Origin: Desulfovirgula sp.
Lineage (GTDB): Bacteria; Bacillota; Desulfotomaculia; Desulfotomaculales; Desulfocucumaceae
Assembly: GCA_020725625.1 (NCBI GenBank)
Contig: DYET01000170.1
Location: 1-61,171 of the forward strand
Direction: 5' to 3'
DNA length: 61,171 bases
The notes beneath the pieces are model-generated. The model saw nothing but the letters and a program-made list of their open reading frames with translations. It searched no databases and had not been told where the DNA came from. The stretch's first letter is position 1, and each line of letters begins with the position of its first letter. The translations under genes were made by a program, and so were the position numbers. This document shows, piece by piece, positions 1 to 61,171 of the stretch.

Positions 1-1
1 G

Positions 2-1207
2 GAGAGGTTTGACCGCCTGCTGGTGGAGCTGGGCATTCCCAAACCACCCGGAAAGGCCGCCTTTTCGGTCCAGGAGGCGGCGGAAACAGCCGCCCGGGTG
101 GGCTTTCCGGTGCTGGTCCGACCCTCCTACGTATTGGGGGGCAGGGCCATGGAAATCGTCTACAACCATGACGAGCTTCTCAACTACATGACCACGGCGG
201 TGATGGTTACGCCCGATCACCCCGTCCTGGTGGATAAGTACCTGCACGGCGTGGAGCTTGAGGTAGACGCCATCGCCGACGGTGAAACCGTCCTCATCCC
301 GGGCATCATGAGGCACGTGGAAAGGGCCGGGGTGCACTCCGGGGACAGCATAGCGGTGTACCCCCCGGACATGATAGATAACTCCGTCAGGGATCAGATC
401 GTGGACTACACCGTGAAGCTAGCCCTGGCCCTGAACGTCAAGGGGATGATCAACATCCAGTACGTCCTCCACCGGGGCCAGGTTTATGTCCTGGAGGTCA
501 ACCCAAGGGCCAGCCGGACGGTCCCGTACATGAGCAAGATCACCGGCATTCCCATGGTTTCTCTGGCCACCAGGGTGATCCTGGGCCGGAAGCTGAAAGA
601 TCTGGGGTATTGCGGGGGGCTCTACCCCGAGGCCGGGATGGTGGGGGTCAAGGCCCCGGTGTTCAGCTTCTCGAAGCTGCTCCAGGTGGACGTGACCCTG
701 GGGCCCGAGATGAAGTCCACCGGTGAGGTGATGGGGGTCGATTTCAGCTATTCAAGGGCGCTGTACAAGGCCCTGGTAGCGGCCGGTTATGTAATCCCCC
801 GCCAGGGGACGGTGCTGGCCACCATCGCCGACAAGGACAAGGAGGAGGCCCTTCCGCTGATTAGGGGGCTGTCCCACCTCGGCTTCAAAATCTGCGCCAC
901 TGGAGGCACCGCCGCCTTCCTGCGGCAGGCCGGACTGCCGGTGGAGAGGGTGAACAAAATCAGGGAGGGCTCCCCCAACATCGCCGACCTGATCCGGTCC
1001 GGGAAAATCAACCTGGTGCTGAACACCCTGACCAGGGGGAAGGCCCCGGAAAGAGACGGCTTCCAGATCCGGCGGGCGGCCGTGGAATACGGTGTGCCGT
1101 GCCTTACCTCACTGGACACGGCCTGGGCCATCCTGGAGGTGCTGACTTTCATCAAGGAAGGGGAAGAATTCACCCTGGTCCCGCTGCAGGAGTACAACAA
1201 AAAATAG
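2..1207 (+). CDS. carB: Carbamoyl-phosphate synthase large subunit, C-terminal part (5' end outside window)
   Basis: This is the last 401 residues of the roughly 1,070-residue large subunit of carbamoyl-phosphate synthase, which makes carbamoyl phosphate for pyrimidine and arginine synthesis. The frame is open to the window edge, so the start is missing. The visible part holds the second ATP-grasp domain ([19 protein letters not shown] near the start, [13 protein letters not shown] in the middle). It ends in the MGS-like allosteric domain ([35 protein letters not shown]). The pyrimidine genes pyrK, pyrD, pyrF and pyrE follow on the same strand, so this is probably the pyrimidine-operon copy (pyrAB type). 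Nothing looks broken. Confidence 0.96.
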
Positions 1208-1227
1208 CTTTTTTGGAAACCTGTTGG

Positions 1228-1285
1228 GTCAGAATCCGGAAGTCAGAATTCAGAAGTCAGGATTCAGAATCCGGAAGTCGAAAGC
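1228..1285. repeat. AGAATCCGGAAGTC-type short repeats
   Basis: The gap between carB and the LapA-like gene holds several imperfect copies of a roughly 14-base unit, CAGAATCCGGAAGTCAG or CAGAATTCAGAAGTCAG. Related units recur at 4518-4551, and in inverted form at 4633-4650, between pyrD and pyrF. I see no open reading frame in them. They may be a genome-wide intergenic repeat family. Confidence 0.6.
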
Positions 1286-1332
1286 CGGCAGCCGGGGCAG
1301 TTTTAAGTACCGGGCTGTATTAGGCGGGTGAG

Positions 1333-1680
1333 TTAAGCAGGCGGGCTGTTCTGGTTGCCGGTGGCTGGAGGCTGGTCCTTTTGCGCCGCCGGACCGGCCG
1401 CCGCTCCCGCCGCCGCCTGGGAAAGCTTCTTCTCCAGCTGCCTTAGCCTGGACTGCAGGTCCCGGACCTGTATGGACAGCTTGAGCTGCTTGGCGATGCT
1501 GAAGAGAAGGGTCACCAGCACACCTGTGGCGGCTGAAGACAGGATTAGCATCACCAGCGGGAAGGAGAACTCCCAGTAGAGGAATTTCATCGTCACCTGC
1601 TGGGAATTCTGTACGGCGAACAGGGTTACGGCAAGAACGAACAAGAAGGCCAGGAACAGGTACCACTGCACAGGCAGCAC
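1333..1680 (-). CDS. LapA-domain (DUF1049) small membrane protein
   Basis: A 115-residue inner-membrane protein with two hydrophobic segments (about residues 6-25 and 38-62). A charged, probably coiled-coil stretch follows (QVRDLQSRLRQLEKKLSQ), then an Ala/Pro-rich tail. The motif FAVQNSQQVTMKFLYWEF is typical of the LapA/YrvD-like family, whose role in Gram-positive bacteria is unclear. The annotated start is GTG at 1680; a GTG three codons later would sit better after the GACGGAGGTG ribosome binding site. The gene lies antisense between carB and pyrK and so interrupts the pyrimidine operon. Confidence 0.75.
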   Translation of the reverse strand: MLPVQWYLFLAFLFVLAVTLFAVQNSQQVTMKFLYWEFSFPLVMLILSSAATGVLVTLLFSIAKQLKLSIQVRDLQSRLRQLEKKLSQAAAGAAAGPAAQKDQPPATGNQNSPPA

Positions 1681-1804
1681 CTCCGTCGACAGTCATACAG
1701 CGTCCGGGGAGCCGGCCGTCGAGCCCCGGGAAAGGGGCGGCCCGGACAGGTTAGATTATCTATTCAAAACCGAGGGTAGAAGTTCCTGCTTTATTTAGAG
1801 TATT

Positions 1805-2626
1805 ATGGTGGCGAGAATTAAAATGGCGGGCGTTTACAACAAAAAGTATCCGGTTGTCAAACACGAGGAAACTGCGCCGGGCCAGCGGCTGTTGTGCCTG
1901 GACGCCCCGGAAATAGCTTTGGGGTCGGCGCCCGGCCAGTTTTTGCATGTGCGCTGCTCGGAGGGCCGGGACCCTCTCCTGCGCAGGCCGATCTCCATTC
2001 ACTTCGCCGAACGGGAGGGGGGACGGGTCTGCATCCTGTACCGGGTTGCGGGAAGGGGGACATCCCTCCTGGCCCGGGTTGCGCCGGGGGACCACGTGGA
2101 TGTCCTGGGACCTCTGGGTAGGGGCTACACCCTGCCGTCTGCCGGGGAGAGGGTGGCCGTGGTCGGGGGCGGCATCGGGGCCGCGCCGCTTTTTTTCCTG
2201 CTGGCCGAGATGAGAAAATATTACGGCCGGTATTTGGACAGGGTTTCGGTTTTCCTGGGGGCGCACACCCTGGAAGCCCTGCCAGGGGCCGCACTGATCC
2301 GGGAAATGGGCTACCACCTCGATATTGCCACCGACGACGGGTCCGGGGGCTTTAAGGGGACAGTGGCGGACCTTTTCAGGGAAGCCTCGGGAAACCGCAC
2401 CTTTGACCGGGTTTACGCCTGCGGCCCGCCGCCCATGCTGAGGGTGCTGGCCGCGGCCGTGGGACCCGGGCCGGCTGTGGAGGTGTCCGTCGAGGAGCGC
2501 ATGGGCTGCGGCGTGGGGGCCTGCCTGTCCTGTGCCTGCAGGGTCAGGTCGGCGGGCGGCGCCGTAGAGTATGCCCACGTGTGCAGGGACGGCCCGGTGT
2601 TCAACCTGAAAGATCTTGTATTGTAG
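1805..2626 (+). CDS. pyrK: Dihydroorotate dehydrogenase B, electron-transfer subunit
   Basis: PyrK carries FAD and a [2Fe-2S] cluster and passes electrons from the PyrD dihydroorotate dehydrogenase to NAD+. The 273-residue protein has an N-terminal FAD domain (LLRRPISIHFAE) and a middle NAD-binding domain (VAVVGGGIGAAPLFFL, VYACGPPPML). At the C-terminus is the cluster motif C-x4-C-x2-C followed by a distant Cys (GCGVGACLSCACR ... YAHVCRDGPVF). Its partner pyrD lies downstream beyond one antisense gene. No start has a strong ribosome binding site; ATG 1823 is an alternative. Confidence 0.95.
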   Translation: MVARIKMAGVYNKKYPVVKHEETAPGQRLLCLDAPEIALGSAPGQFLHVRCSEGRDPLLRRPISIHFAEREGGRVCILYRVAGRGTSLLARVAPGDHVDVLGPLGRGYTLPSAGERVAVVGGGIGAAPLFFLLAEMRKYYGRYLDRVSVFLGAHTLEALPGAALIREMGYHLDIATDDGSGGFKGTVADLFREASGNRTFDRVYACGPPPMLRVLAAAVGPGPAVEVSVEERMGCGVGACLSCACRVRSAGGAVEYAHVCRDGPVFNLKDLVL

Positions 2627-2640
2627 GATCCGGGGATCAG

Positions 2641-2668
2641 GAGACAGGAGACAGGAGACAGGAGGCGG
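2641..2668. repeat. GAGACAG short tandem repeat
   Basis: About three and a half head-to-tail copies of the 7-base unit GAGACAG follow the pyrK stop codon, the last one degenerate (GAGGCGG). This is a simple-sequence repeat in the gap before the antisense L,D-transpeptidase gene, and no function is visible. Confidence 0.6.
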
Positions 2669-2705
2669 GAATACGCCGCAATATATTTTTTATTACCGGC
2701 TGTAG

Positions 2706-3476
2706 TTACCGGATGATTTCCACCGGTGTGCCCACCTCCACCAGGTCATATATTTCGACGATGCTTCTGTTGTCCAGGCGGATGCAACCGCCCGAGGCGT
2801 AGGTGCCTATGGATTCGGGTTCGTCGGTGCCGTGCAGGCCGTATTTTATGCCCACCGGAGCCCGGGGGTCCGGTTCCGGCGAACGGAGGTCCTTTTCCGC
2901 AGGCACGCCGATGCCCAGCCAGCGGGGGCCCAGGCGGGGGTTTCCGGAATTTGGGGGAAGTTCAACCTTGTTGATTATTTTGAATTTGCCTTCGGGGGTG
3001 TATTCCGGCTTTTTTCCCGTGGACACGCTGTAGACCTTCTCCAGACGGCCTTTCTTGTAAAGGAAGAGCAAGTTCCGGTGCTTGTCCACGATAATCATGT
3101 CGCCGCCGCAGCCCGGGTCCGGGTACACGGCCAGGACCGCGGGCCGGGGTTTTAACCGGACCCGGTAGACCGTCCGGTCCAGGGTCACCCTGAGGTGGCC
3201 GCCCTCCCTCTTGATCCGGGGCCGGGTGTCGCCGGAGCCGGGAGTTGGACGGCTGTAACGGGGCGGCGGGAGAGTGATGAGGCCGGCCCTGCCGGTGGAG
3301 GAATCCCTCACCGTAATTACCCTGCCGTCGGCATAAACGTCGCAGTCAGGGTCGCTGTATATCCTCGTGCCGGCGCCGGATTGGGGATTTCCGGCGGTTT
3401 CTCCGCGCCGGGAAGGGTTCGGCGGCCACATTGTGACCGTGAAAATAATCAGGACAATTAACAGACAGTATTTCAC
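2706..3476 (-). CDS. L,D-transpeptidase (YkuD domain), exported
   Basis: A 256-residue exported protein with an N-terminal hydrophobic signal or anchor (KYCLLIVLIIFTVTMW). The C-terminal YkuD domain carries the catalytic signature YGLHGTDEP followed by SGGCIRLDN, whose Cys (about residue 231) is the nucleophile. Such enzymes make 3-3 cross-links in peptidoglycan or attach proteins to it. The middle region (about residues 40-120) is not recognised. The start codon is GTG at 3476. In spore formers many YkuD proteins act in the spore envelope; that role here is inference. The gene is antisense between pyrK and pyrD. Confidence 0.88.
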   Translation of the reverse strand: MKYCLLIVLIIFTVTMWPPNPSRRGETAGNPQSGAGTRIYSDPDCDVYADGRVITVRDSSTGRAGLITLPPPRYSRPTPGSGDTRPRIKREGGHLRVTLDRTVYRVRLKPRPAVLAVYPDPGCGGDMIIVDKHRNLLFLYKKGRLEKVYSVSTGKKPEYTPEGKFKIINKVELPPNSGNPRLGPRWLGIGVPAEKDLRSPEPDPRAPVGIKYGLHGTDEPESIGTYASGGCIRLDNRSIVEIYDLVEVGTPVEIIR

Positions 3477-3576
3477 GCTGGCACCGTCCCGATTGCTGCC
3501 GTTTTTAGTTAGTATTGCTTCCGGGCTGCCCGCTTAAATTAGGAAATATTTAACTTGCCGGGAATGGAGAATGACC

Positions 3577-4485
3577 ATGAATCTAGGTGTCGACATCGGC
3601 GGCATAAAAATGAAAAACCCGGTTGCCACGGCTTCGGGTACTTTCGGATACGGGCGGGAATACGCCGGCTTCGTGGATTTAAACAGGCTGGGGGCCGTTG
3701 TGGTTAAAGGTACCACCCTGCTTCCACGCCCGGGCAATCCAACACCCAGGATCGCCGAGACGCCGGCCGGGATACTGAATTCCATCGGCCTTGAAAACCC
3801 AGGGGTGGAGGCGGTGATAGAAAGGCACCTGCCCTACCTGGCCCGGTTCGACGTGCCGGTAATCGTAAACATCGCCGGGGACAGGGTGGAGGATTACGTC
3901 GGGCTGGCCGCCAGGCTGGACGGGCAGCCCGGGGTGGCCGGCCTGGAGGTGAACATATCCTGCCCCAATGTCGAAAAGGGAGGGCTGGCTTTTGGCAGCG
4001 ACCCAGATTCGGCCGCCGAGGTAATTCGGGAGGTCAGGGCGGCCACACGCCTGCCGGTTATCGCTAAACTCTCGCCCAACGTCACCAGCATTGCGGCGGT
4101 GGCCGAAAGTGTGGCCATGGCGGGCGCCGACGCGGTCTCGCTGATCAATACACTTCTGGGAATGGTTATCGACGTGAACGCCAGAAGGCCGCTTCTGGCC
4201 AACGTCATGGGAGGACTGTCCGGCCCGGCAGTCAGGCCGGTGGCGGTCAGGGCGGTTTGGCAGGTATTCAGGGCGGTGAAAATACCCCTCATTGGGATGG
4301 GAGGGATCATGTGCGCCGAGGACGCCCTCCAGTTCATCATGGCCGGGGCCAGCGCGGTGGCGGTGGGCACGGCCAGCTTCGTCAACCCCCGGGCCGCCCT
4401 GGACGTTCTGGAAGGAATAGAGGCTTACATGAGGGACAATAATATCGGGGACATTAAAGATCTCATAGGAATTGCTCATGCCTGA
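3577..4485 (+). CDS. pyrD: Dihydroorotate dehydrogenase B, catalytic subunit
   Basis: This FMN enzyme oxidises dihydroorotate to orotate in pyrimidine synthesis, working with PyrK (class 1B). Class motifs are visible: [13 protein letters not shown] near the start, [11 protein letters not shown] with the catalytic Cys, [19 protein letters not shown] and the phosphate-binding [14 protein letters not shown] 3577 is preferred over ATG 3571 because GGAG at 3566-3569 then has a 7-base spacing. The protein is about 302 residues, normal for the family. Confidence 0.96.
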
Positions 4486-4509
4486 AAAAAATCTTATCCC
4501 GCCGGAACT

Positions 4510-4650
4510 CTTCCGTCGGAATCCAGAAGTCAGAATCCAGAATCCAGAATGGTATAGGCATTTAAGTCTGATTTCTGACGGAAGTTAAGGCAGCCGGCAT
4601 CCTTCAAGAAATTTGTGTATTCAGATTTTGCTCCTGGATTCTGAATTTCA
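4510..4650. repeat. Inverted repeats with AGAATCCAG units between pyrD and pyrF
   Basis: CTTCCGTC at 4510-4517 is complementary to GACGGAAG at 4577-4584, so this piece could fold into a long imperfect hairpin. Inside it are direct units of the CAGAATCCAGAAGT family also seen after carB. A further copy in opposite orientation (CTGGATTCTGAATTTC, 4633-4648) lies just before the pyrF ribosome binding site. No coding potential is visible. Confidence 0.5.
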
Positions 4651-4664
4651 CGGAGGTGGTAGGC

Positions 4665-5405
4665 ATGAATGAGGTATCGCTAACGAGCGGGCGTGACAGG
4701 CTGATTGTGGCCCTAGACGTCAGCGACGCGGAAAAGGCCCTTGGGCTGGTGGACCTTTTAAAGCCTTGGGCGGGGATGTTCAAGGTGGGCATGGAGCTTT
4801 TTTACAGCGCCGGCGGGGAGATTGTAAAGGAAATCAAGAAAAGGGGCTGCCGGGTGTTCCTGGACTTGAAGCTGCACGATATCCCCAACACCGCTGCCGG
4901 GGCCGCCAGGGCTCTGGCCCGGTTGGGGCCCGATATGATCAATGTTCACGCTGCGGGTGGACCGGAGATGATCAAGGCTGCAGCCGGGGCCGCCCGGGAA
5001 GAGGCTGACAGGATCGGCCTGGCCAGGCCCCTGGTTGTGGCCGTGACTGTTCTGACCAGCATTGACCGGAAAAATTTCAACCTTATGGGAATGCGGGGAA
5101 AAATCGAAGACTACGTGGCAAGATGGTCGAAGATGGCTGCCGACTGCGGCCTGGACGGGGTGGTTTCCTCCCCGGAGGAGGTTCCGCTGGTCAGAAAGAC
5201 CTGCGGCCCCGATTTTGTAATTGTCACCCCCGGGGTGAGGCCGGCCTGGTCGGCCGCCGGCGACCAAAAGAGGTTTGCCACACCGGCGGCGGCGGTTTCG
5301 GCCGGGGCGACGTACATAGTGGTGGGCCGGCCCGTCACAGGTTCCCCGGATCCCCGGGACGCGGCGGAAAAAATATGGCACCAAATAAAGGGATGTGCCC
5401 TCTGA
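4665..5405 (+). CDS. pyrF: Orotidine 5'-phosphate decarboxylase
   Basis: PyrF decarboxylates OMP to UMP, the last step of UMP synthesis. The 246-residue protein shows the family signature FLDLKLHDIPNT (DxKxxD with the catalytic Lys/Asp array), an early VALDVSDAEKAL strand, and the phosphate-binding end VTPGVRPAWSAAGDQKR ... YIVVGRPVT. ATG 4665 is chosen because GGAGG at 4652-4656 lies 8 bases upstream. The stop codon lies in the loop of a perfect hairpin. Confidence 0.96.
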   Translation: MNEVSLTSGRDRLIVALDVSDAEKALGLVDLLKPWAGMFKVGMELFYSAGGEIVKEIKKRGCRVFLDLKLHDIPNTAAGAARALARLGPDMINVHAAGGPEMIKAAAGAAREEADRIGLARPLVVAVTVLTSIDRKNFNLMGMRGKIEDYVARWSKMAADCGLDGVVSSPEEVPLVRKTCGPDFVIVTPGVRPAWSAAGDQKRFATPAAAVSAGATYIVVGRPVTGSPDPRDAAEKIWHQIKGCAL

Positions 5406-5416
5406 CACATCCCTTT
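5387..5416 (+). terminator. Hairpin overlapping the pyrF stop codon
   Basis: AAAGGGATGTG (5387-5397) and CACATCCCTTT (5406-5416) form a perfect 11-bp stem with an 8-base loop that contains the pyrF stop. There is no U-tract after it on the plus strand, so it may be a weak terminator, a 3' end stabiliser, or a block between the convergent pyrF and SASP genes. Confidence 0.5.
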
Positions 5417-5430
5417 GGCCGTCGCTGCCC

Positions 5431-5604
5431 TTAGTAAACAAGCGATTTTTCCGCGCGTTCAATGGCCAGCCTGACCAGGTTTCCACAGTTTCTCGAGGAG
5501 ACGTTGCCGAAGTCCCCGTCCCTGGCCACCACGTCGGCGACGCCCAGTTCCTTGGCCAACTCGAATTTAAGCCTGTCGGACATTATGCCGCGGTTTCGAG
5601 CCAT
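5431..5604 (-). CDS. Alpha/beta-type small acid-soluble spore protein
   Basis: A 57-residue protein beginning MARNRGIMSDRLKFELAKEL and continuing GVADVVARDGDFG ... CGNLVRLAIERAEK. The RGIMSDxLKxELAxELG and GNLVxxAIExAE blocks are those of clostridial alpha/beta SASPs, which coat and protect DNA in spores. A strong site, AAGGGGG at 5613-5619, places the start at ATG 5604. It is strong evidence for a spore former. Expression would be expected from a forespore (sigma-G type) promoter, but I could not identify one with confidence. The gene is convergent with pyrF. Confidence 0.9.
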   Translation of the reverse strand: MARNRGIMSDRLKFELAKELGVADVVARDGDFGNVSSRNCGNLVRLAIERAEKSLVY

Positions 5605-5898
5605 CAGCCAAACCCCCTTCGTCTGCGGGCAGCGGGGCATGGAAACTATTCAATTGTGAAGGCGCGTATTTATTTTTAGGGTCGTTATTATTATTTCACG
5701 ATTTTCATGAATTAATTCAGGAATAACCAGCCTGAAGCGGAAAACAAGGCAGTAAAAGTTGCAATTGGCAATAACAGGAATATTTTAAAAATCAAAGGCG
5801 CCGGGACCGAAACTTTGCCGGCTGAATGTAAAACGGGCGGCTCCCGGCCGCGATCTGGCCGGCCGAAAAAAACATGCATGAACGGGGAGTGAAAAATC

Positions 5899-6474
5899 TT
5901 GATTGACAGGGACCGGATCCTAAAAATTTTCAATCAGACCGGGGCGATGCTGACCGGGCATTTCCTCCTCACCTCCGGCAGGCACAGCGACAGGTATTTC
6001 CAGTGCGCCCTGGTGCTGCAGCATCCCCGCCACTGCGGAGCCCTCTGTCGGGAACTGGCCTTAAGGTTCGCCGGGCAGGGGATAACCGCCGTGGTGGGGC
6101 CGGCCATGGGCGGGATCGTCATGTCCTACGAGGTGGCCCGGTCCCTGAAGGCGCGCAGCCTTTTCGCCGAAAGGGAAAACGGGAAGATGGCCCTGCGGAG
6201 GGGGTTTGCAATCGCCCCCGGAGAACCGGTGCTGGTGGTGGAGGATGTGATTACCACGGGAGGATCGGTGAAAGAAGTTATCGATCTGGTCGGGGAGGCC
6301 GGCGGACAGGTGGCCGGGGTGGCGGTGCTGGTGGACCGCAGCGGCGGGGAGGCACGCCTGGGAGTGCGTACCGAGAGCCTCCTGGAGATACCGGCGGTGT
6401 CCTACAGCCCCGACCAGTGCCCCCTTTGCCTACGTGGGATTCCCTTCGTCAAGCCGGGTAGCCGCAAACCCTGA
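5899..6474 (+). CDS. pyrE: Orotate phosphoribosyltransferase
   Basis: PyrE joins orotate to PRPP, giving OMP, the substrate of PyrF. The 191-residue protein has the PRPP-binding signature VLVVEDVITTGGS and the early loop LLTSGRHSDRYFQC. The start codon is TTG at 5899, supported by GGGGAG at 5884-5889. A Cys pair near the C-terminus (QCPLCLRGIPF) belongs to the longer clostridial/archaeal form of the enzyme. It is separated from pyrF by the antisense SASP gene and about 290 bases of otherwise featureless sequence. Confidence 0.95.
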   Translation: MIDRDRILKIFNQTGAMLTGHFLLTSGRHSDRYFQCALVLQHPRHCGALCRELALRFAGQGITAVVGPAMGGIVMSYEVARSLKARSLFAERENGKMALRRGFAIAPGEPVLVVEDVITTGGSVKEVIDLVGEAGGQVAGVAVLVDRSGGEARLGVRTESLLEIPAVSYSPDQCPLCLRGIPFVKPGSRKP

Positions 6475-6508
6475 CCAGAATGATCCGGGAAGGTGAAAAG
6501 GCCTGAAA

Positions 6509-7981
6509 GTGCAGCCGAGGAAGGTCATAATGTTTGTTGTTGACTCCTTCAATCCGGGTTCCCTGAAGAGGGCGATGGAGCGCAAGATGGTGCCGGCCAT
6601 GGAGTTTCTTAAAAGGCGGGGCTTTTTTACCGACCGCTGCGTTTCGGTTTTCCCAACCATGACCCCCACCTGCGCCAGCACCATCGCCACAGGGACTCCT
6701 CCCTCGGACCACCAGGTGCCGGGCTTTGTCTGGTTCAACCGCCGGGAGAGGCGCATCGTCAACTATGGTATTAGCCCCCTGGCGGTGTGGAAGATGGGAG
6801 TCAGGAGGGTGATCCAGGACCTTCTCTTCAACCTGAACCACAGCCAGCTGAACAGGAAGGTCAGGACCCTTTACGAGTCCCTGGAAGAGGCGGGCTATAC
6901 CACCGGCGCGGTGAATCCCTTCATATTCAGGGCCGGCCGACCCCACCCGGCCAGGATTCCCCTGATCGTGCAGCTTTTGTCGGCCTTTAGCCTGAAGGGC
7001 AGGCTTTGGGGCCCCGGAAACCTGTACCTGGGGCAGATCTGCCCTCCCGATTCCACGGCGCGGAAAGCACTGTCGCTGCCCCACTACCTGAGCAAATTCG
7101 GCATCAACGACGAGTATTCAGGCACGGTGGGGAGGTGGCTGATAGAGAGGGGGCGGCAGCCCGACTTTTTAACCATCTACCTGCCTGATACCGACGGCTA
7201 CTCTCACCGGCACGACCCGTCCAAAAGCGAGGAATCGCTTAAGAAGGTGGACAGGCAGGTAAGCAAAGTACTGGGAGCCTTCCCCAGCTGGGACGAGGCC
7301 CTGCGCAGGAACACCATCATCATGGTGGGGGACCATTCCCAGAGCCTGGTGGGGACGGATGCCGCCAGCACGGTGAATCTGTCGCGGGAACTGCGGGAGT
7401 TTTCACAGCTGGACATCGGGGAGGAAAACGGACCCCAGAGGGATATCGCCCTGTGCGTGAATGAGAGGATGTGCCACGTCTACATCCTGCGGGACGGGGA
7501 AAGCCTTCTGCCCGCCGTAGTAAAAAGGCTGGAAGGGATGGCCGGGGTGGACCAGCTGGCCTGGAAGGACGGAGACTGGTACCGCCTCCTGCAGGTGGGC
7601 ACGGGAAGCCTTTCTTTCCGGCCGGGCAGGGACGTGTGGGACGAATACGGGCAGGGCTGGTCCCTGATTGGAGATCCCCGCGCCGCAGGGGCCAGGCTGG
7701 ACGGCCACAGGATAATATACGGGGACTATCCGGACGCTCTGGCCCAGTTCTCAGGCGTCCTCAGCTGTGAAAACGCCGGCGACCTGGTGGTTACCGCAAA
7801 AAAAGGTTTCGAGTTCACGGGGGAATACAGCCCTAGCCACCAGGGCTGCGGCAGCCACGGGTCGCTGCATAGGGACGACTCGCTGGTGCCCCTCTTTGTG
7901 GCCGGATCACCATTCCACATTTCCAGGCCGAGGATTCTGGACATCGCTCCCTACATTCGCTCCCGGTTCGGCCTGGCGTGA
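6509..7981 (+). CDS. Alkaline-phosphatase-superfamily enzyme (type I phosphodiesterase / NPP-like)
   Basis: A 490-residue protein with the metal-binding layout of the nucleotide pyrophosphatase/phosphodiesterase branch. An early metal Asp is in MFVVDSFNPG, the Thr nucleophile is in FPTMTPTCASTIATG, and further ligands are in LPDTDGYSHRHD, MVGDHSQS and HGSLHRDDSL. There is no signal peptide, so it is probably cytoplasmic. The natural substrate cannot be told from the sequence; phosphodiesters, phosphonates or phosphoglycans are possible. The start is GTG 6509 after AAAAGG. The gene lies between pyrE and the glycine riboswitch and shows no functional link to either. Confidence 0.82.
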   Translation: MQPRKVIMFVVDSFNPGSLKRAMERKMVPAMEFLKRRGFFTDRCVSVFPTMTPTCASTIATGTPPSDHQVPGFVWFNRRERRIVNYGISPLAVWKMGVRRVIQDLLFNLNHSQLNRKVRTLYESLEEAGYTTGAVNPFIFRAGRPHPARIPLIVQLLSAFSLKGRLWGPGNLYLGQICPPDSTARKALSLPHYLSKFGINDEYSGTVGRWLIERGRQPDFLTIYLPDTDGYSHRHDPSKSEESLKKVDRQVSKVLGAFPSWDEALRRNTIIMVGDHSQSLVGTDAASTVNLSRELREFSQLDIGEENGPQRDIALCVNERMCHVYILRDGESLLPAVVKRLEGMAGVDQLAWKDGDWYRLLQVGTGSLSFRPGRDVWDEYGQGWSLIGDPRAAGARLDGHRIIYGDYPDALAQFSGVLSCENAGDLVVTAKKGFEFTGEYSPSHQGCGSHGSLHRDDSLVPLFVAGSPFHISRPRILDIAPYIRSRFGLA

Positions 7982-8044
7982 CGCTGCCTCCCCGGCACGT
8001 TTTCGGCCGGGACCGGCACCGAGGACCGGAAGACGGGGATTGTC

Positions 8045-8135
8045 GCCATCGAGAATTTTCGCTTTAACGGTATCCAGGGGCACCGAAGGGAAAAAGCCGG
8101 CTTCCCGGACAATCTCTCAGGTAGAAAAGACAGAG
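8045..8135 (+). promoter_or_regulatory. Glycine riboswitch (single recognisable aptamer) upstream of gcvT
   Basis: The core conserved blocks of the glycine aptamer are present in order: a 5' GAGA strand (8051-8054), GGGGCACCGAAGGG (about 8077-8090), a GCC/GGC hairpin, and CTCTCAGGTA followed by GAAAAGACAGAG (8114-8135). The last block also forms the 5' arm of the intrinsic terminator that follows. This is the usual layout of an ON switch that permits transcription of glycine cleavage genes when glycine is plentiful. I could recognise only one aptamer; the sequence 5' of it (7982-8040) is too degenerate to call a second one. Confidence 0.88.
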
Positions 8136-8164
8136 AAAGGCGCTATGCTTCTCTGTCTTTTTTT
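8126..8164 (+). terminator. Intrinsic terminator, expression platform of the glycine riboswitch
   Basis: AAAGACAGAG (8126-8135) pairs perfectly with CTCTGTCTTT (8151-8160), and the helix can extend inward by A-T pairs. A run of T residues to 8164 follows. The 5' arm overlaps the 3' end of the glycine aptamer, so folding of the two should be mutually exclusive. About 140 bases of leader without other visible signals separate it from gcvT. Confidence 0.88.
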
Positions 8165-8305
8165 CAGTCCCGGCGGCGTTCAATCCAGGCGGCGGGCCGC
8201 CGGGCGCGGGCCCCTGCCCTCTCAGCGGTTTTTTGGATCGGGCGGCCGCTTTTATCGCCGGTTTTCGGGGGTAATAATAACTATGTGGCAGACGGGGGTG
8301 ATCCG

Positions 8306-9412
8306 GTGGAGGAAGAACTTAAAAAAACTCCCCTATACGACCTCCACGTTTCGCTGGGGGCCCAGATGATCCCCTTCGGCGGATGGACCATGCCGGCCCG
8401 GTACCGGGATATACTGGAGGAGCACCGGGCGGTCAGGGACCGGGCCGGATTGTTTGACGTTTCGCACATGGGGGAAATCATGGTGCGGGGGATCAGCGCC
8501 GAAGGCCTTGTCCAGGGGCTGCTGACCAACGACATCTCCGGGCTGGAGGACGGGCAGGCAATATACAGCCCCATGTGCGCCGGGGACGGGGGCATCCTGG
8601 ACGACCTGCTGGTCTACAGACTGGGTCAGGGCCGTTACATGCTGGTGGTCAACGCGGCCAACACCGGCCGGGACCTTGCCTGGATCAGGGAACGGGCGGG
8701 GGCGGGGAAAGGCGTCGAAGTCGAGGACGTGTCGGATGAGACCGTCCTGCTGGCCCTCCAGGGGCCCCGGGCGGTGGAGGTAATCAGGCCACTGGTACGG
8801 TTCGACCCGGGCAAAATCGATTTCTACCGGTTTGTTTGGGGCCTGGTGGCCGGGGCCCGGTGCATCGTTTCCAGGACCGGCTACACCGGTGAAGACGGCT
8901 TTGAGATTTACACTGCCGCCGGCGACGGTGAGAGGGTGTGGCAGGCCCTGATGGAGTCGGGCAAAAATCACGGGCTCCTGCCGGCCGGCTTGGGAGCCAG
9001 GGATACTTTGAGGTTTGAGGCCTCCCTGCCCCTGTACGGGCACGAGCTGAACGAAGGGACCACTCCCCTGGAGGCCGGGCTGGGACGTTTTGTCAGGCTG
9101 GACAAGGGCTCATTTACCGGGCGGGAGGCCCTGGAGGAACAGCGTCGCCGTGGCCTGTCCCGCCGCCTGGTGGGGCTGTCCATGACCGACCGGGGGGTTC
9201 CCAGAGCCGGCTATCCAGTGCTGCTGGGGGGGAAACCGGCCGGGACGGTTACCTCGGGAGGCTATGCTCCCACCCTCAAAGCCTACCTGGCCATGGCCTA
9301 CGTCCCCTCCGCGGTCAAACCCGGGGACCGGGTGGAGGTGTTGATCAGGGGAAAGAAGTGCAGGGCCGAGGTGGTGCCCCTGCCGTTTTACAAAAGGAGG
9401 AAGGAAGCATGA
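8306..9412 (+). CDS. gcvT: Glycine cleavage system T protein (aminomethyltransferase)
   Basis: GcvT moves the aminomethyl carbon from lipoyl-GcvH to tetrahydrofolate and releases ammonia. The 368-residue protein opens with KTPLYDLHVSLGAQMIPFGGW, has the folate-site block RAGLFDVSHMGEI and QGLLTNDIS, then RTGYTGEDGFEIY and the C-terminal GTVTSGGYAPTL. The start is set at GTG 8306, where GGGGGTGAT at 8294-8302 matches the 16S tail; GTG 8285 is less likely. It is the first gene of gcvT-gcvH-gcvPA-gcvPB and overlaps gcvH by 4 bases. Regulation is by the glycine riboswitch upstream. Confidence 0.97.
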   Translation: MEEELKKTPLYDLHVSLGAQMIPFGGWTMPARYRDILEEHRAVRDRAGLFDVSHMGEIMVRGISAEGLVQGLLTNDISGLEDGQAIYSPMCAGDGGILDDLLVYRLGQGRYMLVVNAANTGRDLAWIRERAGAGKGVEVEDVSDETVLLALQGPRAVEVIRPLVRFDPGKIDFYRFVWGLVAGARCIVSRTGYTGEDGFEIYTAAGDGERVWQALMESGKNHGLLPAGLGARDTLRFEASLPLYGHELNEGTTPLEAGLGRFVRLDKGSFTGREALEEQRRRGLSRRLVGLSMTDRGVPRAGYPVLLGGKPAGTVTSGGYAPTLKAYLAMAYVPSAVKPGDRVEVLIRGKKCRAEVVPLPFYKRRKEA

Positions 9413-9795
9413 TTCCGGACGGACTACTTTACAGTACCAATCACGAGTGGTTAAAGGTGAACGGGAAAACCGGGCGGATGGGGATTACCCACTACGCCCA
9501 GGAGGCCCTGGGAAGCGTCGTGTACATCGAACTGCCGGAAGCGGGGTCCAGGGTGACTGCCGGTGAATCCCTGGGCGTGGTGGAGTCGGTGAAGGCGGCC
9601 TCGGACTACTACGCCCCCGTGTCCGGGAAAGTTTCCGCGGTAAACGGGGAACTGCCCGACTCTCCCGGTTTGATCAACGAGGACCCCTACGGCCGTGGCT
9701 GGATCGCCGAAATCGACCTGGAGGACCCGGCGGAACTGGACGGACTCCTGTCCGCCCAAGGGTACAGGGAGATGCTTCAGAAGGAAGGGAAATAG
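9409..9795 (+). CDS. gcvH: Glycine cleavage system H protein (lipoyl carrier)
   Basis: GcvH is the lipoylated carrier that shuttles the aminomethyl group between the P, T and L proteins. The 128-residue sequence starts MIPDGLLYSTNHEWLK and holds the lipoylation site ESVKAASDYYAP, whose Lys is modified. ATG 9409 overlaps the gcvT stop (ATGA) and follows AGGAGGAAGGAAGC. Lipoate may be supplied by the lipA gene at 16132. No gene for the L protein (dihydrolipoyl dehydrogenase) lies in the window. Confidence 0.97.
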   Translation: MIPDGLLYSTNHEWLKVNGKTGRMGITHYAQEALGSVVYIELPEAGSRVTAGESLGVVESVKAASDYYAPVSGKVSAVNGELPDSPGLINEDPYGRGWIAEIDLEDPAELDGLLSAQGYREMLQKEGK

Positions 9796-9851
9796 CTCCG
9801 GTAAAACTCCAATTTCGACTCCCAATTCCGGTTTTGAAAGAGGTAAGAACA

Positions 9852-11213
9852 ATGAGATATGTGCTGAACACCGAAGATGACCGGCGGGAGATGATCAGCC
9901 TCAGCGGAGCCGGTGGTGTGGAGGATCTTTTCGGGGACATTCCTGCGGGGGTGAGGCTGAGGCGGCCCCTGAACCTGCCCCACCCTATGGCCGAGCCCGA
10001 TCTTGCCCGGCACTTGAGGGAGATTTCCTCGGCCAACTTCAGCCTGGATGAGTACGCCTGCTTCCTGGGTGCCGGGGCCTACGACCATTACGTACCCCAG
10101 ATTGTGGACCAGCTGCTGCTGAGGTCGGAATTTTACACCGCCTATACCCCGTACCAGCCCGAGATAAGCCAGGGCACCCTGCAGGCCATTTTTGAGTACC
10201 AGACCATGATCTGCGAATTGACCGGAATGGAGGCGGCCAACGCCTCGCTTTACGACGGCGCCAGCGCCCTGGCAGAGGCCGTCCTGATTGCCTGTGAGGA
10301 GACCGGAAGGAAAAAGGTGGTTCTTTCCGGGGCCGTTCACCCGGAATACCGGGGTACCGTGCGGACCTACGTTAAACACCGGGGCATAGAAGTGGCGGAG
10401 TGCCCGGAGACCGGGGGATTCACAGACCCGGAAGCCCTGGGGGTGCTGGTGGACGATCGCACCGCTGCCGTGCTTATCCAGCAGCCTAACTTCTTCGGCT
10501 GCCTGGAGCAGGCCCCGGAAATAGGGGAGGCGGCGCGCCGGCACAACGCCCTTTTCGTGGTCTGCGCCGACCCGGTTTCCCTGGGCATTCTGGAGGCGCC
10601 GGGGGAGTACGGGGCCGATATAGTGGTGGGCGAGGGCCAGGGGCTGGGCAATCACCTCAGCTTCGGCGGCCCCTATTTGGGTTTTCTGGCCTGCCGGCAG
10701 AGGATGGTCCGGCGCATGCCCGGCAGGCTGGTGGGACAGACGGTGGATAAACTAGGGCGGAGGGGGTTCGTGCTGACCATCCAGGCCCGGGAGCAGCACA
10801 TCCGCCGCGAAAAGGCCACCTCCAACATCTGCACCAACGAAGCCCTGTGCGCCCTGGCGGCAGCCGTGTACCTGAGCTTCCTGGGCAGGGAGGGGCTGCG
10901 CCGCCTGGCCGAACTGTGTCTCCAGAAGGCCCACTACGCCCACGGCCTGCTTGTTTCTCAGAGGGGGGTCAGTTCGTCCTTTAAAGCCCCGTTTTTCAAG
11001 GAATTTGCCGTGCGCCTGGAGGAGGACCTGGCGGCGGTGAACAGAAGGCTCCTTAAGGACAAAATCATCGGCGGCCTGGACCTGGGTCGGTTCTATCCCC
11101 GCTATTCCGGGCACATGCTCCTGTGCTGCACCGAACTTCGCACCAGGGAGGAAATTGACCGCCTGGCCGCCGGAATTGGAGGGACGGTAAATGACCGAAA
11201 CCCTGATTTTTGA
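9852..11213 (+). CDS. gcvPA: Glycine dehydrogenase (decarboxylating) subunit 1
   Basis: This is the N-terminal half-protein of the two-subunit P protein, which with GcvPB decarboxylates glycine and loads GcvH. The 453-residue sequence has [16 protein letters not shown] near the start, [33 protein letters not shown] and [14 protein letters not shown], all typical of the family. ATG 9852 follows AGAGGT. The last 23 bases overlap gcvPB, suggesting coupled translation and a heterotetrameric enzyme. Split P protein is common in Firmicutes. Confidence 0.97.
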
Positions 11214-12663
11214 ACTGGGCGCTTCCGGGCGCACATCTTCTCCCCTGCCGGACTGCGACGTCCCGGCGAGGCCGCTTAAGGAAATTATCCCGGCCGGGCT
11301 TCTGCGCAAAAAGCCACCCGGCCTGCCCGAGGCGGGCGAGGCGGAGGTGGCCAGGCATTTCACGCGCCTGTCCTCCCTCAACTACGGAGTCGACACAGGC
11401 TTTTACCCCCTGGGGTCGTGCACCATGAAGTACAACCCCAAGATCAACGAGTACGCCGCCAGGCTGCCGGGATTCGCCCGCCTGCACCCTTACCAGGCCG
11501 AAGACCAGGTCCAGGGGGCGCTGAGGCTGATGTACGAAACCCAGCGCTATCTGGCCGAGATCACCGGCATGGACGAATTCACCCTGCAGCCCGCCGCCGG
11601 GGCCCACGGCGAGTTCGCCGGCCTTTTGATGATCAAGGCCTACCACGACCATCGGGGCGAAACCGGCCGGCGCCGGGTGGTGGTCCCGGACTCCTCCCAC
11701 GGGACCAACCCGGCCACCGCCGCCCTTTGCGGTATGGAGGTGCAGCAGGTAAGGTCCGGCCGGGACGGAACGGTGGACCTGGAAGCCCTGAAAGACGCCC
11801 TGGGTCCAGGCACCGCCGCCGTGATGCTGACCAACCCCAATACCCTGGGCCTTTTTGAAAGGGAAATAACCAAAATAGCCGAGGCCGTACACCGGGCGGG
11901 GGCGCTGCTTTACTGCGACGGCGCCAACATGAATGCCATCCTGGGTATTTCCCGGCCCGGGGACATGGGATTCGACGTCATCCACCTGAACCTGCACAAG
12001 ACCTTTTCCACGCCTCACGGCGGAGGTGGTCCGGGGTCGGGGCCAGTGGGGGTAAAGTCCGGCCTGGCGCCTTTCCTGCCGTCCCCGGCGGTCGGTTTCG
12101 ACCCGGCCGGGGGGCGCTATTACCTGGATTACGACCGACCCCTGTCCATCGGCAAGGTCCGATCCTTTTACGGGAACTTCGGCGTGGTGGTAAGGGCCTA
12201 CGCCTACATCAGGGCCGTGGGCGGGGAGGGCCTGCGGCAGGTCGGGGAAGACGCCGTGATCAACGCCAATTACCTGCTTTCCCTGATCCGGGGGACATAC
12301 CGTGTACCCTTTGACCGCCGCTGCATGCACGAGTTTGTGGTTTCCCCGCCGGCGGGATTCAAGGAGGCCGGGCTGCACACCGTAGACATCGCCAAGAGGC
12401 TGATGGATTACGGCTATCACCCGCCCACGGTCTATTTCCCACTGATTGTGGAGGAGGCCCTGATGGTGGAGCCTACCGAGACCGAGAGCAGGTCCACCCT
12501 GGACGCCTTTGCCGGCGCCCTTCTGGAAATAGCCAGGGAGGGCTTTGAGAACCCGCAACTGCTCAGGGAAGCCCCCCGCCGGACACCGGTCTCAAGGCTG
12601 GACGAGGTGGTTGCGGCCCGCAAGCCCGTCCTGCGCTGGCGGCCGCCGGCGGCGGAAGAATAA
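11191..12663 (+). CDS. gcvPB: Glycine dehydrogenase (decarboxylating) subunit 2, PLP subunit
   Basis: GcvPB carries the pyridoxal phosphate of the glycine decarboxylase. The 490-residue protein shows [34 protein letters not shown] and the PLP-lysine motif [26 protein letters not shown] at 11178-11183 supports ATG 11191 inside the end of gcvPA. It is the last gene of the gcv operon; about 180 bases with no clear terminator separate it from ald. Confidence 0.97.
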
Positions 12664-12843
12664 TGAAGTGGCGGCCGCCGCACACGGGGGAATTACAGTA
12701 TAATGCCCGGGAGGACAGCCCGGGGGTCCGGGAACGGTGGCCCGTTAGCGCCCCGCCGGGCTGCGCATAATTTTCTTTACAGCGCTTTGGGGAAGAAGGT
12801 AATATTTTATAAATAATCAGCATGCTGGACGGAGGTGATTCCA

Positions 12844-13959
12844 GTGATAATCGGAGTTCCCAGGGAAATCAAGATCAACGAGGACAGGGTGGCGGTCACC
12901 CCGGCCGGGGTCAAGGACTTGGTGGGGGCCGGCCACAGGGTCGTCATCGAGGCCGGGGCCGGCCTTGGCAGCGGCATAACCGACGCCGCCTATCAGGAAG
13001 CCGGCGCTCATACAGCCCCAAGGGAGGAGGTATACCGTGAGGCCGAAATGATTATGAAGGTCAAGGAGCCCCTTCCCGAAGAATATCGCTTTTACCGCCC
13101 GGGCCAGATCCTCTTCACCTACCTGCACCTGGCCAGGGAGCCGGAACTTACCCGCATGCTGCTGGACTGGAGAATAACCGCCATTGCCTACGAAACCATC
13201 CAGACCGACAGCGGATCACTGCCGCTGCTGACCCCCATGAGCGAGGTGGCCGGCCGGATGGCGGTCCAGGTGGGCGCCCGCTTCCTGGAAAAGCCCCAGG
13301 GCGGCAAGGGCATCCTGATGGGGGGAGTGCCCGGGGTCCCGGCGGCCGACGTTGTGATTATCGGCGGCGGGGTGGTGGGCCTGAATGCTGCCAAGGTGGC
13401 CCTGGGCATGGGCGCCCAGGTCACCATCATCGACCGCAGCGCCGACCGACTGCGCTACATAGACGACATTTTCGGCAGCCGGATCAAGACCCTGATGTCA
13501 AACAGCCTCAACATCGAGAACTCGGTCAGGTACGCCGACCTGGTCATCGGGGCCGTCCTGGTGCCCGGCGCCAAGGCGCCGCGCCTGGTTACCGGGGAAA
13601 TGGTCAGGCAAATGAAGCCCGGTTCCGTAATCGTAGACGTGGCCATAGACCAGGGCGGGTCGGTGGAGACCATCGACAGGGTGACCACCCACAGCGACCC
13701 GGTTTACGAAAAGCACGGCGTCATCCACTACGCAGTAGCCAACATGCCCGGGGCAGTCGCCCGGACCTCCACCTTCGCCCTGACCAACGTCACCCTCCCC
13801 TACGCCCTGGAAATCGCCGGGAAAGGGCTGGCCCGGGCGGCGAGGGAAAACAGGGCCGTTGCCCGGGGAGTCAACACCCATAACGGGAGGCTTACCTGCA
13901 GGGCGGTGGCCGAGTCCCTGGACCTGGAATACACCCCGCTGGAGGAAGCACTTGAATGA
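12844..13959 (+). CDS. ald: Alanine dehydrogenase
   Basis: Ald interconverts alanine and pyruvate plus ammonia with NAD. The 371-residue protein has [16 protein letters not shown] at the start, the substrate-binding Lys in MKVKEP, the catalytic His in FTYLHLA, the Rossmann motif [15 protein letters not shown] and the late [19 protein letters not shown] 12844 is chosen because GGAGGTGATT at 12831-12840 is correctly spaced from it. Placed after the gcv genes, it suggests linked amino-acid nitrogen metabolism; whether it shares their transcript is unclear. Confidence 0.96.
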
Positions 13960-14008
13960 GGCCGCCCGAAAAAGTCCACCCGCAGTGGTCTAAGACCTGA
14001 ATGCACGA

Positions 14009-14041
14009 GGGCTGTCCCAAACGCATGGATAGGGGCAGCCC
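14009..14041 (+). terminator. Hairpin after ald
   Basis: GGGCTGTCCC (14009-14018) and GGGGCAGCCC (14032-14041) form a 10-bp stem with one G-T pair and a 13-base loop. The T-rich tail is poor (CGTTGTTTC), so termination is plausible rather than certain. Otherwise the 300-base gap from ald to the PadR gene holds only the promoter candidate at its end. Confidence 0.45.
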
Positions 14042-14202
14042 CGTTGTTTCGGCCGGTTTCTAATCCGGGACGTAGATCCGGTGAACGGGGATTTGTTGAC
14101 CGGCAGGTGTTCCCGCCGGAAAGAAGCCGATTTCCGTTGAGGCAAGCGAGCGTTTTCGACGGTGTCCGACCGATAAATATTTTTAATAACGCAATTAACA
14201 AG

Positions 14203-14231
14203 TTGCATGGAACATTGAAATTTAATATTAT
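14203..14231 (+). promoter_or_regulatory. Candidate sigma-A promoter for the PadR-FetAB-like operon
   Basis: TTGCAT (14203-14208) and TATTAT (14226-14231) are separated by 17 bases and lie about 30 bases before the PadR start. The surrounding AT-rich sequence stands out from the GC-rich neighbourhood and may also hold the PadR operator, but no clean dyad is visible. Confidence 0.5.
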
Positions 14232-14261
14232 TATTGTATCACGATAACGGGGTGCGATAAT

Positions 14262-14582
14262 ATGCTGAGAGAACTTTTTCTCGGTTTTATCCGGATACAT
14301 ATCCTTTACCACGCTTCACTGAATCCTGTTTACGGGCTGGAGCTGATTGAAGAGATAAAAATGCACGGCTATAATGTCAGCCCCGGCACCATATACCCCA
14401 TATTAAGCAAACTTGAGCAGGACGGACTGTTAATGTCCGAAAAGGTCAACGTTGAAGGTAAAATCAGGAAATACTACACTATTACGGCAACAGGCAGGGA
14501 GGTTTTAGCGGAGGCCAAAGAAAAGGTCCGGGAGCTGGCCTGTGAAATAATAGAGGAAAGGCAGATAAAAAATGCTCTTTAG
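14262..14582 (+). CDS. PadR-family transcriptional regulator
   Basis: A 106-residue winged-helix protein with the PadR pattern NPVYGLELIEEIKMHGYNVSPGTIYPILSKLEQDGLL, given here only by its parts: YGLELIEE (helix 2), GTIYPILSKLE (recognition helix) and RKYYTIT (wing). A C-terminal helix for dimerisation follows. PadR proteins usually repress a neighbouring transporter or enzyme gene. The stop codon overlaps the start of the ABC ATPase gene, so it probably autoregulates the exporter operon. Confidence 0.88.
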   Translation: MLRELFLGFIRIHILYHASLNPVYGLELIEEIKMHGYNVSPGTIYPILSKLEQDGLLMSEKVNVEGKIRKYYTITATGREVLAEAKEKVRELACEIIEERQIKNAL

Positions 14583-15231
14583 TTTTAATAATATAACTTA
14601 CACCTTCGGACCCGGCCATTCAAACCAGATCAAGGTTTCCGGCTCATTGGCCGGCGGGGAGGTTTTAGTGGTACGGGGGCCTTCCGGTGCTGGAAAATCC
14701 ACTTTGCTCCGGGTTTTGTCCAGGCTGCAGCCCTGCCTGAGCGGGGAGGGTTTTCTCAACGGGGAAAGCTGGCTGCAAATGCCGGGCTCAATCTGGCGGG
14801 CCAGTGTGCATTATATCGCTCAAAAACCTGCGGTTTTTGATGGAACAGTTGCCGATAACCTGGTTAAACCTTTTGAAATACGTGCGGTCAACGGTAAAAA
14901 AGCATTTGATCCCGGCCTGGCCAAAGCCCTCATGGAAAAGTTGCTGTTGGCATCCGGCCTGTGGAATCAGGACGCCAGAACCCTGTCCGGCGGTGAAGTT
15001 GCCCGGCTGGCATTTGTAAGGGCACTGCTTATCGAACCTCAAGTTTTGCTGCTGGACGAACCTGTCGCGGCCCTGGACGATAAATCCCGCAAAGCCTTTT
15101 ATTCGGCTTTGTCCGATTGGTTAACCGGTTTAAACCGGGGTGCCGTGCTGGTTTCCCATAATAACGATGACTTAGAGTTTTTGCACCGTGTCTCATATCT
15201 TGATCTGGCGAACCGGCAGGAGGGGGCATAA
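14572..15231 (+). CDS. ABC transporter ATP-binding protein, FetA/YbbL-like
   Basis: A 219-residue ABC ATPase with Walker A GPSGAGKSTLL, signature LSGGEVARLAFVRALL, Walker B VLLLDEPVAALD and the switch His in VLVSHNND. Its partner is the downstream UPF0014-type permease, as in the FetAB (YbbLM) system, which exports iron or lowers its toxicity in E. coli. The substrate here is inferred from that pairing. The gene overlaps padR and ends 4 bases before the permease. Confidence 0.85.
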   Translation: MLFSFNNITYTFGPGHSNQIKVSGSLAGGEVLVVRGPSGAGKSTLLRVLSRLQPCLSGEGFLNGESWLQMPGSIWRASVHYIAQKPAVFDGTVADNLVKPFEIRAVNGKKAFDPGLAKALMEKLLLASGLWNQDARTLSGGEVARLAFVRALLIEPQVLLLDEPVAALDDKSRKAFYSALSDWLTGLNRGAVLVSHNNDDLEFLHRVSYLDLANRQEGA

Positions 15232-15234
15232 AAA

Positions 15235-16035
15235 ATGGAAAACTCTACAATTCCCATTTCCAATTCTCAGCTGGCGTTTACAGTCCTTCTTGTGCTTATT
15301 ACCGGCTCAATCTCGTCTGTCTTGAGGCTCGGCCTGCTAAAGCCGTTGATTTGGGGTACGGTCCGTACTTTTGTTCAACTTACCCTGGTTGGCTACGCCC
15401 TTACATACATTTTTAAAATCAACAACATCTGGCTAATCATTCTGATTGTCACCGTCATGTGTTACATCGCTTCAAAAACCGCGGCCGGGAGGACCCCAAA
15501 CGTACCTGATCATCCTTTGGTGCTGTCTTTTTTGTCGCTTATGGCCAGCACCTACCTGGTAGGGTCCGTTGTGACCCTGTTGATTATCTCCCCGGACCCG
15601 TGGTATTCTGCCAGGATTGTCATTCCCATCTTCGGTATGATCCTGGGCAATTCAATGAATGGAATCGCCCTCTCACTGGACCGCCTTTACAGCGAGGCAA
15701 GGACCCGGTCGGCGGAAATAGAAACCCTGTTAACCCTAGGAGCAACACCGTGGGAGGCCATCCGGGACAGTGTCAAAGAAGCCGTCAGGGCGGGCATGAC
15801 GCCCACCATAAATTCCCTGATGGTGGTCGGGCTGGTAAGCCTGCCGGGGATGATGACGGGGCAGATATTGGGGGGTGCCGATCCCCGGGAGGCCGTCCGG
15901 TATCAGATCGTGGTTATGCTTATGATTACGGCTGCCGTGGCCATATGTTGTCTAATCATGGTCGGGCTCTCGCATAAAAAGTTGTTTAACAGGGACGGCG
16001 CCCTGCAGCCCTTTGTCCTTCAGAGCAGAAAGTGA
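15235..16035 (+). CDS. UPF0014 family ABC permease, FetB/YbbM-like
   Basis: A 266-residue membrane protein with about seven hydrophobic segments and the UPF0014 signature RTFVQLTLVGY near the start. Also visible are the loop PIFGMILGNSMNGIALSLDR and the late LVSLPGMMTGQILGGADP. It should form the membrane part of the FetAB-like exporter with the preceding ATPase. AGGAGGGGG lies just before ATG 15235. It is the last gene of the PadR operon, followed by a short gap to lipA. Confidence 0.87.
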   Translation: MENSTIPISNSQLAFTVLLVLITGSISSVLRLGLLKPLIWGTVRTFVQLTLVGYALTYIFKINNIWLIILIVTVMCYIASKTAAGRTPNVPDHPLVLSFLSLMASTYLVGSVVTLLIISPDPWYSARIVIPIFGMILGNSMNGIALSLDRLYSEARTRSAEIETLLTLGATPWEAIRDSVKEAVRAGMTPTINSLMVVGLVSLPGMMTGQILGGADPREAVRYQIVVMLMITAAVAICCLIMVGLSHKKLFNRDGALQPFVLQSRK

Positions 16036-16131
16036 CCGTCTCTTTTAGAATCTAATTATCCCGGACCCAATACCAAAAGAACCAAAAACCCGGGACCCTT
16101 AACAGATATACCAGGCAGGGAAGTGATCTCA

Positions 16132-16986
16132 TTGTCCTCCCGCTTTCCAGAGTGGTTGAAAAAAAAGCTCCCGGCAGGCGGCGACATCCAGGCTGTAAGG
16201 CGCCTCATCGGGGACTACGGGCTGAACACCGTCTGCAAAAGCGCCGCATGCCCGAACCTCGGGGAGTGCTTTGCCCGCAAGACGGCTACCTTCATGATCC
16301 TGGGGGATAAATGCACCAGAGGCTGCCGCTTCTGTGCGGTGGAGAAAGGCCACCCATCCACGCCGGACCCGGCGGAGCCCGTCAGGGTGGCCGAGGCGGC
16401 GGCTGCCCTGGGGCTGAAACACGTGGTGGTGACCTCGGTGACCCGGGACGACTTGCCCGACGGAGGCGCCTCCCAGTTCGTGGCCACCATCCGTGCCGTC
16501 AGGGAAAAGCAGCCGGGAACCGCGGTGGAGGTGCTGACCCCGGATTTCGGCGGGCGGATCAGGTCCATAGATGCAGTGGCCGCCGCCCACCCGGAGGTGT
16601 ACAACCACAACCTGGAGACGGTGCCGAGGCTATACCGGCGGGTCCGCCCCGGGGCCGGGTACAGGCGCAGCCTGGCGTTGCTGGAGAGGGTTAAAAAAAG
16701 GGAGCCCGGCATAATGACCAAATCCGGGCTGATGGTGGGCCTGGGAGAGGACATGGGGGAAATAAGGCGGGTGATGGCCGATCTCCGGTCGGTGGGCTGC
16801 GACATAATTACCGTCGGCCAGTACCTGAGGCCTTCGCACCGCCACCTGGAGGTCCGGGAGTTCGTTACCCCGGAGGCCTTCGAAGAACTGCGCCGGGCCG
16901 CCCTGGAGATGGGTTTCAAGCAGGCGGTCTGCGGCCCCTTCGTGCGCAGCTCGTACAGGGCCGGGGAGGTACAGGGCCGGATGTAA
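16132..16986 (+). CDS. lipA: Lipoyl synthase
   Basis: LipA is a radical-SAM enzyme that inserts two sulfurs into octanoyl-protein to make lipoyl cofactor, here presumably for GcvH. The auxiliary cluster motif [12 protein letters not shown] (C-x4-C-x5-C) precedes the radical-SAM motif CTRGCRFC (C-x3-C-x2-C), and the C-terminal RSSY that ligates the auxiliary cluster is present. TTG 16132 fits the GGGAAGTGATC site in the same way as other starts in this window; GTG 16123 is the alternative. No lipB or lplA is visible nearby. Confidence 0.95.
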
Positions 16987-17178
16987 GTTGCTGCAGGCCG
17001 GAGTGAAGTGGCGGGAAGTCAAAAAGCATCGGCATGCTCCGGCGATCCCGGCCGCCGGGGCATTTCGTTGTTTCAGGGGCAATTTTAGCGGTTTTAAAAG
17101 AAAAATTATCATTAGGGCCCCATCTTTTGGTAAAATATCTATTAAAAATTATAATTATTTTTTAAAGAAGGGATGCGA

Positions 17179-18372
17179 ATGGCTTCTAGTTTACCGGAGG
17201 CCCGTATGGCGGAGGACAAGGCGACTTCCCGCAAGCCGGCGAGGGTACCGGCCAAAAAGGAGGTAGAATACCTGCCGCCCGCCGAATTTTTGGCCCGGAG
17301 GCTGCCCGAGGGATGCAGGCTGGCCGAGGGAGACCCCGGGTTCAGACGTCAGTTTTACAGGGAAATGGCGGCTTGCGGGATTATGGGTATGGCCGGGCCC
17401 AGGCCTTATGGTGGTTCTTTTTCACTCCGGCAGATGGCTTCGGTCTTCGAGGCCGTGTCGGTATACTCCGTGGGGCTGGCCATCTCTCTGGCCGCCCATA
17501 CGCTGTGCACCTACATGATTGGGCGGTGGGGCAGCGAGACGCAGAAGGCACGCTGGCTACCGGAACTGTGCCGGGCCGAAAAACTGGGAGCCTTTTGCCT
17601 GACCGAGCCCAAGGCCGGGTCCGACGCCAGGAGCCTGGCTCTGAAGGCCATCCCGACGCCCCAGGGATATCTTCTGGAGGGGACAAAGACTTTCGTCACC
17701 AACGGCCTTGAAGCCTCTGTATACATAGTCCTGGCCAGGATCGGCCGCCCCGGGGGCGGAAAAAAAGACGCCATCGGCGCCTTCATCGTTGAAAAACCGG
17801 ACCCCGGCGTAATTGTAAAGCCGTACCGGAAGAGAAGGGTCGGCTTCGACGGCTTTCCCAACGCCGTTGTCCGGCTGGCGGACTACCGGGCTACGGAGGA
17901 AAACCTCCTGGGAACCGAGGACAGAGGCTGGAACCATACCGCAAAGGCCCTGGAGGTGGCCAAGGTGAACATGGGGGCCATCGGGGTGGGCCTGGCCGAG
18001 GGCGCCTACCGGGCTGCCGTTGCCCATGCCCGGAAGCGCGTCCAGTTCGGCCGCAGGATTGCCGATTTTCAGGCCGTTCAGTTCATGGTGGCCGACATGC
18101 ATGCCAAGATAAGGGCGGCCAGGCTGCTGGTGCAGGACGCCGCCGATTTGATTGACGCCGGCCGGGCCGCCGGGTACGAATCGGCGATGGCAAAATGCTT
18201 TGCCACTGACGCCGCCATGCAGGTGGTCACCGACGCCGTCCAGGTGCTGGGCGGACACGGGCTCCTGGCCCACCCCATGGAAAAAAACTTGTGGGAGGCC
18301 AAGCTGCTGCAAATCCTGGAGGGGACCAACCAGATCCAGAGGATGATTGTGGCGCGTTCACTGCTTGGATGA
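17179..18372 (+). CDS. Acyl-CoA dehydrogenase (shortened N-terminus)
   Basis: A flavoprotein of about 397 residues that oxidises an acyl-CoA to the 2-enoyl-CoA. FAD and substrate motifs are clear: FCLTEPKAGSDA, TKTFVTNGLEASVYIVLA, KRVQFGRRIADFQAVQF, QVLGGHGLLAHP and the catalytic Glu in LQILEGTNQIQRM. The first 60 residues do not resemble the usual N-terminal helical domain and are rich in Ala, Arg and Lys. ATG 17179 has a better spacing from GAAGGG than ATG 17173. The gene is separate from the sigma-54 cluster, and its substrate is unknown. Confidence 0.88.
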   Translation: MASSLPEARMAEDKATSRKPARVPAKKEVEYLPPAEFLARRLPEGCRLAEGDPGFRRQFYREMAACGIMGMAGPRPYGGSFSLRQMASVFEAVSVYSVGLAISLAAHTLCTYMIGRWGSETQKARWLPELCRAEKLGAFCLTEPKAGSDARSLALKAIPTPQGYLLEGTKTFVTNGLEASVYIVLARIGRPGGGKKDAIGAFIVEKPDPGVIVKPYRKRRVGFDGFPNAVVRLADYRATEENLLGTEDRGWNHTAKALEVAKVNMGAIGVGLAEGAYRAAVAHARKRVQFGRRIADFQAVQFMVADMHAKIRAARLLVQDAADLIDAGRAAGYESAMAKCFATDAAMQVVTDAVQVLGGHGLLAHPMEKNLWEAKLLQILEGTNQIQRMIVARSLLG

Positions 18373-18410
18373 ATGACAAGACAGTGAGACTCCGAAAAGT
18401 CTGCTCGGCC

Positions 18411-19295
18411 TTAAAGTCCCTCCCCTCTTCTGGGAATGCGTTCCTCGCAGGGCACGCCGGTCTGGCAAAGCCCGCAACCGGTCTTTTCAAATCCGAGCTT
18501 TTTGCGCCTGGCCTCGGCCTCTTCCCCGGCGTAGGTCATCTGGTAGCACCGGTCCTTGTCGTGGCCGTCTTCAGAGATGGCGTTCACCGGGCACCTTTTA
18601 ATGCAGGACCTGCAGCCCCGGTCGGCGATGCAGTATTCCATGTGACCGCTGTAAGGACGGCCGGACTCCGGGAGGGCGGCCGCCACCACCACGCTGCCAA
18701 GGCGGTGGGCGATTCCCCTGGGGGTGATCAGGGCGTCGTTAAGGCTGAAGGTCCCCAGGCCGCACGCGAAGGCGGTGTGCCTCTCTGACCAGGTGGAGGT
18801 GAAGTTCCTCCGGGCCGGGTCCCTGATTACCCTGAACTCGGGCATCAGGATGGGCGCCGCCGCCGGAAGGCCCCTGGCCTCAAGCCAGCCCACCACCCGC
18901 CGCCTGAGGTCGAGGTTGAACTCCTCCCCGTAGTTCCTGGCGCAGGACCACTCTACGGCCGGGCCGTCCTTCTCGGCCCGGTTTTTCTCCCTAATCAGCG
19001 GGTTAATCGGCAGTACCCAGGAGATTACGCTTACCTCCCCGGGCTTTAATTCCCCTGAAAGGCCCCGGGCCCTCAGAGAATTTCCCAGGGCCTGGCAGGG
19101 GGTCATGGACTCCGGTCCCACCTGTTCACTCACGGCTTCAAATATTGGGTCATCACCCCGGGCGAAGCCCACCAGGGGGTTCTCAAAATACCTTCCTTTA
19201 ATCAGTTCACAGTAGTTGCGGGGACTTGATTGGACGTACCCATTGATCATCCCGGCTATTTGATCCGCCAGCAAATTCGGTTTCAGGTCCGACAT
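18411..19295 (-). CDS. QueG-like 4Fe-4S protein (COG1600-type), function unknown
   Basis: A 294-residue protein related to epoxyqueuosine reductase-type ferredoxins. The C-terminal cluster region has CRSCIKRCPVNAI (C-x2-C-x3-CP) with a later Cys (DKDRCYQ) and CGLCQTGVPCEER for a second centre. The middle part (HTAFACGLGTFSLNDALITPRG) is the conserved block before the clusters. It is shorter than true QueG and lacks its HEAT-like tail, so queuosine function is doubtful; a redox role beside the acyl-CoA dehydrogenases is possible. GGAGGTG before ATG 19295 supports the start. Confidence 0.7.
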   Translation of the reverse strand: MSDLKPNLLADQIAGMINGYVQSSPRNYCELIKGRYFENPLVGFARGDDPIFEAVSEQVGPESMTPCQALGNSLRARGLSGELKPGEVSVISWVLPINPLIREKNRAEKDGPAVEWSCARNYGEEFNLDLRRRVVGWLEARGLPAAAPILMPEFRVIRDPARRNFTSTWSERHTAFACGLGTFSLNDALITPRGIAHRLGSVVVAAALPESGRPYSGHMEYCIADRGCRSCIKRCPVNAISEDGHDKDRCYQMTYAGEEAEARRKKLGFEKTGCGLCQTGVPCEERIPRRGEGL

Positions 19296-19445
19296 TGCGA
19301 CACCTCCAGGTTTTTATCGAATCACCTAACCACTACTATACCCAAAACGGGACGTGCCCGACAAATAAAAACCCTCCCGCCCCAAAGCCGGGATCCCGGG
19401 TCCCGGGAGGCGGGAGGACTGGCCTCCGGCGGCCCTTGCGCCGCT

Positions 19446-20585
19446 TCAGATAAGCCTTCTGGCGATAGTTATCTTTTCGGCCTCTTTGGCGCCCTCGTAT
19501 ATTTCCAGTATCTTGGCGTCCCTGTAAAACCTTTGGACGTCGTACTCGTCTATGTACCCGTAGCCCCCGTGCAGCTGCAGGGCTTTGTCCGCCACCCAGA
19601 CCGCCGTTTCCCCGGCGTAGTACTTTGCCATGGCGTTGAGGGTGGGGTCCACCTGGCCGCGGTCTACCTTCCACGCCGCCTTGTAAGTGATGTTACGGGC
19701 CAGCTCAATCCTGGTGGCCATTTCGGCCAGCTGGAACTGGACCGCCTGGTTCATGGCCAGAGGCTTGCCGAAGACGTGCCTTTCCTTGACGTACTGTACG
19801 GTCTTGTCCAGGGCCCCCTGGGCCAGGCCTACGCCTTGGGCGGCCACCATGGTCCTGGTGCAGTCGAAAAAGTGCATGAGCTGGTAAAATCCTTTTCCTT
19901 CACTGCCGATCAGGTTTTCCCGGGGTACCCGGACGTCCTCGAAGATTATTTCCGCCGTGTCGCTGGCCCTGATGCCCATTTTGCCCTTGATCTTGTTCCT
20001 GGTGATGCCGTTGCGGTCCGCCTCCACCAGGATCATGCTGTGCCGTCTGTGTATTTTTTCCTCATCCGGGTTGGTTACGCAAAAAACCACCATGAAGTCG
20101 CAGATTGTCCCGTTGGTGATAAACATCTTGCTGCCGTTTATGACGTACTCGTTTCCGTCTTTGACGGCGCGGGTTTTGATGCCGGCCACGTCGGTTCCCG
20201 CATTGGGCTCAGTAAAGGCCCCCGCGCAGATGGCCCGGCCGTCCACCAGGGGCGGCAAATATTTTTTCTTCTGGTCCTCGGTTCCGAAAAACAGGATGTT
20301 TTCCGCCCCGAAGGTGGCGGCCACCACCACCAGCCCGAGTCCCAGGTCCACCCTGGAAAGCTGCTCGGTGATTAAGGCCAGCTCGAAAAACCCCGCCCCC
20401 GGGCCGCCGTATTCCTCGGGGACGATTACCCCCACCAGGCCGGCCTCGCAGGCCTTCTGCCAGATTTCCCTGGGGTACTTTTCCTCCCGGTCGCAATCCT
20501 TGGCGATGGGACCGAACTCGTTCTGGGCGAACTTGTAAGCCGTGGACTGGAGTATCTTGCGCTCTTCGCTGAGTTCGAAATCCAT
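19446..20585 (-). CDS. Acyl-CoA dehydrogenase under a sigma-54 promoter
   Basis: A 379-residue acyl-CoA dehydrogenase starting MDFELSEERKILQSTAYKFA. It has the FAD/substrate loops GAFTEPNAGTDVAGI and SKMFITNGTICDFMVVF, then KERHVFGKPLAMNQAVQFQLA, LHGGYGYIDEYDVQR and the catalytic Glu in EIYEGAKEAEKITIAR. ATG 20585 follows AGGAGGG. It lies directly downstream of the sigma-54 activator gene on the same strand and has its own -24/-12 promoter at 20643-20659. It is therefore probably the dehydrogenase step of the catabolic cluster that starts divergently at 22.4 kb. The chain length or branching of its substrate cannot be read from the sequence. Confidence 0.93.
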   Translation of the reverse strand: MDFELSEERKILQSTAYKFAQNEFGPIAKDCDREEKYPREIWQKACEAGLVGVIVPEEYGGPGAGFFELALITEQLSRVDLGLGLVVVAATFGAENILFFGTEDQKKKYLPPLVDGRAICAGAFTEPNAGTDVAGIKTRAVKDGNEYVINGSKMFITNGTICDFMVVFCVTNPDEEKIHRRHSMILVEADRNGITRNKIKGKMGIRASDTAEIIFEDVRVPRENLIGSEGKGFYQLMHFFDCTRTMVAAQGVGLAQGALDKTVQYVKERHVFGKPLAMNQAVQFQLAEMATRIELARNITYKAAWKVDRGQVDPTLNAMAKYYAGETAVWVADKALQLHGGYGYIDEYDVQRFYRDAKILEIYEGAKEAEKITIARRLI

Positions 20586-20642
20586 GACTGATCCCTCCTG
20601 ACACATTTTTTAGGTTAGCTCCGGCGCACGCCTATGGCAGCC

Positions 20643-20659
20643 TGCAAGGCCCGTGCCGG
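20643..20659 (-). promoter_or_regulatory. Sigma-54 (-24/-12) promoter of the acyl-CoA dehydrogenase gene
   Basis: Read on the minus strand the site is CGGCACGGGCCTTGCA, against the consensus TGGCACG-N4-TTGCA: GG and GC are exactly 10 bases apart and only the first base differs. It ends about 58 bases before the dehydrogenase start codon. A sigma-54 activator gene lies immediately upstream. Confidence 0.8.
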
Positions 20660-20698
20660 TGTAACGGCGGATGCTTTGAAACTTTCCAGCGTGGTTGT

Positions 20699-20736
20699 TG
20701 TGTACCGCTATACACATGAGGCTGTATACCATATAC
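20699..20736. promoter_or_regulatory. Paired dyads upstream of the sigma-54 promoter (candidate activator sites)
   Basis: Two palindromes lie side by side: TGTGTA-N6-TACACA (20699-20716) and GTATA-CCA-TATAC (20724-20736). They sit 40-80 bases upstream of the -24 element, where sigma-54 activators often bind. TGTATAC recurs at 22193-22199, about 100 bases upstream of the second sigma-54 promoter. Binding by the neighbouring regulator is inference. Confidence 0.4.
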
Positions 20737-20763
20737 CTGGGTAAACAATAATCATTAAGCTAC

Positions 20764-22158
20764 TTATTTAATCTGGTACTGTTTCAGCTTTTTATAAAAG
20801 GTGCGCCTGCTTATCCCTAGGAGGCGAATGGCCTGCGACCGGTTGTTGTTGCACTTCTTCAGGGCGTCGATCAGGGAGTCCCTCTCGGCGCTGGCCACGC
20901 GCCGCCTTAACTCCAGATGGGACTCTTTTTTATCCTGCCTATGGTCTGAGGCTTTGAGCAATTGATTGTGAAAGTAATCCGGCAGGTCGTTAAGGGTCAC
21001 TTCGCTTCCCTCGCAGACAATGGCGGCGTGCTTGATTACGTTTTGGAGCTCGCGGATGTTTCCGTACCAGGGGTACTTGTAAAACGCGCTGATTACTTCG
21101 AAAGAAAATTTAAGGGTGGGCCGGTTGTACCTTTTAAGGAATTCCTCGGCCAGCAGGATGACGTCGTTGGGGCGCTCACGCAGGGAGGGTATTTTGATAT
21201 TGATTACATTAAGCCTGAAGTAGAGGTCCTTGCGAAATTTTCCCTGTTCGATCAAGTCCACCATGCTGTTGTTGGTGGCCGCAATAATCCGGACGTCCAC
21301 CGGGACAGGCCCGGTGGAGCCGATCCGGTCCACTTGTCCTTCCTGCAAAACCCTGAGCAGTTTGGCTTGCATGTTCAGAGTCAGCTCGCTGACCTCGTCC
21401 AGGAAAAGGGTGCCTCCGTTTGCCATTTCAAACTTGCCCTTTTTGCCGGATTTTTTGGCTCCCGTAAAGGAGCCTTCCTCGTAGCCGAACAGCTCGCTCT
21501 CGAACAGCGGCTCGGGTATGGCGGCACAGTTGATGGCCACCATGGGCTTGCTGCTGCGGTTGCTGGCCGCATGGATGGACTTGGCCACCAGTTCCTTGCC
21601 CACCCCGCTTTCTCCTTCAAGCAGGATGGTTGCCTCGGTGGGCGCCACTCTGGCCGCCAGCTGGAGCGCCTTGACGAAGGATGGCTCGCTGCCGATGATT
21701 GACTTAAAGGAAAGGGGCAGTTCGTTTTTGTTGTACTGTTTTTCGAGGTTCAAGGCGTAGTTCCGGTAATATTCCATCTTTTGATAGAGATTGATGATGT
21801 CGGAAATGTCCCTGAAAATGGAGACTACCCCCACAATCCTCCCGTCTATGAAAATGCCGCTGGAATCCAGAAGAACATGCTTCCCCAGTGTTTTTACAAA
21901 TTCGTATTCTGCATGGATTGATTTCTGGTTTTTCAAAACTTCAAGGGCCCTGGCCTCCGGCTCTATGTCGTAGAGCTTTTTGCCCAGCACCTTCTTGGTG
22001 GGTATGCCCAGGATGCGCGTGTAGGCGGGATTGGCGTAGATGACCACGCTGTCCCTGTCGATAACCGCGACGCCTTCAGGGATGGAATTGAGGATGTGGA
22101 GAAAGGTTTCCAGCAGGTTGGTTCCCTCAAACTGAGAGAAGGGGGTGCTGTTCTCCAT
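20764..22158 (-). CDS. Sigma-54-dependent activator (PAS - AAA+ - Fis HTH)
   Basis: A 464-residue enhancer-binding protein. An N-terminal PAS domain (VAVIDRDSVVIYANPAYTRI ...) occupies about residues 20-120. The AAA+ domain has Walker A GESGVGKELVAKSIH, the sigma-54 contact loop GSFTGA (usual form GAFTGA), Walker B GTLFLDEVSEL and the R-finger region. A Fis-type helix-turn-helix closes the protein (RSQAIRLLGISRRTFYKKLKQY). The PAS domain suggests a small-molecule or acyl-CoA signal. ATG 22158 has correct spacing from GGAGGG; ATG 22164 is adjacent to it. It lies between two sigma-54 promoters and probably controls both. Confidence 0.93.
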   Translation of the reverse strand: MENSTPFSQFEGTNLLETFLHILNSIPEGVAVIDRDSVVIYANPAYTRILGIPTKKVLGKKLYDIEPEARALEVLKNQKSIHAEYEFVKTLGKHVLLDSSGIFIDGRIVGVVSIFRDISDIINLYQKMEYYRNYALNLEKQYNKNELPLSFKSIIGSEPSFVKALQLAARVAPTEATILLEGESGVGKELVAKSIHAASNRSSKPMVAINCAAIPEPLFESELFGYEEGSFTGAKKSGKKGKFEMANGGTLFLDEVSELTLNMQAKLLRVLQEGQVDRIGSTGPVPVDVRIIAATNNSMVDLIEQGKFRKDLYFRLNVINIKIPSLRERPNDVILLAEEFLKRYNRPTLKFSFEVISAFYKYPWYGNIRELQNVIKHAAIVCEGSEVTLNDLPDYFHNQLLKASDHRQDKKESHLELRRRVASAERDSLIDALKKCNNNRSQAIRLLGISRRTFYKKLKQYQIK

Positions 22159-22192
22159 ATACATCCCTCCGGCTCCGTCAAAGTCGAGTCAT

Positions 22193-22199
22193 TGTATAC
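22193..22199. promoter_or_regulatory. TGTATAC element, candidate upstream activator site
   Basis: The same TGTATAC core found before the acyl-CoA dehydrogenase promoter occurs here between the regulator start and the divergent operon, about 100 bases upstream of its -24 element. The call rests only on position and recurrence. Confidence 0.3.
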
Positions 22200-22291
22200 T
22201 AAAGTAAATAAGTAAACAATGCTTTTAGTTTATTATAGGATACGTACTTGGTATTAACAATATAAAAATAATTTTTTTCAGGTCATTTTTA

Positions 22292-22308
22292 CAGGCATGC
22301 TATTTGCA
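22292..22308 (+). promoter_or_regulatory. Sigma-54 (-24/-12) promoter of the B12 mutase operon
   Basis: AGGCATGCTATTTGCA has GG at 22294-22295 and GC at 22306-22307 with exactly 10 bases between, and a full TTGCA -12 block. The -24 block differs from TGGCACG at two positions. About 120 bases of AT-rich leader follow before the first mutase gene, including a direct repeat of AATATCATATT. With the activator gene divergent and a second site at 20643, the call is well supported. Confidence 0.72.
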
Positions 22309-22444
22309 AAATACAATATCATATTTAACTTAAAAACGAATATCATATTGGCAAGACATGTTAAAAAACTGCAGATTATGGGGGCAGGATCCAATAATAA
22401 AAAGGAGTTTCGTGAAGAGGGAAGATCAGGAGGTGCAACTTTAA

Positions 22445-24058
22445 GTGAGAATTCAAGGCAAAGAAATTACCACAAGTTCAGGAATTCCGGTGAAAAACAC
22501 TTATGCCCAGGAGGATATCAGTGGCCTTGATTTGACCAGAGACATAGGTTTGCCCGGCGAGCCGCCCTACCTGCGGGGGATATATCCCAACATGTACCGC
22601 GGCAGAATGTGGACCATCCGCCAGTTTTCGGGCTACGCCACGCCGGAGGAAACCAACGAGCGCTTTAAATACGAGTACGAAATGGGAGGAACCGGCTTTA
22701 GCATCGCCTTTGACGCGGTCACCGAAAACGGCCTGGATCCCGACGACGAGGGTGCTGAGGCCGATGTGGGGAGAGGCGGGGTGAACGTCTGCACCCTTAA
22801 GGACATGGAAACCATGTTCAAAGACCTTCCCATCGACAAAATCAGCACCGCCGTGATAGCCTCGCCATTCAGCGCTTGTCCCCTGTCGGCTATGTATTTC
22901 GCCCTGGCGGAAAATCGAGGCATAAGGCTCCGGGAATTGGACGGCACCACTCAGAACGACATCCTGTTGTTTACAGCCTGCTGCCATATTCCGGCAACAA
23001 TACCGCCACGCCACCTGATCGACCTGTGCGTGGACCTGGTCGAGTGGAGCGCCCAGAACGCCCCCAAGTGGCACCCGGTGAGCTTCGCCTCCTACAATTA
23101 CAGGGAAAACGGGCTGAACGCCTACCAGGAAGTAGCCCTGCTTTTTGCCAACGCCATCGAATACATAGAAAAGGAACTGAAAAGGAACAGGCTGCATATA
23201 GAGCAATTTGCGCCGGTGCTTTCGTTCCACATGGCAGCGCACAACGACATCCTGGAGGAAGTGGCAAAGTTCAGGGCCGCCCGGAGGATGTGGTACAGAA
23301 TTATGAAAGAAAGGTACGGGGTGAGTGATCCCAGGGCACAGGTGTTCCGCTTCCACGTCCAGACCTCTGGGTCCACCCACACCTACCAGCAGCCGCTGAA
23401 CAACATAGTCCGCATCGCCTACCAGGTTCTGGCGGCGGCCTTGGGGGGCGCCCAGTCAATTCACGCCAATTCATTTGACGAGGCCATCTGCCTGCCCACC
23501 GAGCTTAGCGTGCTGATTTCCATGCGGACCCAGCAGATATGCCAGTACGAAAGCGGAGTCACGGTAACGGCCGACCCCCTGGGTGGTTCCTACTACGTGG
23601 AGTGGCTGACCGGTGAGATTGAGCGCCGGGCATGGGAGTACATGGCCAGGGTGGAGGCTGCCGGCGGGCTGGTGAAAGCCCTGGAGTCCGGCTGGATCCA
23701 CAGGGAGTTCTTCAGGGCCATGGCCGATTATCAGAAAGAAATCCAGGAAGGGACCAGGAAGGTGGTGGGGGTGAACTGCTACGAGATGGAGGAAGAGCCC
23801 TACCAGTTCCCGGTTTTCCGCCCAAACCGGGGGTCTGCCGCCATCCAGAAAGCAAAGCTGGCCAGGATCAGGCTGGAGCGGGACAACGAGGAGGTAGAAA
23901 AGTGCATCCGCGAGGTCCGCGGGGCCACGGAAAGGGGCGAAAACGTCATGCCCTCCGTAATCAAGGCCGTTAAAGCTTACGCCTCCCTGGGGGAAATTTG
24001 CGATGTCTGGCGGGACATGTACGGGCTGTGGGAGGTGCCGATTTTAAAAATTGAATGA
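22445..24058 (+). CDS. Coenzyme-B12 acyl-CoA mutase, large subunit, unusual substrate pocket (mutase 1)
   Basis: A 537-residue large subunit of the methylmalonyl/isobutyryl-CoA mutase family, which rearranges carbon skeletons by radical chemistry. The TIM-barrel landmarks are clear: YPNMYRGRMWTIRQF, GTTQNDILL, FRAARRMWYRIM, QPLNNIVRIAYQ, LGGAQSIHANSFDEA and DPLGGSYYVEWLT. Aligned by eye to MCM numbering, Tyr89 is Phe (F61, as in isobutyryl-CoA mutase), Arg207 is Cys (C180; Gln in IcmA), and the near-invariant His244 is Asn (N218). That set fits neither MCM, ICM nor HCM, so the substrate is unknown. The B12 domain is the separate next gene. GTG 22445 follows AGGAGGTG. Confidence 0.92.
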   Translation: MRIQGKEITTSSGIPVKNTYAQEDISGLDLTRDIGLPGEPPYLRGIYPNMYRGRMWTIRQFSGYATPEETNERFKYEYEMGGTGFSIAFDAVTENGLDPDDEGAEADVGRGGVNVCTLKDMETMFKDLPIDKISTAVIASPFSACPLSAMYFALAENRGIRLRELDGTTQNDILLFTACCHIPATIPPRHLIDLCVDLVEWSAQNAPKWHPVSFASYNYRENGLNAYQEVALLFANAIEYIEKELKRNRLHIEQFAPVLSFHMAAHNDILEEVAKFRAARRMWYRIMKERYGVSDPRAQVFRFHVQTSGSTHTYQQPLNNIVRIAYQVLAAALGGAQSIHANSFDEAICLPTELSVLISMRTQQICQYESGVTVTADPLGGSYYVEWLTGEIERRAWEYMARVEAAGGLVKALESGWIHREFFRAMADYQKEIQEGTRKVVGVNCYEMEEEPYQFPVFRPNRGSAAIQKAKLARIRLERDNEEVEKCIREVRGATERGENVMPSVIKAVKAYASLGEICDVWRDMYGLWEVPILKIE

Positions 24059-24074
24059 ACATGGGAGTGAAAGC

Positions 24075-24485
24075 ATGGTCAAGAAAATACTGATGGCAAA
24101 ACCAGGCCTTGACGGCCACTGGCGCGGGGCCATGGTGGTGAGCGCGGCCCTGCGGGACGCGGGTCTGGAGGTCATCTACCTGGGCAACCAGAATCCGGAG
24201 GCCATTGTACACAGCGCATTCCAGGAAGACGTGGAGGCCATAGGCCTGAGCATTCTTTCCGCGGGCCACATTGATCTGATTGAGCAGGTGGTTGACTGCA
24301 TGAGGAAAAAGGGGATGGAGGATGTGATCCTGGTGGTGGGAGGAACTATTCCCGGGGAAGATATTCCCCGCCTCAAGGAGATGGGTGTGGACGCGGTGTT
24401 CCCGCCCGGCAGCAAGATAGAGAGAATCCTGGAGTATTTTAAACAGGCCCGGAAACGATCTGACGAGCCGACAGCTGGAGGATGA
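24075..24485 (+). CDS. B12-binding small subunit of mutase 1
   Basis: A 136-residue cobalamin-binding domain of the size of IcmB/HcmB. It has the base-off/His-on signature KPGLDGHWRG (D-x-H-x-x-G, lower-ligand His15), the loop SILSAGH and the nucleotide-tail GG (VVGGTIPGED). ATG 24075 follows GGGAGTG with 6-base spacing and leaves 16 bases after the large-subunit stop. Its stop overlaps the start of the MeaB gene (ATGA), so subunit and chaperone are translationally coupled. Confidence 0.93.
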   Translation: MVKKILMAKPGLDGHWRGAMVVSAALRDAGLEVIYLGNQNPEAIVHSAFQEDVEAIGLSILSAGHIDLIEQVVDCMRKKGMEDVILVVGGTIPGEDIPRLKEMGVDAVFPPGSKIERILEYFKQARKRSDEPTAGG

Positions 24486-25462
24486 GGGTATTGGCGAGAC
24501 AGGCAAAAGCAACCGAACTGGCCGGAAAGTTGCTCGAAGGAAGCGAACTGGCTCTGGCCAGGCTAATCAGCCTGATTGAAAATGATTCCGCTTCCATGTC
24601 CGATGTGCTCCCCATAATCCAGCATAGTTTGGGAAGGGCCCACTGCATCGGCTTCACCGGGCCTCCGGGGGCGGGAAAGAGCAGCCTGGTAAACCATGTC
24701 ACCAGACTGCTGAGGGAAAAGGGGAAAAGGGTGGGCATCATTGCCGTTGATCCCAGCAGCCCGTTCAGCGGCGGGGCCCTTCTCGGCGACCGGATCAGGA
24801 TGCAGGCGCACAGCCTGGACCCCGGCGTGTTCATCCGTAGCATGGCTACCAGGGACAGCTACGGCGGTCTTTCCAGGGCAACCGGCCACGTGATCAAGCT
24901 GATGGACGCCTTTGGCATGGATTATGTGCTGGTGGAGACGGTGGGTGTAGGTCAGGTCGAGCTTGACGTCATGAACACCACCGATACCGTGGTGGTCATT
25001 CTCGTTCCCGAGGGGGGAGACAGCGTTCAGTTGATGAAGGCGGGACTGATGGAAATCGGCGACATTTTTGTGGTCAACAAGTCTGACCGCCCCGGCGCCG
25101 AGGAAATAGCCCTGCAGCTGCAGGTGATCCTGCAAATGAACGCCAGGTACGCTCAAAATACTCCTCCCATTCTGCTTACCCAGAGCATTGACGGCCTCGG
25201 TGTCGATAAGCTGGTGGACGCCCTGAGGGATCACAGGAAGGGATTGAACGGGGCGGTGCTGGAGGCGCGGCGGAAAGAAAGGAGGAAAAAGGAGTTCGAA
25301 GAAACCCTGGCTGCCGTTTTGATCAGGGAGTGGAGAAGGCTGCTTGAAGCGGACCCCGGGATCAGGGAGAAGCTGGCTTTAGTGTTGGAAGGCAGCACGG
25401 ATCCCTACTCGGTTATCGAAGAAATGTTTCCCGGGGGAATTATACGCCAAAACCAAGAGTAG
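24482..25462 (+). CDS. meaB: MeaB/ArgK-type GTPase chaperone of B12 mutases
   Basis: A 326-residue G3E-family GTPase that loads and protects coenzyme B12 in acyl-CoA mutases. It has Walker A FTGPPGAGKSSLVN, the MeaB-specific DPSSPFSGGALLGDRIRM, SMATRDSYGGLS, the switch ETVGVGQVELDV and the guanine specificity motif VVNKSD. The gene sits between the two mutase sets and is coupled to the first; one chaperone may serve both. No B12 adenosyltransferase gene is in the window. Confidence 0.95.
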   Translation: MRVLARQAKATELAGKLLEGSELALARLISLIENDSASMSDVLPIIQHSLGRAHCIGFTGPPGAGKSSLVNHVTRLLREKGKRVGIIAVDPSSPFSGGALLGDRIRMQAHSLDPGVFIRSMATRDSYGGLSRATGHVIKLMDAFGMDYVLVETVGVGQVELDVMNTTDTVVVILVPEGGDSVQLMKAGLMEIGDIFVVNKSDRPGAEEIALQLQVILQMNARYAQNTPPILLTQSIDGLGVDKLVDALRDHRKGLNGAVLEARRKERRKKEFEETLAAVLIREWRRLLEADPGIREKLALVLEGSTDPYSVIEEMFPGGIIRQNQE

Positions 25463-25475
25463 GAGGGTAAAAGTC

Positions 25476-25871
25476 ATGCCAGATCTTACCGGCCAGATGA
25501 AGGAAATGATTAAAAAGGGGCAGTGCCTGGTTGCCACCGCTGGGACCGACGGCAGGCCCAACATCGGACCCAAGGGGTCAGTGATGGTGGTTGATGGCTC
25601 TACCCTGGCCTTCGGGGAACTGGTGGGCCGGCAGACCTACCTCAATTTAAAGGAGAATCCCAAGGTGGCTATAGCGGTTGTGGACTACCAGCGGATGGCC
25701 GGCTACCGCTTTGTCGGCACCGCTTACCTGGAAACCGGTGGCCCGCTGTATGACAAGTTTGCCGAACTGTTTGAAAAGATGAAGCTGCCCCGGCCGGTGG
25801 CTGCCGTCAGGGTTGCCCTGGAAGAAATTTACGACCTTTCGGTAAAGAACCCCGGCAAGAAAATAAGTTAA
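25476..25871 (+). CDS. PPOX-family FMN-binding protein
   Basis: A 131-residue split-barrel protein of the pyridoxamine-phosphate-oxidase-like family. Typical features are CLVATAGTDGRPNIGPKGSVMV near the start (shown here only as ATAGTDGRPNIGPKG), TLAFGELVGRQTYLNL and KVAIAVVDYQ. Members bind FMN, F420 or haem, and small anaerobe versions are usually called flavin-nucleotide-binding proteins. AGGAGGG precedes ATG 25476. It is inside the B12-mutase operon, so a redox or protective role for that pathway is likely, but the reaction is unknown. Confidence 0.8.
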   Translation: MPDLTGQMKEMIKKGQCLVATAGTDGRPNIGPKGSVMVVDGSTLAFGELVGRQTYLNLKENPKVAIAVVDYQRMAGYRFVGTAYLETGGPLYDKFAELFEKMKLPRPVAAVRVALEEIYDLSVKNPGKKIS

Positions 25872-25886
25872 AGAGGGATGGTTCAG

Positions 25887-27335
25887 ATGGTGGGCATTGT
25901 CTCCTACGGTGTATACATTCCGCGTTACAGGCTGAAGAGGAAGTTGATTTTTTCCCAGATGGGCTGGTTCAACGGCGGCACCGCCGGCCTGGCCAGGGGG
26001 GAAAAGGCGGTTGCCAACTACGACGAGGACAGTATTACCATGGGTGTGGCCGCGTGCGTCAGTTGCTTGGAGGGTTTTGAGCGGGACAAAGTAGACGGGA
26101 TTTACCTGGCTTCGGTGTCACTTCCTTACGCCAACAGGCTAAACGCCTCCATTGTGGCCACCGCCCTTGATTGCGCGTCGGGAATAGGGACGGCGGACTT
26201 TGCCTCTTCGTTGAGGGCGGGGACCTCGGCCTTGATTTCGGCCGCCGACTCAGTCAAAGCGGAAACCAAGAAGGCTGTTCTCGTGTGTGCCGCCGACTGC
26301 CGCAAGGCCAAGATGGGGGGAAACCAGGAAATGATCCTGGGTGACGGGGCCGCCTCCTTCATGTTGGGCACCGGGAACGTCATAGCCGAGTTCCTGGGTT
26401 CTTATTCGGTTGCCTATGACTTTGTGGACCAGCGAAGGGGTTCCACGGACCAGTTTGACCAGGGCTGGGAGGAAAGGTGGGTTAGGGACGAGGGATACCT
26501 GAAGATTGTCCCGGAGGCGGTGGAGGGGCTGCTGAAGAAAAACGGCTGGAAAATAAGTGATTTTACAAAGGTTGTGATCGCCTGTTATTCAGGTCCGATC
26601 ATCGAGGCCGTGGCCAGGAAAATAGGCGCCGGAAGGGAGCAAATCCAGCCCAACCTGTATGACGAGGTAGGGGATACCGGCACCGCCCATCCCCTGATCA
26701 TGCTGGCCGCAGCCCTGGAAGAGGCCGGTCCCGGCGATAAGATTCTGGTGGCCGGCTTCGGCGGCGGCTGTGACGTCATCTGCTTCCGGGCAACCGAAGC
26801 GATCAGCGGCAGCCGCAGGCAGGAAACAGGCAAGTGTCTCAATAACCGTGAGGAACTGGACAGCTATATGAAGTACCTGGTATTTCGCGGTCTAGTTCCC
26901 CTAGATGTGGGAATCAGGGGTGAAATTGTGGCCAATACCTCACTTTCCCTGGTCTGGAGGGACAGACGTGAGATATACGGGCTTTGCGGTTCCAGGTGCA
27001 GGGTGTGCGGCACACCCCAGTTTCCCTATCAGGAGATCTGCGTGAACCCGGAATGCGGGGCCGTGGGCCGGATGGAAATGTACAGGTTTTCAGACAAAAA
27101 AGGAAGGGTGGTAAGCTTTACCGGCGATTATCTGGCCTTCAGCCCGGCCCCTCCATCCATCTACGGGTTCGTCGATTTTGAGGGCGGGGGCAGGTTTTTC
27201 TTCGATTTCACCGACTGCGGGCTGGAGGACATCAAAGTCGGCATGCCGGTGAAAATGAGCTTTCGCAGGCGCTACACGGATCCGGACCGGGCAATCGTCG
27301 GTTACGGCTGGAAGGCAGTACCGCTAAAGGAATAA
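25887..27335 (+). CDS. HMG-CoA-synthase-like protein without catalytic residues, fused to DUF35 Zn-ribbon/OB domain
   Basis: A 482-residue two-part protein. Residues 1-300 follow the archaeal-type HMG-CoA synthase fold (GIVSYGVYIPRYRLKR, DEDSITMGVAA, LGDGAASFMLG, DEVGDTGTAHPLIML). By-eye alignment puts Val77 at the catalytic Glu, Leu109 at the nucleophilic Cys (TADFASSLRAGT) and Ala232 at the His, so it cannot be a normal synthase. The C-terminus is a DUF35 unit: a four-Cys zinc ribbon (CRVCG ... CVNPEC) then an OB fold. In archaea DUF35 joins thiolase and HMG-CoA synthase; here it probably docks the adjacent thiolase. ATG 25887 is spaced better from AGAGGG than ATG 25878. Confidence 0.85.
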   Translation: MVGIVSYGVYIPRYRLKRKLIFSQMGWFNGGTAGLARGEKAVANYDEDSITMGVAACVSCLEGFERDKVDGIYLASVSLPYANRLNASIVATALDCASGIGTADFASSLRAGTSALISAADSVKAETKKAVLVCAADCRKAKMGGNQEMILGDGAASFMLGTGNVIAEFLGSYSVAYDFVDQRRGSTDQFDQGWEERWVRDEGYLKIVPEAVEGLLKKNGWKISDFTKVVIACYSGPIIEAVARKIGAGREQIQPNLYDEVGDTGTAHPLIMLAAALEEAGPGDKILVAGFGGGCDVICFRATEAISGSRRQETGKCLNNREELDSYMKYLVFRGLVPLDVGIRGEIVANTSLSLVWRDRREIYGLCGSRCRVCGTPQFPYQEICVNPECGAVGRMEMYRFSDKKGRVVSFTGDYLAFSPAPPSIYGFVDFEGGGRFFFDFTDCGLEDIKVGMPVKMSFRRRYTDPDRAIVGYGWKAVPLKE

Positions 27336-27355
27336 GGAAAAGGGAGAGATAAGCT

Positions 27356-28567
27356 ATGGCCTCAGGGATCAGGGACAAGGTTGCCGTTATCGGCATGGGG
27401 TGTACAAAATTCGGCGAGCTGTGGGATAAGAGCTACCAGGACCTGATGGTGGAGGCGGTGCAGGAGGCCCTGATGGATGCCGGGATAGAAAAAAAGGACA
27501 TCCAGCAGGCATACTTGGGAACGGTTTTTGACGAGGTTTTTGCGGGAAAAAGCTCCCTGCCCCTGTCGGAGACCCTGAAGCTGCCCTTCATACCCGCAAC
27601 AAGGGTGGAAAACTACTGTGCCACCGGGTCCGAGGCCCTGAGGTGGGCGGTCTACGCCGTGGCCTCAGGAGCCTGCGACATCGCCATGGCGGTGGGCGTC
27701 GAGAAGCTGAAGGACATCGGCTTTGGCGGCCTGCCGGATTTTTCCTTCCTTCTCGGGACAAAAAACAGGGTTCTCCAGCCCAATATTACCGCACCCGGAA
27801 TGTTTGCCCAACTGGCCGCCAGCTACTTTACCAAGTACGGCATTGATCCGGAACGGGGCAAGAAGGCGTTGGCTTTGATTTCGGCAAAGAGTCACCACAA
27901 CGCCTTGCTGAACCCCAGGGCCCACCTGAGAAAGGAGATCAGCGTCGACCAGGCCTGCGGTGCGCCCATGGTGGCCTGGCCCCTTGGACTGTATGACTGC
28001 TGCGGCGTCAGCGACGGCGCGGCCTGCGCCATCCTGTGCCGGGCCGACAGGGCCAGGGAATTCAGGCCGGACCCTGTTTACATAAAGGCATGCCAGGTCG
28101 CATCAACGTCAGGGGAGGAAAAGGGGTACACCAAGTATGACTCCACTTACATAGAGCCAGCATACCGGGCGGCTATAGCCGCCTACAGGGAAGCGGGGAT
28201 AACCGATCCCAGGAAGGAAATAAGCATGCTGGAGGTGCACGACTGCTTTTCCATAACGGAACTGGTCACCTACGAGGACCTTTTAATCTCCGGGCGAGGG
28301 AAGGCTATCTACGACATTGAAGACGGGTTTTTTAACCTGGACGGCAAGATTCCCTGCCAGCCCAGCGGGGGCCTCAAGTGCTTCGGGCACCCCATCGGCG
28401 CCTCCGGCCTGAGAATGGGGTACGAGATTTACAAGCAGCTTCAGGGAAAAGCCGAATTTCCCGAAAGGCAGATAAAGGATCCACGCATAGGTCTCACTCA
28501 TAACGTCGGCGGTTTCCCGGCCTACGCCGTCTGTTCCGTCACCATATACGGCAGGGATCCGGGCTAG
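27356..28567 (+). CDS. SCP2/SCPx-type thiolase
   Basis: A 403-residue thiolase-superfamily enzyme. The acylated nucleophile is Cys88 (ENYCATGSEA), the SCP2-type HDCF motif is at 295-298 and the catalytic His345 is in FGHPIGASG. The second classic Cys motif is replaced by THNVGGFPA, as in SCPx thiolases. Since Cys88 is present it is more likely a true thiolase than an Ltp2-type aldolase. It directly follows the HMGCS-like/DUF35 gene, recalling BbsAB and the archaeal thiolase-HMGCS-DUF35 complex. It should cleave a bulky or branched 3-oxoacyl-CoA. Confidence 0.9.
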   Translation: MASGIRDKVAVIGMGCTKFGELWDKSYQDLMVEAVQEALMDAGIEKKDIQQAYLGTVFDEVFAGKSSLPLSETLKLPFIPATRVENYCATGSEALRWAVYAVASGACDIAMAVGVEKLKDIGFGGLPDFSFLLGTKNRVLQPNITAPGMFAQLAASYFTKYGIDPERGKKALALISAKSHHNALLNPRAHLRKEISVDQACGAPMVAWPLGLYDCCGVSDGAACAILCRADRAREFRPDPVYIKACQVASTSGEEKGYTKYDSTYIEPAYRAAIAAYREAGITDPRKEISMLEVHDCFSITELVTYEDLLISGRGKAIYDIEDGFFNLDGKIPCQPSGGLKCFGHPIGASGLRMGYEIYKQLQGKAEFPERQIKDPRIGLTHNVGGFPAYAVCSVTIYGRDPG

Positions 28568-28611
28568 GGCAAAAGCGGGTCCGGCAGACAAATTACGGGA
28601 GGTAATGCTTT

Positions 28612-29022
28612 TTGAACTTCCGGATCAGGGTTTTACTGGCAAAAATCGGCATGGACGGACACGACCGGGGTGCCAGGGTGGTGGCCGGTGCTCTCAGGGA
28701 GGCCGGGATGGAGGTTATCTACACCGGGCCCTGGCAGACGGTGGACCAGGTAACAAAGGCCGCCCTCCAGGAAGACGTGGATGTCATCGGGATAAGCAGC
28801 CTGAGTTACGACCATGTCCTGGTTCCCGGGCTGATTGAGAACCTGCGCCGGCACGGCGCCGACGACATCCTGGTAATCGTGGGGGGGATTATACCCGACG
28901 ACGACGTTAGGATGCTTGAGGAAGCCGGGGTGGCCAGGGTATTCCACCCCGGGACGAAAATGAGCGAAATAGTAGAATTTATCAGCCGGGCCGTCTCCGA
29001 CCGCCGGAAAAAGGCCATCTAA
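28612..29022 (+). CDS. B12-binding small subunit of mutase 2
   Basis: A 136-residue cobalamin-binding domain with the canonical KIGMDGHDRG signature (lower-ligand His17), SSLSYDH and VGGIIPDDD. The start is TTG 28612, supported by GGGAGGT at 28597-28603. It precedes its large subunit, the reverse of the order in the mutase 1 pair, so the two sets are not a simple recent tandem duplication. The two small subunits are clearly different sequences. Confidence 0.93.
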   Translation: MNFRIRVLLAKIGMDGHDRGARVVAGALREAGMEVIYTGPWQTVDQVTKAALQEDVDVIGISSLSYDHVLVPGLIENLRRHGADDILVIVGGIIPDDDVRMLEEAGVARVFHPGTKMSEIVEFISRAVSDRRKKAI

Positions 29023-29037
29023 AGGGGGATGATCACG

Positions 29038-30717
29038 GTGGATAATGAAAAATTGAGGACGGCGGAGAAAAAGTGGCGGCAAGAGTACCTCAAAACCCTG
29101 CAGAAGCTGCCCGGGCGCAGGGAAGAATTCAAAAACGCATCTGGAATCACGCTCAAGCCGCTGTACACCCCCCTGGACCTGGAGGGCTTCGACTATCTTG
29201 AAAAGCTTGGCTATCCCTGTGAATTCCCCTACACCCGGGGGATTTACCCGGGGATGTACCGCACCAGGACCTGGAGCAAAAGGATGCTGGTGGGCTATGA
29301 AGGCCCGGAGCATTACAACCGCCGGCAGAGGGAAATGCTTGCCAGGGGTCAAACCGCCATCAATTTTTTGCCCTGTAACACCTTCTTCCGGGGCTACGAC
29401 GTGGATCAGGTGGAGAAGGAACTTGTGGGCACCTGCGGGACTCCGGTGAACATTCTCGAAGACATGGCCATTGCCTTTGAGGGGATTCCCCTGGAGGAGA
29501 TAAGCGTTTCGTTCAACGATTCCGGGCCCTTTACGGGAGTAGCCATGCTTTTTGCCCTGGCCCGGGAGCGGGGGGTTCCCCTGGACCGTCTGAAGGGGAC
29601 CACCAGCCAGTCGGATTTCATCTCCCATTTCTCCGGCGGCTGCAATATGTACTTTCGCCTGTCTCTGGAAGGACACCTGAGGATGTTTGTCGACCATGTC
29701 AAGTTTTGCACCCAGAAGGTGCCCAGCTGGCACCCGGTGAGCATCATCGGCCAGCACTTCCAGGACAGCGGGGCGACCCCGGTGCAGAGCCTGGCCTTTA
29801 CTCTGGCCAGCGGGATTTTCTACGTGGACCAACTGATCAGGTCGGGCCTTAACGTGGATTCCTTCGCCCCCCGGCTCAGCTTCTTCTTCGCCGCTTCCGT
29901 CAGCCTTTTCGAGGAGGTGGCCAAGTTCCGGGCCGGGAGAAGGATGTGGGCAAAGATTATGAGGGACCGCTTCGGCGCCAAAGACCACCGGTCCATGCAG
30001 TTCAGGTTTCACGTCCAGTCCCAGGGTTCGGACCTCACCCGGCAGCAGCCCCTGAACAACATTACCCGTGTCTGCATCCAGGCCTTGTCGGCGATACTGG
30101 GCGGGGCCCAGTCAATCCACACCGACGCTTACGATGAGGCCTACCAGACTCCCACCGAGGAGACAGCCAGGATCGCCCTGATGACCCAGAACATCATCGA
30201 GGAAGAAAGCGGGGTGGCCGATGTGATCGACCCCCTGGGGGGTTCGTATTATTTGGAGAAATTGACCGACGAGACCGAGGAACTGGCCTGGCAGTACATT
30301 GAAAAAATCGACCAGATGGGTGGGATGTTGGAGTCGGTAAAAAAAGGTTACGTCCAGAGGGAAATCGGTATTGCCGCCTACGAACACCAGAAGGCGGTGG
30401 ACAGCGGGCGAAAAGTGGTGGTTGGGGTGAACAAGTACCAAATTTCCGAGGAGCAGGAATTCAAGTTAAAATGGGGCAAGCCAGACCCGGAGGAGGTGGA
30501 AAGACACGTTCAGAGGATCAGATCACACCGGCGGAACAGGGACCAGGCAGGGGTGAAGGCAGCATTGAAGGCTTTCCGGGAAGCCGCCCTGGATAAAGAA
30601 AGGAACCTGTTTGAGGCCACCCTGGAGGCCGTTGAAAAAGGGGCCACCCACGGGGAAATCGTCGGAGAAATGCGAGAGATGTTCGGCTACGGTTTACCTC
30701 TCACCGAGGGCATTTAG
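29038..30717 (+). CDS. Coenzyme-B12 acyl-CoA mutase, large subunit, strongly divergent pocket (mutase 2)
   Basis: A 559-residue large subunit, the size of IcmA/HcmA. Family landmarks are YPGMYRTRTWS, FAPRLSFFFAA, FRAGRRMWAKIM, QQPLNNITRV, LGGAQSIHTDAYDEA and DPLGGSYYLEKLT. The normally invariant TIRQ(Y/F/I) reads SKRML, placing Leu84 at MCM Tyr89 (Ile90 in 2-hydroxyisobutyryl-CoA mutase). Asn109 falls near the HCM hydroxyl-binding Asp117, Gly201 at Arg207, and His240 keeps His244. The pocket thus looks larger, aliphatic and with a polar contact, suggesting a hydroxyacyl or bulky substrate; this is inference. GTG 29038 is preferred to ATG 29029 by ribosome-site spacing. Confidence 0.9.
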   Translation: MDNEKLRTAEKKWRQEYLKTLQKLPGRREEFKNASGITLKPLYTPLDLEGFDYLEKLGYPCEFPYTRGIYPGMYRTRTWSKRMLVGYEGPEHYNRRQREMLARGQTAINFLPCNTFFRGYDVDQVEKELVGTCGTPVNILEDMAIAFEGIPLEEISVSFNDSGPFTGVAMLFALARERGVPLDRLKGTTSQSDFISHFSGGCNMYFRLSLEGHLRMFVDHVKFCTQKVPSWHPVSIIGQHFQDSGATPVQSLAFTLASGIFYVDQLIRSGLNVDSFAPRLSFFFAASVSLFEEVAKFRAGRRMWAKIMRDRFGAKDHRSMQFRFHVQSQGSDLTRQQPLNNITRVCIQALSAILGGAQSIHTDAYDEAYQTPTEETARIALMTQNIIEEESGVADVIDPLGGSYYLEKLTDETEELAWQYIEKIDQMGGMLESVKKGYVQREIGIAAYEHQKAVDSGRKVVVGVNKYQISEEQEFKLKWGKPDPEEVERHVQRIRSHRRNRDQAGVKAALKAFREAALDKERNLFEATLEAVEKGATHGEIVGEMREMFGYGLPLTEGI

Positions 30718-30829
30718 GCAGGCTGAGAAACCCGGAACTGTCCGGGCCGGTACACTGAACTTGTTACTGCAGGGGATGACACAGAGGAATGCAGAAAATT
30801 TTTAATATTACAAACAAGGGGTGTTAAAG

Positions 30830-32452
30830 TTGACCGGTTATGTCAAGGCAACCCCTGAGAGGATCAGGGAATTTATCAGGATAAACCGGGAGAAATGGAT
30901 GGGCAGCCTGATCATACCCAATATAATCAGGAAAACGTTGGCGGAGTACCCGGATAACATTGCCTTGGTGGAGGCCGAGACCGGGAAGTTCTGGACCTAC
31001 CGCCAGTTTGACGAGGAATCAAACAGGCTTGCCAATGGGTTGAAGAGGCTGGGGGTGAAGAGAGGGGACATGGTAGCCCAGATCCACCCCAATCACCCCC
31101 TATTCCACACCGGATACATGGCTATCCAAAAAATAGGCGCGACCAACGTGCCGCTTAACCCCCGCTACGTGGCGAGGGAATTCGAGTATGTAATCGACCA
31201 CTCGGATGCGGTTGCCCTGCTTATGGACGAGGCCTTTGTTCCGGTAATCAGGGAAATCCGCCCTAAGCTGACCAAGCTGAAGCACATTATAGTTCTTTCA
31301 GAAAAGGCCCCGGAGGGGATGATTACTTACCGGGAGTTGCTGGAAAGCGGGTCGCCTGATCCCGTGGAGGAGAATGTGCTTGAGGAGGACGTTTCATCCC
31401 TGCTTTACACGTCAGGGACTACAGGCGTTCCCAAAGGGGTGATGCTCACTCACCTCAACTGCCTGTCCCAGGCCATCATGACTTCGGAAGTCTTTGGCTT
31501 CCAGCCCACCGACATATTCCTGGACATGCTGCCGTATTTCCACTGTCAGTACCAGTGCTTTATCATTCCGTCCTTCATGACCGGCTTGACTCTTCTGTCG
31601 ATGAAGGTCTTTGACCCGGTCCTGTGCATGGAGGCAATAGCCAAGTACAAAGCCACCGTTACCCTTTTTGTGCCAGCCATGCACAATTCCTACCTGATCC
31701 TCCCGGGCTTCAAGGAAAAATACATCGACGGCAAAACCGGCACGGTGAGGCTGCACCTCTACGGCGGGTCCATCATGCCCTATCCCACCATCGTAAAGCT
31801 TAGGGAGTGGTGGCCGGGAGTAAAGCTGCAGAACATATTCGGCATGACCGAGACCTGTGCTGCCGTAACCAGCCTTACCGACGAGTACGCCCTGGACAAA
31901 ATTGCCTCTGTGGGGCCCAGCCTTTCCCACATAGACCTCAGGATCGTCGACGACAACGAAAATGACACCGATACCGGGGAAATTTTGGCCTGGGGGCCCA
32001 CGGTCATGAAGGGCTATTACAAGAACCCCGGGGCGACGGCGGAGGCCCTCAGGGGGGGGTGGTACCACACCGGGGACATAGGTAGAATGGACCAGGACGG
32101 CTTCCTGTATATCGTGGACAGGAAAAAGGACATGATTGTCCGTGGGGGTGAAAACATTTATCCCGCCGAGGTGGAAAAGGTCCTCCTGGAGCACCCCGCA
32201 GTGGCCGAGACGGCGGTCATCGGTGTGCCCGATCCCCGCCTGCAGGAGAAGGTCAAGGCTTTTGTGGCTTTTAAAAAGGGACAGAGCGCCAGCGAGGAGG
32301 AACTGGTGGCCCACTGCATGAAAAACATGGCCAAGTACAAAGTGCCGCAGCTCTGGGAGTTCGTCGACGCACTGCCGAGAAATGCCATGGGCAAGATTCT
32401 GAAGGGCAGCCTGCGGGAGGGCAGGATAACGGATGTTCATACAGTCGGTTAG
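30830..32452 (+). CDS. AMP-forming acyl-CoA synthetase (catabolic cluster)
   Basis: A 540-residue ANL-superfamily enzyme that activates a carboxylic acid with ATP and CoA. Visible motifs are LLYTSGTTGVPKGVMLTH (A3), FGMTETCAAV (A5), GWYHTGDIGRMD (A7), VDRKKDMIVRGGENIYPAEVE (A8, hinge; shown only in part as RKKDMIVRGGEN) and the catalytic Lys in NAMGKILKGSL (A10). TTG 30830 fits the AAGGGGTG site; GTG 30821 is an alternative. It follows mutase 2 by about 110 bases and probably activates the pathway substrate. Confidence 0.93.
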   Translation: MTGYVKATPERIREFIRINREKWMGSLIIPNIIRKTLAEYPDNIALVEAETGKFWTYRQFDEESNRLANGLKRLGVKRGDMVAQIHPNHPLFHTGYMAIQKIGATNVPLNPRYVAREFEYVIDHSDAVALLMDEAFVPVIREIRPKLTKLKHIIVLSEKAPEGMITYRELLESGSPDPVEENVLEEDVSSLLYTSGTTGVPKGVMLTHLNCLSQAIMTSEVFGFQPTDIFLDMLPYFHCQYQCFIIPSFMTGLTLLSMKVFDPVLCMEAIAKYKATVTLFVPAMHNSYLILPGFKEKYIDGKTGTVRLHLYGGSIMPYPTIVKLREWWPGVKLQNIFGMTETCAAVTSLTDEYALDKIASVGPSLSHIDLRIVDDNENDTDTGEILAWGPTVMKGYYKNPGATAEALRGGWYHTGDIGRMDQDGFLYIVDRKKDMIVRGGENIYPAEVEKVLLEHPAVAETAVIGVPDPRLQEKVKAFVAFKKGQSASEEELVAHCMKNMAKYKVPQLWEFVDALPRNAMGKILKGSLREGRITDVHTVG

Positions 32453-32468
32453 GCAGGAGGGAGGCTAG

Positions 32469-33314
32469 ATGGCTGTTAATCTTGGGGTGATAGGCAGGAG
32501 GACCGGGCCCTCGGTAAAGGAATACACCTGGAAGGACTGCGCCCTTTACGCCCTTGGCATCGGGGCATCGGAAAAGGACCTGGAGTACGTTTACGAGGGC
32601 GCCGAGGGAGGAATGAAGGTCTACCCCACCTTTGCCGTTTTTCCCATCATCGAGCCCCTGTTTGATTTCATAAGCGAAGCCGGGATTGAACTGCCTTCGG
32701 TTCTGCACGCGGGGCACAAGATAACCCTTTATAAAAAGATCCGGCCACAGGGAACTTTTAACACCACCACCCTGTGCAGGTCAATTTACGACAAGGGCAA
32801 GGCCGCCGTGGCAAACGTGGAGTTCGAGACCAGAGACGGCCATGGGGACCTTCTTTTCACCAACGAGATGAGCATTTATTGCCGTAACCACGGCAATTTC
32901 GGCGGTGACCCAGGCCCGAAGCCCCTGAGGTTCGACCCGCCTGAAGGAGGTTCACCGGCATTTACCGCCCTTTATCAGATTCCGGAATGGCAGGCCGCCA
33001 TTTATCGGCTGAGCGGCGATTACAATGCCCTTCATATCGATCCCCGGGCGGCCAAAAAGGCGGGCTTTCTAAAACCGGTTTTGCACGGTTTGTGTACATA
33101 CGGCTATGTAGGCAGGGCCGTTTTGGAACACCTGTGCGGGGGTGAAGTATCCAGGTTCGGGGAGTTCAGCGCCAGGTTCGCCGGGGTTGTTTTTCCCGGC
33201 GACACCCTCACGATCCGGGGCTGGAAAACCGATGATGCCGGTCTTTTCATAATTGTCGCCGAGACCCGGGGCGGGGTAGTCCTTGACCAGAGCTACGTAC
33301 GGGTAAAATCCTGA
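32469..33314 (+). CDS. MaoC-type enoyl-CoA hydratase (double hot-dog)
   Basis: A 281-residue protein of the hydratase-2/MFE-2 class, with an N-terminal hot-dog half (VYPTFAVFPIIEPL, LHAGHKITLYKKI) and a catalytic C-terminal MaoC half. The R-hydratase motif YRLSGDYNALHIDPRAAKKA supplies the catalytic Asp and His, followed by FLKPVLHGLCTYGY. It hydrates a 2-enoyl-CoA to the (R)-3-hydroxyacyl-CoA. Double hot-dog forms accept bulky or branched chains. It sits between the acyl-CoA synthetase and the SDR dehydrogenase with short gaps. Confidence 0.92.
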   Translation: MAVNLGVIGRRTGPSVKEYTWKDCALYALGIGASEKDLEYVYEGAEGGMKVYPTFAVFPIIEPLFDFISEAGIELPSVLHAGHKITLYKKIRPQGTFNTTTLCRSIYDKGKAAVANVEFETRDGHGDLLFTNEMSIYCRNHGNFGGDPGPKPLRFDPPEGGSPAFTALYQIPEWQAAIYRLSGDYNALHIDPRAAKKAGFLKPVLHGLCTYGYVGRAVLEHLCGGEVSRFGEFSARFAGVVFPGDTLTIRGWKTDDAGLFIIVAETRGGVVLDQSYVRVKS

Positions 33315-33339
33315 ATCTTTATGCAGGGGGTAGGAGAAC

Positions 33340-34104
33340 ATGGACTTAAGCGGCAGGGTAGCGATAGTCACCGGTTCAGGCAGAGGGATCGGCCGGGGGA
33401 TTGCCATGGTGCTGGCCAGCCACGGGGCGGATGTGGTCATTTCCGACATTAATCCGGATACCGCAGGGAAAACCTCGGAAGAGATCAGGTCCCTGGGTAG
33501 GAAATCCATCGCCGCGGCCGGCGACGTGTCGAAAAAGGCCGACGTTGAAAGGTTGGTTAGCGAGGCCCTGGACGCCTTCGGGAAGGTCGACATCCTGGTC
33601 AACAACGCCGGCATCACCAGGGACTACCTGATTGAAAAGATGCCCGAAGAGGCATGGGACTCGGTATTAAACGTAAATCTCAAATCCTTTTACCTTACCA
33701 TTCAGGCGGTCATGCCTGTAATGGTAAAAAGCAAATTCGGCCGGGTAATAAACATCTCTTCCAAGGCCTGCTGGGTCGGCAACATGGGGCAGGCCAACTA
33801 TAACTCGGCCAAGGCCGGGGCACTGTCCCTGACCATGACCGCGGCCAGGGAGTTCGGCCGGTATGTTGTTAAGGAAGGCTGCGACATGACTTGCAACGCC
33901 ATTATGCCGGGCTTTATAGACACAGAAATGACCCAGGCGGTTCCCGAAAAGGTCAGGCAGATCATGCTGTCACAGATACCGCTAAACAGGCCCGGCACGC
34001 CCGAGGACGTCGGAAACGTGGTCTTGTTCCTGGCATCCAGGTATGGGAGCTATGTTAACGGCGCCATCATCCCGGTTGACGGGGGTTTCTGGATGGCCAT
34101 GTGA
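33340..34104 (+). CDS. SDR-family 3-hydroxyacyl-CoA dehydrogenase / 3-oxoacyl reductase-like
   Basis: A 254-residue short-chain dehydrogenase. It has the cofactor motif VTGSGRGIGRG, NNAG, and the catalytic Ser-Tyr-Lys set (INISSKACWVGN, ANYNSAKAG). Next to the R-specific hydratase it should oxidise the (R)-3-hydroxyacyl-CoA, feeding the thiolase. The Asp in ISDIN after the second strand favours NAD over NADP. The insert REFGRYVVKEGCDMTCNAI is slightly unusual for FabG. It is the last gene before a strong terminator. Confidence 0.92.
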   Translation: MDLSGRVAIVTGSGRGIGRGIAMVLASHGADVVISDINPDTAGKTSEEIRSLGRKSIAAAGDVSKKADVERLVSEALDAFGKVDILVNNAGITRDYLIEKMPEEAWDSVLNVNLKSFYLTIQAVMPVMVKSKFGRVINISSKACWVGNMGQANYNSAKAGALSLTMTAAREFGRYVVKEGCDMTCNAIMPGFIDTEMTQAVPEKVRQIMLSQIPLNRPGTPEDVGNVVLFLASRYGSYVNGAIIPVDGGFWMAM

Positions 34105-34133
34105 CCCGGGTGGAATGAACCGCCAACGTGCAG

Positions 34134-34159
34134 GCAGCCGCGTGAAGCGGCTGCTTTTT
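34134..34159 (+). terminator. Intrinsic terminator of the B12-mutase operon
   Basis: GCAGCCGC (34134-34141) and GCGGCTGC (34147-34154) make a perfect 8-bp stem with a GTGAA loop, followed by five T residues. It lies 30 bases after the SDR gene and ends the operon. Confidence 0.92.
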
Positions 34160-34323
34160 CAACTAATTGCCTCTCAAAGGGGGCAGGCCTGTAGGAAAGG
34201 CTGTAAGAAGCATTATCGTTTTACCGGAAGTACGGCGCAATAAATCCAAGTTCATACCTGCGCCGGGAAGCATGGGGGAAACGGCTACTGTATACTGTTT
34301 ACCGTTTACCAATTGCCATACAG

Positions 34324-34415
34324 TATAATTATTTTTCACGGGCAAGTCTTTCCTTCGCTTGCGGGACACTCTGCACAAGTGCCGGTTTCTCCGGTCTTTT
34401 CCAAGGACTTGCCCG
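34324..34415 (+). other. Candidate structured leader RNA before the symporter genes
   Basis: TATAAT at 34324-34329 is a good -10 box (its -35 is weak). Just after the expected start, CGGGCAAGTC (34339-34348) can pair perfectly with GACTTGCCCG (34406-34415). Inside lie CTTG/CAAG and CCGG-TTTCT-CCGG hairpins, giving a possible three-way junction. I do not recognise it as a known riboswitch. The rest of the 400-base gap (34160-34508) contains an ATACTGT/ACAGTAT dyad around 34289-34325 and no gene. Confidence 0.4.
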
Positions 34416-34508
34416 GGCCTTCAGGACAGGCATGCCTTTTGCTTCTATAAATCAGACATTTCAGAAGAATGGCAAATGACGTAATATTCCAGGAAAGGAG
34501 GTGAATTC

Positions 34509-34730
34509 ATGAGGGAAATGACCAAGCACGGCCCCGGCAGGGTGTTTATAGCGGTACTGGCGCTGACCCTTCTGTTTATTTTGTTCGTTCTTCCCTTCAT
34601 CGCCAGCAACAAGCACCTGTTTTTTGGCTGGATACCCACTGTCTGGTTTGTTTGCATTATATTCCTTTTCGTCTGGGCGGTAGCCTGCGGCATTTACCTG
34701 TACAGGTACTGGCCGTACAGGGACATCTAA
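34509..34730 (+). CDS. DUF3311-like small membrane partner of SSS transporter
   Basis: A 73-residue protein with two membrane segments (about 10-30 and 42-66) and the pattern PFIASNKHLFFGWIPTVWF typical of DUF3311/YhdT-like small subunits found before sodium:solute symporters. AGGAGGTG lies just before ATG 34509. It is followed at once by the large symporter subunit, so the two probably form one transporter. Confidence 0.82.
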   Translation: MREMTKHGPGRVFIAVLALTLLFILFVLPFIASNKHLFFGWIPTVWFVCIIFLFVWAVACGIYLYRYWPYRDI

Positions 34731-34761
34731 AAAAAGCATGCGCATGCAAAGGAGGGTTATC

Positions 34762-36294
34762 GTGGTTCTTTCGGTTCTGGCCGTGGTTATTTTTGGAATT
34801 ATAGTGGTTCTCATCGGCGTCTACGGGTACAAATTCTCCAAGAAAACTGTAGCCGATTACATGCTGGCTGGCAGGGACATCGGGAAAGTGGTGCTGTTCT
34901 TTTACATCTCCATGGTCCTGTACAGCGCCTGGACCATTTACGGATACCCTGGAATTCTGTACCTGCACGGGCCGCCTTACGTGGTGTTTGCGCTGTCCGC
35001 CCACGCTGCTTTTGCCTTTGTCTACTTCGGTATAGGACCCCGGATGTGGGGTGTGGGCAAGCTCTACGGTTATGCTTCGCCGCTGGAGTTTCTGGAACAC
35101 CGGTATGAGTCTCCCTGGGTTCGGATTCTGACGGCAGTTGTTTTATTGGCTTTTATCGTCCCCTATGTCGGAATTCAGGCCGTGGGTGCCGGGGCGGGGT
35201 TCAATTCCTTTCTGGGGCTGCCGTACTCCTACGGGGCTATCTACATATCCCTCCTCATGGCGGCCGTGGTCATCATGGGCGGGATGAGGACCGTAGCTTG
35301 GCTCAACGTTTTCCTGGGGAGCATTTTCTTTGTGGCCTTTGTGGGATCACTCCTTTGGGTAATTAAGGTGGCCCTGCCGGGGGGACTGACCGAGGCGGCC
35401 CAAATAGTACTGGCCAAAAACCCCGAGGCCCTTAGCGCCCCGGGCCCGTCGGGCATATGGACACCTAAGGCCATTTTCGGACTGGTAGTGGCCGGACTGA
35501 CGACGGCAGCCTGGCCCCACGTTATGGTGGGGACCATGACCGCCAGGAACGTCCAGGCCATGCGAACCTTCGCCATCTTGTTTCTGACCCTTGCCGGGAT
35601 TTTCTTCTACTCCTTTCCGACCATATACGGCAGTCTGGTGGGGCCCGCCCTGATTCACGGCCTGGTGGGAAAGCAGGCCGATGCCGTGCTTCAGATTGTC
35701 GTCGGCAAATTCCTTCCCATGTGGTTCGGCACCTTTGTGCTGATGGCCGTGGTCGCCGCCGCGATGTCCACCGCCGGTACCCAACTGATGGTTTCCGGGG
35801 TGTTCATCTCCAGGGACGTGCTGTCTAAGTTTACCCGGAGGGAAGTCTCCGACGCACAAATGATTAACTGGACCAGGCTATCCCTCTTTCTGGTGATTTT
35901 CGCCAGCCTGGTTCTGGCCTTCTTACGTCCTACCGAATTGGGCCTTTTCCTGACCAACATAGCTTCACCGGGCTTCACCCAGTGGCTGCCCCTGCTTTTG
36001 GGCGCGCTTTTCTGGAAGCGGGGCAATAAATACGGCGCCATTGCAGGGCTGATTTCGGGAGTTGTCATGCTCGTCGCCGCCTGGATTTATAAGCCGGTGG
36101 CCCTTGGGTTTCCCCCGGTTGTAATGGCCACCGCTGTAAACACTTTTATGTACCTGGTGGTAAGCCTGGCTACCGCGCCGGTCAGCGAGAATACAAAAGC
36201 AAAATTCTTTGACGCCCTGGATGATTACCTTGACGACCTGGCAAGGCAGGCCAGGGAAAAGGATCTGAGTAAAGCCACCGGACACTCGGTTTAG
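34762..36294 (+). CDS. Sodium:solute symporter family (SSS) permease
   Basis: A roughly 510-residue membrane protein with about 13 hydrophobic segments and SSS features: VADYMLAGRDIG at the start, GYASPLEFLEHRYES, AAMSTAGTQLMVSGVFISRDV and LLGALFWKRGNKYGAIAGL. Family members import carboxylates, sugars or amino acids with Na+. GTG 34762 is favoured by AAAGGAGGG; ATG 34738 is possible. Its position just after the acyl-CoA catabolic operon and before a synthetase suggests it imports the acid degraded there. A short hydrophilic tail ends the protein. Confidence 0.9.
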   Translation: MVLSVLAVVIFGIIVVLIGVYGYKFSKKTVADYMLAGRDIGKVVLFFYISMVLYSAWTIYGYPGILYLHGPPYVVFALSAHAAFAFVYFGIGPRMWGVGKLYGYASPLEFLEHRYESPWVRILTAVVLLAFIVPYVGIQAVGAGAGFNSFLGLPYSYGAIYISLLMAAVVIMGGMRTVAWLNVFLGSIFFVAFVGSLLWVIKVALPGGLTEAAQIVLAKNPEALSAPGPSGIWTPKAIFGLVVAGLTTAAWPHVMVGTMTARNVQAMRTFAILFLTLAGIFFYSFPTIYGSLVGPALIHGLVGKQADAVLQIVVGKFLPMWFGTFVLMAVVAAAMSTAGTQLMVSGVFISRDVLSKFTRREVSDAQMINWTRLSLFLVIFASLVLAFLRPTELGLFLTNIASPGFTQWLPLLLGALFWKRGNKYGAIAGLISGVVMLVAAWIYKPVALGFPPVVMATAVNTFMYLVVSLATAPVSENTKAKFFDALDDYLDDLARQAREKDLSKATGHSV

Positions 36295-36337
36295 GCAATT
36301 AATCCGCTTGCCTTCCGGGCAGGCCTGAGAACTTTTA

Positions 36338-36374
36338 CCCCGGCATTCCGGTTTGCCGGAGGCCGGGGTTTATT
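36338..36374 (+). terminator. Intrinsic terminator after the symporter
   Basis: CCCCGGC (36338-36344) pairs with GCCGGGG (36362-36368), and an inner CCGG/CCGG pair extends the stem. TTTATTAT follows. It closes the DUF3311-symporter unit before the next acyl-CoA synthetase gene. Confidence 0.88.
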
Positions 36375-36411
36375 ATCATTACTTTTAACATTTTATGGGA
36401 GGTACGGAAAA

Positions 36412-37941
36412 ATGATTATCAGGGACTGGGTAATAAACAACGCTCGGCGGTTTCCCGAAAGGGAGGCGGTAGTTTCGAGAGGCGTGCGGTACACCTTCAA
36501 GGAGTTCGCCGACAGGGCCGCCCGCCTTTCCAATGCACTGATGTCCCTGGGCCTGGGCAAGGGGGACCGGGTCGCCATGCTGGACAGGAACTGCCCCTGG
36601 TACCTGGAGTTTTATTTCGGCATCACCCAGGCAGGAATGGTGGCCGTGCCTTTAAACTACAGGCTGGTGGGCAGGGAGTATTCGTACCTGCTGAACAACT
36701 CCGGGGCCAAGGCAATCATCGTCGGGCCTGACTATATAGATACCATAAACTCAATTCGCGGTGAAGTCCGGGGTGTCGATCACTTTATTTCCCTGGCGCC
36801 GGCCCCCGGCTACCTGCTGTATGAAAGCTTGCTGAAGGCCGCAGCGGCAGAGGCGCCCGACGTCCCGGTCCAGGAAAACGACCTGGCCGTTATAGGCTAT
36901 ACCAGCGGGACCACGGCCAAGCCCAAGGGAGTAATGATTACGCATAAAAACATCGTGGCCAACGCCGTGAATTTTTTAGTGGAGCTTCCCCTGGGGCACC
37001 AAGATGTCTGCTACAGTCCTTTTCCCCTCTTTCACAGCGGGGGTTACTGCGTTATGGCTTATTTCAGCAGGGGTTGCACTCAGGTGTACGATGATTTCGA
37101 ACTGAAAAACACGTTTGAGGTCATCCAGCAGGAAAAGGTAAATTTCCTCTTTATCCCGGCCGGCGCGTTGCTGTTCCTGCCTGGGTTCAAGGACAGCGAC
37201 CGGTATGACTTGAGCTCCTTGAGGCTGATTTTGACCGGCGGAAGCCGAACCCCAGTCCCTGTTATCAAGCAATTGTTTGACATTTTCCCGCGTCTGGAAA
37301 CCATATATGACACCTTTGCCCTGACCGAGGCGGCGCCCTTGGTGTGCGTCATCCCCAAGACCAGGCGGATGCTGACGGAGTCGCGGATTACGGAAAGCTC
37401 CGGGCCTGAGTGCTACGGGGTGCATGTCAGGCTGGTAGACGACATGGACCGGGACGTTCCGCCGGGGGGTGTCGGTGAAATCGTGGTGCGCGGGGACAAT
37501 GTCATGCAAGGTTACTGGCAGATGCCCGAAGAGACGGCGGACGCTCTCAAGGGGGGCTGGCTGCATACCGGGGACATGGGCCGGTTCGACGCAAACAGGC
37601 ATCTTTATGTGGTGGACCGTAAAAAAGATATGATCTTGAGCGGGGGCGAAAACATTGCCTCCAAGGAAGTGGAGGAAGTTATCTACGAGCACCCTGCGGT
37701 GGCCGACGTGGCGGTGATCGGCCTGCCCGACGAAAAGTGGGGTGAGCGGGTGCATGCCCTGGTTGTGCTCAAGGAGGGCATGCGGGCGGACGAAGAGGAA
37801 ATCATCCGGTTCTGCAAGGAGCGGCTGGCCAGCTATAAAAAGCCGCGATCGGTGGAGTTCGTTGCAGACCTGCCGAGGAATCCCTCGGGCAAGATATTGA
37901 AAAAGGAACTGCGGAAAAAGGCTCAAGAAGCCCTGGGTTAG
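36412..37941 (+). CDS. AMP-forming acyl-CoA synthetase
   Basis: A 509-residue ANL enzyme with IGYTSGTTAKPKGVMITH (A3), YDTFALTEAAPLV (A5 region), GWLHTGDMGRFD (A7), RKKDMILSGGENIASKEVEE (A8) and the catalytic Lys in NPSGKILKKEL. It is distinct in sequence from the synthetase at 30830, so it probably takes another acid or is a backup activator. It has its own 5' gap after a terminator, with a GGGAGG site before ATG 36412. Its stop overlaps the convergent rqcH gene by 4 bases. Confidence 0.92.
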   Translation: MIIRDWVINNARRFPEREAVVSRGVRYTFKEFADRAARLSNALMSLGLGKGDRVAMLDRNCPWYLEFYFGITQAGMVAVPLNYRLVGREYSYLLNNSGAKAIIVGPDYIDTINSIRGEVRGVDHFISLAPAPGYLLYESLLKAAAAEAPDVPVQENDLAVIGYTSGTTAKPKGVMITHKNIVANAVNFLVELPLGHQDVCYSPFPLFHSGGYCVMAYFSRGCTQVYDDFELKNTFEVIQQEKVNFLFIPAGALLFLPGFKDSDRYDLSSLRLILTGGSRTPVPVIKQLFDIFPRLETIYDTFALTEAAPLVCVIPKTRRMLTESRITESSGPECYGVHVRLVDDMDRDVPPGGVGEIVVRGDNVMQGYWQMPEETADALKGGWLHTGDMGRFDANRHLYVVDRKKDMILSGGENIASKEVEEVIYEHPAVADVAVIGLPDEKWGERVHALVVLKEGMRADEEEIIRFCKERLASYKKPRSVEFVADLPRNPSGKILKKELRKKAQEALG

Positions 37942-39722
37942 AAGGCTGTCCCGCCACGGTGGGCCAGCCTTTCCGGCAGGGACGGGTCCGGGTCGACGAT
38001 GACGGTTTTGAAATCCGTGTAGATTACGAATCCGGGCCTGGCCCCCCGGGGCTTACTGACGTTTTTGCGCAGGGTGTAGTCTACCGGGACCTTTCCGGAG
38101 TGCCTGGCCCGGCTGAACAGGGCCGCCAGCGAGGCCGCCTCCTCCAGGGTGGAGGGCGGCACTTTTTTTCCCCCGGTGCGAATGACCACGTGGGATCCCG
38201 GAATCTCCCTGGCGTGAAGCCAGATGTCGTCCGGGTGGGCCATCTTCATGGTCAGGTGGTCGTTTTGACGGTTGTTTTTGCCGGCCAGGATGGCGAACCC
38301 GTCACTGGAAACGAAGGCCGACGGGCGGGGCGGGTGATCTTTCTCTTCCTTCCGGCCTGCGGGCCTGTGTCCGGAGGGCCTGAGGTACCCCTGGTCGGCC
38401 AGTTCGGCCCGGATCTGTTCCAGTTCCTCCAGGGTGCTGGCCAACTCCGCCGAGTTTTCCACGCCCGCCAGGTATTCAAGGTCCCTCCTGGTGGCCCCGG
38501 CGTGCATGGCGGCGTTTTCCAGCACTTTTTTGGCCTTGTTGTACTGGCGGAAGAATTCCTGGGCGTTTTCCGCCGGGGTAAGGCGGGGATCGAGGATTAT
38601 TTCGACTTCCGGGGAGCCTTCGGCAAAGAAGTTTTCCAGCCTGACCCCGGCATCCCCCTTTTTGAGACGGTGGATGTGGGCGGTGACCAGCTCCCCGTAA
38701 AGTTTAAACCGTTCTGCACCGGCGGCCGAATCCAGGTCGGCGGCCTGTGCCGACAGCTTTTTTTCCAGCCTGCCGGTTTCCTTTCTGACCAGGCTTAATA
38801 TGGACTGCCTTAACCCCTCCATTTTCCCGGCCAGGACCCGATGGGAAAAATAGGTTTTCAGCGCCCCGTTCATGCCTCCGGCCGCCGGGCGCGATCCTGC
38901 CAGATGGTTGATCTCAAAGGCGGCGAAGTCGGCGGGAACCCCGTCCCGGCAGATCAGGGTGGGGCGGAATTCCCCCTTTCCTGCCCGCGTGTAAAGGTCC
39001 TTCAGGGCCAGGTAAATGGAGGTCAGTTCAAACTCGCCCAGCGCGTCAAGGACGGTGTCGGGCTCAAGCCCGGCCCGCCAGGTTATTTCCCGAGCCATTA
39101 GGGGGCTTAAACCGTCAAAATGCCTCTGGATTACGTCGCTTACCCTGCTGTCCAGGCAGTTTTGCAGCATCAGGCGAAAAAAGCCCTCTTCGTCCAGGGA
39201 AAGGGGGTTAGTTTTTTTCTGGGCCGGGGCGGGCACGTAGGGCCGCCCGGGAAAAACCTCCCGGTGCCTGCTGACGGCGTGAGAGTAGCGCCTGATGCCG
39301 TCCAGGACGGTCCCGCTTTCGGGATCGTACAGGATGATATTGCTGTGCCTGCCCATAATTTCACAAATAATTTGCTTGCTGGAGGGCATGCCCAGTTCGT
39401 CCCTGGTGTCCACCGTTATGGCCAGTGTCCGGTCGTAACCCGGTTGGGAGAAGCCCGCAATCCTGCCTCCCTCCAGGTGTTTGCGCAGGACCATGCAAAA
39501 TACCGGCGGGGAGGGCGGGTTCTCGCCGGCCCGGGAGGTGAGGTGGACCCGGGCCAGGCCGGGGTCAGCCGAAAGGAGCAAGCGGTGTTTTTCGCCGGGC
39601 CTGCCCAGGATCAGGTGGACCTCCTCTTTGGCGGGCTGGTATATTTTTTCTATTCTAAGACCAGTGAGGGAGGCGGACAGCTCGTTTTTCACCGCGGCCA
39701 GGACCATGCCGTCGAAGGGCAT
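37938..39722 (-). CDS. rqcH: RqcH / NFACT-family ribosome quality control protein (FbpA-like)
   Basis: A 594-residue NFACT protein. RqcH binds stalled 50S-peptidyl-tRNA and adds alanine tails to the nascent chain. The N-terminal NFACT-N domain starts MPFDGMVLAAVKNELSASL (LVLGRPGEKHRLLLSA nearby), a coiled-coil middle follows, and the NFACT-R domain has DDIWLHAREIPGSHVVIR near residue 500. ATG 39722 is preferred to GTG 39731 because GCAGGAG then lies 7 bases upstream. The gene is convergent with the acyl-CoA synthetase. Confidence 0.92.
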   Translation of the reverse strand: MPFDGMVLAAVKNELSASLTGLRIEKIYQPAKEEVHLILGRPGEKHRLLLSADPGLARVHLTSRAGENPPSPPVFCMVLRKHLEGGRIAGFSQPGYDRTLAITVDTRDELGMPSSKQIICEIMGRHSNIILYDPESGTVLDGIRRYSHAVSRHREVFPGRPYVPAPAQKKTNPLSLDEEGFFRLMLQNCLDSRVSDVIQRHFDGLSPLMAREITWRAGLEPDTVLDALGEFELTSIYLALKDLYTRAGKGEFRPTLICRDGVPADFAAFEINHLAGSRPAAGGMNGALKTYFSHRVLAGKMEGLRQSILSLVRKETGRLEKKLSAQAADLDSAAGAERFKLYGELVTAHIHRLKKGDAGVRLENFFAEGSPEVEIILDPRLTPAENAQEFFRQYNKAKKVLENAAMHAGATRRDLEYLAGVENSAELASTLEELEQIRAELADQGYLRPSGHRPAGRKEEKDHPPRPSAFVSSDGFAILAGKNNRQNDHLTMKMAHPDDIWLHAREIPGSHVVIRTGGKKVPPSTLEEAASLAALFSRARHSGKVPVDYTLRKNVSKPRGARPGFVIYTDFKTVIVDPDPSLPERLAHRGGTAF

Positions 39723-39959
39723 CCCGCTCACTCCTGCAAAAAAGGTTGTGCGTACAGATAAAAGTATAGCACCGGTTTAGATCTCAGGTCAATTTGAGCC
39801 GGCACGCCAGTGTCAAGACACAGTCCGCCGCCACCGGCCCAGGTAGGCCGATTTCCCACGTATGCCGGTCCGGTGAAAATTTTATTGCCTTTGACGTTTT
39901 TTAACGGCTTTTTTTGTTATAATTTACAGGATTAGACTTGTTGAAGCGAGGAGGACGCA

Positions 39960-40670
39960 ATGATGTACATTTATGTATCCGGCGAGAGGGTGCCGTTTTG
40001 GAAGAGGGTTTACGGGGTCATCTGGGGAAGCCCGGCCAGGACGCTGGAGTACATAGTGCAAAAACCCGACTTTCTGGGGGCCGGCGCCCTGATCCTGGGT
40101 GCCAACCTGGCTATGACCATGATACAGCTGCCGAAGATAAAGGAATTTACTTACTGGACCCTGCAGAACATGCCGGCGGAGGTCAGGTATTCAGCGGAAA
40201 ACATGGACGTGGTGGTAAATGTTGCGGCCTTTAGCGCCCTGGCCGCCAGCGCGGCGCTGCCTCCGGCCCTGTGGGTGGTAACGGCCGCCCTGCTGAAGCT
40301 TTTCAACGTCTTCACCGGGGAGAGGGCCAGGTTCAAGTCGCTGTTCGCGGTAACCGTGTTTGCCAACCTGCCGGTGGTCCTGGACAGTATGATTAAAACG
40401 GTGCTGGTGCTGGCGACGCCGGCCAGGAACATCACCAAGATTACCATCAGCCCGGCCCTTTTCCTGCCGCCCCAGGACCTGGTGCCGGGCAAGATGTACG
40501 TCTTTTTGAGCCACTTCGATCCCATTATAGTATGGTCGCTGGTTCTGACCGCCCTTGGCGGGTCCCGGGCCATGAATGTTCCGTTCTGGAAAACATTTAT
40601 ATACGTGACCGGTCTCTGGCTGCTTTACGTGGCGGGGATGACCGCCATTTCCGGAATGGGCGGGGTTTGA
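39960..40670 (+). CDS. YIP1-family membrane protein
   Basis: A 236-residue protein with about five membrane segments and the YIP1-domain layout. A cytoplasmic start (FWKRVYGVIWGSPARTLEYI) leads into hydrophobic helices. The loop GERARFKSLFAVTVFANLPVVLDS is typical of bacterial YIP1 proteins, and WSLVLTALGGSRA lies near the end. The function is unknown. GAGGAGG precedes ATG 39960. A TATAAT at 39918-39923 may be the -10 box, but no well-placed -35 is seen. Confidence 0.78.
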   Translation: MMYIYVSGERVPFWKRVYGVIWGSPARTLEYIVQKPDFLGAGALILGANLAMTMIQLPKIKEFTYWTLQNMPAEVRYSAENMDVVVNVAAFSALAASAALPPALWVVTAALLKLFNVFTGERARFKSLFAVTVFANLPVVLDSMIKTVLVLATPARNITKITISPALFLPPQDLVPGKMYVFLSHFDPIIVWSLVLTALGGSRAMNVPFWKTFIYVTGLWLLYVAGMTAISGMGGV

Positions 40671-40736
40671 ACATAATATTTTTTTAACCGAAACGGCGTA
40701 TCCGGTTTTGAACCATCACAGTTATGGGGGGGGTAA

Positions 40737-40756
40737 GGCGGCCTGCTCAGGCCGCC
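40737..40756 (+). other. Strong GC hairpin after the YIP1-like gene
   Basis: GGCGGCC (40737-40743) and GGCCGCC (40750-40756) form a perfect 7-bp stem with a TGCTCA loop and no U-tract. It lies in the leader of the next small gene and could be a weak terminator or could affect its translation. Confidence 0.4.
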
Positions 40757-40768
40757 GCACTGAAAGTG

Positions 40769-40969
40769 ATGTACCACTGGCTAAAACCCGGCGCCCGGGT
40801 CCGGATCTGGCCCGGAGACACTTACGCCAAATACGCCGTGGTCAGGGAAGTGAACCGCTACACAGTGACCTTTGAAATCACCCGGGTCGATCCCGGGGAG
40901 CCTTTTTACAGGCCCGGGCACAGGATAACCCTGCCTTGGTCCCGGGTCAACGTAAGGGAGGAATCATGA
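40769..40969 (+). CDS. Small conserved-looking protein of unknown function
   Basis: A roughly 66-residue basic protein (start MYHWLKPGARVRIWPGDTYA) rich in beta-forming residues (KYAVVREVNRYTVTFEITRV), perhaps an SH3-like or KOW-like barrel. I do not recognise the family. No strong ribosome binding site is present; an in-frame ATG at 40724 lies before the hairpin and is a less likely start. A strong terminator follows its stop by 8 bases, which supports it being a real transcript end. Confidence 0.45.
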   Translation: MYHWLKPGARVRIWPGDTYAKYAVVREVNRYTVTFEITRVDPGEPFYRPGHRITLPWSRVNVREES

Positions 40970-40976
40970 TTTGCCT

Positions 40977-41021
40977 TGCACCCCCGGGGCAGGCTTAACC
41001 CTTCCCGGGGGTGCATTTTTT
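40977..41021 (+). terminator. Intrinsic terminator
   Basis: TGCACCCCCGGG (40977-40988) pairs perfectly over 12 bp with CCCGGGGGTGCA (41004-41015), followed by six T residues. It isolates the YIP1/small-protein unit from the P-type ATPase gene. Confidence 0.93.
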
Positions 41022-41151
41022 CAGGGACGAGGTTTATTATATCCCGAAACCGGACCGGTCTTCCCCGGGCCGGCGGAGGCGGTATTTTTCCAGCCCCCCC
41101 CGTCATAAAATTTAATATGCAAAAGTTGGCAAGACAAGGGGGAATTGGAAA

Positions 41152-43893
41152 GTGGGCGGCCAGTGGTACATGATGAGCGTCCGTGAGGTTCTGCAGGCTT
41201 TGCGCACCGATCCGGTCAAGGGCCTGGACGAAAGGGAAGCGGAAGAAAGGTTCGGCAGGTTCGGGCCCAACCAGCTGGCCAAGGCGCCGCCGGAACCTCT
41301 CTGGCGCCTGTTTGCCGCGCAGTTCAAAGATTTTTTGGTGCTGGTGCTGCTGGCGGCCACGGCCCTTTCGGGCTTTATGGGGGAGTATGCCGATGCGGCA
41401 ACCATCATGTGCATCGTGATTGTCAACGCTCTTCTGGGCTGCGCCCAGGAGTACAGGGCCGAAAGGTCACTGGAGGCGCTAAAGGATTTAACCGCCCCGG
41501 AAGCCAGGGTGGTGAGGGGTGGGCGGGAGCGGAAGGCCGCCGCCGCCGGCCTGGTACCCGGGGACATTGTCTGGCTGGAGGCCGGGGACCGCGTACCCGC
41601 GGATATCAGGCTTATCGAGGCGGTTAACCTGGAAATAGAGGAATCGGCCCTGACGGGGGAGTCGGCTCCGGTGAAAAAGGGGACAGACCCGGTCGCGGAC
41701 CGGGCGGCCGGCCCGGGGGACATAAAGAATACCGCCTACCTGGGGACGTCGGTGACCAGGGGAAGAGGGCGGGGAGTGGTGACGGCCACCGGCATGGCCA
41801 CCGAGATGGGGCATATCGCAGTGATGATCCGGGAGGCCGGGCAGGAGCCGACACCGCTGCAGCGCCGCCTCTCCCAGTTGGGCAGGTGGCTGGTCTGCTT
41901 CTGCCTGGCCATATGCGCCGCGGTTGCAGTAATGGGGGTCCTGCGGGGGGAGCCCCTGTACCAGATGATCCTGGCCGGCGTCAGCCTGGCGGTGGCGGCA
42001 ATACCCGAGGGGCTTCCGGCCATCGTCACGGTCTCCCTGGCCGTCGGCATCCAGCGGATGATCAGGCGCAACGCCATTGTGCGCAAGCTTCCGGCGGTAG
42101 AAACCCTGGGCTGCGCCACGGTAATCTGTTCCGACAAGACCGGTACCCTGACCCAGAATAAGATGGTGGTGCGCAAGGTCCTGGCCGGTGGCGCGGAGGC
42201 CGAGATCAGCGGCGAAGGCTACGACCCCAGGGGGGAGATTAAATTCACCCGGGGGAGCCGTGACCGACAGTTCGACCTCCTTTTGAAGTGCGCCAGCCTC
42301 TGCAACAACTCTTCCCTAATCAGGGGCGAGATCAAGATAGGAGGGCTGTTCAGGGGACTGGCCCCGGGCAGGGGCGCCCGGGACTGGGGCATCCAGGGGG
42401 ATCCCACCGAGGGGGCGCTGCTGGTGATGGCGGCCAAGGGCGGAATCTGGCGGGAAAGGCTGGAGCAGGATGAAAGCCGGGTGGCCGAACTGCCCTTTGA
42501 TTCAGACCGCAAGCGGATGACGGTGATTTACCGGGACCGGTCCGGGGCGCTGACGGCATACACCAAGGGCGCCCCGGACGTGCTGCTGGATCTGTGCAGC
42601 CACCGCTTCCGTGACGGGAGGGCCGTGCCGATAACCGGCAGGGACCGGCAGGAGATACTTTCCGCCTGCTCGGGCATGGCCGCCCAGGCGCTTAGGGTGC
42701 TGGCCTTCGCTTATAAGCGGTTGGACGGGGAGCGGGCGGACTACGGCGGCGAGGAAGACAATTTGACGTTCATAGGGGTTTGCGGCATGATCGACCCGCC
42801 CCGGCCCAGCGCCGTCAGTGCCGTGCACACCTGCAGGCGGGCGGGAATCCACGTGGCCATGATCACCGGGGACCATCAGGTCACGGCCAAGGCCGTGGCC
42901 GCGGAACTGGGGCTCCTGGCCCGGGGCGGCGGGGTGGTCACCGGCAGGGACCTGGACGGCATGTCGGACGAGGAACTGGCCCGCCGGTCCGGCGAGGTGG
43001 CGGTCTACGCCAGGGTTTCGCCCGGGCACAAGCTGCGCATCGTCAGGGCCCTCAAGCAGGCGGGGCACGTGGTGGCCATGACCGGGGACGGAATCAACGA
43101 CGCCCCAGCCGTGAAGGAGGCGGACATCGGCATCGCCATGGGCGTGAGCGGGACCGATGTGACCAAGGAGGCGTCCGCCATGGTGCTGGCCGACGACAAT
43201 TTTTCCACCATCGTGGCCGCCATCGAGGAGGGCCGGGGGATATACGACAACATCAGAAAGTTCATCCGCTACCTTCTGTCCTGCAACGTCGGCGAGGTGC
43301 TGGTGATGTTCCTGGCGGTGCTGGGCGGCCTGCCCCTCCCCCTCCTGCCCATTCAGATTCTGTGGATCAACCTGGTTACCGACGGCCTGCCGGCCCTGGC
43401 CCTGGGGGTCGACCCGGCCGACAGGGACATTATGAGCAGGAAGCCGAGGCACCCCAGGGAGGGCATTTTCGCCCACGGCCTTTTGTGGCGGGCGCTGGGC
43501 AGCGGGGTGTTCATAGCCCTGGTGACCCTGGCCGTGTTTTGCACAGCCTGGTTCGGGTCGAAAGACCTCGACCTTGCCCGTACCATGACCTTCAATACCC
43601 TGGTCCTGGCCCAGCTGTTTTTTGTCTTCACCTGCCGGTCGGAGCACCACAGCATAGTGGAACTGGGCTTCTTTACCAACACGAAGCTGGTGCTGGCCGT
43701 TGCCTGCTCTGCGGCGCTCCAGGCGGCGGTAAATTACACCCCTTTCTTGCAGCCCGTATTCCACACGGTGCCGCTGAACCCCGTCCAATGGGTAGTCCTG
43801 GCGGCGATCGCCTCCCTTCCCGCCCTGGCAGGAACGGCTTTCAGACAGGTCCGGATCAGGGCCGGGCAAAAATTTACCTATCTCAGGGTATAA
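41152..43893 (+). CDS. Calcium-type cation-transporting P-type ATPase (PMR1/SERCA-like)
   Basis: A 913-residue P2-type ATPase that pumps cations, probably Ca2+, out of the cell. Visible are the A-domain LTGESAPV, the M4 ion motif AAIPEGLPAIV, the phosphorylated Asp in CSDKTGTLTQNK, the nucleotide site KGAPD, MTGDGINDAPAVKEADIGIAMG and the M6 motif NLVTDGLPALALGVD. PEGL with NxxTD matches Ca2+ rather than Na+/K+ or heavy-metal pumps. GTG 41152 follows AAGGGGG. The sequence after the gene (43894-44013) is purine-rich and shows no other feature. Confidence 0.93.
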   Translation: MGGQWYMMSVREVLQALRTDPVKGLDEREAEERFGRFGPNQLAKAPPEPLWRLFAAQFKDFLVLVLLAATALSGFMGEYADAATIMCIVIVNALLGCAQEYRAERSLEALKDLTAPEARVVRGGRERKAAAAGLVPGDIVWLEAGDRVPADIRLIEAVNLEIEESALTGESAPVKKGTDPVADRAAGPGDIKNTAYLGTSVTRGRGRGVVTATGMATEMGHIAVMIREAGQEPTPLQRRLSQLGRWLVCFCLAICAAVAVMGVLRGEPLYQMILAGVSLAVAAIPEGLPAIVTVSLAVGIQRMIRRNAIVRKLPAVETLGCATVICSDKTGTLTQNKMVVRKVLAGGAEAEISGEGYDPRGEIKFTRGSRDRQFDLLLKCASLCNNSSLIRGEIKIGGLFRGLAPGRGARDWGIQGDPTEGALLVMAAKGGIWRERLEQDESRVAELPFDSDRKRMTVIYRDRSGALTAYTKGAPDVLLDLCSHRFRDGRAVPITGRDRQEILSACSGMAAQALRVLAFAYKRLDGERADYGGEEDNLTFIGVCGMIDPPRPSAVSAVHTCRRAGIHVAMITGDHQVTAKAVAAELGLLARGGGVVTGRDLDGMSDEELARRSGEVAVYARVSPGHKLRIVRALKQAGHVVAMTGDGINDAPAVKEADIGIAMGVSGTDVTKEASAMVLADDNFSTIVAAIEEGRGIYDNIRKFIRYLLSCNVGEVLVMFLAVLGGLPLPLLPIQILWINLVTDGLPALALGVDPADRDIMSRKPRHPREGIFAHGLLWRALGSGVFIALVTLAVFCTAWFGSKDLDLARTMTFNTLVLAQLFFVFTCRSEHHSIVELGFFTNTKLVLAVACSAALQAAVNYTPFLQPVFHTVPLNPVQWVVLAAIASLPALAGTAFRQVRIRAGQKFTYLRV

Positions 43894-44013
43894 ATAAATG
43901 ATAAAAACAAGGAAAAGGATAAAAAAAGAAAGAAGGAAAAATAAGAGCAATATGGAAAATAAGCAAGGTGCGTTCGTTCTTTCCCGTACCCGGCTGTTTT
44001 TTGGGGGGTAAGC

Positions 44014-44883
44014 ATGAACTTTCTGAAGGTTCACGGCCTGGGAAACGATTTTGTCCTGGTGGACGCCAGGGAAGAAAAAGACCTCCCCGCAGACCCCGAA
44101 GAACTCAGGCGCCTGGCGGTGAGGATCTGCCACAGGAATTTCGGCATCGGCGCCGACGGGCTTGTCCTGATCAGGCAGGCCGGGGATGCCCACATATACA
44201 TGCAGGTGTTTAATTCCGACGGCAGCGAGGCCGAGATGTGCGGGAACGCCATCCGCTGCGCGGCCAGATACATGTACGAGAGGGGCCAGGTTCAGGGAAA
44301 CAGCTTGCGCATCAAGACCCTGGCCGGTATAATGGTTCCGGAAATAATTACCCGGGACGGCCGGGTGGCCGCGGTCAGGGTGGACATGGGGGAGCCGGTG
44401 CTGGAAAGGCCGGAAATCCCCATGCTGGGGGGTCCCGGCCGGGCGGTGGACGATCCCCTCCAATGGGAGGGCGTCACCTTTGCGGTTACCGCCGTTTCGA
44501 TGGGCAACCCTCACTGCGTTGTATTTGTTCCGGATGTCGAAAAAGTGCCCCTGACCCTCTGGGGGCCCGGGATAGAAACCCACCCCGCCTTCCCCCTGAG
44601 AACGAACGTGGAGTTTGTCCAGGTGCTGGGCAGGGAGGAAGTGGCCATGCGGATATGGGAGAGGGGCGCCGGCCCCACCATGGCCTGCGGCACCGGGGCC
44701 TGCGCGGCGGCCGTGGCCTCCGTTCTCAAAGGGTACACCGGGAGGAGGGTGAGGGTGAAACTGCCCGCCGGCCACCTCCTGGTTGAATGGAGGGAAGACA
44801 ACAACAGGGTATACATGACCGGTCCGGCCGAATTCGTGTTTAAGGGGGAATATCCGGTGTCCTCCGCAACCCCCGGGGTATAA
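44014..44883 (+). CDS. dapF: Diaminopimelate epimerase
   Basis: DapF converts LL- to meso-diaminopimelate for lysine and peptidoglycan. The 289-residue protein has [15 protein letters not shown] at the start and both catalytic Cys motifs ([16 protein letters not shown] and [11 protein letters not shown]). GGGGGG lies before ATG 44014. It is followed after 25 bases by an aspartate aminotransferase, a sensible partner for the aspartate/DAP pathway. Confidence 0.96.
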
Positions 44884-44908
44884 ATACAAATCTAGGGAGG
44901 AGATAGCG

Positions 44909-46105
44909 GTGATCAAGCTGGCGGATAGGGCGATCAACATCAGCCCCTCGCCGACCCTGTCTATAGATGCCAAGGCCAAGAAAATGGTGGCCGACGGATT
45001 GGATGTGGTCAACTTCGGGGTGGGCGAGCCCGACTTCGACACCCCCGAACATATCAAGCAGGCCGCAGTGGAAGCCATCCGGGCGGGCATGACCAAGTAC
45101 ACCCCGGTTGCCGGGACGGACAGGCTAAGGGCAGCTATCGTGAAAAAACTCAGGGAGGATAACGGACTGGAATACGATCCCTCCCAGATTGTGGTTTCAG
45201 CCGGGGCCAAGCATTCCCTTTACAATGCCGTCCAGGTCCTGTGCCGGGAAGGTGACGAAGTTGTCCTGCCGGCTCCCTACTGGGTGAGTTACCTGGAGCA
45301 GATCAAGCTGGCCGGCGGCATTCCGGTGATTATCCAGACCCGGGCCTCCAATGGGTTCAAGCTGACCCCGGAGGAACTGGAGTCCGTAATCACCAGGAGG
45401 ACCCGCCTGATCATCCTCAACAGCCCCAGCAATCCCACCGGGTCGGTTTATAACCGGAGCGAACTGGAGAATCTCGGAAAAGTGCTGGCCCGGCAGGGCG
45501 TGGTAATCATATCGGACGAAATTTACGAAAAGCTCGTATATGACGGCGAGGAGCACGTCAGCATAGCTTCGTTGGGGCCGGAACTGAAGGATCTGACGGT
45601 GGTCATCAACGGTGTGTCCAAGTCCTACGCCATGACCGGATGGCGCATCGGGTACGCGGCGGCACCCCCGGCGGTGGCCAGGGCGATGGCCGACCTGCAG
45701 AGCCATTCCACCTCCAATCCCACCTCCATCGCCCAGGCCGCCAGCGTGGCTGCTCTGGAAGGGCCCCAGGAACCCCTGGCACAAATGGTCGGGGAGTTCA
45801 AGCGGCGAAGGGACTACATGCTGGAGAGGGTTAATGCCGTTCCGGGGCTATCCTGCGGCAGGCCGGGCGGCGCCTTTTACCTCTTTCCGGACATGAGTGC
45901 GTACATCGGCAGACAGTACAAGGGCAGGAGGATTGAGGGGGCCCGGGACCTGGCCGAAATCCTGCTGGAGGACGCCCGGGTGGCCCTGGTGCCGGGGGTT
46001 GCCTTCGGCGACGACCGGTGCTTCAGGCTTTCCTACGCCACCTCCATGGAAAGGATAAACGAGGGAATGGACCGCATCGACCGGCTGCTTTCAGAAATAA
46101 AATGA
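44909..46105 (+). CDS. Aspartate/aromatic aminotransferase, class I (AspB-like)
   Basis: A 398-residue PLP enzyme. The PLP lysine is in NGVSKSYAMTGWRIGY; the Asn/Pro loop NSPSNPTGSVY, the Asp/Tyr block ISDEIYEKLVYD and the carboxylate-binding Arg in FRLSYATS are present. The start resembles Bacillus-type AspB (ISPSPTLSIDAKAK). It could serve as the aspartate or LL-DAP-related aminotransferase beside dapF. GTG 44909 follows GGGAGGAG. About 155 bases with no recognised signal lie before yicC. Confidence 0.92.
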   Translation: MIKLADRAINISPSPTLSIDAKAKKMVADGLDVVNFGVGEPDFDTPEHIKQAAVEAIRAGMTKYTPVAGTDRLRAAIVKKLREDNGLEYDPSQIVVSAGAKHSLYNAVQVLCREGDEVVLPAPYWVSYLEQIKLAGGIPVIIQTRASNGFKLTPEELESVITRRTRLIILNSPSNPTGSVYNRSELENLGKVLARQGVVIISDEIYEKLVYDGEEHVSIASLGPELKDLTVVINGVSKSYAMTGWRIGYAAAPPAVARAMADLQSHSTSNPTSIAQAASVAALEGPQEPLAQMVGEFKRRRDYMLERVNAVPGLSCGRPGGAFYLFPDMSAYIGRQYKGRRIEGARDLAEILLEDARVALVPGVAFGDDRCFRLSYATSMERINEGMDRIDRLLSEIK

Positions 46106-46262
46106 ACATACCCGGATAATGTCCGTCAGCCCGACCGTTGGTTTGCCATGTCCTCTTGCGCGTACAAGACCGGTGATCCGTCCGGCGAAGACGGTACAGG
46201 GAACTGCGGACGGTCACTGTTTCCGCGGACGGAGGACGCAGGCAAAGTCAGGTGGTGGTAAA

Positions 46263-47141
46263 TTGCCCAGAAGCATGACCGGGTTTGGCCGGGGAGAGGC
46301 CGAAGGTCATGGTAAAAAATTTACCGTGGAGCTGAAATCGGTTAACCACCGTTTTGCCGAGGTGGTCTTAAGGCTGCCCAAGCAGTTCTTTTCACTGGAG
46401 GAAAGGGCCAGGCGGGCAATCCTGGAAAGGATTGCCCGGGGAAGGGTGGACGGGTTCGTCTCGGTGGATCAGACCGAAGAAAAAGTTCCTGCCCTCAAAG
46501 TTGACAAAGCACTGGCCTCATCGTATTATAAGGCAGTGGGAGAACTGCTGGCCGATCTCAATATGCCCGACGCCGTCAGGGCCGATCACATCCTGGCGCT
46601 GCCCGGGGTGATTACCGTCGAAAACCCCGCCGAGGACGCCGATCAGTGGTGGCCGGTCCTGGAGGAGGCCGTCCGGGCCGCCCTGGACGGCCTTGTGGCC
46701 ATGCGGGAGGCTGAGGGGAGCAGGCTCAAGGACGACCTTCTGGTCAGGCTGGACAAGATCCGGAAAATGACTTCCGAAATCGAGGCCAGGGCTCCCGTGG
46801 TTGTGGAGGAGTACCGCTCAAGGCTGGTGCAGAGGCTTTCCGAGTGGCTGGACGACTCTACCCTGGACATGAACAGGGTCATGGCCGAGGTGGTCGTTTT
46901 CGCCGAGAAGTCCGGCATCACCGAGGAAATCGTCAGGCTATACAGCCACATCAGCCAGGTCTCCCGGAGTTTAGGCGGGGATGATCCGGTGGGGCGAAAG
47001 CTGGATTTCATCATTCAGGAAATGTACCGGGAAATCAACACCATAGCCTCAAAATCCGGCGACGTTCAGATCAGCGGCCTGGTGGTGGAGGTAAAAAGCG
47101 AACTGGAGAAAATAAGGGAACAGGTTCAGAACCTGGAGTAA
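46263..47141 (+). CDS. yicC: YicC-family endoribonuclease
   Basis: A 292-residue protein with the YicC N-terminal signature RSMTGFGRGEAEG, VELKSVNHRFAEVVLRLP, and the C-terminal DUF1732 part DPVGRKLDFIIQEMYREINTI (given here in part as GRKLDFIIQEM). YicC proteins act in RNA decay. TTG 46263 is chosen because AGGTGGT at 46250-46256 is well spaced; a longer upstream reading frame lacks family similarity. It starts the conserved Firmicute series yicC-remA-gmk-rpoZ-coaBC. Confidence 0.93.
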   Translation: MPRSMTGFGRGEAEGHGKKFTVELKSVNHRFAEVVLRLPKQFFSLEERARRAILERIARGRVDGFVSVDQTEEKVPALKVDKALASSYYKAVGELLADLNMPDAVRADHILALPGVITVENPAEDADQWWPVLEEAVRAALDGLVAMREAEGSRLKDDLLVRLDKIRKMTSEIEARAPVVVEEYRSRLVQRLSEWLDDSTLDMNRVMAEVVVFAEKSGITEEIVRLYSHISQVSRSLGGDDPVGRKLDFIIQEMYREINTIASKSGDVQISGLVVEVKSELEKIREQVQNLE

Positions 47142-47183
47142 AATAAAGCTCGCCCGGGCAATAATTTTTAAGGAGGCGCAAGC

Positions 47184-47459
47184 ATGGACATCAAGTTGAT
47201 AAATATAGGCTTCGGCAATATAGTCTCGGCCAACCGGATTATTGCCATCGTCAGCCCGGAGTCCGCGCCAATCAAGAGGATTATTACCGAGGCCAGGGAC
47301 CGGGGAATGCTGGTGGATGCCACTTACGGGCGGAGGACAAGGGCGGTCATCATCACGGACAGCGACCACGTTATCCTGTCCGCGGTACAGCCGGAAACGG
47401 TGGCACACCGCCTGGTGGGCAAGGAGGTTTCCTCCCCCGCCGAGGACCCGAATGACTGA
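47184..47459 (+). CDS. remA: RemA-family DNA-binding regulator (DUF370)
   Basis: A 91-residue protein matching RemA, an oligomeric DNA-binding activator of matrix genes in Bacillus. It starts [19 protein letters not shown] and has [13 protein letters not shown] and [22 protein letters not shown] precedes ATG 47184. The end overlaps the guanylate kinase start. Position between yicC and gmk is the typical Firmicute arrangement. Confidence 0.95.
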
Positions 47460-48081
47460 ACGCCGGCTTCAAAGCCCGGGACAGGGAATGCTGATCCTGA
47501 TTTCGGGCCCATCCGGATCCGGGAAGGGCACGGTTTGTGCACGGCTGATGGAAAACTTCCCGGACCTTGACTTAAAATTGTCTGTCTCGGCCACCACCAG
47601 GCCTCCCAGGCCGGGCGAGGTGCACGGCCGGGATTACTTCTTCATGTCCAGGGAGGAGTTTGAAAAACTGGTGGCCGAGGGGGGCTTCCTGGAGTGGGCG
47701 CCGATTTACGGGTACTTTTACGGGACGCCGGCGGGCCCGGTAAGGGACGCTCTGGCCCGGGGGGAAAGCGTGGTCCTGGAAATCGACGTGCAGGGAGGAC
47801 TTCAGATTAAAGAGCAGTTTCCCGACGCCGTGTTGATTTTTCTAATCCCTCCGTCCAGGAAGGTGCTTCGGGACAGACTGATCAGCAGGGGCACGGACAG
47901 CAGGGCCGAGATTGAAAAAAGGATGATTTGGGTTGATACCGAGCTAAGCTTCATGTTCAGGTACGATTACATATTAGTTAACGACCGGCTTGGGGACACC
48001 GTGTTCAAAGTCAGGTGCATCCTGGAGGCCGAGCGCAGCCGCGCCAGGCGCTTCACCCTTCCCGGGGGCTGGCGGACATGA
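47452..48081 (+). CDS. gmk: Guanylate kinase
   Basis: Gmk phosphorylates GMP to GDP. The 209-residue protein has the P-loop [13 protein letters not shown], the GMP-binding [21 protein letters not shown] region and [13 protein letters not shown] 47452 overlaps the remA stop and follows GAGG; ATG 47488 would give a shorter protein starting at the P-loop strand. Part of the yicC-coaBC operon. Confidence 0.95.
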
Positions 48082-48133
48082 GGCCGGAAGAGGGAAACGG
48101 GACGTGGGAATTGGTCCCTATTGGAGGATGGTC

Positions 48134-48343
48134 ATGGATCCGAACATAACCCTTGACGAGCTGATGAAGAAGGTGGACAGCCGATACACTCTGGTCGTTG
48201 TAGCGGCCAAGAGGGCAAGGAAACTGACTGAAAAAAGGGATAACAACAACGGGTATACCGTGCGCAAACCGGTGACCGAGGCCCTGAAGGAAATTGCCCA
48301 GGGCAGGATTGTTTACCGCCGGACAAAACAGGGTATTAAGTGA
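48134..48343 (+). CDS. rpoZ: RNA polymerase omega subunit
   Basis: A 69-residue omega subunit (MDPNITLDELMKKVDSRYTL, then AAKRARKLTEKR, YTVRKPVTEALKEIAQGRI). It helps assemble RNA polymerase. ATG 48134 is preferred to ATG 48128 because GGAGG at 48123-48127 is then well spaced. It lies between gmk and coaBC as in most Firmicutes. Confidence 0.95.
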   Translation: MDPNITLDELMKKVDSRYTLVVVAAKRARKLTEKRDNNNGYTVRKPVTEALKEIAQGRIVYRRTKQGIK

Positions 48344-48353
48344 GAGGAGTATT

Positions 48354-49553
48354 ATGATTGATGGCAAGTTTATAACCCTGGGCGTCACCGGGGGCATCGC
48401 CGCATACAAGGCCGCTGACCTGGCCAGCAAGCTGGCCGGCCGGGGGGCGACCGTACATGTTGTTATGACCAGGTCGGCCGGGGAATTTGTCAGGCCGCTC
48501 ACTTTCGAGGCGCTGACGGGAAATCCCGTTCATACAGACCTTTTTGCATCTTCCTACCAGTTCCGGATGCCCCACATAGACCTGGCGACCCGGGCCGATA
48601 TTCTGGTGGTGGCCCCTGCCACCGCCAATTTTCTGGGCAAGCTGGCCCATGGCATAGCGGATGACCTGCTGACCACCGCGGTCCTGGCGGCCACCTGCCC
48701 GGTGCTGATCTGCCCGGCAATGAACGTGAACATGTACGCCAACCGGGCCGTCCGGGAAAATGTGGAGAGGCTTAAGGGTTACGGCTACAACTTCGTTGAG
48801 CCCGGGGAGGGCCGGGTGGCCTGCGGCCATTACGGCAAGGGCAGGCTGGCCGAAACCGGGGACATTATCAGTGCCGTGGAAGACCTGCTGGGGGCGCGGA
48901 GGGATATGAAGGGACTGACGGTGATCGTGACCGCCGGTGGGACCAGGGAACCGATAGACCCGGTAAGGTACATATCGAACCGCAGTTCCGGCAAGATGGG
49001 CTACGCGCTGGCCAGGGCCGCCTCCTCCAGGGGGGCCAGGGTAATCCTGATCTCGGCCCCCACATCCTTGGAAATTCCGCCGGGAGTTGAGATCGTGCCG
49101 GTGGAATCGGCGGTGGAGATGCACGGAGAGGTAATGCGCCGCTACCCCGAAGCCCAGGTGGTGATCAAGGCGGCGGCGGTAGCCGATTACAGGTGCGAGC
49201 GGGTGGCCGGCCGGAAAATCAAGAAGGAGGGGGAAGGCCTGACCCTGGAACTGGTCAGGAACCCGGACATACTGGCCGATCTGGGCCGGCAAAAGAGGGA
49301 AGGGGTGACCCTGGTGGGATTTGCCGCCGAGACCCACGAGCTGGAAGAAAACGCCAGGCAGAAGCTGGCCAGGAAAAACATCGACCTGCTGGTGGCCAAC
49401 GACGTAACCATGCCGGGGGCCGGTTTCGGGGCCGACACCAACATCGTCAAACTGTTCTACGCCGGGGGGCGGACCGAATCCCTGCCGGTGATGGAAAAGC
49501 TGGCCGTAGCCCACAGGATCTTGGATGCGGTCATGGAAATCCGGCAAGATTGA
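48354..49553 (+). CDS. coaBC: Phosphopantothenoylcysteine decarboxylase / phosphopantothenate-cysteine ligase
   Basis: A 399-residue bifunctional coenzyme A synthesis enzyme. The N-terminal FMN decarboxylase has VTGGIAAYKAADLA, the catalytic His in RMPHIDLATRADI, APATANFLGKLAHGIADD and CPAMNVNMY. The C-terminal CTP ligase has VTAGGTREPIDPVRYI, SSGKMGYALA, KAAAVADYR and the Lys-rich loop before LELVRNPDIL. AGAGGAG precedes ATG 48354. It ends the yicC operon before a strong terminator. Confidence 0.96.
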   Translation: MIDGKFITLGVTGGIAAYKAADLASKLAGRGATVHVVMTRSAGEFVRPLTFEALTGNPVHTDLFASSYQFRMPHIDLATRADILVVAPATANFLGKLAHGIADDLLTTAVLAATCPVLICPAMNVNMYANRAVRENVERLKGYGYNFVEPGEGRVACGHYGKGRLAETGDIISAVEDLLGARRDMKGLTVIVTAGGTREPIDPVRYISNRSSGKMGYALARAASSRGARVILISAPTSLEIPPGVEIVPVESAVEMHGEVMRRYPEAQVVIKAAAVADYRCERVAGRKIKKEGEGLTLELVRNPDILADLGRQKREGVTLVGFAAETHELEENARQKLARKNIDLLVANDVTMPGAGFGADTNIVKLFYAGGRTESLPVMEKLAVAHRILDAVMEIRQD

Positions 49554-49625
49554 TTTGCCCTTCAACCGTCCCGGATCGCAGGGTATCTTCCCTACCCCGG
49601 TTTTAAAAATCGGAGCCGATTTGTA

Positions 49626-49658
49626 GCAACCCCGTTTCTGACGGGGTTGCAATTTTTT
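49626..49658 (+). terminator. Intrinsic terminator after coaBC
   Basis: GCAACCCCGT (49626-49635) and ACGGGGTTGC (49641-49650) form a perfect 10-bp stem with a TTCTG loop, followed by AATTTTTT. Confidence 0.93.
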
Positions 49659-49714
49659 AGCTTTTTTAATAGCTTTTTTTTAAATTTTATGGGAGGTCAA
49701 CCGGCTATTGCCAT

Positions 49715-49742
49715 ATTCAAACAATCAAATGAATGTTATAAT
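49715..49742 (+). promoter_or_regulatory. ArsR/CadC-like operator dyad with -10 box
   Basis: ATTCA-N10-TGAAT (49715-49734) resembles operators of metal-sensing ArsR/CadC repressors, and TATAAT follows at 49737-49742. The genes after it are decayed heavy-metal ATPase pieces, so this may be the leftover control region of a lost cad-type locus. The -35 region is poor. Confidence 0.35.
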
Positions 49743-49839
49743 GTATCAGATGCAACAACCGGAAAAAATAAATACCTGTAGGAAGTGTAAATGGATATGT
49801 CATACGTTGGCAACCCAAAGGGCGTCATGGAGGAGACCC

Positions 49840-50061
49840 GAAAACACGGGTTTGCCGCCTTCCGCCATTACCGGCGAGTCCCTGCCGGTAGAAAAGGGCG
49901 GCGGGAGACGAGGTTTTCGCCGGGACGCTGAACCAGCCCAGAACATCGCTTTTTCGCTGGTAGTAAAACTGGCCGCGGTGTTACTGGTCTTTCCGGGCTG
50001 GCTCACCCTGTGGCTGGCCATCCTGGCGGACATGGGGGCGTCGGTTCTGGTTACCCTATAA
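49840..50061 (+). pseudogene. Remnant of a heavy-metal P1B-type ATPase
   Basis: The translated frame contains [13 protein letters not shown], the A-domain motif of Cd/Zn/Cu P1B ATPases. It is followed within about 30 codons by [16 protein letters not shown] and [17 protein letters not shown], which are the last membrane helix motifs of the same family. Between them [11 protein letters not shown], the normal next block, can be read only in another frame. Some 400 residues, including the DKTGT phosphorylation site, are missing. It is therefore a pump gene with a large internal deletion and a frameshift. Confidence 0.75.
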
Positions 50062-50201
50062 AAGAAACTGATGCCCCTCCTGTTCCTCATAAAATATGTG
50101 GCCGCATAGTATCCGCACAAAAAGCAATAATATTGACAAAAAACAGGGCTTTCACATTCTATGGCTTCTGTATTCCACGGAAAGCTAAGCGGGGGAAAGA
50201 T

Positions 50202-50558
50202 ATGATTTTACGCTCCGGAGAGGATTTCGCCAGGGAAGTAAGGGACAGGTGGGTGGGCAGGGAGGTTACGGTTTCAAAAACCACCCCGGCGCCCAGTTTC
50301 AGAATAAAAATAGAGGGCGCGCACATGGCAGGGTGGGAGGACATGCCCGGACAGATTAAGAAAAAGCACGGCCAGGACACCAGGTTCCTGGTGGTGGCCG
50401 GGTCCATTAATCCCGGGGACCGGGAAGAAAAGCAAGGTTCCCTGGAACAGTCCCTGGTCATTCCGGTTGACCCGGAAGCGGCCTATGATATAAGGAGCCA
50501 CCGGTTGGTGGTCCTCACCGACTGGGAAGTGGTGCAGTTCAGCCTGGACAGTCACTAA
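50202..50558 (+). CDS. Hypothetical protein, 118 residues
   Basis: A soluble mixed alpha/beta protein starting MILRSGEDFAREVRDRWVGR. It has a central AGWEDMPGQIKKKHGQDTRFL and a C-terminal part PEAAYDIRSHRLVVLTDWEV. I do not recognise a family. GGGGGAAAGAT before ATG 50202 is a reasonable ribosome site. The 3' end overlaps the convergent DUF2007 gene by 20 bases. Confidence 0.55.
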   Translation: MILRSGEDFAREVRDRWVGREVTVSKTTPAPSFRIKIEGAHMAGWEDMPGQIKKKHGQDTRFLVVAGSINPGDREEKQGSLEQSLVIPVDPEAAYDIRSHRLVVLTDWEVVQFSLDSH

Positions 50559-50757
50559 AAACATGTAATATTCTGACCGCTCTTTCCAGGTCGGATTGCC
50601 GCACCGCCAGCCTAACCCCTCCCACCGTCAGGGGTGTGTAGGCCGCCGACAGCTCGTCAAATATGTAGGCCTCGATGCCGTGGCTGTTCAGAAACCCCTT
50701 GATGATGTGGGCTTCGCCGGGGTTGGAGTATGTGCCCACGGTAACCAGCTTTTCCAT
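50539..50757 (-). CDS. DUF2007-family small protein
   Basis: A 72-residue protein with the DUF2007 pattern: LVTVGTYSNPGEAHIIKGFL, then GIEAYIFDE and VRLAVRQSDLERAVRIL. Members are short ferredoxin-fold-like proteins proposed to act in signalling or regulation, with no proven function. The start is ATG 50757. The 290 bases upstream of it (50758-51049) contain no gene or clear signal. Confidence 0.7.
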   Translation of the reverse strand: MEKLVTVGTYSNPGEAHIIKGFLNSHGIEAYIFDELSAAYTPLTVGGVRLAVRQSDLERAVRILHVFSDCPG

Positions 50758-51049
50758 AATTATTTACCCCGTTTTCAGTACGCAGGAGGCGGTCATTATA
50801 CCCTAGGGAAAGCAGTGTCACGTCGTGTTCGTCAACTTTTCTTCTATAATTTGGCCACGTCTGACCTAACCTAGTCAAGCTTGCGGTTTAAATCGTCTGC
50901 GTCAAGATTTAGCAGGTAAAACTCCCGGTATTTTTTCTATCGTTCACGAATACTTTAATAAAGAAGGAGTCTTGGTCTGCCATGCAGAATTACTTTTTTA
51001 AGCAAATAAAATCTTAGGTAAATAGAATTTTCTCCGGGCCCGGGTGGCC

Positions 51050-51137
51050 TGCCGGCATGCAGTCATGGCCGCCGGGCCGATAGGGTATGCCGGGAAACCG
51101 GTGTGCCTCCCATTGCGGAAAGGAGAGGTTACGCCGG
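51050..51137 (+). promoter_or_regulatory. Moco/tungsten-cofactor-type riboswitch, copy 1
   Basis: This 88-base element and the copy at 51239 share an almost identical core: TCATGGC, GGGTATG, CGGGAAACCGG, TGCCTCCC, TTGCGGAAAGGAGAG. CCGGC (51052-51056) and GCCGG (51133-51137) would close it, with CTCC/GGAG and GG-GAAA-CC internal stems. GAAA-capped GCCTCCC...AAAGGAG is the hallmark of the Moco RNA motif, and the gene downstream is a tungstate-binding protein. Identity is from memory of the consensus and should be tested with a covariance model. A terminator follows 9 bases later. Confidence 0.72.
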
Positions 51138-51145
51138 TGTTTTTC

Positions 51146-51189
51146 AGCCCTGCATTGCCTTTACCGCAATGGAGGGCTTTTATATTTTT
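51146..51189 (+). terminator. Intrinsic terminator between the two riboswitch copies
   Basis: AGCCCTGCATTGC (51146-51158) pairs with GCAATGGAGGGCT (51166-51178) with one mismatch, followed by TTTTATATTTTT. It is the likely expression platform of copy 1. Confidence 0.88.
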
Positions 51190-51238
51190 AAATATACCAG
51201 GTTTAAATATACCAAAGCCTCCGAGTCCGCCGGCCTAA

Positions 51239-51320
51239 AACGCATGTCATGGCGGGCGGACCGACAGGGTATGGCGGGAAACCGGCATGCCTCCCGTTGC
51301 GGAAAGGAGAGATGCGGCTA
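51239..51320 (+). promoter_or_regulatory. Moco/tungsten-cofactor-type riboswitch, copy 2
   Basis: This is the second copy of the element at 51050, with the same core blocks. It is closed by a different, compensated helix: CGCAT (51241-51245) with ATGCG (51312-51316). Changes in the closing stem that keep pairing support a selected RNA structure. No terminator follows; AGGAG at 51305-51309 inside the element could serve as a ribosome site for a six-codon reading frame just after it, so control may be translational. Confidence 0.72.
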
Positions 51321-51340
51321 TGAGTAGATCTTTTTACTGA
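51320..51340 (+). CDS. Possible six-codon leader peptide after riboswitch copy 2
   Basis: ATG AGT AGA TCT TTT TAC TGA encodes MSRSFY. The only nearby ribosome site is the GGAAAGGAG part of riboswitch copy 2, about 10 bases upstream. It may be chance, but its position would link ligand binding with ribosome loading. Confidence 0.2.
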   Translation: MSRSFY

Positions 51341-51408
51341 CCAGGTCCTTGGGTTTAAAAAGGCGTAATTCATTACCAGAACTATGTTTAAGGGGCGGAA
51401 CTGAAAGA

Positions 51409-52290
51409 ATGCTGCTGAGAAAAGCTTTTATTGCCACGGTAACCCTGCTTGTTCTGGCGGTGGCCGGGTGCCAGGCCAGGACTGAAAAGGCCCCCCCGCA
51501 GGCGGTGAAACCGGCGGTAAAGGACGTGATCCTGGCCACCACCACCAGTACCCAGGACAGCGGGCTTTTGGACGTTTTGATTCCCGACTTTGAAAAGAAA
51601 ACGGGCTACAGGGTGAAGCCCATCGCCGTGGGGAGCGGCCAGGCCCTCAAGATGGGGGAAAGGGGCGAGGCCGACGTGCTGCTCACCCATGCCATGAAGG
51701 CCGAAAAGCCGCTGGTGGACTCCGGCGTGGCCGTCAATTACAGGCTGGTCATGCACAACGACTTCGTTGTTGTGGGGCCGGAAAACGACCCGGCGGGCGT
51801 GAAGCAGGCCGGGGACGGCATTGAAGCTTTCAAAAAGATAGCCGAAAAAGGGGCCGTGTTTGTCTCCAGGGGCGACGACTCGGGCACCCACAAGCAGGAG
51901 ATGGAAATTTGGACCGCCGCCGGCATTACTCCGAAGGGACGGAAATGGTACCAGGAGACGGGCAGCGGCATGGGCCAGACGCTCAATATAACCAATGAAA
52001 AGCAGGGCTACACCCTGGCCGACCGGGCCACCTACCTGGCCCAGAAAAAAAACCTGAAGCTGGTCACTGTGGTCCAGGGGGACAAGTCACTGCTGAACAT
52101 TTACCACGTGATGCAGGTCAACCCGGAAAAATTTCCCAAGGTTAACGGGGCAGGGGCAAATGCTTTCGTCGAGTACATGGTGAGCCCGGAGGCTCAGAAA
52201 ATTATCGGCGGTTTCGGATTGGACAAATTCGGGGAGCCCCTGTTCTATCCCGATGCCGGGAAGAACGTGGAAGATCTGGGCAGGAGGTGA
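51409..52290 (+). CDS. tupA: Tungstate ABC transporter substrate-binding lipoprotein (orphan)
   Basis: A 293-residue lipoprotein: signal MLLRKAFIATVTLLVLAVAG followed by the lipidated Cys (lipobox AVAGC). The mature part starts with the TupA oxyanion motif VILATTTSTQDSGLLD and has AVGSGQALKMGERGEADVLLTH (in part) and VSRGDDSGTHKQEM. It captures tungstate for enzymes such as aldehyde ferredoxin oxidoreductases or formate dehydrogenases. ATG 51409 fits the signal peptide. The permease and ATPase genes (tupB, tupC) that normally follow are absent: the next gene is an unrelated convergent TetR. Confidence 0.9.
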   Translation: MLLRKAFIATVTLLVLAVAGCQARTEKAPPQAVKPAVKDVILATTTSTQDSGLLDVLIPDFEKKTGYRVKPIAVGSGQALKMGERGEADVLLTHAMKAEKPLVDSGVAVNYRLVMHNDFVVVGPENDPAGVKQAGDGIEAFKKIAEKGAVFVSRGDDSGTHKQEMEIWTAAGITPKGRKWYQETGSGMGQTLNITNEKQGYTLADRATYLAQKKNLKLVTVVQGDKSLLNIYHVMQVNPEKFPKVNGAGANAFVEYMVSPEAQKIIGGFGLDKFGEPLFYPDAGKNVEDLGRR

Positions 52291-52318
52291 TCGGCGGGAA
52301 CCTCCAGATTACTGGAGT

Positions 52319-52924
52319 TTATCCTTGCGCCGGAAACGGACTTTTATAGTCCGCTTTCCTTGCTTCGTCGGAAACAATTCCGTACAGGAATATATCGAAA
52401 AGGGTGGTTATTGTTTGATCAATGGTCAGGTTTTGCTGCAGGATAAAGCCCGGGTTGAGCACGTCCCGGATGCCGGCCTGGAGCGCGGTGATGAACACCG
52501 CGGGGATGGTTTCCCGGAAGTAACCCTGAACGCTACCGGTGATCAGCATTTCGACCACCCTTCGGGCCTTTTCTGCCCGGAAGCTTTCGATCCGGCTCCA
52601 GACATGCGGGTAGTACTTCTGCATGTCCCGCATGATCAGCGGGTTAATCACCCTCAGGCTCTGGGACACCACCACGATCAGGGTGGCTAATTTTTCCACC
52701 GGGTTTTTGCAGGAGGCCAGGGCGTTGTCGACTTTCTCCCCGGTGGTTAACATGATTTCATCCATCACTGCGTTTACCATCTCATCCTTGCTGCGGAAAT
52801 ACCGGTAGATGGTGCGCTTGCTTATGCCCGTCCGGGCCGACAGTTCATCCACCGTGGCCCGGTGGAAGCCCACGGTGAAGGCAAGTTCCTTGAATCCCGC
52901 CAAAATCCTTTCTTTCATGGTCAT
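52319..52924 (-). CDS. TetR/AcrR-family regulator
   Basis: A 201-residue repressor with the TetR helix-turn-helix (HRATVDELSARTGISKRTIYRYF) given by its core GISKRTIYRYFRSKDEM. An all-helical ligand domain follows. GGAGGTGG before ATG 52924 supports the start. It lies downstream of, and on the same strand as, the ABC exporter genes, with about 116 bases between; it probably controls them, as YbiH/CecR does for ybhGFSR in E. coli. Confidence 0.88.
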   Translation of the reverse strand: MTMKERILAGFKELAFTVGFHRATVDELSARTGISKRTIYRYFRSKDEMVNAVMDEIMLTTGEKVDNALASCKNPVEKLATLIVVVSQSLRVINPLIMRDMQKYYPHVWSRIESFRAEKARRVVEMLITGSVQGYFRETIPAVFITALQAGIRDVLNPGFILQQNLTIDQTITTLFDIFLYGIVSDEARKADYKSPFPAQG

Positions 52925-53040
52925 GCGGCCCCACCTCCTGTTTTTCTTTGGGTCAGCAGCCGGCCATATGCTATCAGCTATCGGCTATTGTGGGCCAGGA
53001 TTGCAGGAGTTGCGCGATTCCCCATCCCCAATCCCCTCTG

Positions 53041-54156
53041 TCACGCTATCTTCTTCTTAAATTTTGCTATGCTCACGGCCAGGAGCAGCACGGAGAAAAT
53101 CAGGAGCGACAGCACCTGGGGGACAAGGTACCCGAGGCCGATCCCCTTCAAAACTATGCCCCTGATGATGACCAGGTAGTAGGTCAGCGGGATCAGGTTG
53201 CCGATATACTGGATGATCACCGGCATGGCCTCCCTGGGGAAGAGGAAGCCGGAAAGCAGGATACTGGGCAGCAGGATGAAGAAGGACATCTGGAAGGCCT
53301 GCATCTGGTTTTTGGCGATGTTGGAAATGAAGATGCCGAGGCCCAGGGAGGAGGTGATAAAGAACAGGGTGAGCAGGTAAAGCTCGATCAGGCTACCCCG
53401 GATTGGCACCTTGAAGACAAGGCTCCCCACCAGGAGGGCCACCGTGATCTGGGTGTAGCCAAGGACGATGTTGGGGATAATCTTGCCGATCATCAGCTCG
53501 AAGGGCCTAATGGGAGTGACGATGAGCTGCTCCAGGGTTCCCCTCTCCCTTTCCCTGACAATGGCTATGGCGGTCATCAGGACCATGGTCATGGTCACAA
53601 TAATCCCCAGGATGGCCGGCACCATGTAATAGGCCGTGATCCCGTCCGGGTTGTACCAGGGGCGAACTCTCACGTCGTAGGGAGGATCGGTAATATTTAT
53701 GTTCGCCCTCTGGGCGATCACTTTTTGCGATTTTAAGAGGCCGATGGAATTGGCCGTGGCGATGGCCGAGTTGGATACCATGCTGTCGCTGGCGTCCACC
53801 AGCACCTGCACCGCCGCCGTCTCGCCCCTTCTCAGCTTGACGGCGAAGTCGGGCGGAAAGATGATTCCCACCTTGGCCCGGCCGCTGTCGATCATCTCGG
53901 CCACCTCGCGGTAGCTGCCGGCCACCAGGGTTATGTCGAAGTAGCCGGAGGCCCTGAAGGAATCCAACATGTCCCTGCTGTCGCTGGACATGGACTGGTC
54001 GAAAACGGCGGTGGGGATGTGCCTGACCTCGGTCTGGATGGCGTAGCCGAAGAGGAGAAGCTGGACCAGCGGCAGCATAAAGACCATCCCGATGGTCAGC
54101 CGGTCCCTGAACATCTGTAAAAATTCCTTGTGGAGTATGGCCATCAGCCTGCTCAT
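53041..54156 (-). CDS. ABC-2 type permease, YbhR/YbhS-like
   Basis: A 371-residue membrane protein: one N-terminal helix, a large extracytoplasmic domain (about residues 45-180, VFDQSMSSDSRD, FDITLVAG) and five C-terminal helices with the ABC-2 motif ERERGTLEQLIVTPIRP. With the two ATPases and the HlyD-type protein it forms a drug or lipid exporter. Its start overlaps the end of the ATPase gene by 4 bases. Only one permease is present, so it would act as a homodimer. Confidence 0.9.
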   Translation of the reverse strand: MSRLMAILHKEFLQMFRDRLTIGMVFMLPLVQLLLFGYAIQTEVRHIPTAVFDQSMSSDSRDMLDSFRASGYFDITLVAGSYREVAEMIDSGRAKVGIIFPPDFAVKLRRGETAAVQVLVDASDSMVSNSAIATANSIGLLKSQKVIAQRANINITDPPYDVRVRPWYNPDGITAYYMVPAILGIIVTMTMVLMTAIAIVRERERGTLEQLIVTPIRPFELMIGKIIPNIVLGYTQITVALLVGSLVFKVPIRGSLIELYLLTLFFITSSLGLGIFISNIAKNQMQAFQMSFFILLPSILLSGFLFPREAMPVIIQYIGNLIPLTYYLVIIRGIVLKGIGLGYLVPQVLSLLIFSVLLLAVSIAKFKKKIA

Positions 54157-55070
54157 GGGGCCGTCCGCCTCCTTTTCCTGGACAGGGAAATGAAAACGTC
54201 ATCCAGGGAGGGGGTGATCACCCCGGCCCTGGCGCCGGTGTATGCCTCCAGGTCCCGGACGTACTGTTCGCCGTCCAGCAGCACGTGGATCGCCGCGCCG
54301 TGGACCGAGCACTCCCGGACGTAGGGCAGTTTCTCCAGATCAGCCGCCCTGTTGATGCCGCCCGGTATCTCAATCTCCACCAGGCAGCCCTTAATCACGT
54401 TCTTCTTGAGGTTCTCCGGGGTGTCGTTGGCGATCAGCCGGCCCTCGGAAATAAAGGCTATGCTGTGGCACCTCTCGGCCTCGTCCATGAAGTGGGTGGT
54501 CACCATGACGGTGGTGCCCCGGCTGGCCAGGCCCCGGATGATTTTGAAAAAATGGCGGCGGCTGGCGGGACTGACCCCGCTGGTGGGTTCATCCAGAAAA
54601 AGCACCGCCGGACGGGAGATGATTGCGCAGCCCAGGGCCAGCCTCTGCTTCCAGCCTCCGCTGAGGTTTCCCGCCAGGACATTTTCACTGCCGGTTAGCA
54701 TGGCCATGCCGATCATTTCCCCGATTCTCTCCTTCCTCTCCCTCCGTGAAATGCCGTAGAGCCCGGCGTAAAAGTCCAGGTTTTCATAGACCGTGAGATC
54801 GTCGTAGAGGCTGAACTTCTGGGACATGTAGCCTATTTTCCGCTTTATTTTCTCGGGCTCCCCGGCCAGGTCGTACCCCAGTACCGTTCCGGATCCCGAG
54901 GTGGGCTCCAGGATGCCGCACAGCATCCTGATGGTGGTCGATTTCCCGGACCCGTTGGGGCCCAGGAAGCCGTATATCTCTCCCGGCCTGATCCTGATGG
55001 TGAGCCGGTCGACGGCGGTGAAATCCCCGAATTTCCTGGTCAGATCCCGAGTGGACACGGCGTATTCCAA
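54153..55070 (-). CDS. ABC exporter ATP-binding protein (second half, YbhF-like)
   Basis: A 305-residue ABC ATPase with Walker A GFLGPNGSGKSTTIRML, signature LSGGWKQRLALG, Walker B AVLFLDEPTSGVSP and VTTHFMDEAERC. The C-terminal domain (GGINRAADLEKLPYVREC) is typical of ATPases paired with ABC-2 permeases. In E. coli the equivalent YbhF carries two ATPase halves in one chain; here they are separate genes with 1 base between them. Confidence 0.9.
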   Translation of the reverse strand: MEYAVSTRDLTRKFGDFTAVDRLTIRIRPGEIYGFLGPNGSGKSTTIRMLCGILEPTSGSGTVLGYDLAGEPEKIKRKIGYMSQKFSLYDDLTVYENLDFYAGLYGISRRERKERIGEMIGMAMLTGSENVLAGNLSGGWKQRLALGCAIISRPAVLFLDEPTSGVSPASRRHFFKIIRGLASRGTTVMVTTHFMDEAERCHSIAFISEGRLIANDTPENLKKNVIKGCLVEIEIPGGINRAADLEKLPYVRECSVHGAAIHVLLDGEQYVRDLEAYTGARAGVITPSLDDVFISLSRKRRRTAP

Positions 55071-55071
55071 G

Positions 55072-55980
55072 TCAGACCTCCTTCCCTTCGGCCAGGGCCG
55101 CGAACACGTCCTCCAGGGAGGGCGGAATTTCCCTCAGGGTGAAGATTTCGACGCCCCGGCCGGTGAGGCAGTCCTTCACTGCCCTGATCCCGGCAGGGAC
55201 GTCGGAGACCCGGAGGCGGTACCTGTCGCCGAAGACCTCGGCGTCCAGGATTTCCGGCAACCCGGTCAAAAAGTCCAGGTCCCCGGCCCCGGCCTTAAGC
55301 TCTAATATCCTGTACCGGAAGTTCCTTTTCAGTCCGGCTGGAGAGTCCGTGGCGATAATCCTCCCCCCCTCCATGAAGGACACCCTCATGCAGAGTTCAG
55401 CCTCGTCCATGTAGGGGGTGGAGACCAGGACGGTGATTCCCTCGCTGTTCAGCCGGTATAGTATCCTCCAGAATTCCCTCCTGGATTCCGGGTCCACCCC
55501 GTAGGTGGGCTCGTCCAGGATGAGCAGGCCGGGCCTGGGCAGTAGGGCGCAGGTAAGGGAGAGCTTTTGCTTCATTCCGCCCGACAGGTTGTCGGCGAAA
55601 CGGGATTTGAAGCCCGTAAGGCCGGTCAGATCCAGCATCTCGCCGGCCCTGCGCCTGATTGTTTCCCCGTCCAGCCCGTACATCCGCCCGAAAAAGTTGA
55701 TGTTTTCCATGACCGTCAGGTCTCCGTAGAGGCTGAAGCGCTGGGGCATGTAGCCCAGCCGCTCCCTGCGCCTTGCAGCGTCCCGGTGGGAATCGTCCGC
55801 CAGGGAGACCGTTCCCTCCGTCGGGGTCAGGATGCCGCAAAGCATGCGCATCAGGGTGGTCTTGCCGGCCCCGTCGGGACCCACCAGGCCGTGTATCTCG
55901 CCCCTCTCCACCGTCAAAGAAACATCTCTCACGGCGTTTACAGACCCGAACCTTTTAGTCAGCCCCCGGGTCTTGATCAT
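55072..55980 (-). CDS. ABC exporter ATP-binding protein (first half, YbhF-like)
   Basis: A 302-residue ABC ATPase with Walker A GLVGPDGAGKTTLMRML, signature LSGGMKQKLSLTCALL, Walker B LLILDEPTYGVDPESRR and STPYMDEAELC. Val-Gly-Pro-Asp-Gly in the P-loop region is typical of the N-terminal half of YbhF. ATG 55980 is chosen because AGGGGTG lies just upstream and the longer frame adds only non-homologous residues. It partners the following ATPase and permease. Confidence 0.9.
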   Translation of the reverse strand: MIKTRGLTKRFGSVNAVRDVSLTVERGEIHGLVGPDGAGKTTLMRMLCGILTPTEGTVSLADDSHRDAARRRERLGYMPQRFSLYGDLTVMENINFFGRMYGLDGETIRRRAGEMLDLTGLTGFKSRFADNLSGGMKQKLSLTCALLPRPGLLILDEPTYGVDPESRREFWRILYRLNSEGITVLVSTPYMDEAELCMRVSFMEGGRIIATDSPAGLKRNFRYRILELKAGAGDLDFLTGLPEILDAEVFGDRYRLRVSDVPAGIRAVKDCLTGRGVEIFTLREIPPSLEDVFAALAEGKEV

Positions 55981-56090
55981 GCAATCACACCCCTGCAGAA
56001 TAGAGCTGTAAGGTATTAAAATACCTGCGGAATTATACAAAAACTATTGACTTATTCAAACAAATACGCCATTGACCCGCGATTCCGGCT

Positions 56091-57068
56091 TCACTGGCTG
56101 ATGGTCACATCCGCCGGCATGCCGGGCTTGAAAATGCCGTCTTTGCTGTCTATCCTGACCTTAACGGCATAAACGATGTTGGTGCGCTCCTGCCTGGTCT
56201 GGATTGTCTTCGGGGTGAACTCGCCCCTGGAGGCAATTTCCATTATGGTTCCGCCGAATTCCCCGGAGAGCCCGCTCACCGTGAAAACCACCTGCTGTCC
56301 CAGTTTTACCCGCGGGAGGTCGTCGGTGGCGACAAAAACCTTTATCCACAGGTCGTTGAGGTCGGCCACGGTGACTACCGGAGCCCCGGCGGGGACGTAC
56401 TCGCCCGGGTCGAAATTCCTGGTGACCACCGTCCCGTCGATGGGAGAGACTATTTTCGTTTCCTCCAGGAGGGTTTCGGAGGCCCTCAGGACGGCCCGGG
56501 CCCTGTCCACCTCAATCCGGGCGGCGCTGATCTGTTCCGGGCGGCTTCCCGCCTCCAGCAGGGCCAGTTTGGCCCTGGCAGAGTCCAGCTGGTTTAAGGC
56601 TATTTTAAGGCTGGTTTCGGCCTTCTCCAGTTCGGTGTCGGGGATCGCCCCGCCGGCGTGCAGCGCCTTTATGCGGGCGTATTCCGAACTGGCCCGGTCG
56701 AAACTGGCCCGGGCGGACCCGGCCACGGCCCTGGCGTCTTTTATTTCCTGGTCCCGGGCTCCCGAGACAAGGTCGGCCAGCTGGGCCTCAGCCTTGGACA
56801 CCCCCAAGGCATCCCTTTCTCTCTGGGCCACCAGGTCGTTCCGGCTTATCCCCGCCACCACCTGGCCTTTCCTTACCTGGTCTCCGGCCCTGACCGAGAC
56901 GAATTCCAGGGCTCCGGGCAACCTGGCGCTCAGGTTCACCTCCGTGGCCTCGATGGTGCCTGAGACCTCCAGGCCCCCGGGCTTGCGGTCGAAGTGGCGG
57001 TGATAACCCCAGTACGAACCGGCCCCGGCCAGAATTAACAACACCAAGAAGATGACCTTTTTCTTCAT
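56091..57068 (-). CDS. HlyD-family membrane fusion / periplasmic adaptor protein (YbhG-like)
   Basis: A 325-residue protein with an N-terminal membrane anchor (VIFLVLLILAGAGSYWGY), a lipoyl-like domain (EVNLSARLPGALEFVSVRAGD), a long alpha-hairpin (about residues 90-190), the second lipoyl half (KIVSPIDGTVVTRNFDPGEYV) and a beta-barrel. It is the first gene of the exporter operon. A perfect GGTAT-N4-ATACC palindrome lies upstream and may be the TetR operator. Confidence 0.9.
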   Translation of the reverse strand: MKKKVIFLVLLILAGAGSYWGYHRHFDRKPGGLEVSGTIEATEVNLSARLPGALEFVSVRAGDQVRKGQVVAGISRNDLVAQRERDALGVSKAEAQLADLVSGARDQEIKDARAVAGSARASFDRASSEYARIKALHAGGAIPDTELEKAETSLKIALNQLDSARAKLALLEAGSRPEQISAARIEVDRARAVLRASETLLEETKIVSPIDGTVVTRNFDPGEYVPAGAPVVTVADLNDLWIKVFVATDDLPRVKLGQQVVFTVSGLSGEFGGTIMEIASRGEFTPKTIQTRQERTNIVYAVKVRIDSKDGIFKPGMPADVTISQ

Positions 57069-57144
57069 ACCCGTCCTCCATCATTTAGCCGGTCAATCGG
57101 CATGCTTCAAGGTGGTAAACTAAAAAGAATACAATAGTATACTC

Positions 57145-57158
57145 GGTATTATGATACC
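57145..57158. promoter_or_regulatory. Palindrome GGTAT-N4-ATACC, candidate TetR operator
   Basis: A perfect 5+5 dyad (57145-57149 and 57154-57158) lies about 75 bases upstream of the HlyD-family gene in an AT-rich stretch that probably includes its promoter. Assignment to the TetR protein encoded at 52319 is inference from position. Confidence 0.35.
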
Positions 57159-57247
57159 ACTTCGTCCTGTCCCCGGCAATATAAAATCTGCCGGGGAATA
57201 GTGAACAGCGACTGCTTTGAGGGTGTGCGGAAAAGGGGGCGGGCTGA

Positions 57248-57276
57248 CAAAAAGACCATCCTGTTTGTGGATGGTC
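57248..57276 (-). terminator. Intrinsic terminator (minus strand) after the DUF3795 gene
   Basis: GACCATCC (57254-57261) and GGATGGTC (57269-57276) form a perfect 8-bp stem. On the minus strand it is followed by TTTTTG (57253 down to 57248), so it serves the DUF3795 gene. Confidence 0.82.
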
Positions 57277-57326
57277 GGTATAACGGGCTGTTTGGCGTTG
57301 CCGGCCGGTTTTTTGTTTCGGCCTCT

Positions 57327-57776
57327 TTAATCCGGATCAACCGGCTGCCTGCAGTTCCGGCACTGTTTCGCCCCCCTGAAGAGCTTGTAGCCGCAATTGG
57401 GGCAGTGATACCTTTGTTCCTCCTCTTCCACCCATTTTTCGGTTCCCAGGTCCCGCCACCGCGGTATGGCCCGCAGCATAACTTTTTTCCCCACGGGGTA
57501 GGAGAAGTTATTGATATGTTCGCAGGGGAAGTCGTTGCATTGGTGGCAGCCCACATATCCGCGGTCCCCTGCACACGCCTTGATGGGGCAAATCCGGCAG
57601 TACACGAAGGTTTCGTCGGACATGCACCCCCTGCACCGGATCTCATCGGGCGCCACACCATAAAAGCCGCCCAGCACTTCTTTAAATTTCTGGTTGTTGT
57701 CCCTGTGCGCAATTAAGATTCCGCATACGCCGCAGTACAGTCCGCATGGCGGGATCAATTCGCTGTTGATTTTCAC
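57327..57776 (-). CDS. DUF3795 protein with C-terminal zinc ribbon
   Basis: A 149-residue Cys-rich protein. The N-terminal DUF3795 part has CGLYCGVCGI, RCRGCMSDE, CRICPIKAC and GCHQCNDFPCE; the C-terminus is a four-Cys zinc ribbon (YHCPNCGYKLF ... CRNCRQPVD). It should bind metal or an Fe-S cluster; the function of this family is unknown. The start is GTG 57776 after AAGGAGG. It lies downstream of the acyl-CoA synthetase but beyond that gene's terminator. Confidence 0.8.
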   Translation of the reverse strand: MKINSELIPPCGLYCGVCGILIAHRDNNQKFKEVLGGFYGVAPDEIRCRGCMSDETFVYCRICPIKACAGDRGYVGCHQCNDFPCEHINNFSYPVGKKVMLRAIPRWRDLGTEKWVEEEEQRYHCPNCGYKLFRGAKQCRNCRQPVDPD

Positions 57777-57802
57777 GGGCAGGCCTCCTTATATATAAAT
57801 AT

Positions 57803-57836
57803 AAAAAATCGAGGCGCCCTCTATAAGGCCCCTCAA
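57803..57836 (-). terminator. Intrinsic terminator (minus strand) after the FadD-like gene
   Basis: On the minus strand GAGG (57834-57831) pairs with CCTC (57814-57811), with an inner CCT/AGG pair, and is followed by ATTTTTTAT. It lies 10 bases after the stop codon of the synthetase gene. Confidence 0.75.
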
Positions 57837-57845
57837 TTTTGCTGA

Positions 57846-59546
57846 TCAGCCCTGCTGTTGACGATCGTCCTTTTGCTTGTTGATTTCCTCCTCCACCAGT
57901 ACCCTTCTAAGTATTTTTCCGACCATCGTTTTAGGCAGTTCGCTCCTGAACTCAACCAGCTTGGGAACCTTGTAGGCAGCCAGCCTTTCCTTGCAGAAGG
58001 CGATGATCTCCTCTTCGGTTGCCGTTTGCCCTTCCTTGAGGATAATAAAGGCCTTCACGGTCTCGCCCCGGTAGGCGTCCGGCACGCCGGCCACCGAGAC
58101 CTCCTGGATCTTCGGGTGCTCGTAGAGCACCTCCTCCACCTCCCGGGGGTAGATGTTGTAGCCCCCGGCGATAATCAGGTCCTTCTTGCGGTCCACGATA
58201 AAGGTCATGCCCCTTGCGTCCATGTGGCCGATGTCGCCGGTATAAAACCAGCCGTCCCGCAGCACCCGGGAGTTCTCCTCGGGCTTGTTCCAATAGCCTT
58301 TCATTACCTGGGGGCCCTTAATGCATATTTCCCCGATTTCCCCCAGGGGCATTTCCTTTTCCCCGGTCTCGATGTCCATTATCCTGCAAAGGGTGTCCGG
58401 CAGGGGCAGGCCGATGGAACCCTCGGCCTTGGCGTTGAACGGATTGGCATGCGTGACCGGTGAGGTTTCGCTGAGGCCGTACCCTTCCACCAGCTTTCCT
58501 CCGGTGGCTTCCTGGAATTTCAGCTGTACCTCCAGGGGCAAAGGCGCGGCCCCGCTGAGGCAGGCCTTCAGGGAGGAAAGGTTGTAGTTCTTCAGCTCGG
58601 GGGAGGAAAGGATGGCCACGTACATGGTGGGGGTGCCCGGAAAAAGGGTTCCCCGGTATTTATTAATGCTCTCCAGGACCATCTTCAGGTCGAAGCGCGG
58701 AATCAGCACCAGGGTGCCGGCGTTGTAGATGCCGAAGTTCATGCACACGGTCATGCCGAAGGAGTGGAAGAAGGGGAGGACGGAGATAATAACCTCCTTG
58801 CCCCTTTCGGTGGTGTCCTTGCTCCACTCGGTAAGCTGGATGGCATTGGCCACCAGGTTCCGGTGGGTTAGCATGGCGCCCTTGGACAGGCCGGTGGTCC
58901 CCCCGGTGTACTGCAGGACCGCCAGGTCGTCAGGCTGTACGTCCACCTTGGGCGGATTCGGGGCAGCCCTGCTGATCAGCGTCTTCAGGTCCAGTACCCC
59001 GCTGCCGGCCGGTATCTCGGCCCACTGGCCGGCTTTTTTCGCCTTGATGGGATATAGCAGGTTTTTGGGGAAGGGAAGGTAATCCTTAATCCCGGTGGCA
59101 ATGAGCGTCTTGACCGGTGTTTCCGGGGCCGCCTTGAGCACCCTCGGCGCCAGCATGTCAAGGAATATCAGCGTTTCAGCCCCGGAGTCCCTGAGTTGGT
59201 GGGTCAGCTCCCTCTCGGTATACATGGGGTTGATGCCCACTCCCACGGCCCCTATTTTCAGCACGGCGTAGTAGCTGATCACTTCCTGGGGTATGTTGGG
59301 CAGCATCAGGCCGACCCGGTCGCCCTTTTTCACTCCCAGGTCGGCCAGCACCCGGGCCAGCCTGTCCACCTGGTCCTTCAGCCCGGAATAGGTAAGTTTT
59401 CCACCCATGAAGATGGTGGCCGCCCGGTCGGGGTACTCTTTTGCCGACTGGTCCAGCAGGCTCTGAACCGGAATGTCCGGGTACTCCAGGTTCGGCCTTA
59501 CCCCTTCGGGGTACGAGTCAATCCAGAAGGGTCTGCTTTGGTTCAC
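57846..59546 (-). CDS. Long-chain acyl-CoA synthetase, FadD-like
   Basis: A 566-residue AMP-forming synthetase, nearer to FadD than the two synthetases at 30-38 kb. Motifs are LQYTGGTTGLSKGAMLTH (A3), YGLSETSPVTHANP (A5), GWFYTGDIGHMD (A7), RKKDLIIAGGYNIYPREVEE (A8) and the catalytic Lys in TMVGKILRRVL. The start is GTG 59546 after AGGAGGT. It has its own promoter at 59589-59617 and a possible FadR-like box upstream. It probably activates medium or long fatty acids. Confidence 0.93.
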   Translation of the reverse strand: MNQSRPFWIDSYPEGVRPNLEYPDIPVQSLLDQSAKEYPDRAATIFMGGKLTYSGLKDQVDRLARVLADLGVKKGDRVGLMLPNIPQEVISYYAVLKIGAVGVGINPMYTERELTHQLRDSGAETLIFLDMLAPRVLKAAPETPVKTLIATGIKDYLPFPKNLLYPIKAKKAGQWAEIPAGSGVLDLKTLISRAAPNPPKVDVQPDDLAVLQYTGGTTGLSKGAMLTHRNLVANAIQLTEWSKDTTERGKEVIISVLPFFHSFGMTVCMNFGIYNAGTLVLIPRFDLKMVLESINKYRGTLFPGTPTMYVAILSSPELKNYNLSSLKACLSGAAPLPLEVQLKFQEATGGKLVEGYGLSETSPVTHANPFNAKAEGSIGLPLPDTLCRIMDIETGEKEMPLGEIGEICIKGPQVMKGYWNKPEENSRVLRDGWFYTGDIGHMDARGMTFIVDRKKDLIIAGGYNIYPREVEEVLYEHPKIQEVSVAGVPDAYRGETVKAFIILKEGQTATEEEIIAFCKERLAAYKVPKLVEFRSELPKTMVGKILRRVLVEEEINKQKDDRQQQG

Positions 59547-59588
59547 CGGGATACCTCCTGCTTTGTAGATTTTAGATTATTTAAATAA

Positions 59589-59617
59589 ATATTAACATTA
59601 TGTAAAAACATGTTCAA
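59589..59617 (-). promoter_or_regulatory. Sigma-A promoter of the FadD-like gene
   Basis: On the minus strand TTGAAC (59617-59612) and TAATAT (59594-59589) are 17 bases apart, 43 bases before the GTG start. Both boxes match the consensus at four or more positions. Confidence 0.65.
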
Positions 59618-59620
59618 TAC

Positions 59621-59638
59621 TGAATGAATGACTGTTCA
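59621..59638. promoter_or_regulatory. FadR-like (TetR-type) operator candidate
   Basis: TGAATGAATGACTGTTCA keeps the left half TGAATGA and the right end TTCA of the Bacillus FadR box (TGAATGA-N4-TCATTCA). It lies immediately upstream of the -35 box of a fatty-acyl-CoA synthetase gene. The inner right half is degenerate, so the call is tentative. The remaining gap to 59789 holds nothing else recognisable. Confidence 0.3.
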
Positions 59639-59789
59639 ACATTTTTTCGGGCTTAAGGAAATCCAATTTGCTTTTTTGGCCGACAGGCACATTTGTGACG
59701 AAATTTGTTGAGGCAGGAGGAATTCCATTTCAGACATTGAATTAATTTTGAATGGCCATAAAAAACCAGGCCTTTAAGAAGGTACATTT

Positions 59790-60299
59790 TTAAAAGCAAA
59801 TGGGCCAAAACCGGATACAGTCACAATTAAAGACACCATTTTTGCGGCAATCACAAACCTTAACACCATAATGGCCGGCACCGGTACGAATAGAAGAGCC
59901 ATCACCGGCGAGAACAAGGTTAAGAGGGTCAGGAATTAAGCCAAGTTTGACCGAACGGTCGACAAGACAGCGGGCAAAAACCTCCTGGATCAACCTTTCA
60001 GGGCGGGCAGGGAAAGGCTTACAGTCCTTCACAGCTCGTTCAACAAGCTTATCCACTATTCCGGGATGTTTTACCGGCAACTTTTCACCGGCCTTAAGCT
60101 TTTTGGACGGTTTTCTAGAGGGCTTTCTATGCCGTTTACGCGCTGCCTGACTGGCATCGTCCTCAAGCCAGAAGCGGTCAATAAAGTCTTAGAAAGTGCC
60201 GACACCCGGAGTTTTGTTAGGGTCGAAACCCGGGAGAACAGCCAATATTTTATCAGAACGCAGTTTGTCAACCCATTCAGTAATACCAAAAACCTTCAT
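59790..60299 (-). pseudogene. Broken transposase (in-frame stop, 3' truncated)
   Basis: Read from ATG 60299, one continuous frame gives MKVFGITEWVDKLRSDKILA, then GFDPNKTPGVGTF, a TAA stop at 60191-60189, and then DFIDRFWLEDDASQAARKRH, KHPGIVDKLVER and LAGDGSSIRTGAGHYG-VKVCDCRKNGVFNCDC. The DGS, YG and CDCR/CDC pattern is that of DDE (IS4-like) transposases of anaerobic Firmicutes. The usual continuation with the second Asp is lost after about residue 160, and no terminal inverted repeats are visible. The element is dead. Confidence 0.7.
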
Positions 60300-60374
60300 A
60301 TTGCTCATTAATATAAGAGAGCGCAGGAGATCGACAGGTTAAAACTCGACAGGCCTTCCAAAGCTCGGGTACCT

Positions 60375-60404
60375 TTGCAAAAGCAATCTAGACAATCCTA
60401 ATAA
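60375..60404 (+). promoter_or_regulatory. Candidate promoter of the BMP lipoprotein gene
   Basis: TTGCAA (60375-60380) and TAATAA (60399-60404) are 18 bases apart. The roughly 120-base leader that follows can form two hairpins: TTTTCACCC (60414-60422) with GGGTGAAAA (60437-60445), and AGCCCTC (60452-60458) with GAGGGCT (60463-60469). No purine riboswitch core is visible. Confidence 0.35.
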
Positions 60405-60530
60405 TATCAACTATTTTCACCCATAGAGCTTTTAGGGGGTGAAAAAATAATAGCCCTCGCTGGAGGGCTTGGGGATAGTCAATTTTATGACTTTCCAAAA
60501 ACATTCCAAAAATTTCAGGGAGGGGAAAAG

Positions 60531-61171
60531 GTGAAAAAAAGAAGGGATTTCTTGTCTTTGGCCGCGGTGATGGTGCTGGCGCTGGCACTGGCGGCATCCG
60601 GCTGCGGCAAGAAGGAAGAGAAGAAGGATGACAGGAAGGGTGCTGCCGGCGACGCCGACAAGCTTAAGGTTGCCTTCATGTATGTGGGACCTGTGGGGGA
60701 CGCCGGATGGACCTACGCCCATGACCAGGGCAGGAAATACCTGGAGAAAGAGCTTCCATATGTCAAAACCAGCTTCGTGGAGTCGGTCCCCGAAGGGGCG
60801 GATTCCGAGAGGGTGCTGACCCAGTTGGCCGAGCAGGGGAACAAAGTGATCTTCGCCACCAGCTTCGGCTATATGGACCCCACCATCAATGTGGCCAAAA
60901 AATACCCCGACGTGGTTTTTATGCACTGCTCGGGATATAAAACCGATAAGAACGTCGGTACATACTTCGGCCGGATCTACCAGCCGCGCTACCTGACCGG
61001 CATAGTGGCCGGCAAGACGACCAAGAGCAACAAGATCGGCTACGTAGCGGCCTTCCCCATTCCTGAGGTGGTCCGGGGAATCAACGCCTTCACCCTGGGG
61101 GTGCGGTCGGTGAACCCCAGCGCCAAGGTGCAGGTGGTCTGGACCAATACCTGGTACGACCCGGCCAAGGA
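60531..61171 (+). CDS. BMP-family (PnrA/Med-like) ABC substrate-binding lipoprotein, 3' end outside window
   Basis: The first 213 residues of a lipoprotein with an RR-containing signal (KKRRDFLSLAAVMVLALALA) and lipobox AASGC. The mature part follows the basic-membrane-protein family: KVAFMYVGPVGDAGWTYAHD, FVESVPEGADSERVL, FATSFGYMDPTINVAKKYPD, and GRIYQPRYLTGIVAGKTTKS. These proteins bind nucleosides (purines) for ABC importers. The start is GTG 60531 after AGGGAGGGG. The gene continues past the window, and its transporter partners would be expected downstream. Confidence 0.92.
   Translation, partial: MKKRRDFLSLAAVMVLALALAASGCGKKEEKKDDRKGAAGDADKLKVAFMYVGPVGDAGWTYAHDQGRKYLEKELPYVKTSFVESVPEGADSERVLTQLAEQGNKVIFATSFGYMDPTINVAKKYPDVVFMHCSGYKTDKNVGTYFGRIYQPRYLTGIVAGKTTKSNKIGYVAAFPIPEVVRGINAFTLGVRSVNPSAKVQVVWTNTWYDPAK

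Follow-up and report, generated by a model that had tools for sequence, protein, structure and literature searches.

A catalytically inactive HMG-CoA-synthase-like protein fused to DUF35 as a probable non-catalytic subunit of an SCP2-type thiolase complex

The window analyzed here, a 61,171-nucleotide stretch of DNA from Desulfovirgula sp., encodes a fusion of an HMG-CoA-synthase (HMGCS)-like domain and a DUF35 domain that is probably a non-catalytic scaffold or pocket subunit of a hetero-oligomeric SCP2-type thiolase complex. Four findings underlie this proposal: the loss of catalytic residues throughout the family of fused proteins, the intact active site of the accompanying thiolase, the adjacency of the two genes, and the confident predicted joint fold of one homologous pair. 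The assembly in Desulfovirgula sp., the pocket role, and the pathway served are what we infer. The features of the window on which the argument draws are as follows.

25878..27335, plus strand: fusion of a pseudo-HMG-CoA synthase (aa ~4-340) and a DUF35 zinc ribbon/OB portion (aa ~359-485); open reading frame, Pfam, NCBIfam, and PDB matches
26952..27335, plus strand: DUF35 portion of the fusion (aa ~359-485), with a Cys4 ribbon (C374/C377/C388/C393) and an OB fold; PF01796 and 6esq_E match
27356..28567, plus strand: SCP2-type thiolase with intact catalytic residues (Cys88, His295, Cys297, His345); NF004810, 6esq_A, and residue survey
30821..32452, plus strand: AMP-forming acyl-CoA synthetase, in the same gene run as the fusion; PF00501/PF13193
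32469..33314, plus strand: MaoC / MFE-2-type (2E)-enoyl-CoA hydratase 2; PF01575 and PF22622
33340..34104, plus strand: SDR, probable 3-hydroxyacyl-CoA dehydrogenase; PF13561/PF00106

Domain architecture of the fused protein

In the open reading frame list of the window, the fusion gene (25878-27335, plus strand) encodes 485 aa, and a second ATG at 25887, corresponding to Met4 of this form, agrees with the conserved start of the homologues. Pfam assigns ACP_syn_III_C to aa 219-299; a second hit, PF01796 at aa 406-463, scores above its cut-off and represents the OB domain of DUF35. Matches to the HMG-CoA synthase models fall short of the curated equivalog scores: the archaeal-type model NF003274 matches with an E-value of 9e-64 and 215.7 bits, under its cut-off of 244, and TIGR00748 scores 150.4, below its cut-off of 353.35. 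When phmmer was run against the PDB, aa 4-340 matched the HMGCS chain 6esq_I and aa 359-485 the DUF35 chain 6esq_E, such that both halves of the protein are covered by chains from one solved complex, 6ESQ; PhlA (5m3k_A) was also matched.

The AlphaFold2 model of the fused protein (mean pLDDT 94, pTM 0.94) contains the HMGCS fold, for which the best Foldseek match is 6esq_I (TM 0.91 on the target), with PhlA and MucABC chains following among the top matches. Membership of the second half in DUF35 is borne out by the succession of a Cys4 ribbon and an OB fold; the ribbon is retained in 100/100 fused homologues, and its four Cys are invariant across an alignment of 74. The initial, sequence-only reading of this locus, referred to here as the first-pass annotation, held that the fold and the zinc ribbon/OB domain had been kept, and the structural match and the Cys4 survey agree.

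Loss of the HMG-CoA synthase catalytic residues

Alignment with the archaeal HMGCS of 6ESQ places Glu82, Cys114, and His238 (the latter within VFHQP) opposite V80, L112, and A235, as numbered in the 485-aa form. Counted from Met4, these become V77, L109, and A232, the very replacements that the first-pass annotation had named. A survey of fused homologues demonstrates that the same three residues are lost in all of them (Glu 0/100, Cys 0/100, His 0/100), and a search for a substitute Cys-His-Glu set in the alignment of 99 fused homologues found none, in the window protein no intact set being present elsewhere in the domain. Together, the survey and the alignment rule out a hidden intact active site, and the earlier supposition that the synthase domain is inactive is, as judged from sequence, supported by the family-wide loss. 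Because the loss runs through the whole fused family, recent gene decay within a single genome is likewise ruled out.

The pattern of conservation that remains bears on whether the domain may have been re-purposed rather than reduced to a scaffold, namely whether it binds CoA or acyl-CoA, gates the substrate or hands it to the thiolase, or carries a new activity, with Claisen chemistry lost. The segment surrounding the lost Glu (Glu82 of 6ESQ) is conserved, with a mean entropy of 0.97 versus 1.58 bits, and features a Thr in 88/99 fused homologues; part of the pocket is therefore still constrained, and some ligand role is possible. In addition, D156 and E198 are near-invariant in the fused family, and neither residue occurs in Mt HMGCS, PhlA, MucA, or the split relatives. 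For the 6ESQ complex, CoA is described as lying at a site between the three subunits (PMC6392133). Counter to this, the former Cys position holds L, Q, I, T, or still other residues among the 99 aligned fused homologues and the former Asn position of the synthase varies among D, E, and N, so that no new, fixed nucleophile stands in for the Cys. On this evidence a re-purposed domain appears unlikely, and a non-catalytic subunit remains the preferred reading.

The partner thiolase and its pairing with the fusion

The thiolase gene begins 20 nt downstream of the fusion gene, and its product has the motifs of an SCP2-type thiolase: the nucleophile Cys, HDCF, and GHP. The acetyl-CoA acetyltransferase model NF004810 matches it with 594.8 bits, above the cut-off of 403, and its best PDB match is 6esq_A (217 bits), compared with 78 bits for PhlC. 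An identity as an Ltp2-type retro-aldolase was considered and ruled out, because the nucleophile Cys and HDCF remain in place. Retention of these residues is general: thiolases adjoining fused homologues keep Cys88 and His295 in 99/99 cases and His345 in 98/98.

Adjacency is equally widespread, with a same-strand thiolase located at most 350 nt from the fusion in 88/100 loci. Among the remaining 12/100, the thiolase is missing from ten because the contig ends there, one is interrupted near a transposase-like open reading frame, and one carries its thiolase 3.3 kb downstream. Within the genome of Desulfovirgula sp. itself, the six thiolases closest to that of the window (itself included) are exactly the six that adjoin a pseudo-HMGCS; apart from the window's own, four of these display 53-67% identity and one, beside an unfused form, 40%, and the other thiolases of the genome reach at most 41%. 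Distance matrices of fusion and thiolase are correlated (r = 0.86), a value to which shared descent contributes as a confounder.

As the two window genes are not in frame, the pair of locus L037, which is naturally in frame and whose two members share 57% and 66% identity with their window counterparts, was modelled in its place as one chain read through the intergenic stops, using an alignment of 19 paired and 85 unpaired rows. Judged by its scores, and for this partner pair alone, the resulting single-chain model has a mean pLDDT of 92 and a pTM of 0.88. Only the artificial linker is disordered. Given that the thiolase makes up 44% of this chain, a pTM of 0.88 would be hard to reach if the thiolase had no fixed place in the model, with the caveat that the linker is short and that thiolase-fold domains can form pseudo-dimers in silico.

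These findings also speak to the prospect that the fusion and the thiolase are merely co-transcribed beta-oxidation genes whose products do not interact, to which we accord a very small chance: adjacency is near-universal across phyla, the predicted joint fold of the L037 pair is confident, and homologous complexes (6ESQ, PhlABC, and MucABC) have been solved. Taken together, residue loss, adjacency, the homologous-pair fold at pTM 0.88, and the precedents of 6ESQ and PhlABC indicate that the fusion is very probably a thiolase subunit, as the first-pass annotation had envisaged. The interpretation offered there is thereby supported in part, its further suggestions of CoA holding and of an unusual 3-oxoacyl-CoA as substrate being conjectural.

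Distribution and phylogeny of the family

A profile search with an alignment of the paralogues of the Desulfovirgula sp. genome yielded 80 loci, whereas a query with the window protein alone yielded none. The 80 loci span the Desulfobacterota, Chloroflexota, Actinomycetota, Bacillota, Myxococcota, and Bacteroidota as well as two euryarchaeal records, and the genome itself holds four further fused paralogues, one unfused relative, and one lone DUF35 match. Phylogenetic analysis groups the fused proteins in a clade of their own (support 100/99), PhlA and MucA with archaeal HMGCS (97/99), and the unfused dead relatives in a separate clade. An AU test is compatible with catalysis having been lost only once (p 0.35); the tree, in which PhlA joins archaeal HMGCS, does not show such a single event.

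A second HMGCS-like lineage, mostly unfused, comprises L006 (on contig C125 of the Desulfovirgula sp. genome), L021, and L023-L027; it has lost Cys and Glu, often retains His, and also adjoins SCP2 thiolases. Separately, the proteins of L117-L121 and L122 lack the catalytic Glu and Cys and yet score above the curated cut-off of NF003274, and automatic annotation will therefore label dead proteins as HMG-CoA synthase.

Comparison with known complexes

The closest solved relatives of all three window domains are found in the archaeal 6ESQ complex. Its synthase is active (Glu82, Cys114), in contrast to the synthase-like domain of the window, which is also fused to DUF35. In both 6ESQ and PhlABC, DUF35 bridges the HMGCS-like dimer and the thiolase dimer.

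For a dead subunit within a thiolase-DUF35 complex, the closest precedent is PhlABC/MucABC (PDB 5M3K, 9SKH, 9VBO), which the first-pass annotation missed. Like the window pair, these systems combine DUF35 with an HMGCS-like subunit from which Cys and Glu are missing and with a catalytic thiolase-fold partner; PhlA is without Cys and Glu, catalysis is carried out by PhlC residues only, and both PhlA and PhlB are required for a functional complex (PMC6392133). As the A subunit of PhlABC/MucABC also lacks Cys and Glu, the core idea of an inactive synthase in such a complex is not new in itself. Several differences are nonetheless evident: PhlABC/MucABC are encoded by three separate genes, whereas the HMGCS-like and DUF35 parts are fused in the window; their thiolase-fold subunit acylates phenols or tetramates, in contrast to the conventional SCP2-type thiolase that accompanies the window fusion; and the window-type genes, unlike theirs, sit in beta-oxidation runs. 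The apparent novelty lies in the fused architecture, which defines a large uncharacterized family located in (3R)-type beta-oxidation operons, and no paper describing this family was found in the literature covered, which was mainly open access.

Could the window pair then be no thiolase complex but a CoA-independent C-acyltransferase of the PhlABC type? In both sequence and fold, the fusion has PhlA, which is likewise dead, as one of its best PDB matches, so that the PhlABC-type A subunit is present; the matching feature on the other side, a PhlC-like protein as closest relative of the partner, is absent. The partner is nearer to 6esq_A than to PhlC and passes the acetyl-CoA acetyltransferase cut-off, the genes lie in runs for CoA-ester beta-oxidation, and the fused clade stands apart from PhlA in the tree, all of which make such an acyltransferase improbable. 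Finally, that the protein is a functional HMG-CoA synthase whose catalytic residues lie at other positions has a next to negligible probability, since, despite the HMGCS fold and the match to NF003274, every catalytic position is replaced in 100/100 fused homologues, the score lies under the equivalog cut-off, and one euryarchaeon keeps an intact E-C-H synthase (L147) in its genome beside the dead fused copy (L156).

Two further systems resemble parts of the thiolase complex proposed here. The benzoylsuccinyl-CoA thiolase BbsAB (PDB 7PXP), which acts in anaerobic degradation, is likewise built from an SCP2-type thiolase and a zinc-binding DUF35 subunit. Against the window thiolase, the BbsB model NF053628 scores 152.2 bits, below its cut-off of 750. 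An HMGCS-like component is, to our knowledge, lacking in BbsAB. The peroxisomal MFE-2/SCPx system comprises a hydratase 2, an SDR dehydrogenase, an SCP2 domain, and an SCP2 thiolase, a set that the window-type genes resemble; we know of no HMGCS-like or DUF35 part in either MFE-2 or SCPx.

Genomic context

Gene runs similar to that of the window occur in organisms of differing lifestyles. On plasmids of the aerobes Variovorax and Sphingomonas, SDR, MaoC, dead HMGCS-DUF35, and thiolase genes lie consecutively; here the fusion is annotated as an OB-fold protein, and all three catalytic positions are lost as well. Desulfosarcina alkanivorans and many other Desulfobacterota encode an extended version to which an SDR and an SCP2 domain have been added, and this longer protein (~917 aa) comes directly after a MaoC-SDR-SCP2 protein and precedes an SCP2 thiolase; the pseudo-HMGCS-DUF35-SDR-SCP2 chain is located at L105:9983-12733, with similar ones at loci L047, L061, L073, and L109. 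Judged by its domains, the Desulfobacterota arrangement seems to be a prokaryotic equivalent of MFE-2 combined with SCPx in peroxisomes.

Also in the window, a pyridoxamine-phosphate-oxidase-like flavoprotein (25476-25871; PF01243) is encoded between MeaB and the dead HMGCS, and two B12-mutase large subunits (22445-24058 and 29029-30717) have 2-hydroxyisobutyryl-CoA mutase as their best PDB match. In methylmalonyl-CoA mutase, an Arg binds the carboxylate, and a conserved His lies in the active site. Both window mutases lack this Arg, and in that at 22445-24058 Asn replaces the His, as it does in the mutases adjoining dead HMGCS at loci L039, L040, and L041. The 3.1 Mb genome as a whole contains about nine matches to mutase large subunits and a dozen or more to SCP2-type thiolases (on contigs C20, C26, C107, C148, C175, C195, and others), which suggests that its acyl-CoA degradation is unusually broad.

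A B12 mutase is also encoded in the clusters for acetone metabolism of Desulfotomaculum arcticum and D. geothermicum, and the D. arcticum cluster additionally contains a DUF35 protein and acetyl-CoA acetyltransferases (PMC8084838). A role in acetone metabolism was set aside for the window genes because no thiamine-diphosphate enzyme was seen among those annotated, which are part of the window's genes.

A model for the complex and its significance

In the mechanism that we propose, the HMGCS-like domain retains its fold without its former chemistry, and the fused DUF35 zinc ribbon/OB portion would bridge the HMGCS-like and thiolase parts as in 6ESQ and PhlABC. The complex would probably resemble 6ESQ with the second active site switched off, C-C cleavage of a 3-oxoacyl-CoA being performed by the thiolase alone, while the pseudo-synthase and DUF35 would keep the oligomer assembled and seal the cavity for CoA and substrate on one side. 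In the window, this complex may serve a beta-oxidation run together with the CoA ligase, the MaoC hydratase 2, and the SDR dehydrogenase, the thiolase completing the set. More broadly, we lean, by a modest degree, toward the view that the large, cross-phylum family of dead HMGCS-DUF35 proteins constitutes an indispensable component of SCP2-type thiolases that form a class of their own, and that in Desulfobacterota its extension to a pseudo-HMGCS-DUF35-SDR-SCP2 chain ties the 3-hydroxyacyl-CoA dehydrogenase to the thiolase in a peroxisome-like (MFE-2/SCPx) prokaryotic beta-oxidation assembly.

Proteins of the fused family appear in databases as HMG-CoA synthase, OB-fold protein, or hypothetical protein, and a component that is widely shared in acyl-CoA degradation, by anaerobes and aerobes alike, is therefore overlooked or misnamed. 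If confirmed, the role proposed here would add one that is purely non-catalytic to the uses of the HMGCS fold within thiolase-DUF35 complexes, would help to explain the possible failure of thiolases from such clusters when expressed alone, and would provide a testable model for the coupling of dehydrogenase and thiolase within one assembly.
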